Virus record (IMG/VR): IMGVR_UViG_3300021197_001217
Span: 1 to 42,556 of that record
From: a virus
Length of the DNA: 42,556 nt
Direction: 5' to 3' (one strand)
Part shown: positions 1-42,556 of the stretch, one piece after another
How the letters are laid out: every line of letters starts with the position of its first letter
How positions within the stretch are numbered: position 1 is the stretch's first letter
Translations under genes and position numbers: made by a program
Notes under the pieces: generated by a model
The model's database searches: none
What the model saw: the letters and a program-made list of their open reading frames with translations, nothing else
What the model was told of the DNA's origin: nothing

Positions 1-113
1 GCCTTTTCTCTAAAAAGATAAAGCCTATCCGAGCATATTCTATCGCCAAGGCAATCAACTTTAGATTGAACTATGCATTTAGGACAAGAAACGTATTTTA
101 TAATTGGAGTCAT
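1..113 (-). CDS. Small Cys-rich (zinc-finger-like) protein, partial at window start
   Basis: The reading frame opens with ATG at 113 and runs off the left edge after 37 codons, starting MTPIIKYVSCPKCIVQSK. Two cysteine pairs are visible (C-x2-C at residues 10-13, then C21 and C27), which suggests a small zinc-binding fold. The start is fixed by a perfect GGAGAACGAAGA ribosome-binding segment directly before the ATG, the same module used by the next three genes. The ATG overlaps the TGA of the upstream gene as ATGA, so translation is probably coupled. The function is unknown and the C-terminus is not visible. Confidence 0.6.
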   Translation of the reverse strand, partial: MTPIIKYVSCPKCIVQSKVDCLGDRICSDRLYLFREK

Positions 114-316
114 TCTTCGTTCTCCAATATAAGTCTATGCCGAAAGTGCCAACTGATGCCGTCGTTCCACTGAACTTCTACACATCGTGTAAGAACATTT
201 GGTTCAGGTTCTTCTTCAATGCTCTTGATTACTCCTGCGGCTCCGCTTTCAGCCAAGATTTGATCTCCGGTAGAGCCGTGGAAATGAGCAAGACGAACTT
301 TATCACCGACTTTCAT
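110..316 (-). CDS. Small SH3/KOW-like barrel protein, copy 1
   Basis: This gene encodes 68 residues starting MKVGDKVRLAHFHGSTGDQ. I chose the ATG at 316 rather than an upstream in-frame start because GGAGAACGAAG lies immediately before it. The pattern of a KVGDKV start, a glycine-containing strand, VxVxW near the middle and a final short strand resembles small SH3-like or KOW-like beta barrels; this is an inference from pattern only. It is a paralogue of the protein at 536-766: both begin MKVG(D/A)(K/R)V and both end L-I-L-(L)-ENEE. Its last codons (GAGAACGAAGAA) double as the ribosome-binding site of the next gene, with ATGA stop/start overlap. No function can be assigned. Confidence 0.65.
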   Translation of the reverse strand: MKVGDKVRLAHFHGSTGDQILAESGAAGVIKSIEEEPEPNVLTRCVEVQWNDGISWHFRHRLILENEE

Positions 317-539
317 TCTTCGTTCTCCTTGAGCGGCGGGCTGAGTATCCAACAGACAGAGCCACACGAATTAGCATTTCTTCTTCTTCGCTGAGATTGA
401 TGTGCTTTTTGAAAATCTCTGTGGCATTTTCCATAAAAGTAATTTCTTCGGACATTCGATTATAATGACAGAAATCAGAAATTGTTTCAAGATCTGTGTT
501 TATTTCTTTTATTATCGTCTCTGCTATTTCTTTTGTCAT
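303..539 (-). CDS. Small acidic helical protein
   Basis: This gene encodes 78 residues, starting MTKEIAETIIKEINTDLET, rich in Glu, Ile and Lys and probably alpha-helical for most of its length, with a basic tail ending RRTKNESR. The start is preceded by GGAGAACGAAGA. The end overlaps the next gene by 14 bases: the shared junction module is read here in another frame, giving RRTKNESR instead of LENEE. Being squeezed between the two SH3-like paralogues suggests that it entered as part of a duplicated cassette. I do not recognise a family. Confidence 0.6.
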   Translation of the reverse strand: MTKEIAETIIKEINTDLETISDFCHYNRMSEEITFMENATEIFKKHINLSEEEEMLIRVALSVGYSARRSRRTKNESR

Positions 540-766
540 TCTTCGTTCTCCAGTAGAATCAGATCATCAAGATAATCATCACTTGTATCTTCTGTCAATC
601 CCATTGGGTTTCCTTCTGGGATAGGTTTGTCCCACTTTACTATGACGGAGTAAACACCTTTAGGTGGTCCCTCCAACTCTTCGATTTCTATAATCGTTCC
701 TGTGCCTCTGTTGATACCACTATCAGGGTTGAACAAAGCATCACAGACTCTAGCACCGACTTTCAT
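536..766 (-). CDS. Small SH3/KOW-like barrel protein, copy 2
   Basis: This gene encodes 76 residues, starting MKVGARVCDALFNPDSG, with a GTGTIIEIEEL strand, a VYSVIVKW strand and a C-terminal DLILLENEE. The real start is the ATG at 766, directly after GGAGAACGAAGA; an upstream in-frame start would destroy that spacing. Nucleotides around the start (ATGAAAGTCGGTG) match copy 1 at 316, so the two genes probably arose by duplication followed by strong divergence in the body. The stop overlaps the following gene's start (ATGA). The function is unknown. Confidence 0.65.
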   Translation of the reverse strand: MKVGARVCDALFNPDSGINRGTGTIIEIEELEGPPKGVYSVIVKWDKPIPEGNPMGLTEDTSDDYLDDLILLENEE

Positions 767-867
767 TCTTCGTTCTCCCAATTGTGGTAAGTTCCATCTC
801 TTTCGTGTCCTCTGTTTTTGTTTGTATCAAACAGTCGGGACAGGTATAAAAAGAATCTACTAAGCAT
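763..867 (-). CDS. Very small protein after thyX (34 aa)
   Basis: A 34-codon frame starts with ATG at 867, inside the last codons of thyX (8-base overlap), and ends WENEE at the same junction module as its neighbours. The product begins MLSRFFLYLSRLFDTNKN, an amphipathic/aromatic N-terminal helix, followed by a charged tail. The frame extends upstream through thyX, but that part is antiparallel-frame noise. Coupling to thyX translation and the conserved C-terminal module support expression. No function can be given. Confidence 0.45.
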   Translation of the reverse strand: MLSRFFLYLSRLFDTNKNRGHERDGTYHNWENEE

Positions 868-1564
868 TTTCTCTAATCCTACGATAAGCACCCACAGTTT
901 CAGGAAACAGATCCGTAGCAATCTCCAAGCAAGCCTCAGCCATTTTTTGGATCTCCCATTGTGCCCCTTCGTGTGTGCGAAGGTCAATGAACTTCAAGAG
1001 GTTAGACAGGTTGACTGTGCCGTAGTATTCGGTGTAGAGGTTCTGTGGTAGAACTCCACGGGCTTGTTCTCGGCAAACGCCTGCTTCGATAAGTTCATTA
1101 AATAGAACTAAAGATTTTTCATTATGCTGTTTAACAAGAAATGAGGCTGGGCGTTGCTTACGCCATCGTCCGACATCTGGATCAATCAACTCTTCGGCGT
1201 TGCTTGCCTGTCGGTTGCTCTTGTGTTGTGTTCTGAACTCTTTGGGTTCATAGAACTTGATGTTTAAAGGAGTATACCTTCTAGAAATCTCATTATAAGA
1301 CCATGTTCTATGACGATGGTGCTGAGAGCGAACGTAGAGAGGAACGGTAAACCTAAAAGTAACAAGATTATGCTCCAGCGTGCTCGTGTGCCGGTGCTTG
1401 ATGAGATAGTTGATGAGTTTTTTGTCTTTTGCATCTATTTCTTCCTTTTCTACACCGAATGATACTCGGGCAGAGTTTACGACGGTAAGGTCGTCACCCA
1501 TATGGTTAACATAATCTACGCGGCCAATTCCATCGCCGTAGATATCAATTGATTTGTTGTACAC
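860..1564 (-). CDS. thyX: Flavin-dependent thymidylate synthase ThyX
   Basis: This enzyme makes dTMP from dUMP using methylenetetrahydrofolate, FAD and NADPH. The ThyX signature RHRxxSxxxxSxRY is complete at residues 84-97 (RHRTWSYNEISRRY). Downstream, RGVLPQNLYTEYY and NLSNLLKFIDLR...AQWEI fit the family's C-terminal half. At 234 residues it is of normal length. The start is a GTG at 1564 preceded by GGAGG five bases upstream. A TTGACA-16-TATATT promoter lies just before it. It shares the early region with the class II ribonucleotide reductase, so both would feed phage DNA synthesis. Confidence 0.96.
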   Translation of the reverse strand: MYNKSIDIYGDGIGRVDYVNHMGDDLTVVNSARVSFGVEKEEIDAKDKKLINYLIKHRHTSTLEHNLVTFRFTVPLYVRSQHHRHRTWSYNEISRRYTPLNIKFYEPKEFRTQHKSNRQASNAEELIDPDVGRWRKQRPASFLVKQHNEKSLVLFNELIEAGVCREQARGVLPQNLYTEYYGTVNLSNLLKFIDLRTHEGAQWEIQKMAEACLEIATDLFPETVGAYRRIRENA

Positions 1565-1584
1565 TTATCCTCCATTGAGGTAGT

Positions 1585-1612
1585 AATATAACATGTTTTA
1601 AGGTGCTGTCAA
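1585..1612 (-). promoter_or_regulatory. Predicted sigma70-type promoter before thyX
   Basis: On the minus strand TTGACA (1612-1607), a 16-base spacer and TATATT (1590-1585) are followed by ACTAC. The -35 box lies inside the last codons of the methyltransferase gene. The same box and the same spacing occur before the endonuclease, helicase and recombinase genes. Confidence 0.75.
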
Positions 1613-2668
1613 CTCTTCTAGAATAGCCTTGGAAAAATGGGGAGGAAAACACTCACCCAATACTTTTCTAATGAAACCCTCCTTATAAGAGGTGTAGTTA
1701 TTAAGCCAATTAGCGGGAAGACCAATAAGCAGAAGAATTTCCCTAACAGTTAGTACTCTAGCATCAGAATAAGTACCATCTGGTAATAAGCTTCCTGGGT
1801 GGACATTATTTTGTGAACTAACAGAGCCATTAGCCATGGTAATAGTAGGAGCCGGTTCATCCCATTTTATTCTGCGATAAGTTGTCTTAAAACCTTTGAT
1901 CTTCCTCAAAGTGTTGGTGTCCTTGTCTATGATTTGAGGATAATGAATTTTATTATCAAATGCTGTTTTGCCCTCTGGTGTGTTTTTCATCCATAGAATG
2001 TGATTCTGATTATGCTTCTTAGCTTTATGCCATAAGATACCTGAATCCTGTTCACTTTCTAGTGAAGGAAGGTGCCCAATTGCATCTCTAACGGTAGTCT
2101 GAGACCCTTTTGGTGTTGTAGGGGTTGGCCATTTAATTTCTTTCTTTTTTGAAAGTAAAGTTATCAACCTTTTTCTATTGTGTGGGGTTGAATAATCAGA
2201 AGCATTTAGAACTTTGTAGTCAAAGTTATAATCATTATGGATATTGGTCTTAATAAAGTCTATAATTTTTATTGTATTATTGTTGTGACTAATGAATGTA
2301 TTCGCCATCCCAGGGACATTTTCAATTAACACATATTCAGGTTTTAAGATATTAACTGCCTCAATGACTTTTTTGATTAGAGAGTTTCTAACATCATTTT
2401 TATCGCTTCTTTTTGCATTTGCCATCGACATACCTTGGCATGGCGGTGTGGCAATGATTAGTTCTACTCCTTCTGAGGCCTTCATAATTTTATTGAAGAT
2501 CGCCGGATCTGTTACATCACCACAAATCATATTTGTATTTGGATACAACAACCTGTAAAATTCTGCTCTGTTCTCCATCAACTCGTTGGCGACCACAACC
2601 TCAATTCCTATTTGAGACAGGTATGCTTCTGAGATCCCTATATTACTAAATAATGATAATGCTTTCAT
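1598..2668 (-). CDS. DNA cytosine-C5 methyltransferase
   Basis: This 356-residue enzyme transfers a methyl group from S-adenosylmethionine to C5 of cytosine. Visible motifs are motif I near the N-terminus (ALSLFSNIGISEA), motif IV TPPCQG at 74-79 with catalytic Cys77, motif VI ENV at 116-118, motif VIII NRKRL at 164-168, the RVLTVREILLLIGLP segment of motif IX and a GECFPP motif X. The region between VIII and IX is the expected target-recognition domain, so the recognised sequence cannot be read off. The start overlaps the end of the preceding endonuclease-like gene by ATGA, which suggests a coupled modification/restriction pair. Alternatively it simply protects phage DNA. Confidence 0.95.
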   Translation of the reverse strand: MKALSLFSNIGISEAYLSQIGIEVVVANELMENRAEFYRLLYPNTNMICGDVTDPAIFNKIMKASEGVELIIATPPCQGMSMANAKRSDKNDVRNSLIKKVIEAVNILKPEYVLIENVPGMANTFISHNNNTIKIIDFIKTNIHNDYNFDYKVLNASDYSTPHNRKRLITLLSKKKEIKWPTPTTPKGSQTTVRDAIGHLPSLESEQDSGILWHKAKKHNQNHILWMKNTPEGKTAFDNKIHYPQIIDKDTNTLRKIKGFKTTYRRIKWDEPAPTITMANGSVSSQNNVHPGSLLPDGTYSDARVLTVREILLLIGLPANWLNNYTSYKEGFIRKVLGECFPPHFSKAILEELTAP

Positions 2669-3438
2669 TTTCTAACTCCTAAGAATGTTTCTAAGTCTTT
2701 AAGACTCATATTGAATTGCATATTGTGATATGCAGCACATTTGCCAGAACCTTTCATTTGTAAAGTCATCGGACCAAACTCTATGACAGAGTTACTTGGT
2801 CTTACTTTTACTTTTATTTTATAAATATTTTTGATAATACTTTCTATATCATATTCAACTATGGAGTCAATATTATTCTTTTCTCTTGCCCATACCATCT
2901 GCTTGGCTATTGTCTCTGTATTAACTGGATTATTAAAGCCAGTAGAGAGAACAAATTTATAGATATTTTCTAGATTATCTTGAAACCAGTCGGTTACTTC
3001 TGAAAAGTTAGTAATAGAACTACATAAGAGTCTAGATCTCATCAACTCTTTTTTTAGAGAAAGACTGGTGGTGTTGACTCCCCACTCTTTACAGACATCT
3101 TTAAAGACTGCGGGGTTATTTTTAAACCCATTTCTGTGGTGGAGGCTTGGATGATTGCCAACAAATTGGCTAAGCTGACTATAAACCTCTTGAGGAGGTT
3201 TTAAGAGTTTACTAAACCTTTCAACTGAACAAACTTGTACTTGTATTGATGTATTATATTTGCTTGGGTTCTTGATAGACTTGTTATTGGTAGTGTCTGA
3301 CTTCGATATGGTTATTCGTTGACCCCAGATATCATGTTGATTTTCTGGCTTATCTACCAAGTATTTCGCTCGGTATTTTTTCTCAAACCTATCTCCGTCT
3401 TCTTTGCCTTTTTTACCGGCAAGAACTCTGTTAACCAT
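2665..3438 (-). CDS. Putative type II restriction endonuclease partner of the methyltransferase
   Basis: This gene encodes 257 residues starting MVNRVLAGKKGKEDGDRF. The ATG at 3438 is chosen because GGAGG precedes it by five bases; an upstream start would cross the promoter. The gene overlaps the C5 methyltransferase start by four bases. The C-terminal part reads IEFGPMTLQMKGSGKCAAYHNMQFN, with an acidic residue, a QxK triad and a GxGK...N.QF ending. That resembles the active-site strand and following loop of PD-(D/E)XK restriction enzymes that use a QxK variant. Gene position and this motif are the basis for the call. No family match could be run. A phage DNA-processing protein of another kind remains possible. 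Confidence 0.5.
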   Translation of the reverse strand: MVNRVLAGKKGKEDGDRFEKKYRAKYLVDKPENQHDIWGQRITISKSDTTNNKSIKNPSKYNTSIQVQVCSVERFSKLLKPPQEVYSQLSQFVGNHPSLHHRNGFKNNPAVFKDVCKEWGVNTTSLSLKKELMRSRLLCSSITNFSEVTDWFQDNLENIYKFVLSTGFNNPVNTETIAKQMVWAREKNNIDSIVEYDIESIIKNIYKIKVKVRPSNSVIEFGPMTLQMKGSGKCAAYHNMQFNMSLKDLETFLGVRK

Positions 3439-3458
3439 TGTGCCTCCGTCGAGACAAC

Positions 3459-3486
3459 AATATAGCACGCTGGGACTAGCTGTCAA
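3459..3486 (-). promoter_or_regulatory. Predicted sigma70-type promoter before the endonuclease/methyltransferase pair
   Basis: TTGACA (3486-3481), 16 bases, then TATATT (3464-3459) on the minus strand. The -35 box is embedded in the last codons of the amidase gene. The preceding bases CTAGAAGAG are shared with the thyX promoter context. Confidence 0.75.
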
Positions 3487-4375
3487 GCTCTTCTAGAAGC
3501 GTTTTGATATCTAGTCCAGCACAATCTATCTTCCTTTTATTCACATGGTAGTGGCTCACAAAGCCCTTTCTCTTGCCGTAAGCAAAGTCTTGCTCATAGA
3601 CAGTAGAGGTCTTACCAAACTGGTTTAGAGGCGTTTCTATAGGGATTCCTGTGGCTAAATGGACTGACTTCCAGAGTGCCTTCAAGGCCTCAAGCTGAAC
3701 GTCATAAAAACCAAGGAACGGGTCAAGCTCACTGAAGTGTACTCTTGTTCCCTCTATAATAGGTCTCTCGCCAAAGCCGCGTTTTACATAAGTCTTTTGG
3801 TACTTTGGGTAATAAGCATTAGTAATCTCAACACCAATGCTTGGTCTGTTGGTTCTTTCTGAACCAGCGTGGAAAGCAGCATGTTGGAGATCGAGGGTCT
3901 GATAAATTGTTCCATCATTGTCAATCAGGAAATGAACAGAAATACCCCTCTTGTCAAGAACAGATTGGCAGGAGTGAGAGGATAGGCAAACGTCCCAGTG
4001 GTTCACGAAGTATCTGATAGCTCGTTTCGGGCGACCAGTGTAATCGTAGTAGGAACCCTTTCTGGCTTTTAAGCCACCTCTCTCGCTCCATAGCACAAAC
4101 TTGTCCCATTCAATAGGGGTGAAGTCGTTGTTATAAACAATGTAATTAGAGTATTTTGGATCAACAGGTTGATAGTCATCTATGTTTGCCTGACGCTCTG
4201 TCCAAGCCACACGGAATGTTGAAGGACCACATAGGCCATCAGCAGTCATCTTGTTGGCTTTCTGGAACTTCTTGATAGCTCTTACGAGTTTATCGTCGTA
4301 GAATCTCTCCCCAAACCAAGTTGGATCCCAACCTAACTTCTCTGCTGATGACTCATTATAAAAGTGCTTATCCAT
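3476..4375 (-). CDS. N-acetylmuramoyl-L-alanine amidase (T7-lysozyme type) with peptidoglycan-binding-like N-terminus
   Basis: This 299-residue endolysin cleaves the amide bond between muramic acid and the stem peptide for host lysis. The ATG at 4375 is preceded by AAGGAG; longer in-frame starts would overlap the upstream gene. Residues about 30-55 (AIKKFQKANKMTADGLCGPST) form a peptidoglycan-binding-like repeat. The amidase domain follows, with FVNHWD (His126), QHAAFHAG, SIGVEI and a C-terminal HYHVNKRKIDC in which His277 and Cys285 keep the eight-residue spacing of T7 lysozyme zinc ligands His122/Cys130. There is no signal peptide, so release would need a holin, which is not seen here. Its last codons contain the promoter of the next gene pair. 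Confidence 0.9.
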   Translation of the reverse strand: MDKHFYNESSAEKLGWDPTWFGERFYDDKLVRAIKKFQKANKMTADGLCGPSTFRVAWTERQANIDDYQPVDPKYSNYIVYNNDFTPIEWDKFVLWSERGGLKARKGSYYDYTGRPKRAIRYFVNHWDVCLSSHSCQSVLDKRGISVHFLIDNDGTIYQTLDLQHAAFHAGSERTNRPSIGVEITNAYYPKYQKTYVKRGFGERPIIEGTRVHFSELDPFLGFYDVQLEALKALWKSVHLATGIPIETPLNQFGKTSTVYEQDFAYGKRKGFVSHYHVNKRKIDCAGLDIKTLLEELDS

Positions 4376-4376
4376 A

Positions 4377-4658
4377 CTACTCCTTTTGAACGACCCCCAA
4401 GACATAATTATCCAGGATGACATGAAATACTTTGTGGTTAACGGTTATTTCTTCTACCATTTTTCTATCAATAATTAGTTCATCCTTCGGTTTAAGGAAA
4501 AACCTCACATCATCGGCAGAAGATAGGCAAACACATTGTACATACTTCTCTTCTGGTTTCTTAAAATTCTCAGGAAGAAGGACTATACTTTCTTCCTTCT
4601 CGCTTCTTGTCTCAAGATCGATCTGAATGTATCGATTCACAGGTTTAAAATTATTCAC
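4377..4658 (-). CDS. GroES-like co-chaperonin-fold protein
   Basis: This gene encodes 93 residues with a GTG start at 4658 after AAGAGGTGACTG. The order of features matches GroES and phage co-chaperonins: a SIVLLPENFKKPEEKYV strand and loop, a central DDVRFFLKPKDELIID (compare GroES VGDIVIF), and a C-terminal strand VFHVILDNYVLGVV (compare GroES EVLIMSESDILAIV). Phages such as T4 (gp31) encode co-chaperonins to fold their capsid protein with host GroEL. That role here is an inference, because the mobile loop is short and cannot be judged. It sits between a zinc-ribbon protein and the amidase. Confidence 0.5.
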   Translation of the reverse strand: MNNFKPVNRYIQIDLETRSEKEESIVLLPENFKKPEEKYVQCVCLSSADDVRFFLKPKDELIIDRKMVEEITVNHKVFHVILDNYVLGVVQKE

Positions 4659-4881
4659 CAGTCACCTCTTTAATTATTACTTTGCTATGTTTTTGATATT
4701 CACTTGTTGGCATAAATATATGTGTTCTTGCATCACAATTTTTACAATATAGCTGTAAAGCTACATTATTGGCCGCTGTCGCTCTTCCCTCAGAAGTTGG
4801 GAGCCAGTAAGGTATTCCGCAACTACAAACTCTTGATGCTGACTTAAGCTCCGACTTAGAGAGTAAATGATTAAAATTCAC
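4651..4881 (-). CDS. Small zinc-ribbon protein
   Basis: This gene encodes 76 residues, from a GTG at 4881 that follows GGAGAG inside the last codons of nrdJ (11-base overlap). The frame is open further upstream, but only across nrdJ. The product has C-x-C (SRVCSCG) and, about 30 residues later, C-x2-C (YCKNCDA), which together form a likely zinc ribbon. The second half is lysine-rich. Coupling to nrdJ suggests co-expression with nucleotide metabolism, but no function can be assigned. Its stop overlaps the start of the GroES-like gene. Confidence 0.6.
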   Translation of the reverse strand: MNFNHLLSKSELKSASRVCSCGIPYWLPTSEGRATAANNVALQLYCKNCDARTHIFMPTSEYQKHSKVIIKEVTGE

Positions 4882-6835
4882 AATACTCTCCGTCGCAGAA
4901 CTTAGTACCGGCACCACCTTGTTCAGTGTTGAAGCGCTGGACTGGTGTAATCCCAGTTGACATCTCCTCGTACTGTTCTTTGGTGATTGGCTCATAAGGT
5001 GCCTGGACATATCCAGTCTCCTGATAGCGTAGGAACGATACGGCCTTCAATCTTGATTCATACATCTCAAGGGCAGTCTTTAGGTCTTCAGCCTCCTCTG
5101 CCTTAAAGGTGACAGTAACAGAAACTGAGTTATCGGCCCAGTAATGCTGGTATTGTGCAGCAATCTCAAGCTGCTCCCACATAGTAACCTCTCGTTTGCC
5201 CTTGATGAAATGCTCTTCATGTACTGGGAATTCAACACACATAGTGTTTGGTGAGTAGTGGTCAGGTTCAATCCTGTATCCCGCTTCTTTAAGAGCAGGC
5301 AAAAGCTGACTGTCAGTGGCAAAACGGATACGACGAATGTAGTATTCATCCTCTGGGTAGTGAATGCCAGGAGTTGAGCCGTTTAGAAGCGAAACCGTTC
5401 CTGAAGGCTTAATGGAGGTCATGCGAACAGATTTAGGAATACAAAGCCAGTTTGAATACTCATCATCAAGGTCCTTAACATGAGCATAAGCATCATCACA
5501 CCACTTGAGAATCTGGCGGCGGCCAAACTTATTAAAAGCCTGAACAACACCAGACTGAGAAAGTCCAATACGGCGGTTCTTCAACATCTTAGCATTAGTC
5601 TCAGCCCAGTGAGTGTTTGCCAGAGTTACAGTCTTTCCATAAAGATATGCAATCTTGAGAGTTGCAAGATAGTCTTCGTAAGTTTCATGCTTAGCTGGGA
5701 AGGTCTCGACAAGGCAGCAAAGCTCAGCATCCTCTAGCTGCTGTTCAACACAAGGGTTGAAGCCCATGACATTCTTGTCATCATCACGAGGAGGATCTGC
5801 AAAACGACCACGAGTTCTGGCATTATCAAGCCAGATATATCCCGGCTCTCCGTTTAGCTGTGATTGTTCTGCGTGCCAAGTGTAGTCCATACCAACAACA
5901 GCATGGAATGAGTTGTTAGAACCCCAGCGGTGGTGACCAAGCTTTTCCTGATCATTCTTCATGGTTAGGTAGTCCATGTCATCATACTGACCTAAAGCGA
6001 GAGCAGCAGAACGACGGACATTGCCAGCCACCACACAACGGCCAATAAGGTTCTCTGTGTCAACAATATCGACAGAAGTGATTGTTGAGCCAATACGATC
6101 GGTATAGAGATTCTTTAGATGATTGTGTAGCTCAATAAGGGGTCCGGGGCCACTAGCTGTGCCACCGAATCCCTTAATCTCGGCTCCTGGTCCACGAATA
6201 GCAGAGTAATCGAACTTTGGCACCTCATCGCCAAAGAAGAAACCATTAAGAAGCGTGTTGACGGAACGCACCCACCCTTCGCGAGAATCTGCAATAGTGT
6301 GTATGTCGTCGGTAAAGGCCGGCTGCTTAATTGTTACGGTTCCTGCTCCAAGTGTATCGAATCCAACTCCAATACCAAGCATTAGAGCATCCATCATCCA
6401 AGAGAACAAGTAACCACCGTGAGTGGGAAGTTCCTTGGTTGAGCGGAAAGCACAATTGAACAGGCCAGCAGCAGTGCGCTTGTGGATAAATTCAGTTCCC
6501 ATCATCCATAAACCACGGCCAGGAGGTGTCCATTTAAGGTTGAACAAACGGTCATAAGCATCCTTGGCAGTTCTTTGCGCCTTCTGGTCATTCCATTCTA
6601 GACCAAGCTTATAAACATGCTGCTTCTGCATGTCAAACATGCCCTCAATCACCCGTCTGCAGGTCTGGAACCATTCCTCGGTGCCTTTAGCCTCTGGATT
6701 AAACTCGTTCAATCTACGAGCATAGGTGCGCTTGAAAGTGACATAACCAAGAGGCCCCCATGGTACTTGCTTGTCAGAGTACTGATCGATAAAAGTATCA
6801 GACAGCTTAAACTTTCGAATGTGTGTTCTCATCAT
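4871..6835 (-). CDS. nrdJ: Adenosylcobalamin-dependent (class II) ribonucleoside-triphosphate reductase
   Basis: This 654-residue monomeric enzyme reduces ribonucleoside triphosphates to dNTPs with coenzyme B12. The N-terminal segment PPGRGLWMMGTEF and LFNCAF (Cys128) fit the Lactobacillus-type RTPR. NPCVE holds the thiyl-radical Cys362 and Glu364, and Cys373 lies 11 residues later as expected for the second active-site cysteine. The C-terminal redox pair is present as CDGEYC (647 and 652), with the family's five-residue spacing. Its start overlaps the helicase stop (ATGA). All catalytic cysteines are retained, so it should be active wherever the host supplies B12. Confidence 0.96.
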   Translation of the reverse strand: MMRTHIRKFKLSDTFIDQYSDKQVPWGPLGYVTFKRTYARRLNEFNPEAKGTEEWFQTCRRVIEGMFDMQKQHVYKLGLEWNDQKAQRTAKDAYDRLFNLKWTPPGRGLWMMGTEFIHKRTAAGLFNCAFRSTKELPTHGGYLFSWMMDALMLGIGVGFDTLGAGTVTIKQPAFTDDIHTIADSREGWVRSVNTLLNGFFFGDEVPKFDYSAIRGPGAEIKGFGGTASGPGPLIELHNHLKNLYTDRIGSTITSVDIVDTENLIGRCVVAGNVRRSAALALGQYDDMDYLTMKNDQEKLGHHRWGSNNSFHAVVGMDYTWHAEQSQLNGEPGYIWLDNARTRGRFADPPRDDDKNVMGFNPCVEQQLEDAELCCLVETFPAKHETYEDYLATLKIAYLYGKTVTLANTHWAETNAKMLKNRRIGLSQSGVVQAFNKFGRRQILKWCDDAYAHVKDLDDEYSNWLCIPKSVRMTSIKPSGTVSLLNGSTPGIHYPEDEYYIRRIRFATDSQLLPALKEAGYRIEPDHYSPNTMCVEFPVHEEHFIKGKREVTMWEQLEIAAQYQHYWADNSVSVTVTFKAEEAEDLKTALEMYESRLKAVSFLRYQETGYVQAPYEPITKEQYEEMSTGITPVQRFNTEQGGAGTKFCDGEYCEF

Positions 6836-8211
6836 TTGTTTTTTCCTTTGTATTTGTTGTATTTTGTTAAAAGTAATTTCTTTTGTGCGGAAAGACTCAG
6901 AGGAGCCTTCCCTTGATTGGTGCTTTGTAGCCCGCCTGCAGTTGGCTTATTAACGATTTCTATACTAACATTAGAAGTATCCATCTGCAAATCAAAGATC
7001 AGGCCATCAGGACCATTACGATTTTTAGCAACAAAAATCTTACCAGTATTGTTCTGCTTATCTTCAGCGGTACGAGATAGTGTGATTATCAGATCAGAGA
7101 CAAAGCATTTGTTGAAGGCTTCTGAAATTTGCTCCATCGTAACAACTTCAGCATTTAGGCCAGAACGGTTTGTCTGAGAGGCTGTCCATACAGGGCATTG
7201 AAACTCTGTTGATATACCTCGTAGCTCTTCATAAATACTCTCTAACTCATTTCTTTTCTCTTTTCTGATAGTTACTGGCTTAAGTAGATCCGCATAATCA
7301 ACAATGATCATGCCGGGCTCTATGCCTCTTTTGATAAGACGAGACAGGTGGGCTTTTATTGTATTGGTTGTTGCAGATTTTGTTGGGTATTCCTTGACGA
7401 TCAGAGACCCATCAAGATCCTTAATCTGTTCAAAGATATCATCTTTGTGGTCCATAAGATTTGAAAGCGGGAAACCAGTGATGCAGCTATCGAAACGATT
7501 AGCAACAACAGTGTCTTGAAGCTCAAGTGTGTAGTAAACCACTGTCTTACCCTCCTTGATTCCTTCAGAACCAAGGTGAACAAGAGCCATAGACTTACCT
7601 GCCCCAGTAGGAGCAATAACGACACCAAGCTCGCTTTTACCAAGTCCACCACCACAAATATTATCCATTTTAGGCCAGCCAGTAGTAACTGGTTTTCTAA
7701 ACTTAGGCTTATATCTTTCTTCAAAGTCAGCGATAAAGTCGTGGCCAAAGTTGTTCTCAGAGCCAAGTTTCAAGGCATCGTTGATCACTTTCGAGATCTC
7801 ATCAAAAGATGAAGAACCAAGAAGCTCAACTGACTGTATCATTGCCTCTTTGAGCTTCTGTTTTCTACAGAACTCAAGAGCAGTTTCCTTAATGTATTCT
7901 GTCTCAAATAACTCATGAGTGTGAATACGAGCATAATACTCTCTTACTTGCTTTTTTGTGATCTCGTTTTCATTCTCAAGATCGGTTCTCATGATTGTAA
8001 GCATGGCATCTACTGATGGATGCTTGCCGTACTTGTGCCTGTAGATCATAATCTTTTTTATGAAGACACGAAGATATTCTAATTCTAAGAAACTAGAATC
8101 TAGAACTTCAGTAATCTGATCCGCAAAGGGCCTATCCTCAAAAATGAGTTGCACAAGGCCCTCTTGGAAGGTCTTACCAAACCTTCCAAAGTCCGCTTTT
8201 TTCGCTAGCAT
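6832..8211 (-). CDS. Replicative DnaB-like helicase
   Basis: This 459-residue RecA-fold hexameric helicase unwinds DNA at the phage fork. Walker A is APTGAGKS at 200-207 and Walker B is MIIVDYADLL at 301-310. ASQTNRSG and a C-terminal VAKNRNGPDGLIFDLQ, the arginine/beta-hairpin region typical of DnaB and T4 gp41, follow. The N-terminal 150 residues are helical as in DnaB, with no primase or zinc motif, so primase must come from another gene. The start follows AAGGAGTTAC. It heads an operon with nrdJ and downstream genes. Confidence 0.93.
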   Translation of the reverse strand: MLAKKADFGRFGKTFQEGLVQLIFEDRPFADQITEVLDSSFLELEYLRVFIKKIMIYRHKYGKHPSVDAMLTIMRTDLENENEITKKQVREYYARIHTHELFETEYIKETALEFCRKQKLKEAMIQSVELLGSSSFDEISKVINDALKLGSENNFGHDFIADFEERYKPKFRKPVTTGWPKMDNICGGGLGKSELGVVIAPTGAGKSMALVHLGSEGIKEGKTVVYYTLELQDTVVANRFDSCITGFPLSNLMDHKDDIFEQIKDLDGSLIVKEYPTKSATTNTIKAHLSRLIKRGIEPGMIIVDYADLLKPVTIRKEKRNELESIYEELRGISTEFQCPVWTASQTNRSGLNAEVVTMEQISEAFNKCFVSDLIITLSRTAEDKQNNTGKIFVAKNRNGPDGLIFDLQMDTSNVSIEIVNKPTAGGLQSTNQGKAPLSLSAQKKLLLTKYNKYKGKNK

Positions 8212-8237
8212 GTAACTCCTTAGTCATTACAGTAGTA

Positions 8238-8265
8238 AATATAACAGCCCCAACTCAATCGTCAA
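8238..8265 (-). promoter_or_regulatory. Predicted sigma70-type promoter before the helicase operon, inside an inverted repeat
   Basis: TTGACG (8265-8260), 16 bases, then TATATT (8243-8238) followed by TACTAC. A seven-base inverted repeat CCAACTC/GAGTTGG (8250-8256 and 8269-8275) brackets the -35 box and could be an operator or a weak hairpin. Confidence 0.7.
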
Positions 8266-8351
8266 GCGGAGTTGGAATTAATTTTAAGTAGATGATAAAA
8301 GCTAACTTTTTAAGTTAAAATTTGCGCCAGTTTTCAAGTAGGAGTTTCGTT

Positions 8352-9359
8352 CTACTTCATCGACTTAGAGCCACGACACTTCCATTTCTTTCTGGATAGA
8401 TCGTTAGCGCATGGTGGGTTCTTGCACTTCTTGATTTTAGCAGATCTAGCGCAATATGCATCGCCCTTTTTGGTTCCAGGTCGGATTCTATCACCGCCGC
8501 TCTTAGCTTGTCCAGACTGTCCAAAAGAGCGGCACTTACCATTTACTCGTTTTGCAAACCTCTTGCCTTTGGCCGGCTTACAAGCTTTCTTTTTCTTTTC
8601 TTGTAGAGTGCGTTTAGGCACTATTAAGCGACCATCAATCATAAATTCTGGTCTGTATTCAGATCCATTCGAATCAAAATTTTGCCATAGTTCTTTGAAT
8701 TCTTCACTACTCACAGAACCAAATTTTCCTGGTTTTCTTTTCATGTCCATGAGAAAAACGTCATATGGTACCTTATCGCCATGGTATATCTCCATAAGTC
8801 TATTACCAACAAGAGCAAAGATATCTTCATTGGATAGTTCACCTCTTTTCCTCATCAATATGATATCAGGAGAATTCATATCGATAACTTCCTCAAGAGC
8901 AATATTCAGTTCTTCTTTAATAATTTGTTTTAAATGTTGTTTAGTAAGTTTCATTTTATTTCCCTCGAAATAAGTAGTCAGTGCTTCAACAACAGTAGGA
9001 ACAAAACTATACCTTCTTAGCTCATCTTTGCTCGCCCAAACCATCTGATCATTTTCTAAAATTCCATGTGTTTCTTTAAGTTCTGGCGTTCCAGACCAAT
9101 CCCTGCAAACAAAGAAAGCAACAGCCCAACCCTCACCAGAATCAATAACTTTTAGTTTTTTAATCTTGTGTAGTTTAATTCCAACTTCTTCATAGGCTTC
9201 TCTTGAGCCGGCCTGTTCCGGTGTTTCACCAGGATCAATAACACCCCCAGGAAGAGACCACTTTCCAGGCTCCCAAGGGGCAGCTTTCCCCCTTCTTAAG
9301 AGAAGTACTTGTTTTTGGTCATTTAAAACAATGACAGCAGAAGTGCTTATATTAGACAT
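8352..9359 (-). CDS. Nudix hydrolase fused to an IKEEL-helix protein with a Cys/Lys-rich C-terminal domain
   Basis: This gene encodes 335 residues. Residues 1-130 are a Nudix hydrolase with a perfect Nudix box (G-x5-E-x7-REAYEE-x-GI, residues 39-61), expected to hydrolyse a nucleoside diphosphate derivative. From residue 136 a different protein begins, MKLTKQHLKQIIKEEL. It continues to a basic, cysteine-containing C-terminus (GDAYCARSAKI...LSRKKWKCRGSKSMK). An in-frame ATG at 8954 has its own GAGGGAAATAAA ribosome-binding site, so the second half may also be made alone. The downstream domain resembles the C-terminal parts of the two neighbouring proteins at 9360-10328 and 11313-11621. Confidence 0.85.
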   Translation of the reverse strand: MSNISTSAVIVLNDQKQVLLLRRGKAAPWEPGKWSLPGGVIDPGETPEQAGSREAYEEVGIKLHKIKKLKVIDSGEGWAVAFFVCRDWSGTPELKETHGILENDQMVWASKDELRRYSFVPTVVEALTTYFEGNKMKLTKQHLKQIIKEELNIALEEVIDMNSPDIILMRKRGELSNEDIFALVGNRLMEIYHGDKVPYDVFLMDMKRKPGKFGSVSSEEFKELWQNFDSNGSEYRPEFMIDGRLIVPKRTLQEKKKKACKPAKGKRFAKRVNGKCRSFGQSGQAKSGGDRIRPGTKKGDAYCARSAKIKKCKNPPCANDLSRKKWKCRGSKSMK

Positions 9360-10328
9360 TTATTCTTTCTTCTTGTTGGCAGACTTCTTGCCCCAAGACT
9401 TTCCTTTGCCTCTTTCCTTGCAAGCTCCAGGCGTTGGTCTACATGCCGGATACTTCTTTCTGCCTTCTCCAGAGGAGCGACCACAGGATTTGTAGCCACC
9501 CTTACCATCAGGAGCATTACAGTCTACCCAGCCTTTCTTCTTGCCCTTAGCACCTTTACGACCAAACCAGTCTCTTAAAGAGGATTCTTTACTTGATTCA
9601 GTTCCTGCTTTCTTTTTTTTTTCATCAAGAACGACTTCAAGTTCTTCTCTGATAACCTGTCTTATATAACTGGGTGAGAATTCTTTCTGAATTGACTCAT
9701 AGTAGCGATTACTGTTGTGACTTCGTTGTCTACTCTTTATTGTACTTCTTATAAAAGTAATTATTCCTCTCGGTAGACCTATCTGAGTAACTACAGGTCC
9801 ATAGATATCTTCGTAATGATTTAAAACTTTATAAAGAGTGTCGGTTGAGATACTTGGATTCTTAATAACTACATAAACCAACTCATTGTATCCATCTCCT
9901 TGAAATAAGCCTCGGTCAATCGAAAGAATGTCACGTAAAAGACTATCAGGGTTATCACGTCTATAGGCGATAGATTTTAAAGTATCAACATCCTGAATTG
10001 AGAGCATTCCATGCCATTTTTTTGGCCCTGTCACAATCTGTTCTAAAGCATCTCTAAGTAACTCAGTTGTCGTATTTCGATTTAAAATCGCACTATTTCG
10101 ATATGTTTTGTCTTGAAGATATATTTTTATTAATTTAATGTCGCTAGTGGTATGCGCAATATGAAGATTTTGTTTAATAGTGTCAAATTCATCTTTACCT
10201 CTATAAAGAGAGGTGGAACGAGCAGGATCTTTTAGTGTAGAATCAAAAGAGGTGGATTGTGCTCTTGGATTGGCGACAACATCTCTTAACCTGTTATGTA
10301 TACTTTCGTTTTTTTTACTTCTATTCAT
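9360..10328 (-). CDS. Unknown protein with IREEL helix and Cys-rich basic C-terminal domain
   Basis: This gene encodes 322 residues. Residues 1-210 are helical and contain segments such as RRDNPDSLLRDIL and NPSISTDTLYKVL, which look like short helical repeats. An amphipathic helix YIRQVIREELEVVLDEKKKK follows at about 218-237. The last 80 residues are Lys/Gly-rich with paired cysteines (WVDCNAPDG, YKSCGR, YPACRPTPGACKERG). The same Cys pattern recurs in many large marine phages and algal viruses as I recall it, but I cannot name the family with certainty. The helix is encoded by DNA nearly identical to the end of the gene at 11313-11621. A possible role is DNA binding or an internal virion protein; both are inference. 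Confidence 0.75.
   Translation of the reverse strand: MNRSKKNESIHNRLRDVVANPRAQSTSFDSTLKDPARSTSLYRGKDEFDTIKQNLHIAHTTSDIKLIKIYLQDKTYRNSAILNRNTTTELLRDALEQIVTGPKKWHGMLSIQDVDTLKSIAYRRDNPDSLLRDILSIDRGLFQGDGYNELVYVVIKNPSISTDTLYKVLNHYEDIYGPVVTQIGLPRGIITFIRSTIKSRQRSHNSNRYYESIQKEFSPSYIRQVIREELEVVLDEKKKKAGTESSKESSLRDWFGRKGAKGKKKGWVDCNAPDGKGGYKSCGRSSGEGRKKYPACRPTPGACKERGKGKSWGKKSANKKKE
9613..9668 (-). repeat. Direct repeat copy 1 (encodes the IREEL helix)
   Basis: Together with 11317-11372 this is a 56-base direct repeat with three visible mismatches and an identical run of ten A residues (minus strand). It encodes the helix VIREELEVVLDEKK in both genes. Confidence 0.85.
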
Positions 10329-11307
10329 ATTTTATCCCCCAACGACTAAAAGCAAGCTTGGCATATGGATAGCTTACAAAATTTATTTTGGCTAATTCTT
10401 GAATAATATCTATAGGCGTTTTATCATTTTCAACCATGGCCATATAAACAAAAGTATGATCATGAGGATTATCCATACGCTTGTAAATAGAATACAGTTT
10501 TCTTATTAAAGCAGAAGTAATGTGAAAATTCTTAATTAATTGAACAACTATGAACTGGATTTTCTGTTCACCAAATCTTGCTACTTTTATCTGTTTTATG
10601 ATCTCTAATATCTCTTTAGTAGAAGAAGCAAACTGTGCCTGATCAGCCAGATCATATTTTGTTGAAGATTCTTGTTTACTACGTCCTAAAATTGAAGATA
10701 TGATAGGCGAGTATTGACTACCAAGAATATCAATTAACTTTTCTTTAGAAAGGTTATTATTTACAGCATCTACAGTTCTTCCTTTGTCGTACATAACAGT
10801 GTCGTCCCAAAAAACCGATATTGCTATCTTATCTTCGGGGTTTTTTCTTGGATTGCCATTTTTTCTTAAAAGATAAAAAAGAGTTATACCATCTTCTAAT
10901 GTCATTTCTTCAAAATGGTTCCTTGCATCCTTAGTTATAGTGGTAGTACACCACTTTGTGTTTTTTCCAAGTTTGCAAGACGAAGCGAAAGAATCAGGTC
11001 GATAAACTAGCCATTCTCCAAATTTACCAATAAAAGTAGGATCATCTGGTTCTTTCATTTTTAACAAAACGTTCTCTAAGTCTTTAATGCTCGAATAGCT
11101 ATTAATATCAGTAGAGAGACCTTTTTGTTTTAATTTTTGTTTTAAGCTAAGGAAGGTTTTAATAGTTTTAATAGTTTTTGATGATGCGGCTGTATTTGTT
11201 TTATTGTTTAGCCAATTCAGATAAACAGGATTCTCTATACCATTCAAGAAGAAAAAAGATAACTTAGGATTTTTTCTTAATAAATCAGAGGTTTTACCTT
11301 CGAACAC
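10321..11307 (-). CDS. Unknown phage protein with GKNTKWCT motif
   Basis: This gene encodes 328 residues, with a GTG start at 11307 five bases after the preceding gene and no good ribosome-binding site. The central part reads SCKLGKNTKWCTT...F...DGITLFYLLRK, followed by EDKIAISVFWDD. I recall this Cys-Lys-x-G-x-x-T-x-W-C-T arrangement from uncharacterised proteins of large tailed phages, but not a function. The C-terminal third has short helical repeats (DPH...AMVENDKTPIDIIQELA) similar to those in the 9360-10328 protein. It ends in an eight-base overlap with that gene. It is probably part of the same accessory module. Confidence 0.7.
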   Translation of the reverse strand: MFEGKTSDLLRKNPKLSFFFLNGIENPVYLNWLNNKTNTAASSKTIKTIKTFLSLKQKLKQKGLSTDINSYSSIKDLENVLLKMKEPDDPTFIGKFGEWLVYRPDSFASSCKLGKNTKWCTTTITKDARNHFEEMTLEDGITLFYLLRKNGNPRKNPEDKIAISVFWDDTVMYDKGRTVDAVNNNLSKEKLIDILGSQYSPIISSILGRSKQESSTKYDLADQAQFASSTKEILEIIKQIKVARFGEQKIQFIVVQLIKNFHITSALIRKLYSIYKRMDNPHDHTFVYMAMVENDKTPIDIIQELAKINFVSYPYAKLAFSRWGIKYE

Positions 11308-11312
11308 AAAAG

Positions 11313-11621
11313 TTAATTTTTTTTTTCATCAAGAACGACTTCAAGCTCTTCTCTGATAACTTGTCTTACATAATCTAGGTTTTCATTCTTCTTATTAGAC
11401 TTGTTGCCCCAGTTGGCGGCACCAACCTTACGACACTTGACGAGAGCACCAGAAGCATAAGCAGAAGGCCACACTTTATAGCGAGACTTTACCTTGTTGT
11501 AGCAAGCATCTTTCTTGCCACCCTTCTTCTTCTTTTTCTTTTTCTTCTTACGCTTCTTTTCGTCTAAGTCTTCAATGACCTCAAGCAAGGCTTCAGAGAT
11601 TTCATCATATAAGTCTTTCAT
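11313..11621 (-). CDS. Poly-lysine, WPSAYASGALVKCR-type small protein with IREEL tail
   Basis: This gene encodes 102 residues. An acidic N-terminal helix (MKDLYDEISEALLEVIEDL) is followed by a run of lysines (residues 22-33). A compact domain ACYNKVKSRYKVWPSAYASG then ALVKCRKVGAANWGN comes next, and the end is an amphipathic helix YVRQVIREELEVVLDEKK. The WPSAYASG domain is one I remember from cyanophages and giant viruses, with no established activity. High basic charge suggests nucleic acid binding. The gene begins within the last codons of the 1148-residue protein gene (17-base overlap). Confidence 0.75.
   Translation of the reverse strand: MKDLYDEISEALLEVIEDLDEKKRKKKKKKKKKGGKKDACYNKVKSRYKVWPSAYASGALVKCRKVGAANWGNKSNKKNENLDYVRQVIREELEVVLDEKKN
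11317..11372 (-). repeat. Direct repeat copy 2 (encodes the IREEL helix)
   Basis: This is the partner of 9613-9668. Mismatches fall at three positions that are all synonymous or conservative. The ten-base homopolymer at the end is identical. Confidence 0.85.
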
Positions 11622-14600
11622 TTAAAATATTCTCCATTTCAATAATTAGTGAATCTATTTGTTTAAGATTCAGCATTTCGTTAACAGGCGATGATGACGG
11701 AATCTTAAAGTCTATTTTTTTAGGCCCTGGGAGGGGTCTACCTTCTTTTTCGAGTCGTCTTTTCACAAAGTCTGGTGTATGTGGATTTTGATCGTGGAGA
11801 CCAGCACCAAAGATTTGCGATATACCCCTGGCAAGCTCTTGTAAAGACATGTCGGCAAAAACTTTCAAATCTTCTTGAGACATAGATTCGGGGAAAGGAA
11901 CATCCTCCTTATTAGGATTATAAACATCATAGATAGCTTGAAAGCTTGGAAAAAGCCTAGTTTGTCTTCGTGATAAGGTCCTTTGAATTGAGCCAGATCC
12001 CTTATTAATAAGCGTATCTGAAACATCCTCAATTAATTGCTTGGCAAAGCCCTCGACAATGATTTCGTAGTCGAGCCTTAATCTTCTCAAATTGTCATTC
12101 TGTTCTAAGGTGACACCAGTTCCTTGTTTAAGAGTTTTAGTAACTAAAAAGTCTGCTTGTGCATAATTTGTTAATGCTTCAACAAATGCTGCGTCCTTAA
12201 GTTTTTCTTGAATACCGGATACAATCATATCAGATACACCAGCTTTTCTAGTTTGATAAAGTTTATTTGTAACTTCATTAACAACTGTGATGGCAATACT
12301 TTGTAGATTACCCCCCTGTGCGACTTTAAACGGTGTAATAAGCTTTTTGAAGTCTAGATCACTAAGTGTATCGATTTTGATCTTTCCGGCGCTTATCTCT
12401 TCATCAGTGTAGGGCACATTAGTAAGATATTTAACGATAACGGCTGGTATAATAAAGTAACGTATAGTATCATTTTCTTCTTCGGACATTGCTCTCCCGC
12501 CAGCACCCAAGAGAGAAAAACTCTCATAATCGTCTTTTAAATAAAGTTTAAATATATTTATCACATTTTCTCGTGACCTTGCCTCGGAAGACTTAAATTT
12601 TGATATCAAGGTTTTGTAAGCTTCGACCATCATGAACTTAAAACCTTGCCAGAACGCGCCTTCATGCATCACACCAAAAATTATTAGATTGGCAAGCAGT
12701 CTATTTTTAATGAATTTCTCGATGACAACAGAAATTTCTTCGCTGTCAACCTTTTTTTGAGAAATAAAACTATTAAATACCGACTCATACTTTGAATCCA
12801 GCACTCTTTTTACCGACAGTTTGGAAGGAAGCGCAAGATCAGAATAGGTTGGTTGGTTGAAATCATGATTTGTATTATAAATAATATTTTTCTTCATTAT
12901 CAATGATTTAAGTTTAGCCCCAGTCAAACCTCTGTCTGCTCCATGTTTCAAAGTGTTATCAAAAATATTAACTACATCGATAAAAGTGCTATTGAAGAAT
13001 ACCGCCTGAGTTCTCTCGGAGGGATGTATTGTTCCTGAATCTTGTAAATCAGCTACACCCTCAATGCCAAGATATCTCCATATCGTGTTCCACAAAGCTG
13101 GTACTTTTTTAAAGCCAACACCACTGGTGGGGGATCGTCTTTGGGACCTTTCGCCAGCCAAGTTTCTTGTTATGTTCCACAAAAACCCATAAGGACTTTG
13201 ATTTCTTGATTTAGTCATCAAAGAAACAATCTCTTTAGAATTAATTAGCTGTTCAGCGGAGGGATTGTAAAACCTCTCTACCAGGCCATCGTAAACATCT
13301 CTATCGATCTGTTCCCTCGCGACGTGACTCATTCTCGTCTGCAAGGTGTGAAGTGCTTCTCTCTCCTCGGCTGAAAACTCTTCTTCTGAATTGGGCTTCT
13401 TCGTAGATTTTTTTATCATATCAATCAAGATATCATAGTTACCTCTCATAAAGTAATGGAAATCTACTAAGGGCCCCATACTTTTAACAGGCTGGTCAAA
13501 CTCTTCGTCATGATAGAAGGATAAATCCAAGTTGTTAAGGATATTGGAATTTTCAAAAACCTCAAACGGATAACTTAAAATATATTCACTCTCTGTCATT
13601 TTCCTTACTTCTCTGGTTACAGAGACTCTCAACCTGCTGGGGTGGAAGAGGGCTCTACCAAATTTTACGAACATTACAATTTTTTGTACTTCTTTTATAC
13701 TCTTGACATCTTCAGATAAACTGCGTAATTTGGCCAAAAGCTTAGAAAGACTCTGCCACATGACTTGGTGCTTCGGGGGCCCGGCTTCGCCCGAGCCGCT
13801 GCCCACCGCGACCCCGCTGCTTAATTCCTGTTCAACATCATAAACTAGTTCATAGATCGGTGACAGCGCTGGAACGCCTCGCATCACGGCCCGCCGCAGG
13901 TCCATCAAGATGGACTGTTCAAGTGTGTCTGTATAGGCCTTTCTCATACAATAGATGATATGATCTTTAAAGCGTGACTGGAGAGTTTCACCTTCCAGTG
14001 GCTCAGCCATAACAATTTCAGGTTTAAGGTTTTTTTTGACTTGTCTAATAAACTCTAAGAGTTCTGAAATTTCTTCTGGTCGATATTTGCTTGATTTAGG
14101 TTCTATGAAGAGCATAGCTTTTCTAGAATTTTCAATAACACTCAAGACCACACCGTGCATAGCTGTTGTTATATCTGGAATATACACCGAACTACGTGGA
14201 AGGCGGAGTGGGGAGCGGGGAAGTACTTTAACCATTGCTGATAGTAGCCTCAAAGTCCCAGGATCCAGCGAGATGTCGCTTGTGCCTAAGTCTGAGACTA
14301 AATCTTTAAACTTTTTTAAGTCTAACTCATCATTAAGGCCTATTCTAGAATAGCCAGCTTTTTTGGCACTATCAATAATTGTTTCTTTCTCTAGTTTTTG
14401 AACTAAATCTTTGCCAATGAAATAATCTTCTATCTGGGTATTTTTAATTTTTTTTCTTATCGGAGAATCTTTGGAGAATAGCTTATGGACATACATTTTA
14501 AGCTGTTCCCCGCCCTCTTGCCCTAGGATATCATCAATAGGTTGAGATGTGGTCACGCGAAGGCCCGAAGACATGGTCGCGAAGTCATCGATTTCTTCAT

Positions 14601-15051
14601 AATAAGATGGTTTTTGTACCTGAAGTATTTTGCTATAGTCTTTTGGCTTTAGTAGTCCTACAAATGGCGATTTCTGTGCAAACCCATGCCCACCAATCCT
14701 ACCATCAACCAAGGTACGAAATATTTCAGGTGTAAGTGGATAGGTATAAATACCATTAGGGGTATCATAGCGAGATTGTGGATTGACTCCAACTTTTGAC
14801 TGGGGTGGTGATCTTTTTTTACCTTCGCCATCGAGAGGGCTATCTTTTAGCCCTCCCATATCACTAATAAATGTAATGTAATACATTTTACTGGGGTCGT
14901 CGGTAACATACCTTGAGAGCTTTTGTTCTAAGGTTTGTTCTGCCTGTGCATAGTCCTCGGGACTAATCCCTCCTTTCTTTTTCAGCTTCTTGGCCCTCGT
15001 GGCCTCTTCAATTGGAATAGAGTTTAACCAATGATCGATAAAATTTGACAT
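11605..15051 (-). CDS. Very large protein of unknown function (1148 aa), possibly virion-associated
   Basis: The ATG at 15051 follows GGGAGAAAAC; an upstream TTG in frame is rejected. The N-terminus MSNFIDHWLNSIPIEEA is a short amphipathic helix. Residues about 55-150 carry YYITFISDMGG, VGVNPQSRYDTPNGIYTYPL and AQKSPFVGLLK, a pattern I remember from uncharacterised phage proteins. The rest is mainly helical with no enzymatic motif I can recognise. A Gly/Ser linker at about residues 410-427 is encoded by unusually GC-rich DNA (13769-13820). The C-terminus LKQIDSLIIEMENILNERL resembles the helix found in the next genes. Size and neighbours are compatible with an internal head or ejected protein, but this is not shown. 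Confidence 0.8.
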   Translation of the reverse strand: MSNFIDHWLNSIPIEEATRAKKLKKKGGISPEDYAQAEQTLEQKLSRYVTDDPSKMYYITFISDMGGLKDSPLDGEGKKRSPPQSKVGVNPQSRYDTPNGIYTYPLTPEIFRTLVDGRIGGHGFAQKSPFVGLLKPKDYSKILQVQKPSYYEEIDDFATMSSGLRVTTSQPIDDILGQEGGEQLKMYVHKLFSKDSPIRKKIKNTQIEDYFIGKDLVQKLEKETIIDSAKKAGYSRIGLNDELDLKKFKDLVSDLGTSDISLDPGTLRLLSAMVKVLPRSPLRLPRSSVYIPDITTAMHGVVLSVIENSRKAMLFIEPKSSKYRPEEISELLEFIRQVKKNLKPEIVMAEPLEGETLQSRFKDHIIYCMRKAYTDTLEQSILMDLRRAVMRGVPALSPIYELVYDVEQELSSGVAVGSGSGEAGPPKHQVMWQSLSKLLAKLRSLSEDVKSIKEVQKIVMFVKFGRALFHPSRLRVSVTREVRKMTESEYILSYPFEVFENSNILNNLDLSFYHDEEFDQPVKSMGPLVDFHYFMRGNYDILIDMIKKSTKKPNSEEEFSAEEREALHTLQTRMSHVAREQIDRDVYDGLVERFYNPSAEQLINSKEIVSLMTKSRNQSPYGFLWNITRNLAGERSQRRSPTSGVGFKKVPALWNTIWRYLGIEGVADLQDSGTIHPSERTQAVFFNSTFIDVVNIFDNTLKHGADRGLTGAKLKSLIMKKNIIYNTNHDFNQPTYSDLALPSKLSVKRVLDSKYESVFNSFISQKKVDSEEISVVIEKFIKNRLLANLIIFGVMHEGAFWQGFKFMMVEAYKTLISKFKSSEARSRENVINIFKLYLKDDYESFSLLGAGGRAMSEEENDTIRYFIIPAVIVKYLTNVPYTDEEISAGKIKIDTLSDLDFKKLITPFKVAQGGNLQSIAITVVNEVTNKLYQTRKAGVSDMIVSGIQEKLKDAAFVEALTNYAQADFLVTKTLKQGTGVTLEQNDNLRRLRLDYEIIVEGFAKQLIEDVSDTLINKGSGSIQRTLSRRQTRLFPSFQAIYDVYNPNKEDVPFPESMSQEDLKVFADMSLQELARGISQIFGAGLHDQNPHTPDFVKRRLEKEGRPLPGPKKIDFKIPSSSPVNEMLNLKQIDSLIIEMENILNERLI

Positions 15052-15065
15052 GTTTTCTCCCAACC

Positions 15066-15073
15066 TAAATAGT
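15066..15073 (-). promoter_or_regulatory. ACTATTTA octamer before the 1148-aa protein gene
   Basis: ACTATTTA on the minus strand, between the exonuclease stop and the large gene's start, only 14 bases from the ATG. It is the same octamer found before fibre, decoration and neck genes. The short distance weakens a promoter reading here. Confidence 0.25.
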
Positions 15074-15074
15074 T

Positions 15075-16040
15075 TTATTTATTTAGTTTGACCATCCTAT
15101 CAAAGTACATTTTCATCTCGGACCAATTAAGTTCTCCGAATCCGTCATCACGCATCATCTTAAGGATATCGATGTAACTAAACTCGTGCTTGAAATTTTC
15201 CAGATTCCAGTCAACTTTTTGTTTAGACTGTAAGGACATGGTTGGCGAATAAAGCTGCATTAGCTTGTAGTTTTCCGCTACTATGTCTTGGCCCTCAATG
15301 ACTCTTTCATCTACCTTGAGTTTTCTCTTCTTTTCTACACAAGTATCCACGATATCTGAGAGAAAATAAGTCTTCGATTCTTTAAGGTAGGGAAAATTTT
15401 TGGCGACGGTCTTAAATCCTAATCCTCTGATACCTGGAAGGTTGTCTGAGTTATCACCAATGAGTGCTCTCGCTAACGCCATGTTGGTTGGGTGGATTGC
15501 ATATTCTTCAATAACTTTGCTTCTCGATACAAACTCATCCTTCACCGGTCTATATACCAGGGTGTAATCATCACATAGTTGAAGGAAATCCTTGTCATTA
15601 GAAACAATTACCTTCTGCCAACCATCATAGTAAGAGCAGCCAACAAGATACGAAATAACATCATCTGCCTCTATCTCAGGCACACACAGTTGCACAATGG
15701 GCATCTCATTGAAATACTCAACCGTCTTGCCTTGCTGCCAAACCTTGTTGATCATCTGTTCATCATCAGTAAGATTGTTTACATTTCTATTAAGACGGAT
15801 TGGCTTTCTGCCTTCTTTGTAGTTTGAGTTGATCTGCTTTCTCTTTCTCGACCCATTGGGGCCGTCCCAGACAATTACAATCTGGGACGGCTGTATCATA
15901 CGAATCATCTTTTGCAGGATCTTCATAGACCCTTTGATTCCACCAATGGGGTCACCATTCATAGAAAGAGAGGGATCAACAATATATGCTCTCAAAAACA
16001 TATTGAGAGCATCTATAATCATCACTCTATTTTCATTCAT
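15075..16040 (-). CDS. 5'-3' exonuclease / RNase H-like flap nuclease
   Basis: This 321-residue protein of the PolI N-terminal/T4 RNase H family removes RNA primers and 5' flaps. The metal-binding acidic residues of the PIN-like fold are visible: Asp10 (IIDALN), Asp59 (VWDGP), PEIEADDV (122-127), VSNDKDF (149-151) and GDNSDNLPGIRGLGFKT at 195-211. The last is the helix-hairpin-helix DNA-binding motif with two catalytic aspartates. The start overlaps the recombinase gene stop (ATGA). With the polymerase gene carrying no exonuclease domain, this gene supplies the 5' nuclease as a separate protein. Confidence 0.93.
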   Translation of the reverse strand: MNENRVMIIDALNMFLRAYIVDPSLSMNGDPIGGIKGSMKILQKMIRMIQPSQIVIVWDGPNGSRKRKQINSNYKEGRKPIRLNRNVNNLTDDEQMINKVWQQGKTVEYFNEMPIVQLCVPEIEADDVISYLVGCSYYDGWQKVIVSNDKDFLQLCDDYTLVYRPVKDEFVSRSKVIEEYAIHPTNMALARALIGDNSDNLPGIRGLGFKTVAKNFPYLKESKTYFLSDIVDTCVEKKRKLKVDERVIEGQDIVAENYKLMQLYSPTMSLQSKQKVDWNLENFKHEFSYIDILKMMRDDGFGELNWSEMKMYFDRMVKLNK

Positions 16041-17158
16041 GCTACCTCTTCGTCTGACTCATAGAAGCTAGAGGCATCACCCTCTTGCTTATCGAATTTA
16101 ACAATAACTTCTTTCTCGATGGCTTTCAGGACATTGGCTCTGAACTCTTCGTCTTCTCTCAAAAGGGTTACCCAGTTGGAAGAACGAAAGCGCTTATCGT
16201 ATCCATCAATTTCGAAGTTATACCAGCCTCCACCGCCACCTGAGAGCACAGGTGTTCCAGAAAGAGCATCAAGCCAAGACTCTTCGTCCTGAACTCCAAC
16301 TTCGTCGGTTCCCCATAGAATCTTGAAATTACATAAACGACCCTGAGTTCCGAAGCGGGACTTTTCAATCTTGGCCTTAACTTCTGAGCCTACTCTAAAT
16401 CCATTGTCTGCTACGACATAGGAAGCCTTCGCTTTGCGCCCTGTAAGCCAGATGCGGAGCGAATAGGAGTATGACATGGCCTTACCCCCTGGGGTAATGT
16501 AAGGGGTTGTCATGGCCTCTGCTGGCCTTCTAGTGATGTTTGCCTTTAACTGGTTAAGGACAAGCCAAGTTGCTTGTTTGTCCGCAATCGGAATTGCTAG
16601 CTTTGAACAAGCCTTAGCCAGGATTCTTGCCTTTACAGCCATTGAGGATTGAGGATTGAAGTCACCTTCAACATCTGAGACGGCAGGAGTAAACGCTAGT
16701 GAGTCCCAAACGAATAGAAGCCTATCATCATAGTCTCCCATTAGCTGTTCCATTACTTCTAGAACGAACTCTACCGATTGAGCTTGTACATAGATGAACT
16801 TGCCATCGGAAATGTCAACACCTGATCTAACTAAGAAGTTAGAATCAATCGCTGATTCCGAATCAAAGTAGACCGGGAGTATTCCTTTCTTTTGGGCGCT
16901 GGCGCAGACTTGTGCTGCTAAGAACGACTTACCGGTTGCTTCTAGTCCAGCAATCTCAGTAATCTTGCCTACAGGGATTCCTCCCCACTTACCCTTACAT
17001 GTAATTGCATCCAGCCATTTAGCACCAGTTGGAATCCAGTCAATTACATCTGTTGGGTTATCTTTCTCAAGGTCGTGAGCAACCTTTCTTCCTGCTATTT
17101 TATTGATTCTACCAAGTAGATCGGATGGGGATAGCTTTCCCGCTTTTGCTTTTGCCAT
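16037..17158 (-). CDS. RecA/UvsX-like recombinase
   Basis: This 373-residue ATP-dependent strand-exchange protein acts in phage recombination and recombination-dependent replication. Walker A is GLEATGKS at 71-78 and Walker B is LLFVWDS at 147-153. VLNQLKANITRRPAE and TPGGKAMSYSYSLRIWL match RecA L1/L2 and the following strand. The C-terminus is acidic (SSFYESDEEVA), as in RecA. The start follows AAGGAG. It is the first gene after a strong terminator and a good promoter, so it probably leads its own transcription unit with the exonuclease. Confidence 0.94.
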   Translation of the reverse strand: MAKAKAGKLSPSDLLGRINKIAGRKVAHDLEKDNPTDVIDWIPTGAKWLDAITCKGKWGGIPVGKITEIAGLEATGKSFLAAQVCASAQKKGILPVYFDSESAIDSNFLVRSGVDISDGKFIYVQAQSVEFVLEVMEQLMGDYDDRLLFVWDSLAFTPAVSDVEGDFNPQSSMAVKARILAKACSKLAIPIADKQATWLVLNQLKANITRRPAEAMTTPYITPGGKAMSYSYSLRIWLTGRKAKASYVVADNGFRVGSEVKAKIEKSRFGTQGRLCNFKILWGTDEVGVQDEESWLDALSGTPVLSGGGGGWYNFEIDGYDKRFRSSNWVTLLREDEEFRANVLKAIEKEVIVKFDKQEGDASSFYESDEEVA

Positions 17159-17243
17159 GTTTTTCTCCTTTTAGTCGTGAAACCGCTGTATATCGTTGTT
17201 TTACTTTTTTTATATTATAGATAGTGCAGCAGTGGCAATAGTA

Positions 17244-17271
17244 ATTATATCACTGTTGGTCAGAAAGTCAA
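17244..17271 (-). promoter_or_regulatory. Predicted sigma70-type promoter before the recombinase gene
   Basis: TTGACT (17271-17266), 16 bases, TATAAT (17249-17244), then TACTAT. It starts directly after the SSB terminator and leaves a leader of about 80 bases before the ATG. It is the best -10 match in the window. Confidence 0.85.
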
Positions 17272-17273
17272 AC

Positions 17274-17299
17274 AAAAAACCCCGCTCCGAAGAGCGGGG
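17274..17299 (-). terminator. Rho-independent terminator after the SSB gene
   Basis: On the minus strand CCCCGCTC, a TTCG tetraloop, GAGCGGGG and six T residues form an eight-pair GC-rich hairpin with U tract. It separates the SSB transcript from the recombinase promoter. Confidence 0.95.
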
Positions 17300-17318
17300 T
17301 TAAGCCAGTAAAAGGAGA

Positions 17319-18095
17319 TTACTTTCCAGCTAGTTCAGCAAAAGCTTGGTCAACGGCATTACCCTTGTTATTGTATGCAGTGGTCTCGGAGCTACGAGCT
17401 TCGGCAGAAGAGTCACCAGACATCATATTGTCAAGGATAACCCCAATCTCACGAGGAGTCTTACGCTTGTCAGCAAAGATCTTATCAAGAGTTGGCATCT
17501 TGTTCAAGATCTGACGGGCCTCGCCCTTGTTGGAAAGCAAGGGGGAAGTATTCCGACGCATCTTAAGAGTTGTCTGTGGGAATGCATTGGGCTTGTTAGG
17601 CTTGGTGTAAGTAAGGCCGATATCGGTCCCCTCATCGAGGTCGGTGATATCACCATACTCAGGGTCCAGCACATAACCAAGAAGCATCTCGTAAGCCTTC
17701 TTTCCATAGCCATAGTACTTGACACCTTCAGACTCATTTCCACGAACAACTACTGGAGAGAAGAAGCGGGGGCGAACAAAAAGCTGTTTAGCAAGCTCCT
17801 TGGTTGCTTCGTCCTTGGTCTCGGTATACTCCTTCCAAAGGGAAGAGGCGAACTCACAGATTGGACAATGTTCTCCTTCGTTACGCTTAGGACACAAAAT
17901 TCCTCCCTTGTGGTCGGGAAGATTATAGTGGAAGAAAACTTCCTTGAAGGGATCTCCATCAGGTGATGGTACGATACGAATATCCTGCTCACCTTCTTGT
18001 GGCCGAAAAAACGGGGAGTTAGCACCTCCACCCTTCTTGACCTCGCCCTTTAGTACGGCGAGCTTCTTACGCATTAGTTCTAGATTGATTGCCAT
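17319..18095 (-). CDS. Single-stranded DNA-binding protein (T4 gp32-like)
   Basis: This 258-residue protein coats ssDNA at the fork and assists recombination. A zinc subdomain like that of gp32 is present: His62-x5-Cys68-x8-Cys77-x2-Cys80 (DHKGGILCPKRNEGEHCPIC); in T4 gp32 the ligands are one His and three Cys in the same order. Upstream, SPFFRPQEGEQDIRIVPSPDG and later KYYGYGKKAYEMLL fit the OB-fold body. The C-terminus is not strongly acidic, unlike gp32. The start follows AAGGAGAAAAAGACA. The leader holds small hairpins that could allow autoregulation, as known for T4 gene 32, but this is speculative. Confidence 0.9.
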   Translation of the reverse strand: MAINLELMRKKLAVLKGEVKKGGGANSPFFRPQEGEQDIRIVPSPDGDPFKEVFFHYNLPDHKGGILCPKRNEGEHCPICEFASSLWKEYTETKDEATKELAKQLFVRPRFFSPVVVRGNESEGVKYYGYGKKAYEMLLGYVLDPEYGDITDLDEGTDIGLTYTKPNKPNAFPQTTLKMRRNTSPLLSNKGEARQILNKMPTLDKIFADKRKTPREIGVILDNMMSGDSSAEARSSETTAYNNKGNAVDQAFAELAGK

Positions 18096-18126
18096 TGTCT
18101 TTTTCTCCTTTTTATTATTAAAGACA

Positions 18127-18176
18127 CAGAGCGTTCCTCTGCGACTGGCTTAAACCCCTAAAAGCAATTAGGGGTT
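18127..18176 (-). other. Hairpins in the SSB leader
   Basis: On the minus strand AACCCCTAA/TTAGGGGTT (18176-18168 and 18161-18153) forms a nine-pair stem that includes the stop codon of the upstream gene, without a U tract. A small CAGAG/CTCTG stem (18127-18141) follows. It may be an mRNA processing or autoregulatory structure, or a weak terminator. Confidence 0.4.
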
Positions 18177-19007
18177 AGTTTGTATTGCATTAGTAAGGGC
18201 AATGCAAAACCCGAAATCATTTTCTGTTTTAGACTCATATATTGCATATGAGAGATTTTTAAAAGCGTTTCTTGGTTTGTTTTTTAAGGTATCTACCAAC
18301 TTCTTGTGGAGAGTACCATCTGTTTCCAAGCGGTCGCTCGTTATGCACACATAGTAACAGGTGTCACGGGCCATGTCAAGGTCATAGAACATTTTTTCTG
18401 ACAGGTTCTTTGGATTGATCAATCCAAATGTTCTGATTCTTTGGACCTCTGCTGGGCTGTTGAGATTACCGATTAGTGGCTTCTTATTAGCAAAGTAATT
18501 CATGTAATGAATCACGTAGTAAATAGTCTGGTTAAGGGTCAAAAAGTAGTTTTTGACCGGCACATTACCAATTATTTCTTCGACTTTTGTGTTGGAAATA
18601 ATGGTCATATTCTTAAATAAACCAGATCTTGTGTATTCTTGGAGGATACCAAATACTGCGTTTTCTTGCAGCTTGGCTTGGCCAGCCAAAAGCTCGATAT
18701 CAGGCTTAATATAGAAAATTTCTACATTTTTATCTTTAACTTGCTCAAGAATACCTAAAGCATAGTTAGCTGAGAAGGAGGACCCACAGAGGATGACCTG
18801 TATATGATCAGAGATGGCAGTCTTACATGCCGTCAGGTCGGGAATGTGATTTTCACATTGTTCAGGAGTTGACGCGGACTCTAACTGAATATGGTTGTCT
18901 GCATTCTCCTCTTGGGTCGAGAAGGTTAAGATATTATAGTTTTTATGCTCTTGAAACAGGGAGGCAATGTTTTTACCTGCCGTTCCGATACCAAAAATAG
19001 TAATCAT
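18168..19007 (-). CDS. Degenerate tubulin/FtsZ-like protein
   Basis: This gene encodes 279 residues. The order of segments follows the FtsZ fold: MITIFGIGTAGKNIASLF (compare FtsZ IKVIGVGGGGGNAV), ILTFSTQEE (VNTDAQ strand), IQVILCGSS followed by a helix and strand NVEIFYIKPD (compare GMGGGTGTG...LTVAVVTKPF), and MTIISNTKVEEIIGN (compare LITIPNDKLLKVLG). A long helix and a C-terminal CYYVCITSDRLE...SYAIYES...GFCIALT sheet complete it. The GGGTGTG phosphate loop is replaced by CGSSFSA, and the T7-loop NxDxxD is not intact, so GTP hydrolysis is doubtful. It overlaps the polymerase gene by four bases. The role is unknown; a replisome-associated or host-FtsZ-interacting role would be inference. Confidence 0.55.
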   Translation of the reverse strand: MITIFGIGTAGKNIASLFQEHKNYNILTFSTQEENADNHIQLESASTPEQCENHIPDLTACKTAISDHIQVILCGSSFSANYALGILEQVKDKNVEIFYIKPDIELLAGQAKLQENAVFGILQEYTRSGLFKNMTIISNTKVEEIIGNVPVKNYFLTLNQTIYYVIHYMNYFANKKPLIGNLNSPAEVQRIRTFGLINPKNLSEKMFYDLDMARDTCYYVCITSDRLETDGTLHKKLVDTLKNKPRNAFKNLSYAIYESKTENDFGFCIALTNAIQTNP

Positions 19008-20206
19008 ATGTTTAAATCTTTCATTTCTAGGTAGTTTTTGCCAGCAGTCGTGTTGGTAAGAAAATTGCCAAACTTTGTAGCGGCGAAAATAGACTTTATC
19101 TCTGGTAAAATGTCTTTATCTTCGTCAGAAAAGTCAATTACCACCTCATCATGCATGAGGTGGGAGACATAGGAGGCTCGGCCCTCCAACACCTTACTTA
19201 TAGCCACTGCCCGGTCTAGTGTCAAGTCATTTGTAGTGCTCTGTACAAGATAACTCAAAGCTTTTTGTTGGTCAACAATCATATCCCTATCAAAAGGATT
19301 GGTAATTATGCCATCAAAATAGAATTTATCTAGAACAGCCTTCCTGTCGTAAACAGAGTTTTCAAAGGTTGTATCATGTGGACTATAAAGCCAAGTAAAG
19401 AAGCCAACTTTTGCTTCTTCTCTATCGATCGACTTACGGCCCATCAAAGAGCCTCCAAAAAGGTGTCGTGAGTTCCATTCGTGGATATCTTCTTGTGGCT
19501 GCTCTTCCCCAAGAAGACCTAGAAAGGTTCTCACATCGGCACCATTGTAGTCAAACGATACAAACCAGTCGTTGTTAGGCTTCAGAAGCTTTCTGAGCTT
19601 CTTATCCATAGACATCAACCCAACCCCCTTGCTAGAGGTTGTAAGCCTTCCTGTGACCGTACCATAAAGATTATAATGCAAATATGGTGGCGTGTCAAGA
19701 ACAGTCTTGACTTGAGGTCTTGCTATGTAAGATATAAACAAACCTCTACAATCTTCTGTATTGAGATTAAGCTTTTGATTAGAAATATCAACAAGAAGTT
19801 CATGAATACTTGCTAGATGATCATGATTTTTTGGCTTCTTATGTGTGTCAAACACATGCTGAGAGATTTGATTTTTAATACCACACCAATCAAGAAGAAA
19901 CCTTTCTGGTACAAGATCAAAGAAACAAATTTCTTCCATTGGAACATTAGCAATACTGAAAGCTTTCAAGTATGCCTTGAATTTCCTAGAAAGACTCTTT
20001 AGCTCTGCCTGTAGTTCTTCTGGACAAGCTAAGTCTAGATCTTTGCCGTTAGCAAAGATCCAAGCATATTCAGTGTTTGACCTTCTGATCGAAGAAGAGG
20101 CTTTCCACGTCTTCGTTAGTTCTTGTGGAATACTATCAAAATTTAGCTTGCTATCTGCAAAGATACCAATGCATTCTTTTTTGTCATCAAGGGTTTGATA
20201 TAGCAT
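19004..20206 (-). CDS. Family A DNA polymerase, polymerase domain only
   Basis: This 400-residue replicative polymerase has PolI-type motifs: YGTVTGRLTTS at 181-191 (TGRLSS motif), motif A FDYNGADVRTF with catalytic Asp219, motif B DREEAKVGFFTWLYS (Arg262, Lys266, with Ser replacing the usual Gly after Tyr), LVQSTTNDLTLDRA (the QGTAAD segment) and motif C HDE at 352-354. There is no 3'-5' exonuclease domain, and the N-terminal 160 residues are too short for a full thumb plus exonuclease. A split family A polymerase is known from Rhodothermus phage RM378. The proofreading part would be encoded elsewhere. It starts two bases past a structural gene stop. Confidence 0.9.
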   Translation of the reverse strand: MLYQTLDDKKECIGIFADSKLNFDSIPQELTKTWKASSSIRRSNTEYAWIFANGKDLDLACPEELQAELKSLSRKFKAYLKAFSIANVPMEEICFFDLVPERFLLDWCGIKNQISQHVFDTHKKPKNHDHLASIHELLVDISNQKLNLNTEDCRGLFISYIARPQVKTVLDTPPYLHYNLYGTVTGRLTTSSKGVGLMSMDKKLRKLLKPNNDWFVSFDYNGADVRTFLGLLGEEQPQEDIHEWNSRHLFGGSLMGRKSIDREEAKVGFFTWLYSPHDTTFENSVYDRKAVLDKFYFDGIITNPFDRDMIVDQQKALSYLVQSTTNDLTLDRAVAISKVLEGRASYVSHLMHDEVVIDFSDEDKDILPEIKSIFAATKFGNFLTNTTAGKNYLEMKDLNI

Positions 20207-21364
20207 TTACCTTCCATTTTTTCTTACTAAAGAGCTTAACCCATAGGGATTGTTTGGCAATGATTTAATCTTATTTTCAAAGGTTGAAAGAAAAGTATTG
20301 AGATTCAAGTTAAAATCTTTTGTTTTCTGTAGGAAAAGATTGAATTCTTTTTCTTCTAAAGAATTATACCTCTCTTCATTTTTTCTTAAAAAGGCATAAA
20401 ATCTTAAATATTTCTCTCTATTAGAGAATCTAGTTTCTTCTTTCAATTGGCTTCTTGTTTTTAGAGGTAAGCCATTTTTTCTTGTAGTTAGATTCTTATA
20501 CAGACTTAGGATTTTTTCAAAAGTTAAATCATAATTTGATATATTTATACTTCTAAAACTTGTTGAAAATACTTGCTCTGTTGAGTTTATTCCGTAAGCA
20601 GATGCATACTTTAACATAATTGGTGACGCCAAATCAGCATATAATCTGTTGGGTGCATTTCTGTCAACCAAAAATCCATATTGCCTTGCAATTTCAACTA
20701 TTAACGGATAGTTGGGATCGGAAAGAAAAACATCTTCTTTCTCTTGGTCAACCGACAGATCTATGTTAGAAAATTGGACTGATAGTCCGCAAGACATTGG
20801 ATCTTGTTGTATACTTTTATGGAAGGCTACAAAACTATAAGGACTGTTAATTGCAAAATCTAAAATAAAAGGAGATACTTCTTGAAAAAAAGAATCAAAA
20901 TCAGTAATATTTAAAATTTTATTAGTTTCATATAGCTTATCTATAAAGATTTGATTCATTTGTATGGTATAGTCTTTATGGTTAGAAAACGGATCTGAAT
21001 AGCCTCGGTGAAACACCAGAGACTGTAGCTCACTGTCTGTTTGTCTAACCTTGTTGGCTGTCAAGGCTTGTTTCATAAATTGTCTGGTCATTGCATTTGC
21101 TGCATCTGCAACAAAATTAACTGCTCGCATTGGCCGACGTGTTTGATCAAAGCCCCTAAAGTCAGAAATAGAGTTTTTTTGAGGTACAACAAGATTTTGT
21201 CTTGTATCTATTCTGCCATAAAGACGTAATTCTCCTAAAGAGAAATCAGTTACATGATCAGTTCTTACATCAAGATTTCTAAAAGAGTTTATTGAATAAT
21301 TTGCTCTATCAAAGAAAGTTTTTAATGACTTATTAGAATTTTTACCATCAAATTTCCTACTCAT
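20207..21364 (-). CDS. Virion structural protein of unknown function
   Basis: This gene encodes 385 residues, mostly helical, with many Phe, Asn and Lys residues. It contains FVADAANAMTRQFMKQAL and YGFLVDRNAPNRLYADLASPIML. It lies directly after the putative baseplate hub gene, with a TAATG stop/start overlap, and before the polymerase, so it is the last gene of the tail block. I recognise no domain. A baseplate component is the most likely reading from position, but this is inference. Confidence 0.65.
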   Translation of the reverse strand: MSRKFDGKNSNKSLKTFFDRANYSINSFRNLDVRTDHVTDFSLGELRLYGRIDTRQNLVVPQKNSISDFRGFDQTRRPMRAVNFVADAANAMTRQFMKQALTANKVRQTDSELQSLVFHRGYSDPFSNHKDYTIQMNQIFIDKLYETNKILNITDFDSFFQEVSPFILDFAINSPYSFVAFHKSIQQDPMSCGLSVQFSNIDLSVDQEKEDVFLSDPNYPLIVEIARQYGFLVDRNAPNRLYADLASPIMLKYASAYGINSTEQVFSTSFRSINISNYDLTFEKILSLYKNLTTRKNGLPLKTRSQLKEETRFSNREKYLRFYAFLRKNEERYNSLEEKEFNLFLQKTKDFNLNLNTFLSTFENKIKSLPNNPYGLSSLVRKNGR

Positions 21365-24351
21365 TAGGAAGCCTCAGTTTGTGCATTTCTGACTTCTGGT
21401 ACACCGCAACCATCAGTTGCGGTTACATCATAGGTCGCTTTGTCGGTAGCACCACTGGAAACCCATTTAGCACTAACAGTAGTATCAAACTGACCCTCGG
21501 CAATAATTGAATCTACTTTTGTAATTAGGTGATAACCACCAATTCCTAAAAGATGGGCTATAGAAGCCTGCTGAACCTGTTGTCCTTTGCCACCACTGTT
21601 GGTGGGGTTACCCAAGGAAGGAGAGATCCCTACTGGATTCACAAAGATATACATACCGGGGTAAAGCTGAACATTACCAAACATCTGTATCGTGATATCA
21701 TATGCTTCTCTCAACTGTCCTAAACCATCCACACCATCTCTTTCAAATCTTGCTTCTTTAACATATTTCTGATCTGTCTTAGAGAAAGATATGTTCTTGA
21801 CAAGCCCTGAATTAGCACCTATATCAAAGTGATAGATACCTTTCTCGTGATCTTCCTCCCTGTTGCCTCTCAATTGAGGAACTCTGGTTGTTGCATAATA
21901 GATTAAATAAGTATATTCATCACCACTATTAGAACGCTTAGATTGCTTTAACAAAGGACGAGTGTTGATATCGTTTGCAATATCATGATTACTTGTTATC
22001 ACAGCATTTCTTAAAATTAATTTATGATCTCTGTCTCCACCAAGACACTTCTCAGGAGAGAAAAGATTTCTGACGAAATCATTCATAAAATCACTTAAAA
22101 ATTGAAAAAGTGTATACTGGCTAATTCCCTCTTTGATTGTTTTAGACATCAAAAACTCAGCAAAGTAAGTAAGAGATATTGGAATATCACCAATATTCAT
22201 TTCATAACCACCCCTTGTCGGAAGATTTATGATAGAAGGGCCAAGTATTACTCTTATTTTTTTAAATTGTTCATAGTGTATTTCTATATCATTTCTGCCG
22301 TTTTTTGTTTTACTTAAAGATAATTCAATCTTGTTGATAACAACATCAAGAATATCACTTAAATATATGTAACTAACAATTACTCCATCTGGAGTTAGTG
22401 CAGGGATTAATGAACCTGATTCACTATCGCCACTGTCGCCGGCTTGTTTAGCATCTCGACTGGCTTTTTCTATAGCTGTGGCAATCTTGTTACCTGCACC
22501 TGTTGTATAATTGGTTACTTCCATATTGTAGGCATCGCCAGTTTCTTTTATGTCTCTATAATCGACAGTTAAATGAGTAATTTTACCAGTCTTATCAAGA
22601 TCTCTTAGAATACTTGTTAAGGCTATTTCCTCTTGCTTATCAATTTTTTTAATTGCTTCTTTTTTGTAAGCACTGATTTTCTCGTTTTTACATCCTTTAT
22701 CTCTTTTGGCCCTTTTGATGACATCATCATAATCGAAAAGTTCTCTGTAAAGATCTTCAGTAGCTAGAATGTTGGAATAAACCGCACCAGTGATAGAATC
22801 AATATAAGCTCTATAGTCAATTTCTACTTCTACTTGTCCTTGTTCTCCAACATTAATTGTATGTGTGACAGGAATAAGTTGAACAGTAATCGATGAATTT
22901 AAGATAGCCTCTTTTACTTTTTTTTGAGGTGAAGAAAAATCAGACAAAACTTGATTGCCGCCTAACTCACTCCAACCAAAGACGGCTTTTAGTCTATAAT
23001 TTCTAGGATTTGGATCTAGCTGGTGAGAACTTCTGTGTGACTTTATTGTGCTAGGAGTTTTCATCATCAGGTCGATGAAACGAAATCCACTATCTACAGA
23101 CTCAAAACCAGGACCATTTTGTTCCGTGACAGTAACCCTCCTGCTTCTTAGAAGTTCCTCAAAGGAAGCAAAGAATAGCTTAAGCTTAGATTTTATGTTT
23201 CTTTTAGCTGTGAAAAAGTTATTACCATCGAACTCCATTGTCATGGACTTCATCCCAGCACCAATACTACGAGATCTTCCTAGCGGGTAAGTCTGAGCTA
23301 CCTCATATACACCCAGGAAAGAGTCTATCTCGTCTTTTGTGGTGTGAGTGTTCATAATTATTGGAACATCTGCCTCCCTACCATCATCATCAATAAAGAC
23401 CTTGTAAAGCTCTATTGACGGAGTAAGGCCAGAAAGCTGTGCAGGAGTAATGTTAAAAATTTGTTCATAATTCGGAGGTTTTACTAGCTGATTGACAAAA
23501 CCATCAGGAGAATAATTTTCGACACTACCAAGTTTAAAAACTTTTTTTGATGGATTTTCTGAAGAAACACCAGGAAGCTTATTTGTATATTTAATTAAGA
23601 AGCATTGCTCCTCAAAGCGCTTTTGTTGTGCAATTTCTTCTGGAGTTGGAGGAGGATCATTGATTATATCTAAAATTGGTTGAACGTCATTAAGACTAAT
23701 GGAACCATCTTGGTCAATATCAGAAATATCTCTTAACTGTTCAGTTTTTTCACCGTTAAAAATACTCTCATCTGGTTCTTTTGAGTCATATTTATCGAAT
23801 AATTCTTCTGTTGCATCCCACAACTTTTTACCACATTTATCGAGTCTCCTATAGGACGCTCCTGAACCAATTTTTCTTTCCCTAACAACAGTATACAGAG
23901 AGCTTTGTTTCACTTGCTCTGTAGCCTCACCATAAGCTTTTTCTGCAGCCTCAGAAGAATCCATATACTGTGAGTAAGCTAGAATTTTTCGATTAGAAAA
24001 GTCTTCTATTTGTTTATCAAGGTCTGATACTTCTTTGGGGATGTCCAAGTCCCCACCGCTGTCTTTACAGTTGACAGTTAGTCTGTCAGTTATGGAGGCC
24101 TGGCCCATAGCGGCCGTAGAACTACTGATATCTCTATATTCAAAAACGTTATTTTTGGAAAACTCTGTATCTTTTTTGGTTCTATGACCATTAAGTGCAG
24201 TTTCTGCCTTTATCTCTATTCCTTTGCTGACAACTTCAGCAGTTCTACTTGTACCATCGATCGTTCTGTTCTTAAGGGCTTGTACTCTAGTGGCAGTTGT
24301 GTTATGGCGGCCTAGCTTATGTTGTATATCAAACTTAGTGTCAACACTCAT
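21364..24351 (-). CDS. Large baseplate hub-like protein with EF-hand/dockerin-type calcium motif
   Basis: This gene encodes 995 residues. The C-terminal part resembles phage hub or tail-spike-hub proteins: GVDGLGQLREAYDITIQMFG, LYPGMYIFVNPVGI and IGGYHLITKVDSIIAEGQFDTTV, a pattern of hub beta domains ending in a strand that projects toward the tail tip. A calcium-loop motif DIDQDGSISLND is at 211-222, with Asp at 1, 3, 5 and 12, Gly at 6 and Ile at 8, as in dockerin repeats. It sits between the LysM-type gp53-like protein and another structural gene, with TGATG overlap. No lysozyme domain is visible. The hub assignment is from position and pattern. Confidence 0.6.
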   Translation of the reverse strand: MSVDTKFDIQHKLGRHNTTATRVQALKNRTIDGTSRTAEVVSKGIEIKAETALNGHRTKKDTEFSKNNVFEYRDISSSTAAMGQASITDRLTVNCKDSGGDLDIPKEVSDLDKQIEDFSNRKILAYSQYMDSSEAAEKAYGEATEQVKQSSLYTVVRERKIGSGASYRRLDKCGKKLWDATEELFDKYDSKEPDESIFNGEKTEQLRDISDIDQDGSISLNDVQPILDIINDPPPTPEEIAQQKRFEEQCFLIKYTNKLPGVSSENPSKKVFKLGSVENYSPDGFVNQLVKPPNYEQIFNITPAQLSGLTPSIELYKVFIDDDGREADVPIIMNTHTTKDEIDSFLGVYEVAQTYPLGRSRSIGAGMKSMTMEFDGNNFFTAKRNIKSKLKLFFASFEELLRSRRVTVTEQNGPGFESVDSGFRFIDLMMKTPSTIKSHRSSHQLDPNPRNYRLKAVFGWSELGGNQVLSDFSSPQKKVKEAILNSSITVQLIPVTHTINVGEQGQVEVEIDYRAYIDSITGAVYSNILATEDLYRELFDYDDVIKRAKRDKGCKNEKISAYKKEAIKKIDKQEEIALTSILRDLDKTGKITHLTVDYRDIKETGDAYNMEVTNYTTGAGNKIATAIEKASRDAKQAGDSGDSESGSLIPALTPDGVIVSYIYLSDILDVVINKIELSLSKTKNGRNDIEIHYEQFKKIRVILGPSIINLPTRGGYEMNIGDIPISLTYFAEFLMSKTIKEGISQYTLFQFLSDFMNDFVRNLFSPEKCLGGDRDHKLILRNAVITSNHDIANDINTRPLLKQSKRSNSGDEYTYLIYYATTRVPQLRGNREEDHEKGIYHFDIGANSGLVKNISFSKTDQKYVKEARFERDGVDGLGQLREAYDITIQMFGNVQLYPGMYIFVNPVGISPSLGNPTNSGGKGQQVQQASIAHLLGIGGYHLITKVDSIIAEGQFDTTVSAKWVSSGATDKATYDVTATDGCGVPEVRNAQTEAS

Positions 24352-24689
24352 CAGACCCCCAAGGCTTCAAGAGCCATCGTCAAGTTATTCGGAATATAGA
24401 CAACATCTCCTACCTTGTAGTGTGCGTCTGTAGGTTTTTTATTCCACCAAGCAATTACCCACCAATACTCAAAGTTACCTAAATGTTTGCTAGCAAGTTT
24501 TGAGAGTCTTGTGGTCTCGTCCCAAATAACGGCTCTTGAACCAATTCTATCGTAATCTTCTTGTGTTGGATGTCTAAGAGAGTCCAAAGAAAAATATGTA
24601 AGAGAGTTAGTGTTTCTTTTTCTGACACTTCTCTCATCTATAGGTTTTCTTGAGTTTAATACACTTCTTTTATTATATCGTATTGGCAT
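24351..24689 (-). CDS. LysM-like baseplate protein (T4 gp53-like)
   Basis: This gene encodes 112 residues. The C-terminal 70 residues read IWDETTRLSKLASKHLGNFEYWWVIAWWNKK, then HYKVGDVVYIPNNL. This is the LysM-type arrangement found in T4 gp53 and in tail X proteins, with the ordering W-x4-RLSKLA...WWVIA...GD.VYIP. Such proteins clamp wedges or bind the hub in the baseplate. The basic N-terminus (MPIRYNKRSVLNSRK) is unstructured. It is coupled to the hub gene by a one-base overlap. Confidence 0.75.
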   Translation of the reverse strand: MPIRYNKRSVLNSRKPIDERSVRKRNTNSLTYFSLDSLRHPTQEDYDRIGSRAVIWDETTRLSKLASKHLGNFEYWWVIAWWNKKPTDAHYKVGDVVYIPNNLTMALEALGV

Positions 24690-24691
24690 TA

Positions 24692-25702
24692 TTATTCACT
24701 TCTACTTCTTGCATCGTCAGTACCCAGGCCGATATCACCATCTATTTTAGGGGTAATACCTGCTCCTGCTTGGTAAAGACCATTTTCACTCTCTCTAAAA
24801 GACTGGAAATTAATATCCAATGTTTCAGCTTTGCTTCCTGCCGATAGTGAGCTTCTGAAATCTGTTGGATCATTACCAAAAGTGGCCGGGGTCACAAACA
24901 CTGGTGCCGGGGCGGCTGGTTCGCCACTAGTATCCGCAGCCGCAGCCGTAGCCGCTCCTGCTTCTTGGGCCGCCTGTTGTTGATTTTTTTGTTTTACTGC
25001 CTCTAGTCTGGCCTTATCACCGAGACTATCAATCTCCCCTGGTTTAATACCATACAACCACCCCTTTTCAGTCCTAAACATACCTTCTTCATCATAACCA
25101 AGATCTATTTCATGAAGAACGGTAAAGTCTATATTGAAAGAAATAAGTCTCGGAGTTATGAATTTCTGTTCACCATCAAAAACTCCTATATCTTTACCAA
25201 AATTTAAATCATAATCAAAAGAAGTTATATACCCAAGAAGACCCTTTCCTTCTTCTTTGCCTTTGATGATATTGACAAAGCTAATTCTAACTAACGGAGA
25301 CTGACTGAGAATTTTGTAGTTAGGATTGTTTTCACTGGGTGTATGGTAGGTTGGGTAAAGTAGTTTTACCAAATCTTCTGTCTTAGATAAGTTGTCTTTG
25401 CCCTCGATAACCGAATCTGCAGGGGCATCAAAGCCAAATGATAGTCTTCGCGAGACACCTTTGTAAATACCAATTGGTTCGGTTCTACCATATACAGTTT
25501 CTTCGTTCCATTCAGGCTTAAATAAATCCTTAAAGGCGGTTATAAAGGCCTTAAATTCTACAGCATCTTGCTCGCTAGATTCTATTCTTGCATTTTCAAA
25601 ACGAATAACATAATCTTTTGCCAAGTAGCCTGCATATGATCCATGAACAGATTGGTTATCACCATATTTAAAACTATCTTTCTGTGTAGCTGTGTATGAC
25701 AT
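24692..25702 (-). CDS. Tail tube/baseplate junction protein (putative)
   Basis: This gene encodes 336 residues from the ATG at 25702, which follows GGAGCAAGACTAAG and overlaps the tape measure stop. Strand-rich segments (YVIRFENARI, RRLSFGFDAPAD, PLVRISFVNII, LLGYITSFDYDLNFG, RLISFNIDFTVLHE) resemble tube-like baseplate proteins that start the tail tube, such as T4 gp48/gp54. The order in the tail operon fits this. A flexible Ala/Pro-rich linker of about 45 residues precedes a charged C-terminus. The exact T4 counterpart cannot be decided from sequence alone. Confidence 0.55.
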   Translation of the reverse strand: MSYTATQKDSFKYGDNQSVHGSYAGYLAKDYVIRFENARIESSEQDAVEFKAFITAFKDLFKPEWNEETVYGRTEPIGIYKGVSRRLSFGFDAPADSVIEGKDNLSKTEDLVKLLYPTYHTPSENNPNYKILSQSPLVRISFVNIIKGKEEGKGLLGYITSFDYDLNFGKDIGVFDGEQKFITPRLISFNIDFTVLHEIDLGYDEEGMFRTEKGWLYGIKPGEIDSLGDKARLEAVKQKNQQQAAQEAGAATAAAADTSGEPAAPAPVFVTPATFGNDPTDFRSSLSAGSKAETLDINFQSFRESENGLYQAGAGITPKIDGDIGLGTDDARSRSE

Positions 25703-25703
25703 C

Positions 25704-28631
25704 TTAGTCTTGCTCCAAGTCGAATGCTTCGCCAACTATTGTAATTACTTTCTTCCTGAAAACTGTTTCGCCCATGTTGAAATTAACGAATACATCTTGT
25801 CTTTTAACTGTTCGTGTTCCACCTCCACCTCCACTGCCACCTGCTGCTGCACCAGCCGTTCTGGTGGCAGCACTAGCTATTCGTTCAGTTATGTTTCTAG
25901 TTGCGGTAGTATTAACAACGGTAGATGCAAGAGCGGTTGTAGCCATAGTTGCTGAAAGTGCCATTGCCTTTGTGGTTGGAATCTCATCAATAGCATTAGC
26001 AATTTCTCTGAAAGAATCAGCAACCGCTGTTAGTTTGCTTGCTTCTGCCGAAGCTATACTTGCGACCAAAGATGATATCGCTTGAAGTTTAGCACCGGGA
26101 ACAAGTGCGAGAGCAACAGAGAAGCCCATTAAGGCAGTCGCTAACCCACCAAATCCGAACATAATTGATGGTAAGAACAAGGCCAAAGGAGCTATTGAGT
26201 AGATGAATAACGTGAGTGCTGCCATCTTAGCAAAGTCAATTGCATCCATTAATGTTCCAAACGAGTTGGCAATCATCTGTATACCAAGCCCAAACAAGGA
26301 CATTCCGCCACCTGCCATTAAGACAGCAGCACCTATTGCCAAGAATACTCCAGCAGCCGCGAGACCAAGACCTGAATAGACTAGGATTCCTACGACAGCT
26401 ATGACAGCAATCATTCCTACTGCGAGAATCCCTAATGACATTATGAATGCATTCATCGCTTCACCGCTCAATGTATTCAGCATCTCTCCCATTCCAGATA
26501 GAGAATCAACAAACATTGACATTGCTAAGAATGCACCAGCAAGAGAAAGCATAACAGCAACAATTGCAGGAGCAGCCTTATAGAATGATTTAGAGGATTT
26601 ATCTAGAGCTTTCCCTAAAGCGATAAAAGCAAATCCAAGAAGTATAATACCTAAGAAAAGGCTTGGTGGGTTAAAAGCGGTTGCAAATAATATAGTACCA
26701 AGGGCAAATGCAGCAGCAGCAATAATTGCCATTTTTGCTGCACTCCCTTTTTGTGACATGTTCAAGAAATTTTGAGCAATGGCCATAGCAAAAGTAGCAG
26801 TTCTAAGGCCCACTAGCGCGGGTAAAATAGCTTTAATTGCACCTGGATATTCTAAAAAGAAGCCCAGTAAATTACTAAAGCCATCTACTAGAACCATAAT
26901 TGGTCCTCCTGGGGCGGCAGCAGTTGCCAACATTGCATTTAGTTTTTCTTGAACAGAGGCTAGGTGAGCAGCAGCCTCAGCTTGTTTGATATAATCGTCA
27001 GATGTTTGTTGAGTCATGCCGGACAGTTTTTCTGTATTACCAGATAGAACGAGGGCCAACTCACCAACATCTTTGAGACCCATCGCTTCTGTATATGCAA
27101 GCTTCTGGTAATAACTCATAGAATCAAAGGAAAGGCCCGCATTTGTAATAGAATCAGCAATTGCATTGAAACGATCTGCTGGGCTTTCCATCATCATGAG
27201 ATCGATGGCATTAACAAAGTCACCGCCAAGAAGAGCATTAAGCTTGCCGACTTGACTTGCTGCACCTTCAAATGTATCAAACTGATCTGTTATCTGAAGT
27301 ATCTTGGTCATCTCAAGACCAGTAATCTTAGAAACTCTAGCAAGATCTTTAAAGGCAGTTTCCATATTTCTAACTTTTGAGATTTGTGGCTGCAAGCTGG
27401 CAAATTGCTCAGAAATCATGCCAGGAGCCATTCCAATATCTTGAGCGAATGCTGTTAGCTCTCTTGCAAAGGCGGCAGCTTCTGTTGTGCTTTGACCTAA
27501 TATCTTGGTTTGGTTTTGAATAATCGTAGCAAAAGTCTTGGTTTCCACTCCATACTGCTTTAGCATTGTGGCATTTTCGCCAAGCTCTTTTCTTTGAGCC
27601 TGCGTGACGAAAGAAAAGTCTGTGAATGTTGTAAAGAGATCACCGTAAGCTTTGCCTATTATTGCAGCGTTACCACCAAACTGTGAGGTTGACTCAACGA
27701 GTGCTCTGATATCTTTATCGGCACCCTCCATAGCACCACCACCACCGGTCAAACGTCTAAAGCCTGACTCTGCACTATCGATAGCCATTGCCATTTCATA
27801 CATCTTATTAACAATAGTAGAAATACCCTTGTTAAGTTTAGCTGACGACATATTGAGCAAATCAAAAGAATTAACAGAAGCCATTAGCATCTTAGGTAAG
27901 GCACCAATTCCATCTCTTCCAAGAGATATAGCAATGTTATCTAGTGTATCGGCCTTAGTATTTAAAAGCCCTAGTCTTGTTAGGATAGCATCGTTAGCTT
28001 TTAGAGTAGCGCCATCGATTCCTTCTGTTGTTCTTTTAATTGCTTTTAAAGCTTTATCTGCAATTTCCGCCTCAAGGCCAAAGTCTCTAACACCATCAGT
28101 TAATTTGATTTGTTCTATGTTTAAGTCTTCAAACTGCTTTTGTAGTTCGTCTACATTTTCGTTATTTTGTTTTCTCTCTTCAATTTCTTTTGCCAGATCT
28201 ATTAGCTTTTTTGCGGCAGTATCATTTTGTAATTTTGCATTTTCTTTGTTTAAGTCAGCAGCAACTTTGTCAAGCTCTAACATTCGTCTAGACATATCAA
28301 GTTGAATTGTTTTAGACTTGGTGCCTTCTTGAATTGCTTTGTATTTGTCTTTTAATATATTAAAAGAGTTAGCCTCGGCTTTGGCACCATCCCTGATACT
28401 TTCAACAAACTTTTTGTGAAGAGCCTCAGATTCGGAAATGGTATCTCTTAATCTCTCCATTGTTAAAAGCTGTTCAGATAACTCTTCGCGCACTTCTGTT
28501 GTTAAAGAACTAACCTTATTAATATTTTTTAGCTGTTCAGCATCAAGACCTATCAAAAGTTCTTTAATTTTTTGAACTTCTCTTAAACCTTTTAACTGTT
28601 CCTTAATAGATTCAATGTCTTTATCAGCCAT
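25704..28631 (-). CDS. Tail tape measure protein
   Basis: This gene encodes 975 residues. The first 250 are charged coiled-coil-forming helices (IKEQLKGLREVQKIKELL). A middle part follows, typical of tape measures (AMAIDSAESGFRRLTGGGGAMEG, TSQFGGNAAIIGKAYGDL). Residues about 600-860 contain several long hydrophobic helices, such as AAMAIIAAAAFALGTILFATAF and GMIAVIAVVGILVYSGLGLAAAGVFLA, that would enter the host membrane. The C-terminus has a GGSGGGGG linker and a short tail. It lies directly after the chaperone pair and a terminator, the standard place for this gene. The start has only a weak ribosome-binding site (GAGG). Confidence 0.9.
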   Translation of the reverse strand: MADKDIESIKEQLKGLREVQKIKELLIGLDAEQLKNINKVSSLTTEVREELSEQLLTMERLRDTISESEALHKKFVESIRDGAKAEANSFNILKDKYKAIQEGTKSKTIQLDMSRRMLELDKVAADLNKENAKLQNDTAAKKLIDLAKEIEERKQNNENVDELQKQFEDLNIEQIKLTDGVRDFGLEAEIADKALKAIKRTTEGIDGATLKANDAILTRLGLLNTKADTLDNIAISLGRDGIGALPKMLMASVNSFDLLNMSSAKLNKGISTIVNKMYEMAMAIDSAESGFRRLTGGGGAMEGADKDIRALVESTSQFGGNAAIIGKAYGDLFTTFTDFSFVTQAQRKELGENATMLKQYGVETKTFATIIQNQTKILGQSTTEAAAFARELTAFAQDIGMAPGMISEQFASLQPQISKVRNMETAFKDLARVSKITGLEMTKILQITDQFDTFEGAASQVGKLNALLGGDFVNAIDLMMMESPADRFNAIADSITNAGLSFDSMSYYQKLAYTEAMGLKDVGELALVLSGNTEKLSGMTQQTSDDYIKQAEAAAHLASVQEKLNAMLATAAAPGGPIMVLVDGFSNLLGFFLEYPGAIKAILPALVGLRTATFAMAIAQNFLNMSQKGSAAKMAIIAAAAFALGTILFATAFNPPSLFLGIILLGFAFIALGKALDKSSKSFYKAAPAIVAVMLSLAGAFLAMSMFVDSLSGMGEMLNTLSGEAMNAFIMSLGILAVGMIAVIAVVGILVYSGLGLAAAGVFLAIGAAVLMAGGGMSLFGLGIQMIANSFGTLMDAIDFAKMAALTLFIYSIAPLALFLPSIMFGFGGLATALMGFSVALALVPGAKLQAISSLVASIASAEASKLTAVADSFREIANAIDEIPTTKAMALSATMATTALASTVVNTTATRNITERIASAATRTAGAAAGGSGGGGGTRTVKRQDVFVNFNMGETVFRKKVITIVGEAFDLEQD

Positions 28632-28668
28632 ATAGAGCCCTCACTTACTCAATAATTAGTTTAGATAC

Positions 28669-28694
28669 AAAAATGACGGGCTCAAAGCCCGTCA
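28669..28694 (-). terminator. Rho-independent terminator between the chaperone pair and the tape measure gene
   Basis: On the minus strand TGACGGGCT, TTG, AGCCCGTCA and five T residues form a nine-pair stem. It may lower tape measure transcription relative to the tube and sheath genes upstream. Confidence 0.9.
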
Positions 28695-28696
28695 GA

Positions 28697-28918
28697 TTAT
28701 AAATTAGATGGTGGTCTGGGTTGATTAAATGCAGACAATTCATGAGTTTCAGAGTTGTCGCCAGAGCCCTTAGACGCCTTTTCTACTGCTTCCTTCTCAT
28801 CATTAAGCTGCTTTACCAGTCTGTTCATGAACCAAGTTCTGAGGCCTACAGGGAGGTTGTATGCCTCTATAAATGACCAGTTGCCCGAGTATTGCAGAAA
28901 GAAAAACTGTTCATACAC
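28697..28918 (-). CDS. Second tail assembly chaperone segment (probably made mainly by frameshift)
   Basis: The frame from the GTG at 28918 encodes 73 residues (VYEQFFFLQYSGNWSFIEAY...). The frame is open further upstream to 28960, and the extra residues GLTPEYIEN read as a natural continuation of the helix, so the GTG may not be the true beginning. A +1 (or -2) ribosomal frameshift on the T7 run in the preceding gene would fuse this segment to the gp26-like protein. This would be comparable to lambda G/GT chaperones. The C-terminus is charged and disordered. A terminator follows. Confidence 0.6.
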   Translation of the reverse strand: MYEQFFFLQYSGNWSFIEAYNLPVGLRTWFMNRLVKQLNDEKEAVEKASKGSGDNSETHELSAFNQPRPPSNL

Positions 28919-28931
28919 GTTCTCTATATAT

Positions 28932-29783
28932 TCAGGAGTCAGGCCAAAAAAAGTCCGCTGTCATCGGCACCTCCATGTCTTGGGTATATTCGCAAGACGG
29001 GCACTCGAAGGTTTGGGAGGTATCTACATTGGGATTGGCTAGCTTATAGGCTGAGCGTAGATGTCTGGAGTCCATAGTAGGCATTCTTTCAATAAGCATA
29101 TTAATTGAATCAGGATCTTCTAGGCCAGCAACAGATACAATCATTGTCTGGAGTTGTCTAGTGATGTTGTGCTCTGCACCTTTAGACTTTTGATCCTTTT
29201 CCATGCCCTTAACAATCTTCTTTTCATCGTGACCATTCATTAGTTTAAACTCTACATCAATCTCAAGGACTGGTAGGGTAACCATGAAGGTACCTCTGTC
29301 TGTTTTTTGAAGACTAAGGCTTGAAGCATCTTCACCATAATAAACATTATCTAAATCAAGAGTAAAGTTAAACTTAGATGTCTCTCCACAAGAAGGACAA
29401 GTAACAGAAGTTTTGTAGTCTGCACCATAAGCTGCTACTCTGGTGGCCATAATGATTGCATTACGATCACCTGTAAGCAAAGTGTTTGCATCAATATTGG
29501 TATCAAGAATAATATTCTTTAATACTCTATCAATAGCAATACCCTTCTTAAGGAGAGAACGAGAAGTAAGAATGTCCTCTTCTTTTGCCGTCATATGCTT
29601 GATTTCTATTGTCTCTTCACCATGTAAAGGATGATTCGGAGGATAGAAAAGCCCACGACTGGGCAACTCCACATGTTCTGTAGGAGTAACAAATGATAGT
29701 TTTTCCGCAAGTTGCTCTGCCGTCATTTTACCAGCAGGGGAGGGAGAGCCGGATGCTCCGACTCTATCCGTATTGTTTCTCAA
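28932..29783 (-). CDS. gp26-like tail assembly chaperone / baseplate hub assembly protein
   Basis: This 283-residue protein belongs to the T4 gp26-like group: VELPSRGLFYPPNHPLHGEETIEIKHMTAKEEDIL followed by IDRVLKNIIL, LLTGDRNAIIMATRVAAYGADY and a C-x2-C pair (VTCPSCGE). A second C-x2-C (FECPSCEY) lies near the C-terminus, so a zinc site is likely. It is placed between the tube and tape measure genes, the normal position of tail chaperones. Near its end GAC TTT TTT TGG provides a seven-T slippery stretch leading into the next frame. Without a shift it ends WPDS. T4 gp26 is described as a hub assembly protein; here the chaperone role is inferred from position. Confidence 0.8.
   Translation of the reverse strand: MRNNTDRVGASGSPSPAGKMTAEQLAEKLSFVTPTEHVELPSRGLFYPPNHPLHGEETIEIKHMTAKEEDILTSRSLLKKGIAIDRVLKNIILDTNIDANTLLTGDRNAIIMATRVAAYGADYKTSVTCPSCGETSKFNFTLDLDNVYYGEDASSLSLQKTDRGTFMVTLPVLEIDVEFKLMNGHDEKKIVKGMEKDQKSKGAEHNITRQLQTMIVSVAGLEDPDSINMLIERMPTMDSRHLRSAYKLANPNVDTSQTFECPSCEYTQDMEVPMTADFFWPDS
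28943..28955 (-). other. Candidate programmed frameshift site (seven-T run)
   Basis: On the minus strand GGACTTTTTTTGGC lies 10-20 bases before the stop of the gp26-like gene. A +1 slip (TTT T to TTT) or a -2 slip gives GGC CTG ACT CCT, in frame with the downstream segment. A -1 slip gives TTG GCC TGA and stops at once. Confidence 0.6.
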
Positions 29784-29809
29784 GTGTCACCTCAATATTG
29801 TGAGAAAAT

Positions 29810-30370
29810 CTAGCTAAAGTAGCTTGTACTGTTTGAATCAATCATACTAGCAAAGTCATAAGCAACAGAAAGCTTGTAAGTGGTAAGTTCATCATTACCA
29901 TATGCAATGGAATCCCCGTAAGTTATACCCTTACACATAGCATTTTTAAGAGTCCACTTCTCGATTTCGTTACCTTCTGCATCTACCTGAGCAATAATTA
30001 AGTCGCCCATGGCGGAAACAGCGCCAGACTTTGAAACAGTGGCAAGAGCCGCACCAGTGCCAGCAGCAGCAGGGACTTGATAACCAGATTCAGTCCAGAG
30101 TTTAGATAGGAGACCGGCAGCGTCCACATCCTGCGGATCAACAACAGTAAGGTCAATATCATTCCAAGTGACAGTGCCTGGGAACTTAAACTTATGATTG
30201 AGATAAGAGTGCTCAGCCACGTTGACAGTAAAGGACGGCTTTGTAACCTCCTTAGCCCACCAAACAATCGGCTCTGTCCCGCTAGCGTTGGTTAATTGAA
30301 CATAGAACCGAAAGTTTCTCTTTGGGTCTTTTGCTCCAGATAGTTTATAATCAGAACTCCAGAATGGCAT
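29810..30370 (-). CDS. Tail tube protein (T4 gp19-like)
   Basis: This 186-residue protein forms the inner tube of the contractile tail. The N-terminus (PKRNFRFYVQLTNASG, VWWAKEVTKPSFTV) and the middle (FKFPGTVTWNDIDLTVVDP) follow the tube fold of T4 gp19. The C-terminal YGDSIAYGNDELTTYKLSVAYDFASM is also typical. It follows the sheath gene as in T4 and precedes the chaperone genes. The start has AGGAG eight bases upstream. High expression is expected. Confidence 0.93.
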   Translation of the reverse strand: MPFWSSDYKLSGAKDPKRNFRFYVQLTNASGTEPIVWWAKEVTKPSFTVNVAEHSYLNHKFKFPGTVTWNDIDLTVVDPQDVDAAGLLSKLWTESGYQVPAAAGTGAALATVSKSGAVSAMGDLIIAQVDAEGNEIEKWTLKNAMCKGITYGDSIAYGNDELTTYKLSVAYDFASMIDSNSTSYFS

Positions 30371-30403
30371 TGATTGTATTCTCCTATTTATAAATTAATT
30401 AGT

Positions 30404-33301
30404 CTAGTCGGCAAAAGATGCACCGCTTGAAGCGATAACAAAATCAATTGCGATAAATTCAATTGCTCTAGCTGGCTTGACTAATACCTTTGCGTAGAGA
30501 ATGTTTTGATCAATCAGATCGGGTGTGGTGGTGGTCTCATCAAGAATGAGTTTGAAATCAGTGATGCCGAGACCTGCCTGAGCACTACTAAGAATTGGGC
30601 TAACGGCTGCAATAAATCTGTTCCAAGTTGCCTGAACATTCTGATCAAAGAGGACAGTGTTCGCAGCCATCGAGATTGCCTTCTTAAGGAAAATTGCAAG
30701 TCTACGGACGTTGATGCGGTCAAGAGCGCTTGACTTCTGCTGTAGAGTCTTCTGACCGAAGGCCACAATGGTATCGCCAGTAAAGCGAGCGATTGGGTTG
30801 ATTCGGTTCTCGTAGAGGGTATCTCTGTCCTTAGAGAGTAGGTGTTGTGAAGTTGCAACAACTGGGATACCAGCAGCACCATCACTTAGACCTGCTCTAT
30901 TGAATCCGGCTGGAGCAAACCAAACTGCTCCCGACTCAGCTTCAGAGTTCGCGAAGACACCAAGCATGGCAACGGAAGGTGGAACCCAAACTTGACGTGA
31001 AGTTGTTGTGTCAAGAACCTTGACCCATGGGTAATATGCACAACCGTAGCTGCTATCAATTTCTCTATCAATCATGTTCTGTCTTGCAGTCGCTACAGTA
31101 CCATTTCTGTTAGCTGGGTTGATGTAAGTACTACCTTCGGATGCTGGGAAGTAAACTCCGTCGAGGTCAATCATTGCCAAGGCATCGCCTCTTTCCTCAC
31201 AAACACTGATTAGTTTGTTCGTTAGAGTGTTTTCTGTAACCCCAGGCATTGCGATAAGGTTGGTGTCGTGTTGCTCTGCATCAGAGATAGTATCAATGGC
31301 TACATCAATAGAGTTGTAAGCTGCGCTAGTTTTAGCAGTCGCTGAAGTAAGGCCACTGTTTCTAAGAGGTTCGGTCTCTGTGATATCGAATCCATCGAAT
31401 CCGCCGTGGAAGAAGGTGGCAAACTTATTATAACCCTTATCAAGAACTTCTGCGTAAGAAGCAGATACAGCGGTCATTGAGGCACCTGCTGCCCTTGAAC
31501 CAGATAGATACGCGCCTTCTCCATCACTATCAAGTTGAATATCATCTAGAGAGAAAACCCATGAATCCTTAAAGGTTTGGTCTGGAGAAGTCCCAGACCC
31601 TACTGGAAGAACAGTGAGGTAGTCAGCAAAGCCATTAAGCTTTCTGCCATTAGCGCCATACTGGACAGCACCAAAGTATGCATCTGTTGGGTTAAGAGGC
31701 TTGTATCTAAAGCCACCGTCAGAAGCACTTACTCTCAAAGGAAGAGTCGGGAAAGTGATACTCCCTGAGAAATCAAAGCTAGTTGTGATAATCGTATTGG
31801 CAGAAGCGCCATCGTTTTCACCACCTGGAAGAGTGTTCTTCCCTTGAACAATTAGATCGGCAAATGCACTCAGAGCACTCGCTGCATGGGCTCCTCCCCC
31901 ATCGACAGCAAAAGTTCCTGAATCTTTCTGCACTAGAGGTCCGAAGACACCGAATGGTAGCGATTCTTTGTTTGATAGAGTGCCCTGTCTAACAGAAGCA
32001 TTTAGATCAACTCTGACATACGCTGAACGATTCGGATATTCGCCTGTGGCTGTCCAAGCCTTCTTGCTGTAGTCGAATGAAATATCCATGTCTCCAATCA
32101 TTTTTCCGATGAACTTGGGAGAGGCAGGATTAAGGTTAACATCATCATATCTCTCAAGAACCCCTAAAGCTGATCCTGGCTTAGAGATAGGGATATCTGC
32201 ACTTCTGATAACAATAGAGAAACTTCCATAAGGATCAGCATCTCTTGTGCTTTTCTTTACTCTTTCAATTGTAACCAATGCTTGTTTCTGTAAAGACTCA
32301 CCATTTCTAAGTCCAACTAATCTGAATAGTTTTTGCTTTTCCTGTGGCTTGTATGAGGCGTGTGGCCCCGTATCCTGGCTGATAAACCAACCAGTCTTTG
32401 CATCTTGATGCTCAAGTCTGAAATCATGATAGCCCATTGAGCCACTCTTGAGTCTCAGTATGACACCGTGTGTTTCTGTAGAGGCATCTTGTGCGCCAGC
32501 GCTAAGCTTAGTTCTTACGGCATCCTCAAAGGTTTCGCCAAGCCAGTAGCGCTTTCTATCTGAACTGGAATAGAGGGTTGGATTAGTAAGCTCGGGGTTT
32601 GTGTTTAGAACTTTTCTAATGAACTTGTTAGAGGTCGGCTTGAAGTCAAATTCTGCCGTCTCTAGTAGAGTATCTTGATTAACTCTTCCAGTACCGCTTT
32701 GATAGATTTCAATTTTAGTTCTGTACTTGGATGCATTAACTACTGGCTCAAGAAGGAAGCCAGAACTTGAAGTTACTGCTGGAGTTCCACCGATCTTGTT
32801 CCCCTTTAATACGGGGTACGCGCCATCACAATACAAAATAGCAGCCAAAGTACCATCAGCAACAGTATCAACACTTGCTGATTTAAATAGGAAAAGGCCG
32901 AAAGCACCACCAGTACCAGTTGCATCACCATCTGGAATGTTCCAACCTGCCTTACCAGCAGTTGTAGCATTTGGGTTTTCTTTACCAAGCACTCTAACAA
33001 AGTTCACAGGAGTGCCGTCTGCAGCCCCTAGGTGAGCTTTAACTGCGTAAGAACCATAAGTAGGTCCGGTATTTTTGTAGCCTCTTGCTACATCGCTTTC
33101 GGTTGCTCCTGGCTCAGGATGCCCATAGACGTTAACGAACTGCTCAAAAGACTCAATTCTTGTTGGTTGGAAAGCTGGTCCCTTTCTAGAGCGACCAATT
33201 ACCGTTGGTCCAATTGCAGCCGCTGCTGCTGGGATCTCGGATTCATCAATCTCGTTGATGAATACTCCTGGGGAGACGAATTTAAATGTTCTTTCTGCCA
33301 T
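30404..33301 (-). CDS. Contractile tail sheath protein (T4 gp18-like, enlarged)
   Basis: This gene encodes 965 residues from the ATG at 33301 (GGAG upstream). The N-terminus AERTFKFVSPGVFINEIDES is the classical sheath start, followed by GPTVIGRSRKGPAFQPTRIESFEQF. The C-terminal third (LGVFANSEAESGAVWFAPAGFNRA, INPIARFTGDTIVAFGQKTLQQ, RINVRRLAIFLKKAI) is the conserved core that forms the contractile helix. T4 gp18 has 659 residues, so roughly 300 residues form extra surface domains in the middle. It lies upstream of the tube gene and downstream of the connector genes. Confidence 0.95.
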   Translation of the reverse strand: MAERTFKFVSPGVFINEIDESEIPAAAAAIGPTVIGRSRKGPAFQPTRIESFEQFVNVYGHPEPGATESDVARGYKNTGPTYGSYAVKAHLGAADGTPVNFVRVLGKENPNATTAGKAGWNIPDGDATGTGGAFGLFLFKSASVDTVADGTLAAILYCDGAYPVLKGNKIGGTPAVTSSSGFLLEPVVNASKYRTKIEIYQSGTGRVNQDTLLETAEFDFKPTSNKFIRKVLNTNPELTNPTLYSSSDRKRYWLGETFEDAVRTKLSAGAQDASTETHGVILRLKSGSMGYHDFRLEHQDAKTGWFISQDTGPHASYKPQEKQKLFRLVGLRNGESLQKQALVTIERVKKSTRDADPYGSFSIVIRSADIPISKPGSALGVLERYDDVNLNPASPKFIGKMIGDMDISFDYSKKAWTATGEYPNRSAYVRVDLNASVRQGTLSNKESLPFGVFGPLVQKDSGTFAVDGGGAHAASALSAFADLIVQGKNTLPGGENDGASANTIITTSFDFSGSITFPTLPLRVSASDGGFRYKPLNPTDAYFGAVQYGANGRKLNGFADYLTVLPVGSGTSPDQTFKDSWVFSLDDIQLDSDGEGAYLSGSRAAGASMTAVSASYAEVLDKGYNKFATFFHGGFDGFDITETEPLRNSGLTSATAKTSAAYNSIDVAIDTISDAEQHDTNLIAMPGVTENTLTNKLISVCEERGDALAMIDLDGVYFPASEGSTYINPANRNGTVATARQNMIDREIDSSYGCAYYPWVKVLDTTTSRQVWVPPSVAMLGVFANSEAESGAVWFAPAGFNRAGLSDGAAGIPVVATSQHLLSKDRDTLYENRINPIARFTGDTIVAFGQKTLQQKSSALDRINVRRLAIFLKKAISMAANTVLFDQNVQATWNRFIAAVSPILSSAQAGLGITDFKLILDETTTTPDLIDQNILYAKVLVKPARAIEFIAIDFVIASSGASFAD

Positions 33302-33371
33302 TGTTATTAACTCCATTCATGAAAGATTTCAAAGTAAGTAGTATTGTACGATTTGAAAAGCAATAAAACTG

Positions 33372-34178
33372 TTATTGGTAAATAGTGCTTTCCGAGGGGA
33401 AGAAGTACCGTGCAACAGTTTCTTTTTTCTCAATAAGATTTTTATTGTCATTTTCCCCTTCTCCAACCAAAGCTGCTATAACTTTTATTGTTATTTCAGT
33501 CTTAAATCTTCGCTCTTCTTCTGCAAGGTTGGACACATTATTTTCTTGTGTGAAGTTTTGATCTATGAAGGCCTCATAAAGGTGACCGTTTCTTCTCATA
33601 ATAAAAGAATTTATTTGACCAGTCCTTGTCATAAATGGCTGTACAAGATTGTTCATTTCTTGAATATATTCGGTCATTAGTGTGATCTTGTAGTCAATGT
33701 TGACGTAAACTGGAATGGGGGCGGTAAATACTTCATATATTATCTCTTTGGTGGCCCTCATATTAAACGGATTTGCTGCTTTGGTTTGGGTACCACCTCT
33801 TTTTTGAGATAAAGCATTGGCGAGATCGGAACTTTTATCGTGTTTGACTCTTCTAAGAACCTCTCTTCTTCCAATGTTACCGGTTGAGTCGTCAGAATAG
33901 AGGTGTGCTTGGAACCCACCCTTTCTATTGGGATCTTTAACAACAGAAACTCTGTTTATTGTGACTATAGGAAGTATCAACTTCTCATCTTGGTCTCTGA
34001 TTGTTGAATCATTCTTAATCTGGTAACTTCTCTCGTTTGTGAGATAGATGATGGGGACTTTTTTATTGTTTACACCCCCTTCTTTATAAAAAAGGTTGAA
34101 CTTTTCGTCAATATATTCATACATTGCTGTATCAACATCTTCAAGATCAGATTTATACATGACTGGAGCATTATCCAT
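33372..34178 (-). CDS. Tail completion / sheath-stabilising protein (putative, gp15-like position)
   Basis: This gene encodes 268 residues. It has an acidic N-terminus and segments LPIVTINRVSVVKDP, PVYVNIDYKITLMTEYIQEMNNLVQPF, INSFIMRRNGHLYEAFIDQNF and a C-terminal strand TEITIKVIAALVG. This mixed sheet arrangement fits a tail terminator, which in T4 is gp15. The gene overlaps the upstream connector gene by eight bases and lies directly before the sheath, which supports the call. Direct sequence evidence for gp15 is weak. Confidence 0.5.
   Translation of the reverse strand: MDNAPVMYKSDLEDVDTAMYEYIDEKFNLFYKEGGVNNKKVPIIYLTNERSYQIKNDSTIRDQDEKLILPIVTINRVSVVKDPNRKGGFQAHLYSDDSTGNIGRREVLRRVKHDKSSDLANALSQKRGGTQTKAANPFNMRATKEIIYEVFTAPIPVYVNIDYKITLMTEYIQEMNNLVQPFMTRTGQINSFIMRRNGHLYEAFIDQNFTQENNVSNLAEEERRFKTEITIKVIAALVGEGENDNKNLIEKKETVARYFFPSESTIYQ
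33379..33386 (-). promoter_or_regulatory. ACTATTTA octamer before the sheath gene
   Basis: ACTATTTA occurs in the last codons of the upstream gene, 77 bases before the sheath ATG. It is the same octamer as at 35963, 36892 and 42390, but here it is not after a terminator. Confidence 0.25.
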
Positions 34179-34659
34179 TGAAGAGTCCCTTCCTTGTCTT
34201 CTTACACAAAACTTTTATTTCAAAATCGTGATCGACTTGACCGAAAAGCTTCTGCGGTTCTTCTAATTTAACAATTTCGTAGTAAATATCACCATAAAGA
34301 ACAAAATCTCCCACCCTAACAAATAGGTTTTGGTCATCAACCAGTCTTCTTCTATGGAAACTAACTGTAATAGAGTTTTCTTTATCAATTCCAACTCCAT
34401 CAAGATAGCTAGTTGAGTATGAAGTCCACTCAACAAGAGCATAAATACGAATTGGTGCAAGATAGTTTTTTGTTTGTGCTTCTCCATAGATTGGATGGTA
34501 ATCGGTAGTCTCAAGATCGATAGGATAGTAAAGGATCTGCTGGCCAATGACATTTTCTATTAGTTCGTCATTGACTTGCTTTACTAGATTGCGCTCTTTC
34601 TCCCCAAGAAATAATGGGGGTGGAGGACTACTGGGTCTTGACCATTCGTTATCTGACAT
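34171..34659 (-). CDS. Head-tail connector protein (putative)
   Basis: This gene encodes 162 residues. The N-terminus is short and Pro-rich (SRPSSPPPPLFLGEKERNLVKQ). An ELIENVIGQQILYYPIDLETTDYHPIYGEA segment then leads into beta strands (IRIYALVEWTSY, FVRVGDFVLYGDIYYEIVKLE). The strand pattern with GD-F..YG resembles head closure or neck proteins of contractile phages. Position between the adaptor-like gene and the tail completion gene fits. The T4 equivalent (gp14 or similar) cannot be decided. Confidence 0.5.
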   Translation of the reverse strand: MSDNEWSRPSSPPPPLFLGEKERNLVKQVNDELIENVIGQQILYYPIDLETTDYHPIYGEAQTKNYLAPIRIYALVEWTSYSTSYLDGVGIDKENSITVSFHRRRLVDDQNLFVRVGDFVLYGDIYYEIVKLEEPQKLFGQVDHDFEIKVLCKKTRKGLFNG

Positions 34660-34662
34660 CTA

Positions 34663-35937
34663 TTAACCTACAAATATTGGATTTGGAATCTTAGCAAATA
34701 CATCGACAGAAGCATCGATACGCTCTTTGTCTGCCTTGGCAAGCTCTTTGTATTCCATCGTCTTAAGCATTTCTATCAATTTGTCACGCAAGCTGTTTTG
34801 CTCTTCTTTTGCTTGAGAGAGAAGCTCGTTTGCGTTCAGATTCACTGATTGACCTGGGATTGGTACTGTGTTACCAAACTTACCTCTAATTTGACCGAGC
34901 ATCTCTTTGGAGATTGCAAGAGCATACTTCCTAATCCACTGTTGTCCCATAGAGTTTATTTTCTCAAAGCTAATATTGGCAAATGGTAAAGTGTTGTAGT
35001 TGTTCACACCATTGACACCAGAATCATATTCAGTATCATCCCACGCATTCTCCTGAACATAGAATCTAAACCAGATTCTACCTAAGTCCAGACCAGAGAG
35101 GTTGTCATTAGAAGGAGTTGGGTAGAGGAGCAACCTGTTATCCATAATTTCATATGAATAATGCGACGTTCTTGTATAAATCGAATCCTCATACATGATC
35201 GCCTGTAGTTTATTCTGCCAAGTGGGAATAACCTCAAAAGAAGAATCATCGGCATACTGGCCATAAGTAGATGCATTCCCAACAACACCTAAACCACCAT
35301 AGTATCCATAAAATCTCCACATAGCTCTTGGTGATTTGTAATAAACTTTATTAACAATAATTCTTTTATTGTTGATCGAGCCAGAAAAAGGAACTGATGT
35401 ACCGTTATCATCTACTCCTGAAAGAGATGCGGAGTTAACTATGTTCTGCAAATCATATGCTTGTCTGTGTTTAACAGGTGCAAAAGAAGCTGAGTAGATT
35501 CTGGTAGTACCACCAAACCCAGCCTCTGTTGCTATTGCATCACCCACTCTTCTTGCCTGGGCAATCTGAAACTTAGGATACTTTAATGCTGCATTTGTAC
35601 CTGCTGACAATTCACCCTTACTTGTAAAAGAACCTGTGTCGTTGCCAAGAGCATCAGAAAGAACATTGGCTGCTTGGTGCGAGTTAATTATGTTTGAGTA
35701 CTCTAGGACTGCTTCTTCGTAAGCTGAGTATACATTGCCTACAGTTAATTCAATATCGATTACATCGCCGCCAAGTTTTTTGTAGGTATAAGCAACTTGG
35801 TCTGATGCGCCACTCAGGAACTGTACTGAGCTTGCATAGACACCGAAAGGTATCGTGGCGGCCACATCACCTGGAGAACCAGTTATGGGTAGTATGATCG
35901 CGCTTACTGTTGAAGATGGGGAAAGGTTAGTGGGCAT
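34663..35937 (-). CDS. Neck / head completion adaptor protein (putative)
   Basis: This gene encodes 424 residues, with AGGAGG before the ATG. The N-terminal part has VYSAYEEAVLEYSNIINSHQ; the middle is aromatic and Gly/Ser-rich; the C-terminal helices read WIRKYALAISKEMLGQIRGKF, PIPGQSVNLNANELL, AKEEQNSLRDKLIEML. I recall this C-terminal pattern from neck proteins of T4-like marine phages. It probably sits under the portal as an adaptor. A terminator and an ACTATTTA motif precede it. Confidence 0.55.
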   Translation of the reverse strand: MPTNLSPSSTVSAIILPITGSPGDVAATIPFGVYASSVQFLSGASDQVAYTYKKLGGDVIDIELTVGNVYSAYEEAVLEYSNIINSHQAANVLSDALGNDTGSFTSKGELSAGTNAALKYPKFQIAQARRVGDAIATEAGFGGTTRIYSASFAPVKHRQAYDLQNIVNSASLSGVDDNGTSVPFSGSINNKRIIVNKVYYKSPRAMWRFYGYYGGLGVVGNASTYGQYADDSSFEVIPTWQNKLQAIMYEDSIYTRTSHYSYEIMDNRLLLYPTPSNDNLSGLDLGRIWFRFYVQENAWDDTEYDSGVNGVNNYNTLPFANISFEKINSMGQQWIRKYALAISKEMLGQIRGKFGNTVPIPGQSVNLNANELLSQAKEEQNSLRDKLIEMLKTMEYKELAKADKERIDASVDVFAKIPNPIFVG

Positions 35938-35962
35938 ATATCAAAGCCTCCTGTTTACTAAC

Positions 35963-35970
35963 TAAATAGT
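35963..35970 (-). promoter_or_regulatory. ACTATTTA octamer after a terminator, before the neck gene
   Basis: ACTATTTA directly follows the U tract of the terminator at 35977-36004 and is 25 bases from the neck gene ATG. It is a candidate late promoter element. Confidence 0.4.
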
Positions 35971-35976
35971 GAAGGC

Positions 35977-36004
35977 AAAAACAAAACCCCCGCCGAAGCG
36001 GGGG
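35977..36004 (-). terminator. Rho-independent terminator after the small basic protein gene
   Basis: CCCCCGC, TTCG, GCGGGGG and TTTTGTTTTT on the minus strand: seven GC pairs with a UUCG loop and a U-rich tail. Confidence 0.95.
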
Positions 36005-36009
36005 GAACT

Positions 36010-36171
36010 TTACTCAGCCGCAGCGGGCTTAGTGGTTCTACGTTTTCTCGTTCTCTTTGGCTTAGGTGTCTCTTTGACTACAACCTCTTCTTCAACCTGT
36101 TCAACAGCAGGAACATCTTCAACCGGAGCCTCGTTTTTTACCCTAGATAAGACATGATTACTAAAACTCAT
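36010..36171 (-). CDS. Small protein with basic C-terminal tail (53 aa)
   Basis: A short frame from the ATG at 36171 (AAGGAAAATAACT upstream) to TAA at 36010 encodes 53 residues. It begins MSFSNHVLSRVKNEAPVED, has an acidic middle with repeated Val-Glu, and ends with a strongly basic PKPKRTRKRRTTKPAAAE. It lies 11 bases after the decoration-protein gene and is followed at once by a strong terminator, so it shares that transcript. The charge pattern suggests binding to DNA or to an acidic virion partner. No known family. Confidence 0.7.
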   Translation of the reverse strand: MSFSNHVLSRVKNEAPVEDVPAVEQVEEEVVVKETPKPKRTRKRRTTKPAAAE

Positions 36172-36182
36172 AGTTATTTTCC

Positions 36183-36761
36183 TTATGATGCGTCTGGAAC
36201 AGCATCAGAGGCAATTCCCTCTAAGGTAATCAAAAGCTTACCAGCAGTGTAAGTCCCAGCGCCGGAACCTGCCCCATTCACAAGATAAAGAAATTCATCA
36301 CTGTCAGAATCAAAATCGTGAAGAGCTACGGCCGCACCAACTCTAGATCCTAGAGAGTGGTTTCCGCCGGCTGCAACATATACATTAGCACCGGTTACTG
36401 CTCCACCTTCCGCATCGTCTGACGCTGATCCACCGTGTAAATCAATATCGGCAGATGCCCCTGCTGGTGCTTCAAGACAAGCAATTTCTGCGTAAGTGAC
36501 ATAACCGTGCGTTGTTAGTGAGAGAGTGGCGATACTACATGTTGTAAGAGTGTTTCCACCAATGATATCACCATCAGTAGCCTCGGCAACTGAAGTGTTT
36601 CCACCCAAATCAACAGAAATTTCTGTAATGATTTTGTTACCTTCTCTTCTAGTTGTTTGTCTGGTGACAGAAGGGGCACCTACTCCTGCTGTAACTGTGT
36701 CGGTTACACCTCTTGACGAGAGAGATTTAAGTCTCTTTCTTCCTAATCTTCTACTTCCCAT
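36183..36761 (-). CDS. Probable capsid decoration protein
   Basis: This gene encodes 192 residues. A basic N-terminus (MGSRRLGRKRLKSLSSRG) is followed by a low-charge beta-rich body with many Gly, Ala and Thr residues (HGYVTYAEIACLEAPAGASADIDLHGG, GNHSLGSRVGAAVALHDFDS, YTAGKLLITLEGIA). It is placed directly after the major capsid gene and has its own leader, as for highly expressed head decoration proteins. I do not recognise a specific family, so this is a position-based call. Confidence 0.5.
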   Translation of the reverse strand: MGSRRLGRKRLKSLSSRGVTDTVTAGVGAPSVTRQTTRREGNKIITEISVDLGGNTSVAEATDGDIIGGNTLTTCSIATLSLTTHGYVTYAEIACLEAPAGASADIDLHGGSASDDAEGGAVTGANVYVAAGGNHSLGSRVGAAVALHDFDSDSDEFLYLVNGAGSGAGTYTAGKLLITLEGIASDAVPDAS

Positions 36762-36784
36762 AATGTTTTCTCCTTTTTAATTAT

Positions 36785-36798
36785 GTTATTGCAATAAC
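36785..36798. promoter_or_regulatory. Perfect 14-base palindrome in the decoration-gene leader
   Basis: GTTATTGCAATAAC is fully palindromic and lies 24 bases before the ATG, just ahead of AAAAAGGAG. It may be a protein-binding site or an mRNA hairpin. The rest of the 150-base leader (36762-36911) holds no reading frame. Confidence 0.4.
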
Positions 36799-36891
36799 TT
36801 GTCCTACTCAATGAATCATTACCAGCCACCTCGGTAATAAAACTTTCTAAGGGCAGTGGCCTCGCCCAGAGGAGAATATTTCAAGTTACTT

Positions 36892-36899
36892 TAAATAGT
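36892..36899 (-). promoter_or_regulatory. ACTATTTA octamer after the capsid terminator
   Basis: TATACTATTTAAAG lies 12 bases beyond the U tract of the capsid terminator and 130 bases before the decoration gene. It is a candidate late promoter element. Confidence 0.4.
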
Positions 36900-36911
36900 A
36901 TACCCAAAAGC

Positions 36912-36936
36912 AAAAACCCCCTGCCGAAGCAGGGGG
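36912..36936 (-). terminator. Rho-independent terminator after the major capsid gene
   Basis: CCCCCTGC, TTCG, GCAGGGGG and TTTTT on the minus strand: an eight-pair stem with a UUCG loop. Confidence 0.95.
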
Positions 36937-36959
36937 CCAAGTTTTAGCTTGTTAGATTA

Positions 36960-38843
36960 TCAGGAAGCGCCTGACTCACCGAGCATACCACGCACAATGA
37001 CTAGACCGTACATATCGGGACGAACCATCTTCTTCGCGTAGCGGGTCATAACACCCTTGCGCGGCACGAAGTCTTCTGGTCCGAAGATTGTTGGGGTAGT
37101 CTGTAGCGGCACGTAAGGTGCATATACATAACCAGATTCAAGGAAGCTGGAGCCTCTGCGACCAACAAGGATGACATTTCTTAGGAAGTATGGGTCAACG
37201 ATAACGTCGAACTTCTTACTAAGAGAGCCAGCCTTAACAGCACCGATTGAACCGGACTCATCATCGTGAGTTACAGAAGCACGGAAGCCACTGGTGAACT
37301 CAAGGATGTTAGCCATCTCTGGGCCAAGGACCACAAAGTTAGCACCACCACGAAGAGTCTTACGGTGAATCTGAGCGGAGACATCGTTGATAGTCTCAAC
37401 AAGAGTCTCGTACCACTCAGAAACGGTACCAGTGAAGTCAGGAGCAGCAGAGCTAGCGCCAAGCTCTTCACCAGTCTCGCGGTTGACAAAGAGACCAGGA
37501 GAGCGTGCCCAGTAGTAAGTACCAGCGGTGGCACCGTTTACAAGGTCAGCAAGGATCTCGCGGTCAATCTCAAGGGCAATCTGCTCTGAAAGGATCTGGG
37601 TAAGCTCAACTTCGGCATCGAGGTTGTGGTAAGCGTTAAGATCCTGACCAAGCTCTGGGGTCCACTTGGCCTTGAGCTTTTTGGTCTGAGCGGTAACTGC
37701 AATTGAGTCAACCTTGATGTCAATCTCAGGAATCTCGGCTCTACCTTCTAGTGGGTAATCATAACCACCGATTGCACCAAGAGCAGCAGAGTTGACAGTA
37801 AGTAGATCAGCAAGCGGGAACTTAATCTCACCAGTTCCAATCGTGTTAGTAGCAGTCATTGTGACAGTGCCAGCAGCAAGAGCAGATCCAAGCGCAGAGA
37901 TGTAAAAACGAATTGACGCAGCATCAGTAGCTGCCTCGGCAGCAGAAACTCTCCTAGTAAGTCTGCGAATCTGAAATGCGTTTGTACCAGCGGTAAGAGA
38001 ACCGTGAGTAGCACCATCAACGTTAGTTAAGATATCAGTGATAACAGTGTTTTCAAGCTCAAATGCCGCCATATTATCAAAGTCCATCTGTTCAACACCG
38101 TTGGTTGGAGCAAGAGCGGCTTCCTCAATATCAATAACAACAACACCAAGAGTACTATCGGTGACAGCCATTAGGTCAGCATCAAATTCAATCAACTTAC
38201 CGTTGGTCTCGCTAACAGCACCATCAAGAACAAAAACAGCCTTGACAAAGTGCTCAGCAGCAGCATTGGTAGAAGTTGCATGAGTGGTAACAGTAGCACT
38301 GTTAGAGCCAGTTGGTGAAGCGTAAGCATAGCCTCGTGCTGAAGTGCGCGGACCAGACTGATCCTGCTTGTAGACTGAGCCTACAAGATTGACACCATCG
38401 ATTACGCCAGAACCAACCTTGTCAGTACCGTAGATAGATGCTCCGTTCTGTGTAGTGGTGTTACCAAAACGACTTGACTGACTTCCGCTCTCGCCAAGGT
38501 TTGGCGAGAAAGTAAAGTCGAGGAAGAAGATGAGACCTGACGGTAGAGACATTGGCTGAACACTAACGAGATCGTTAGCGATAAGACCAGCGAAAACACG
38601 ACGAACGATTGGGAAGGCGACGGTTGCAAAACCCTCAACACTATTACCGGACATGGTGTTAGACTCACGAAGTAGCTCCTTAGCTTGGTTCTCCAAAAGT
38701 CTTGCCATAGCGTTACGATTACGCTCTGAGTTTAGGCCTTCGAGAAGACCGGTGCGTTCCCACTTCTTTAGTAGGGCATGAGATTCGGCTCTCATATCAC
38801 GATTAACTACGCCTTCAGTTAATCTTTCAAGTAATCCAGACAT
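36960..38843 (-). CDS. Major capsid protein (T4 gp23-like)
   Basis: This 627-residue protein builds the head shell. The N-terminal 60 residues are a helical propeptide-like region (MSGLLERLTEGVVNRDM, ARLLENQAKELLRESN). They are followed by the conserved FATVAFPIVRRVFAGLIANDLVSVQPM and PSGLIFFLDFTF, matching the gp23 pattern. Later features are KAKWTPELGQDLNAYHNLDAE, QIALEIDREILADL, and a C-terminal PYVPLQTTPTIFGPEDF with RYAKKM. It is longer than T4 gp23 (521 residues), with a Thr/Ala-rich insertion at about 150-350. AAGGAGG precedes the ATG. The acidic scaffold gene is directly upstream, as in T4. Confidence 0.96.
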   Translation of the reverse strand: MSGLLERLTEGVVNRDMRAESHALLKKWERTGLLEGLNSERNRNAMARLLENQAKELLRESNTMSGNSVEGFATVAFPIVRRVFAGLIANDLVSVQPMSLPSGLIFFLDFTFSPNLGESGSQSSRFGNTTTQNGASIYGTDKVGSGVIDGVNLVGSVYKQDQSGPRTSARGYAYASPTGSNSATVTTHATSTNAAAEHFVKAVFVLDGAVSETNGKLIEFDADLMAVTDSTLGVVVIDIEEAALAPTNGVEQMDFDNMAAFELENTVITDILTNVDGATHGSLTAGTNAFQIRRLTRRVSAAEAATDAASIRFYISALGSALAAGTVTMTATNTIGTGEIKFPLADLLTVNSAALGAIGGYDYPLEGRAEIPEIDIKVDSIAVTAQTKKLKAKWTPELGQDLNAYHNLDAEVELTQILSEQIALEIDREILADLVNGATAGTYYWARSPGLFVNRETGEELGASSAAPDFTGTVSEWYETLVETINDVSAQIHRKTLRGGANFVVLGPEMANILEFTSGFRASVTHDDESGSIGAVKAGSLSKKFDVIVDPYFLRNVILVGRRGSSFLESGYVYAPYVPLQTTPTIFGPEDFVPRKGVMTRYAKKMVRPDMYGLVIVRGMLGESGAS

Positions 38844-38863
38844 TTATACCTCCTTATATATTG

Positions 38864-39937
38864 TTAAATACCTGCTAGTTTTTTCCATCGATCTGTGTAA
38901 GGATCGACAGACTTCTCATCCTGGTGACGAGAAGCACGGATCAATTGGCTTGGACGTGAGATAGCCTCGCTAAGTGATTTCGGTCTACGATTTGGTGTAG
39001 ACGACACTGCGCTTTGAAGCGACTCGAATATAGTCTTTGCCTCTTTAACCGAACCAACTTTGGAAATAGCTTCGACAATTTTAGTTTTTTGTCGCTCATT
39101 CAAGGAGGTATTCCTAAGTACACGGTTCGTGTATAATAGTCGAGCATTAGATAGGTTGACTTCCTGAAGGTTGTCTTTTGCCTGTTCTAGTAACTCGGCC
39201 AATTTTACAATTTTTGTTTTTAAATCTTTATTTTCGAAGACAAGCTCTTCTTGAGCCTTCTTCATGGCTTTAATTTCTTCGTCAACACCAGTTGACTTTC
39301 TTGCAGCCATCCCTCTTTCCATTTGATATTTCTTTTCTTCTGATCTCATACCAGCCCAACCAGAAAGATCGGCACCAGTATCAACTCTCATTTTTTCCAT
39401 GATGGCATCAGCCATTGCATCGAGAGGATCAACTTCTTCTTCTGCCAACTCAATCTCTTCATCAAGTTCTTCGGACTCTTCTTCAAAGAGTGAAGCAAGG
39501 TCTTCTTCGTTAAGATCAATTTCTTCGTCTTCATCAAGCTGGCTTTCAAGCTCTTCGATTGCTTCGCGAAGAGCATCAAGGTTTACAGTTACTGGGACTG
39601 TTTCGTCTTCGTTGTTCAACCTAGCGTCTTTCTTATCAAGATCGTCGGTTGCAGAGAGAGTGACTCCAGAGTCATCTTCAAAAAGGGCAGGGGCCTCTTC
39701 TGGCATGGCAGTCATTGGGGGCTCTTCTGCACCACCTTCTGGTGGAACACCAAGGCCTCCGAGATCAGCAAAGTCGCCTTCCATTCCTGGAGGCGCTTCA
39801 TCTTGCTCAAGTAGTTCGTCTAAAGTTGACTTGACTTCTGCAGAATACTTCTCGATAATGGAAGCCTCTGCATTCTTGAGTGCTGCTTCTTTTAAAGCCT
39901 TAGCATCAACAATGGCCTGCTCTAATAGTGATGACAT
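38864..39937 (-). CDS. Prohead core scaffolding protein (T4 gp22-like)
   Basis: This 357-residue protein probably forms the core around which the head assembles. The ATG at 39937 follows AGGAG; an in-frame TTG one codon earlier is ignored. The N-terminal helix (SSLLEQAIVDAKALKEAALK) is followed by a very acidic middle (LESQLDEDEEIDLNEEDL and similar) and a coiled coil (AQEELVFENKDLKTKIVKLAELLEQ). The C-terminal NARLLYTNRVLRNTSLNERQKTKIVEAI is conserved in scaffold proteins of T4-like marine phages. It lies directly upstream of the capsid gene. The prohead protease that would cleave it is outside the window. Confidence 0.85.
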   Translation of the reverse strand: MSSLLEQAIVDAKALKEAALKNAEASIIEKYSAEVKSTLDELLEQDEAPPGMEGDFADLGGLGVPPEGGAEEPPMTAMPEEAPALFEDDSGVTLSATDDLDKKDARLNNEDETVPVTVNLDALREAIEELESQLDEDEEIDLNEEDLASLFEEESEELDEEIELAEEEVDPLDAMADAIMEKMRVDTGADLSGWAGMRSEEKKYQMERGMAARKSTGVDEEIKAMKKAQEELVFENKDLKTKIVKLAELLEQAKDNLQEVNLSNARLLYTNRVLRNTSLNERQKTKIVEAISKVGSVKEAKTIFESLQSAVSSTPNRRPKSLSEAISRPSQLIRASRHQDEKSVDPYTDRWKKLAGI

Positions 39938-39981
39938 CAAATATACTCCTAATAGTACTAATTCAATTTAATTAGTATGGT

Positions 39982-40008
39982 AAAAAACTAAAAGCAAAAA
40001 TATGCTTT
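39982..40008 (-). terminator. Possible weak terminator before the scaffold gene
   Basis: AAAGCA, TATTTT, TGCTTT then TAGTTTTTT on the minus strand: a six-pair AT-rich stem with a U tract, five bases after the stop of the small gene at 40013. Confidence 0.4.
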
Positions 40009-40012
40009 ACAT

Positions 40013-40252
40013 CTAAGATTCGTCAGCACGATCTACGGCCAATTGCTGGATCATGTCTCTAACTTCAATATAGTCTAATTCAACTAATGTTACGTTTTCC
40101 TGCTCGGGATCTGATATCTTAGCCCTTATCTGGGGAAAAAGAATTTGTGCTTTGGCTTTTGGAATTACAAAAGAAATCAACAAACATTCGTCTTCTGAAA
40201 TATTTTGTGAGTTGATACCGATGTCTTTAATCACTTCGTCTATAATACTCAT
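40013..40252 (-). CDS. Small unknown protein (79 aa)
   Basis: This gene encodes 79 residues, starting MSIIDEVIKDIGINSQNIS, acidic, with alternating helices and strands (LLISFVIPKAKAQILFPQI, VTLVELDYIEVRDMIQQL). AAGGATAAA precedes the ATG, one base after the stop of the upstream gene. It lies between surface-protein genes and the scaffold. I recognise no family; a head or fibre assembly factor is possible only by position. Confidence 0.65.
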   Translation of the reverse strand: MSIIDEVIKDIGINSQNISEDECLLISFVIPKAKAQILFPQIRAKISDPEQENVTLVELDYIEVRDMIQQLAVDRADES

Positions 40253-40253
40253 T

Positions 40254-41012
40254 TTATCCTTGAAGGGTATCGAATTGAATTACCCTATATTTAAGTTTTA
40301 ATTTAATATCGCAAGCACTAATTGTTGTATTGCTCCCTACAACACCTGCAAAAATAGCGATAGATAAATTTTGTCCACTCGCCATGGTCTGATTAACATT
40401 TCTTGAGCCCCCCTGGATGAAAGCCAGGCTACTGTCAAGACCAGTGTAATTTCCGGCTGGATGTCTTCTTCCAACAACAGGACCGTTAACTACCATAGCA
40501 TGTTTAATGTTTGCATTAGATGTTAAGCCACTACTGGTTCTTGTCCAAACACCTATTCGTGGGGTGGTGCTGCCGGCGCTATTGTAAGAATGCAAGGCTC
40601 CATTTCCATCTATCGTGGCAAGTACATTTGAAGTTGGATCTACACAATAACCAAAAGCAATTCCAACTTTGTCACTTTGGGATGGAGTTTCAACCACAAG
40701 ATGATACATTATAGTAAAATTATCATCTGATGTTAGTCTTGTGCCGTTATTATTGTTTAAGGGCTTGTGCCATCGTGGGCCGGTGAAGTTGGAACCAACG
40801 GCAAATGTATTGTCATTGTCAGCAGAACCAACGGCATTGAAATTAAACGTATGTACTTTGGAAACATCAACAGAAGATCCACTTAAGATGGTTGCACTTC
40901 CTGCTTGAGTCCATGTCCCGTCAGTAATATCGACATCAATCCACCCCATTGAACTGATGTCGGGGGTAGTTTCAAGAACCCAAGAATTATTAAAATTTCT
41001 TATATCAGGCAT
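40254..41012 (-). CDS. Surface/fibre-associated beta-rich protein
   Basis: This gene encodes 252 residues, rich in Ser, Thr, Asn and Gly and predicted to be almost all beta (TFNFNAVGSADNDNTFAVGSNF, NFTIMYHLVVETPSQSDKVGIAFGY, NLSIAIFAGVVGSNTTISACDIKLKLKYRV). Such composition is usual for virion surface or carbohydrate-binding domains. It overlaps the fibre gene by one base (TAATG) and probably forms a complex with it. No enzymatic motif is seen. Confidence 0.6.
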   Translation of the reverse strand: MPDIRNFNNSWVLETTPDISSMGWIDVDITDGTWTQAGSATILSGSSVDVSKVHTFNFNAVGSADNDNTFAVGSNFTGPRWHKPLNNNNGTRLTSDDNFTIMYHLVVETPSQSDKVGIAFGYCVDPTSNVLATIDGNGALHSYNSAGSTTPRIGVWTRTSSGLTSNANIKHAMVVNGPVVGRRHPAGNYTGLDSSLAFIQGGSRNVNQTMASGQNLSIAIFAGVVGSNTTISACDIKLKLKYRVIQFDTLQG

Positions 41013-42358
41013 TAACTTGTACTCACTATGAAAAAGCTGGTGCCACCATCAGTAGCAATCGAAACAGCGCCGTAGTTTGCTTGTATTTTGACATTACTGA
41101 GTCCATCGATTTTCTGCCCACCAGATGCTGCAATTACAATATGGTTGGTAGAGCCTGAACCTTCAATATCTTTGAATGTGAAAGTTTGTCCTGCTTGATA
41201 ACTATTAGCCACTGCGAGTGAGGCCGTTACAACAGAGCCGCTTGAGTTAATACCTATTAAAGAATGACTAGCCAGAACATTAAAGTTTGCCAAAGAAGAC
41301 GTGTAGTTTAATATTGACACTCCAGTCATATTGCCGCCATTGCCAAAAAAGTTAGTACCATAAATACTTGGAGAAACAATTTTCGTTGAGCCTGTAATAT
41401 TTCCTGTGACTGTTAGGGTATTGGTCGAGGTGTTGAAATTTAATTCATTAGGGCCCTCTAATGCGTCCCCGTTTTTAATTTGAACAGCCCCGGCGTTTCC
41501 GTTTGTTGAAAGAGTTGATAAGCCGCTCGTAACAGCAGAAGCTAAGTTTTGATATGTAAGTTTTTTAGGAATATTGCCAGCAGCGCTATCCGAAATAATA
41601 AAAGTATCTGCATTGGCTGGCGGGGTTTTAGCAACGCTTAATGATGGATTAATCCTTAAACCTGCGGCTGTGCTTTCTAGACCACTAGAGCCGGAAAGTT
41701 TAGCAACTAAACTGCCACCAACATTTTGCATTGAGTTACCCAATGTTAAGCTGTTGGCTGCAATCCCAGTTAATCCGGTCCCAGCACCATTATAAGTACC
41801 ATGAAAAATACCATGAAAAGAAGAGCCCGAAATAGCACCAGAACCAGAAATTATACCAGTGGCTGTTATACCAGATGTCTTAATGTTTCCATTTACTTCT
41901 AGCTTTTCAGTTGGGTTTGTAGTGTTGATTCCAACATTGTCACCAAGAATAGTCATTCTAGTGCTACCAGCGGTCTTAAACAGGAACCTGTCAGACCCAT
42001 GATCGTAATCGATTTGCCCTTCATCGTTATCTGCAACAGATCCAAAAATAATCGAACCACCATAAGCATTTGGAGATTGGAAGTGTATTTTGGGCTTCCC
42101 GCTTGATTCTAGTGTCAAAAGGGCACCGTCAGTTGTAGCAACTGTACCAGCAGACCCGCTCTGTATGTGCATTTTTGTTTCGGGTTGTGTGGTGCCAATT
42201 CCCAAATTGTTTTTTACATGAACATTTGAGCCCGTTAGTCTTTGAAAATCCTTGCTACCAGCAATTGTTTGATTGCTGTGTATGTCGACCATACTTTCAA
42301 TAGAACCAGAATTAGAATTTACAAACTGTACTTTGCCTTTTAAAATATTATAGGCCAT
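41012..42358 (-). CDS. Tail or head fibre protein
   Basis: This gene encodes 448 residues. Repeated fibre-type motifs are present: NNLGIGTTQPETKMHIQSG and DNVGINTTNPTEKLEVNGNI, typical of trimeric phage fibres, then Gly/Ser/Thr-rich repeats (TGIISGSGAISGSSFHGIFHG, GNITGSTKIVSPSIYGTNFFGNG). No C-terminal intramolecular chaperone domain is visible. The C-terminus VKIQANYGAVSIATDGGTSF resembles the end of the partial gene upstream. The gene follows a terminator and an ACTATTTA motif, so it has its own transcript. It probably mediates host binding or decorates the head. Confidence 0.75.
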   Translation of the reverse strand: MAYNILKGKVQFVNSNSGSIESMVDIHSNQTIAGSKDFQRLTGSNVHVKNNLGIGTTQPETKMHIQSGSAGTVATTDGALLTLESSGKPKIHFQSPNAYGGSIIFGSVADNDEGQIDYDHGSDRFLFKTAGSTRMTILGDNVGINTTNPTEKLEVNGNIKTSGITATGIISGSGAISGSSFHGIFHGTYNGAGTGLTGIAANSLTLGNSMQNVGGSLVAKLSGSSGLESTAAGLRINPSLSVAKTPPANADTFIISDSAAGNIPKKLTYQNLASAVTSGLSTLSTNGNAGAVQIKNGDALEGPNELNFNTSTNTLTVTGNITGSTKIVSPSIYGTNFFGNGGNMTGVSILNYTSSLANFNVLASHSLIGINSSGSVVTASLAVANSYQAGQTFTFKDIEGSGSTNHIVIAASGGQKIDGLSNVKIQANYGAVSIATDGGTSFFIVSTS

Positions 42359-42389
42359 ATATAAAAATCCTTTATTTTGTCATTCTCAA

Positions 42390-42397
42390 TAAATAGT
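42390..42397 (-). promoter_or_regulatory. ACTATTTA octamer after a terminator, before the fibre gene
   Basis: TACTATTTATTGAG lies six bases beyond a terminator U tract and 31 bases before the fibre ATG. It is a candidate late promoter element. Confidence 0.4.
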
Positions 42398-42403
42398 AGG
42401 TAC

Positions 42404-42433
42404 AAAAAAGGATGCCCTCCATATAGGAGGGCA
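42404..42433 (-). terminator. Rho-independent terminator upstream of the fibre gene
   Basis: TGCCCTCC, TATAT, GGAGGGCA, TCC and TTTTTT on the minus strand: an eight-pair stem. It closes the transcript of the partial gene at the window end. A second small inverted repeat (CTGATA/TATCAG, about 42447-42463) lies before it. Confidence 0.9.
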
Positions 42434-42471
42434 CCCAGGATAAATCTGATAATTAATATCAGAAGTTTAGC

Positions 42472-42556
42472 CTATACGAGTCTCCAGTCGTTAGAAGCAA
42501 CGTAGACCATGCTGACAGCACCGTAAGGTGATTCGATGGTAACAGAAGTTTCGCCA
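42472..42556 (-). CDS. C-terminus of a fibre-like protein, partial at window end
   Basis: The last 27 codons before TAG read GETSVTIESPYGAVSMVYVASNDWRLV. The segment T-I-x-S-x-YGAVSM resembles KIQANYGAVSI at the end of the fibre protein at 41012-42358, so the two are probably paralogous or share a C-terminal strand module. The beginning lies outside the window. Confidence 0.6.
   Translation of the reverse strand, partial: GETSVTIESPYGAVSMVYVASNDWRLV

Follow-up and report, generated by a model that had tools for sequence, protein, structure and literature searches.

Probable +1 frameshifting in T4 gp26-like genes and a putative pair of short and long tail assembly chaperones

A gp26-like gene and the frame that runs across its end

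In a virus genome sequence of 42,556 nucleotides (IMG/VR record IMGVR_UViG_3300021197_001217, the whole of which is referred to here as the window), a gene resembling T4 gene 26 ends just after a run of seven T, and an open reading frame of 82 codons in a different register runs across its stop codon. This arrangement raises the question of how the second frame is translated, whether from a start codon of its own or by ribosomes that change frame at the T run, and, if the latter, in which direction they would move. The gp26-like gene (28932-29783, minus strand) starts at TTG, encodes 283 residues and terminates at TGA (28934-28932), its 3' end reading GCG GAC TTT TTT TGG CCT GAC TCC TGA in the 0 frame and including the GAC TTT TTT TGG that a preliminary description of this DNA had picked out near the end of the gene. 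The T run (28946-28952, minus strand) consists of codon -1 (TTT, 28952-28950), the candidate P-site codon (TTT, 28949-28947) and one further T (28946), which is the first base of the 0-frame TGG. Skipping that single base leads, as previously described, into a +1 frame that is open from 28960 to a stop at 28699-28697 and reads FF|GLTPEYIENVYEQFFFLQYSGNWS across the junction; the extension itself (28700-28945, minus strand) begins with the codons GGC CTG. The -1 frame reads TTG GCC TGA and closes after two codons, also in agreement with the earlier account. The window contains two copies of the motif YTTTTTTGGCC, where 0.14 would be expected, the second copy (10017-10027, plus strand) lying antisense to a gene.

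The earlier placement of the pair between tube and tape measure genes also stands. Upstream lies a gp19-like tail tube gene (29810-30370, minus strand; phrog_4542, E=1.6e-21), and downstream a gene for a 975-residue protein (25704-28631, minus strand) that is a tape measure by position and size; the gene at this position is annotated as such in the cultured relatives immuto, SP-15 and LIS04, and a long ORF begins less than 400 nt from the extension in 162 of 181 homologous loci. The short product matches PF12322 (T4_baseplate; E=2.5e-16, 60.5 bits against a curated cut-off of 24.5) and phrog_150 (baseplate hub; E=1.5e-20). For structure prediction the short form and the extension were folded as separate chains. 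The AlphaFold2 model of the short form (pLDDT 88.5) has Foldseek matches to baseplate hub and T4-like hub assembly proteins with E values down to 2.6e-18, while the extension (pLDDT 80) is predicted to form helices at residues 4-21, 25-29 and 33-60, and its model had no Foldseek match in the PDB. DUF6760 (PF20546) scores 14.1 bits in the window extension, below its curated cut-off of 27, and gives a similarly weak match in 29 of 32 relatives at E<=1 (best 5e-5).

Elsewhere in the window, all on the minus strand, we observed a 279-residue protein (18168-19007) without a Pfam or PHROG match, whose glycine-containing N-terminus, MITIFGIGTAGKNIASLF, faintly recalls tubulin/FtsZ-like proteins; a C5-cytosine methyltransferase gene overlapping a 273-codon gene without a Pfam match (1598-3486), possibly a restriction-modification pair; and two very large proteins of 1152 and 995 residues (11605-15063 and 21364-24351) without Pfam or PHROG matches.

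Slip site and upstream signal among homologues

When a viral collection was searched at the protein level from four +1-side starting points, the homologues obtained fell into three clades that are mutually about 30% identical. At the 326 loci with both parts, the extension lay in the +1 frame in 324 and in the -1 frame in two, and was in frame or separate in none. TTT TTT TGG accounts for 196 of the 252 unique +1 sites, followed by TTT CTT TGG (28), TTC TTT TGG (15) and, more rarely, CTT TTT TGG and TTT CTA TGG (three each). The in-frame A-site codon is TGG in 245; the remaining seven are TTT TTT TAC (two), TTT CTT TAC (one) and a set of other +1 sites comprising NCC CGA at three loci from phages of Gram-positive hosts and one further locus, L084. 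At 248 of the 252, YTT or CTA thus precedes TGG or TAC, and homologues without the slippery run, which the preliminary description had named as evidence against a shift, are the exception; equally, a +1 or -2 event, thought there to be unusual for a gp26 family, instead prevails among hundreds of relatives. All three clades keep YTT_TGG_CC almost without change, and their 0-frame stop lies 4, 5 or 7 codons downstream of the P site. The cultured phages Mel-JY01 and RM378 carry TTT TTT TGG and immuto carries TTT CTT TGG. RM378 is very divergent, and its extension was missed by the profile. An exact search at the DNA level alone, with GGAGGTNCCGCTNNNNGCGGACTTTTTTTGGCC, returned at least 120 matches, and among the matches listed all 80 showed the same arrangement, with an extension starting GL. 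Recurrence on this scale among homologues lies far beyond chance.

At the NCC CGA loci (SP-15, LIS04 and GXN1; L086, L087 and L089) the +1 extension is open and NCC_CGA, with a rare Arg codon, replaces YUU_UGG at the junction, which suggests that these phages of Gram-positive hosts use a different +1 slip site. A scan of genome contigs yielded a single relative, on a contig from an Erysipelotrichaceae MAG (L426) that is probably phage DNA, where the same gene pair stands in the +1 relation at GAA TTT TTT CGT CCT ACT AAA TAG.

Coding in the +1 frame is evident from the first residue of the extension onward, its consensus being GL[TS]xxYxExVYExFFxLKYxGGWSFxEAYNLPVGLRxWF, with GL first in nearly every member. 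In each of the three clades, synonymous constraint on the gp26-like gene reaches an internal maximum just upstream of the slip site, a peak equalled in the window's clade by the gene start. The constrained third positions in that clade fall in a Shine-Dalgarno-like GGAGGT (28969-28974 in the window, minus strand; nt -25 to -20, counted from the first base of the P-site codon), in a short CCGC/GCGG stem and in the GAC before the T run. The Glu codon within GGAGGT is GAG in 107 of 108 sequences, although GAA is more used gene-wide, and an SD-like 5-mer is present in 99% of window-clade sequences compared to 40% of synonymous shuffles. The hairpin (28955-28967, minus strand; nt -18 to -6; clade consensus CCGC-N5-GCGG) is encoded by CCG for Pro in 96 of 109 sequences and GCG for Ala in 87 of 94, well above gene-wide use, and 84.9% of cells are paired in the stem against 25-45% when it is slid. 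Mean folding stability relative to synonymous shuffles is z=-2.1 in this clade and -1.1 and -0.6 in the other two. As covariation, assessed from pair counts in the window clade, was not significant, the support for the hairpin consists of codon choice and folding z, and the window itself retains three of its base pairs (CCG/CGG). With the stem closed, about 6 nt instead of 19 would separate the SD-like element from the P site. Likely stimulators of slippage are the SD-like element and the hairpin of the window's clade, both with a putative mechanical role. Downstream of the slip site, apart from the dual-coding stretch and a few weakly constrained columns, there is little synonymous constraint, and for this reason we propose no downstream pseudoknot.

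The Mel-JY01-like and immuto-like clades (L178-L338) have SD-like purine runs at about nt -37 to -27 from the slip codon, far beyond the distance at which a frameshift stimulator would be expected, and in the Mel-JY01-like clade we found no hairpin of equal clarity.

Competing explanations and the direction of the shift

That the two frames are joined by frameshifting is, judged from sequence, close to certain; the other ways of accounting for the second frame fare poorly against the homologues. The extension could be a separate gene with its own start, GTG at 28918 in the window and ATG in many relatives, and indeed 90 of 109 window-clade sequences have an ATG, GTG or TTG within the first 14 extension codons, at codon 7 in 85 cases, while cyanophage gp51 is annotated as a gene in its own right. 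Such a start is nevertheless missing in the other 19 of 109 and in 49 of 55 and 34 of 41 sequences of the two other clades, so that a second protein beginning at the GTG, which the preliminary description had set against the shift, would leave most sequences of two clades without a usable start; the lack of conservation ahead of the GTG that it had likewise named is contradicted by the residues in question, conserved from GL onward and situated within a predicted helix that begins at residue 4. Together with a nucleotide signal located at the slip site and the presence of the same domain fused in frame in T4 gp51, this makes a separate gene very unlikely. Transcriptional slippage on the run of seven T, giving mRNAs with a changed number of U, would suit the window itself, yet it struggles with members reading TTC TTT TGG, TTT CTT TGG or CTA TGG, where no more than four T are consecutive, with selection against an eighth T, and with an upstream SD-like element that fits a ribosome rather than a polymerase; we regard it as extremely improbable. 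A sequencing or assembly error, to which a homopolymer on a single contig would be prone, has a negligible probability and is refuted by the homologues, since hundreds of independent contigs share the frame relation, as do cultured Mel-JY01, immuto and RM378.

Given slippage, the same frame would be reached by moving one base forward or two bases back on the same U run, the latter adding one Phe (DFFFGLT instead of DFFGLT). In members with TTT TTT TGG, tRNA-Phe would re-pair perfectly after a -2 shift, such shifts are known in phage Mu (PMC5009743), and in two clades codon -1 never ends in C (the immuto-like members have TTT throughout, the Mel-JY01-like ones either TTT or CTT), which is compatible with -2 in those clades. 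The 15 unique TTC TTT TGG loci argue for +1, because a +1 slip keeps UUU on UUU whatever codon precedes it, whereas -2 requires UUU and would here place UCU in the P site; re-pairing after -2 in every member, as expected of a Mu-type shift, is thereby lost. All 109 sequences of the window's clade have TTT as their P-site codon, compared to 78% gene-wide, while codon -1 is nearly unconstrained at its wobble position (TTT in 97 of 109, 0.06 bits), close to background and with TTC tolerated. Moreover, the first base of the next codon, which matters for +1 alone, is T in all but 4 of 252 loci. Against +1 weigh the A-site UGG, which codes for an amino acid and, at 9.7 per 1000, is not particularly rare in the window, and the three CTA_TGG variants, which would re-pair poorly after a +1 slip. 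On balance a -2 shift appears improbable and +1 the likely direction, so that of the two events offered in the preliminary description -2 is disfavoured by the TTC TTT TGG loci and +1 favoured. The -1 direction appears to be guarded against: T at -4 precedes TTT TTT in none of 166 sequences, and the Asp beside it is encoded by GAC although GAT is commoner, from which it follows that both the -1 heptamer U_UUU_UUU and an eighth T are avoided.

We propose, with considerable confidence in the explanation as a whole, a programmed +1 frameshift that makes a short and a long chaperone. Most ribosomes would stop at TGA and release the 283-residue gp26-like short form; in a fraction of them, tRNA-Phe on the P-site UUU, with UGG waiting in the A site, would slip one base forward onto UUU, after which GGC would be decoded and translation continue into a long form; its helical C-terminal domain of 82 residues would need no start codon of its own. 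The upstream SD-like element, with the small hairpin in the window's clade, would stimulate the +1 slip, and the avoidance of U_UUU_UUU would suppress movement in the -1 direction. The two products would then act as a tail assembly chaperone pair on the tape measure encoded next to them. That slippage occurs, and how efficiently, we infer from the sequences.

Cyanophage relatives, T4 and known recoding systems

A related clade of cyanophages appears to use the opposite direction. In S-PM2 the annotated gp26 ends TCT TTT TTC GCA TAA, and the annotated gp51, with 57 residues, occupies a -1 frame that stays open upstream through the heptamer, so a -1 frameshift would be expected to yield the junction peptide LEGLQSFFRISMFYNNLENYYR; its tail matches phrog_634 (baseplate hub assembly catalyst), as though it formed a family of its own, and also the C-terminal part of phrog_150. 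All 58 unique relatives in this clade have the extension in the -1 frame, 57 of them with U_UUU_UUC, and their SD-like 5-mers mostly begin 14-16 nt before the first TTT (-16 to -14). Spacings near 14-16 nt favour -1 shifts, as in dnaX. By this analysis, the small gp51 ORFs of cyanophages and other T4-type phages would be -1 frameshift extensions of gp26. A gp51 is annotated as a separate small ORF in S-PM2 (L340:4125-4364) and at L421, L422 and L425. Two large phages with the same protein family (L085 and L090) have the -1 frame with U_UUU_UUC, so the direction of the shift has probably changed more than once.

T4 gp26 and gp51 both match PF12322 (8.8e-64 and 3.9e-52) and are, on this comparison, paralogues: gp26 ends at the junction, while gp51 continues and carries the extension in frame. 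In hhalign comparisons, a profile built from the cyanophage extension aligned with the C-terminus of gp51 at E=7.4e-10 and with the +1 extension at E=8.9e-8, and it ranked seven of seven gp51 proteins over every other ORF of their loci. Direct hhalign comparison of the +1 extension gave no match to single T4 sequences and a weak one to gp51 profiles, and the link to gp51 runs through the cyanophage -1 extension. T4-type phages thus appear to arrive at a G/GT-like short and long pair by shifting +1, by shifting -1 or by duplicating the gene. A still broader reading is that T4-type contractile phages generally pair a short and a long chaperone, with evolution switching between +1, -1 and duplication while keeping the same domains, and that the window clade's +1 shift is driven by a split SD, brought near by the hairpin, acting on elongating ribosomes; we offer this combination tentatively, doubting it slightly more than we believe it.

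A literature search covering openly searchable papers met no description of this gp26-type frameshift; the main paper on tail frameshifts is reportedly that of Xu et al. (2004). Nor did we meet an earlier description of a split-SD stimulator acting on elongating ribosomes. Its likeness is to the split ribosome binding sites of T4 genes 38 and 25, where a hairpin formed between the SD and its target brings the two closer, from 22 to 5 nt and from 27 to 11 nt, respectively (PMC3014915), although those act at initiation and here an elongating ribosome would be affected. A 2024 tool paper (PRFect) states that no general forward-shift (+1) motif is known (PMC10885494); the loci described here offer a large natural set of one such motif, YUU_UGG, along with a related clade of opposite direction and different SD spacing. 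A further parallel is prfB (RF2), which has a P-site CUU or UUU followed by U, a +1 slip and an upstream SD-like element; among the gp26-like genes, 28 unique loci have CTT_TGG. The re-pairing P-site codon is shared, but prfB has a stop codon in the A site and its SD about 3 nt upstream, as opposed to UGG and 19 nt in the window, and in the other +1 clades the SD-like element lies farther away still. Shifts of +1 have been reported in structural or tail genes of HSTV-2, Listeria phages PSA, A118 and A500, and SPP1 (PMC5009743; PMC6316719). Those of the Listeria phages and SPP1 are CCC-based sites in major tail or capsid genes and differ in this respect, whereas the HSTV-2 tail chaperone is described as very likely +1 and is likened here by that description.

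The short and long products are probable tail assembly chaperones, because gene position, paired products and helical extension parallel lambda G/GT; T4 gp26 and gp51 are themselves listed as hub assembly chaperones (PMC3004832). The HK97 tail assembly chaperone 2ob9 was fourth in the Foldseek PDB list for the short form, with the highest probability there (0.28) and a target TM of 0.52, at a non-significant E=1.9. As in lambda, the gene stands between tube and tape measure, a conserved slip site lies near the end of the first ORF, and a long product with a C-terminal extension would arise by frameshifting; lambda differs in using -1, and the family here is that of T4 gp26/gp51 (PF12322). A two-gene tail chaperone in 0305phi8-36 was described as recapitulating G/GT by paralogous genes without a frameshift (PMC2147016), a likeness drawn from the description, in which neither PF12322-type membership is shown nor frameshifting relatives described. 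G-T frameshifting was reviewed in 2016 as widely conserved "except T4" (PMC5009743), and our findings would fill this gap in an otherwise widespread feature of long-tailed phages. They also imply that many phage annotations are incomplete, listing gp26 alone, a small separate gp51 or an unannotated gap. In T4 itself two separate genes make a shift unnecessary, but gp26 ends where its relatives would change frame and gp51 has the extension, which assigns a testable role to gp26 and to the essential but little understood gp51, those of short and long form of a single chaperone.
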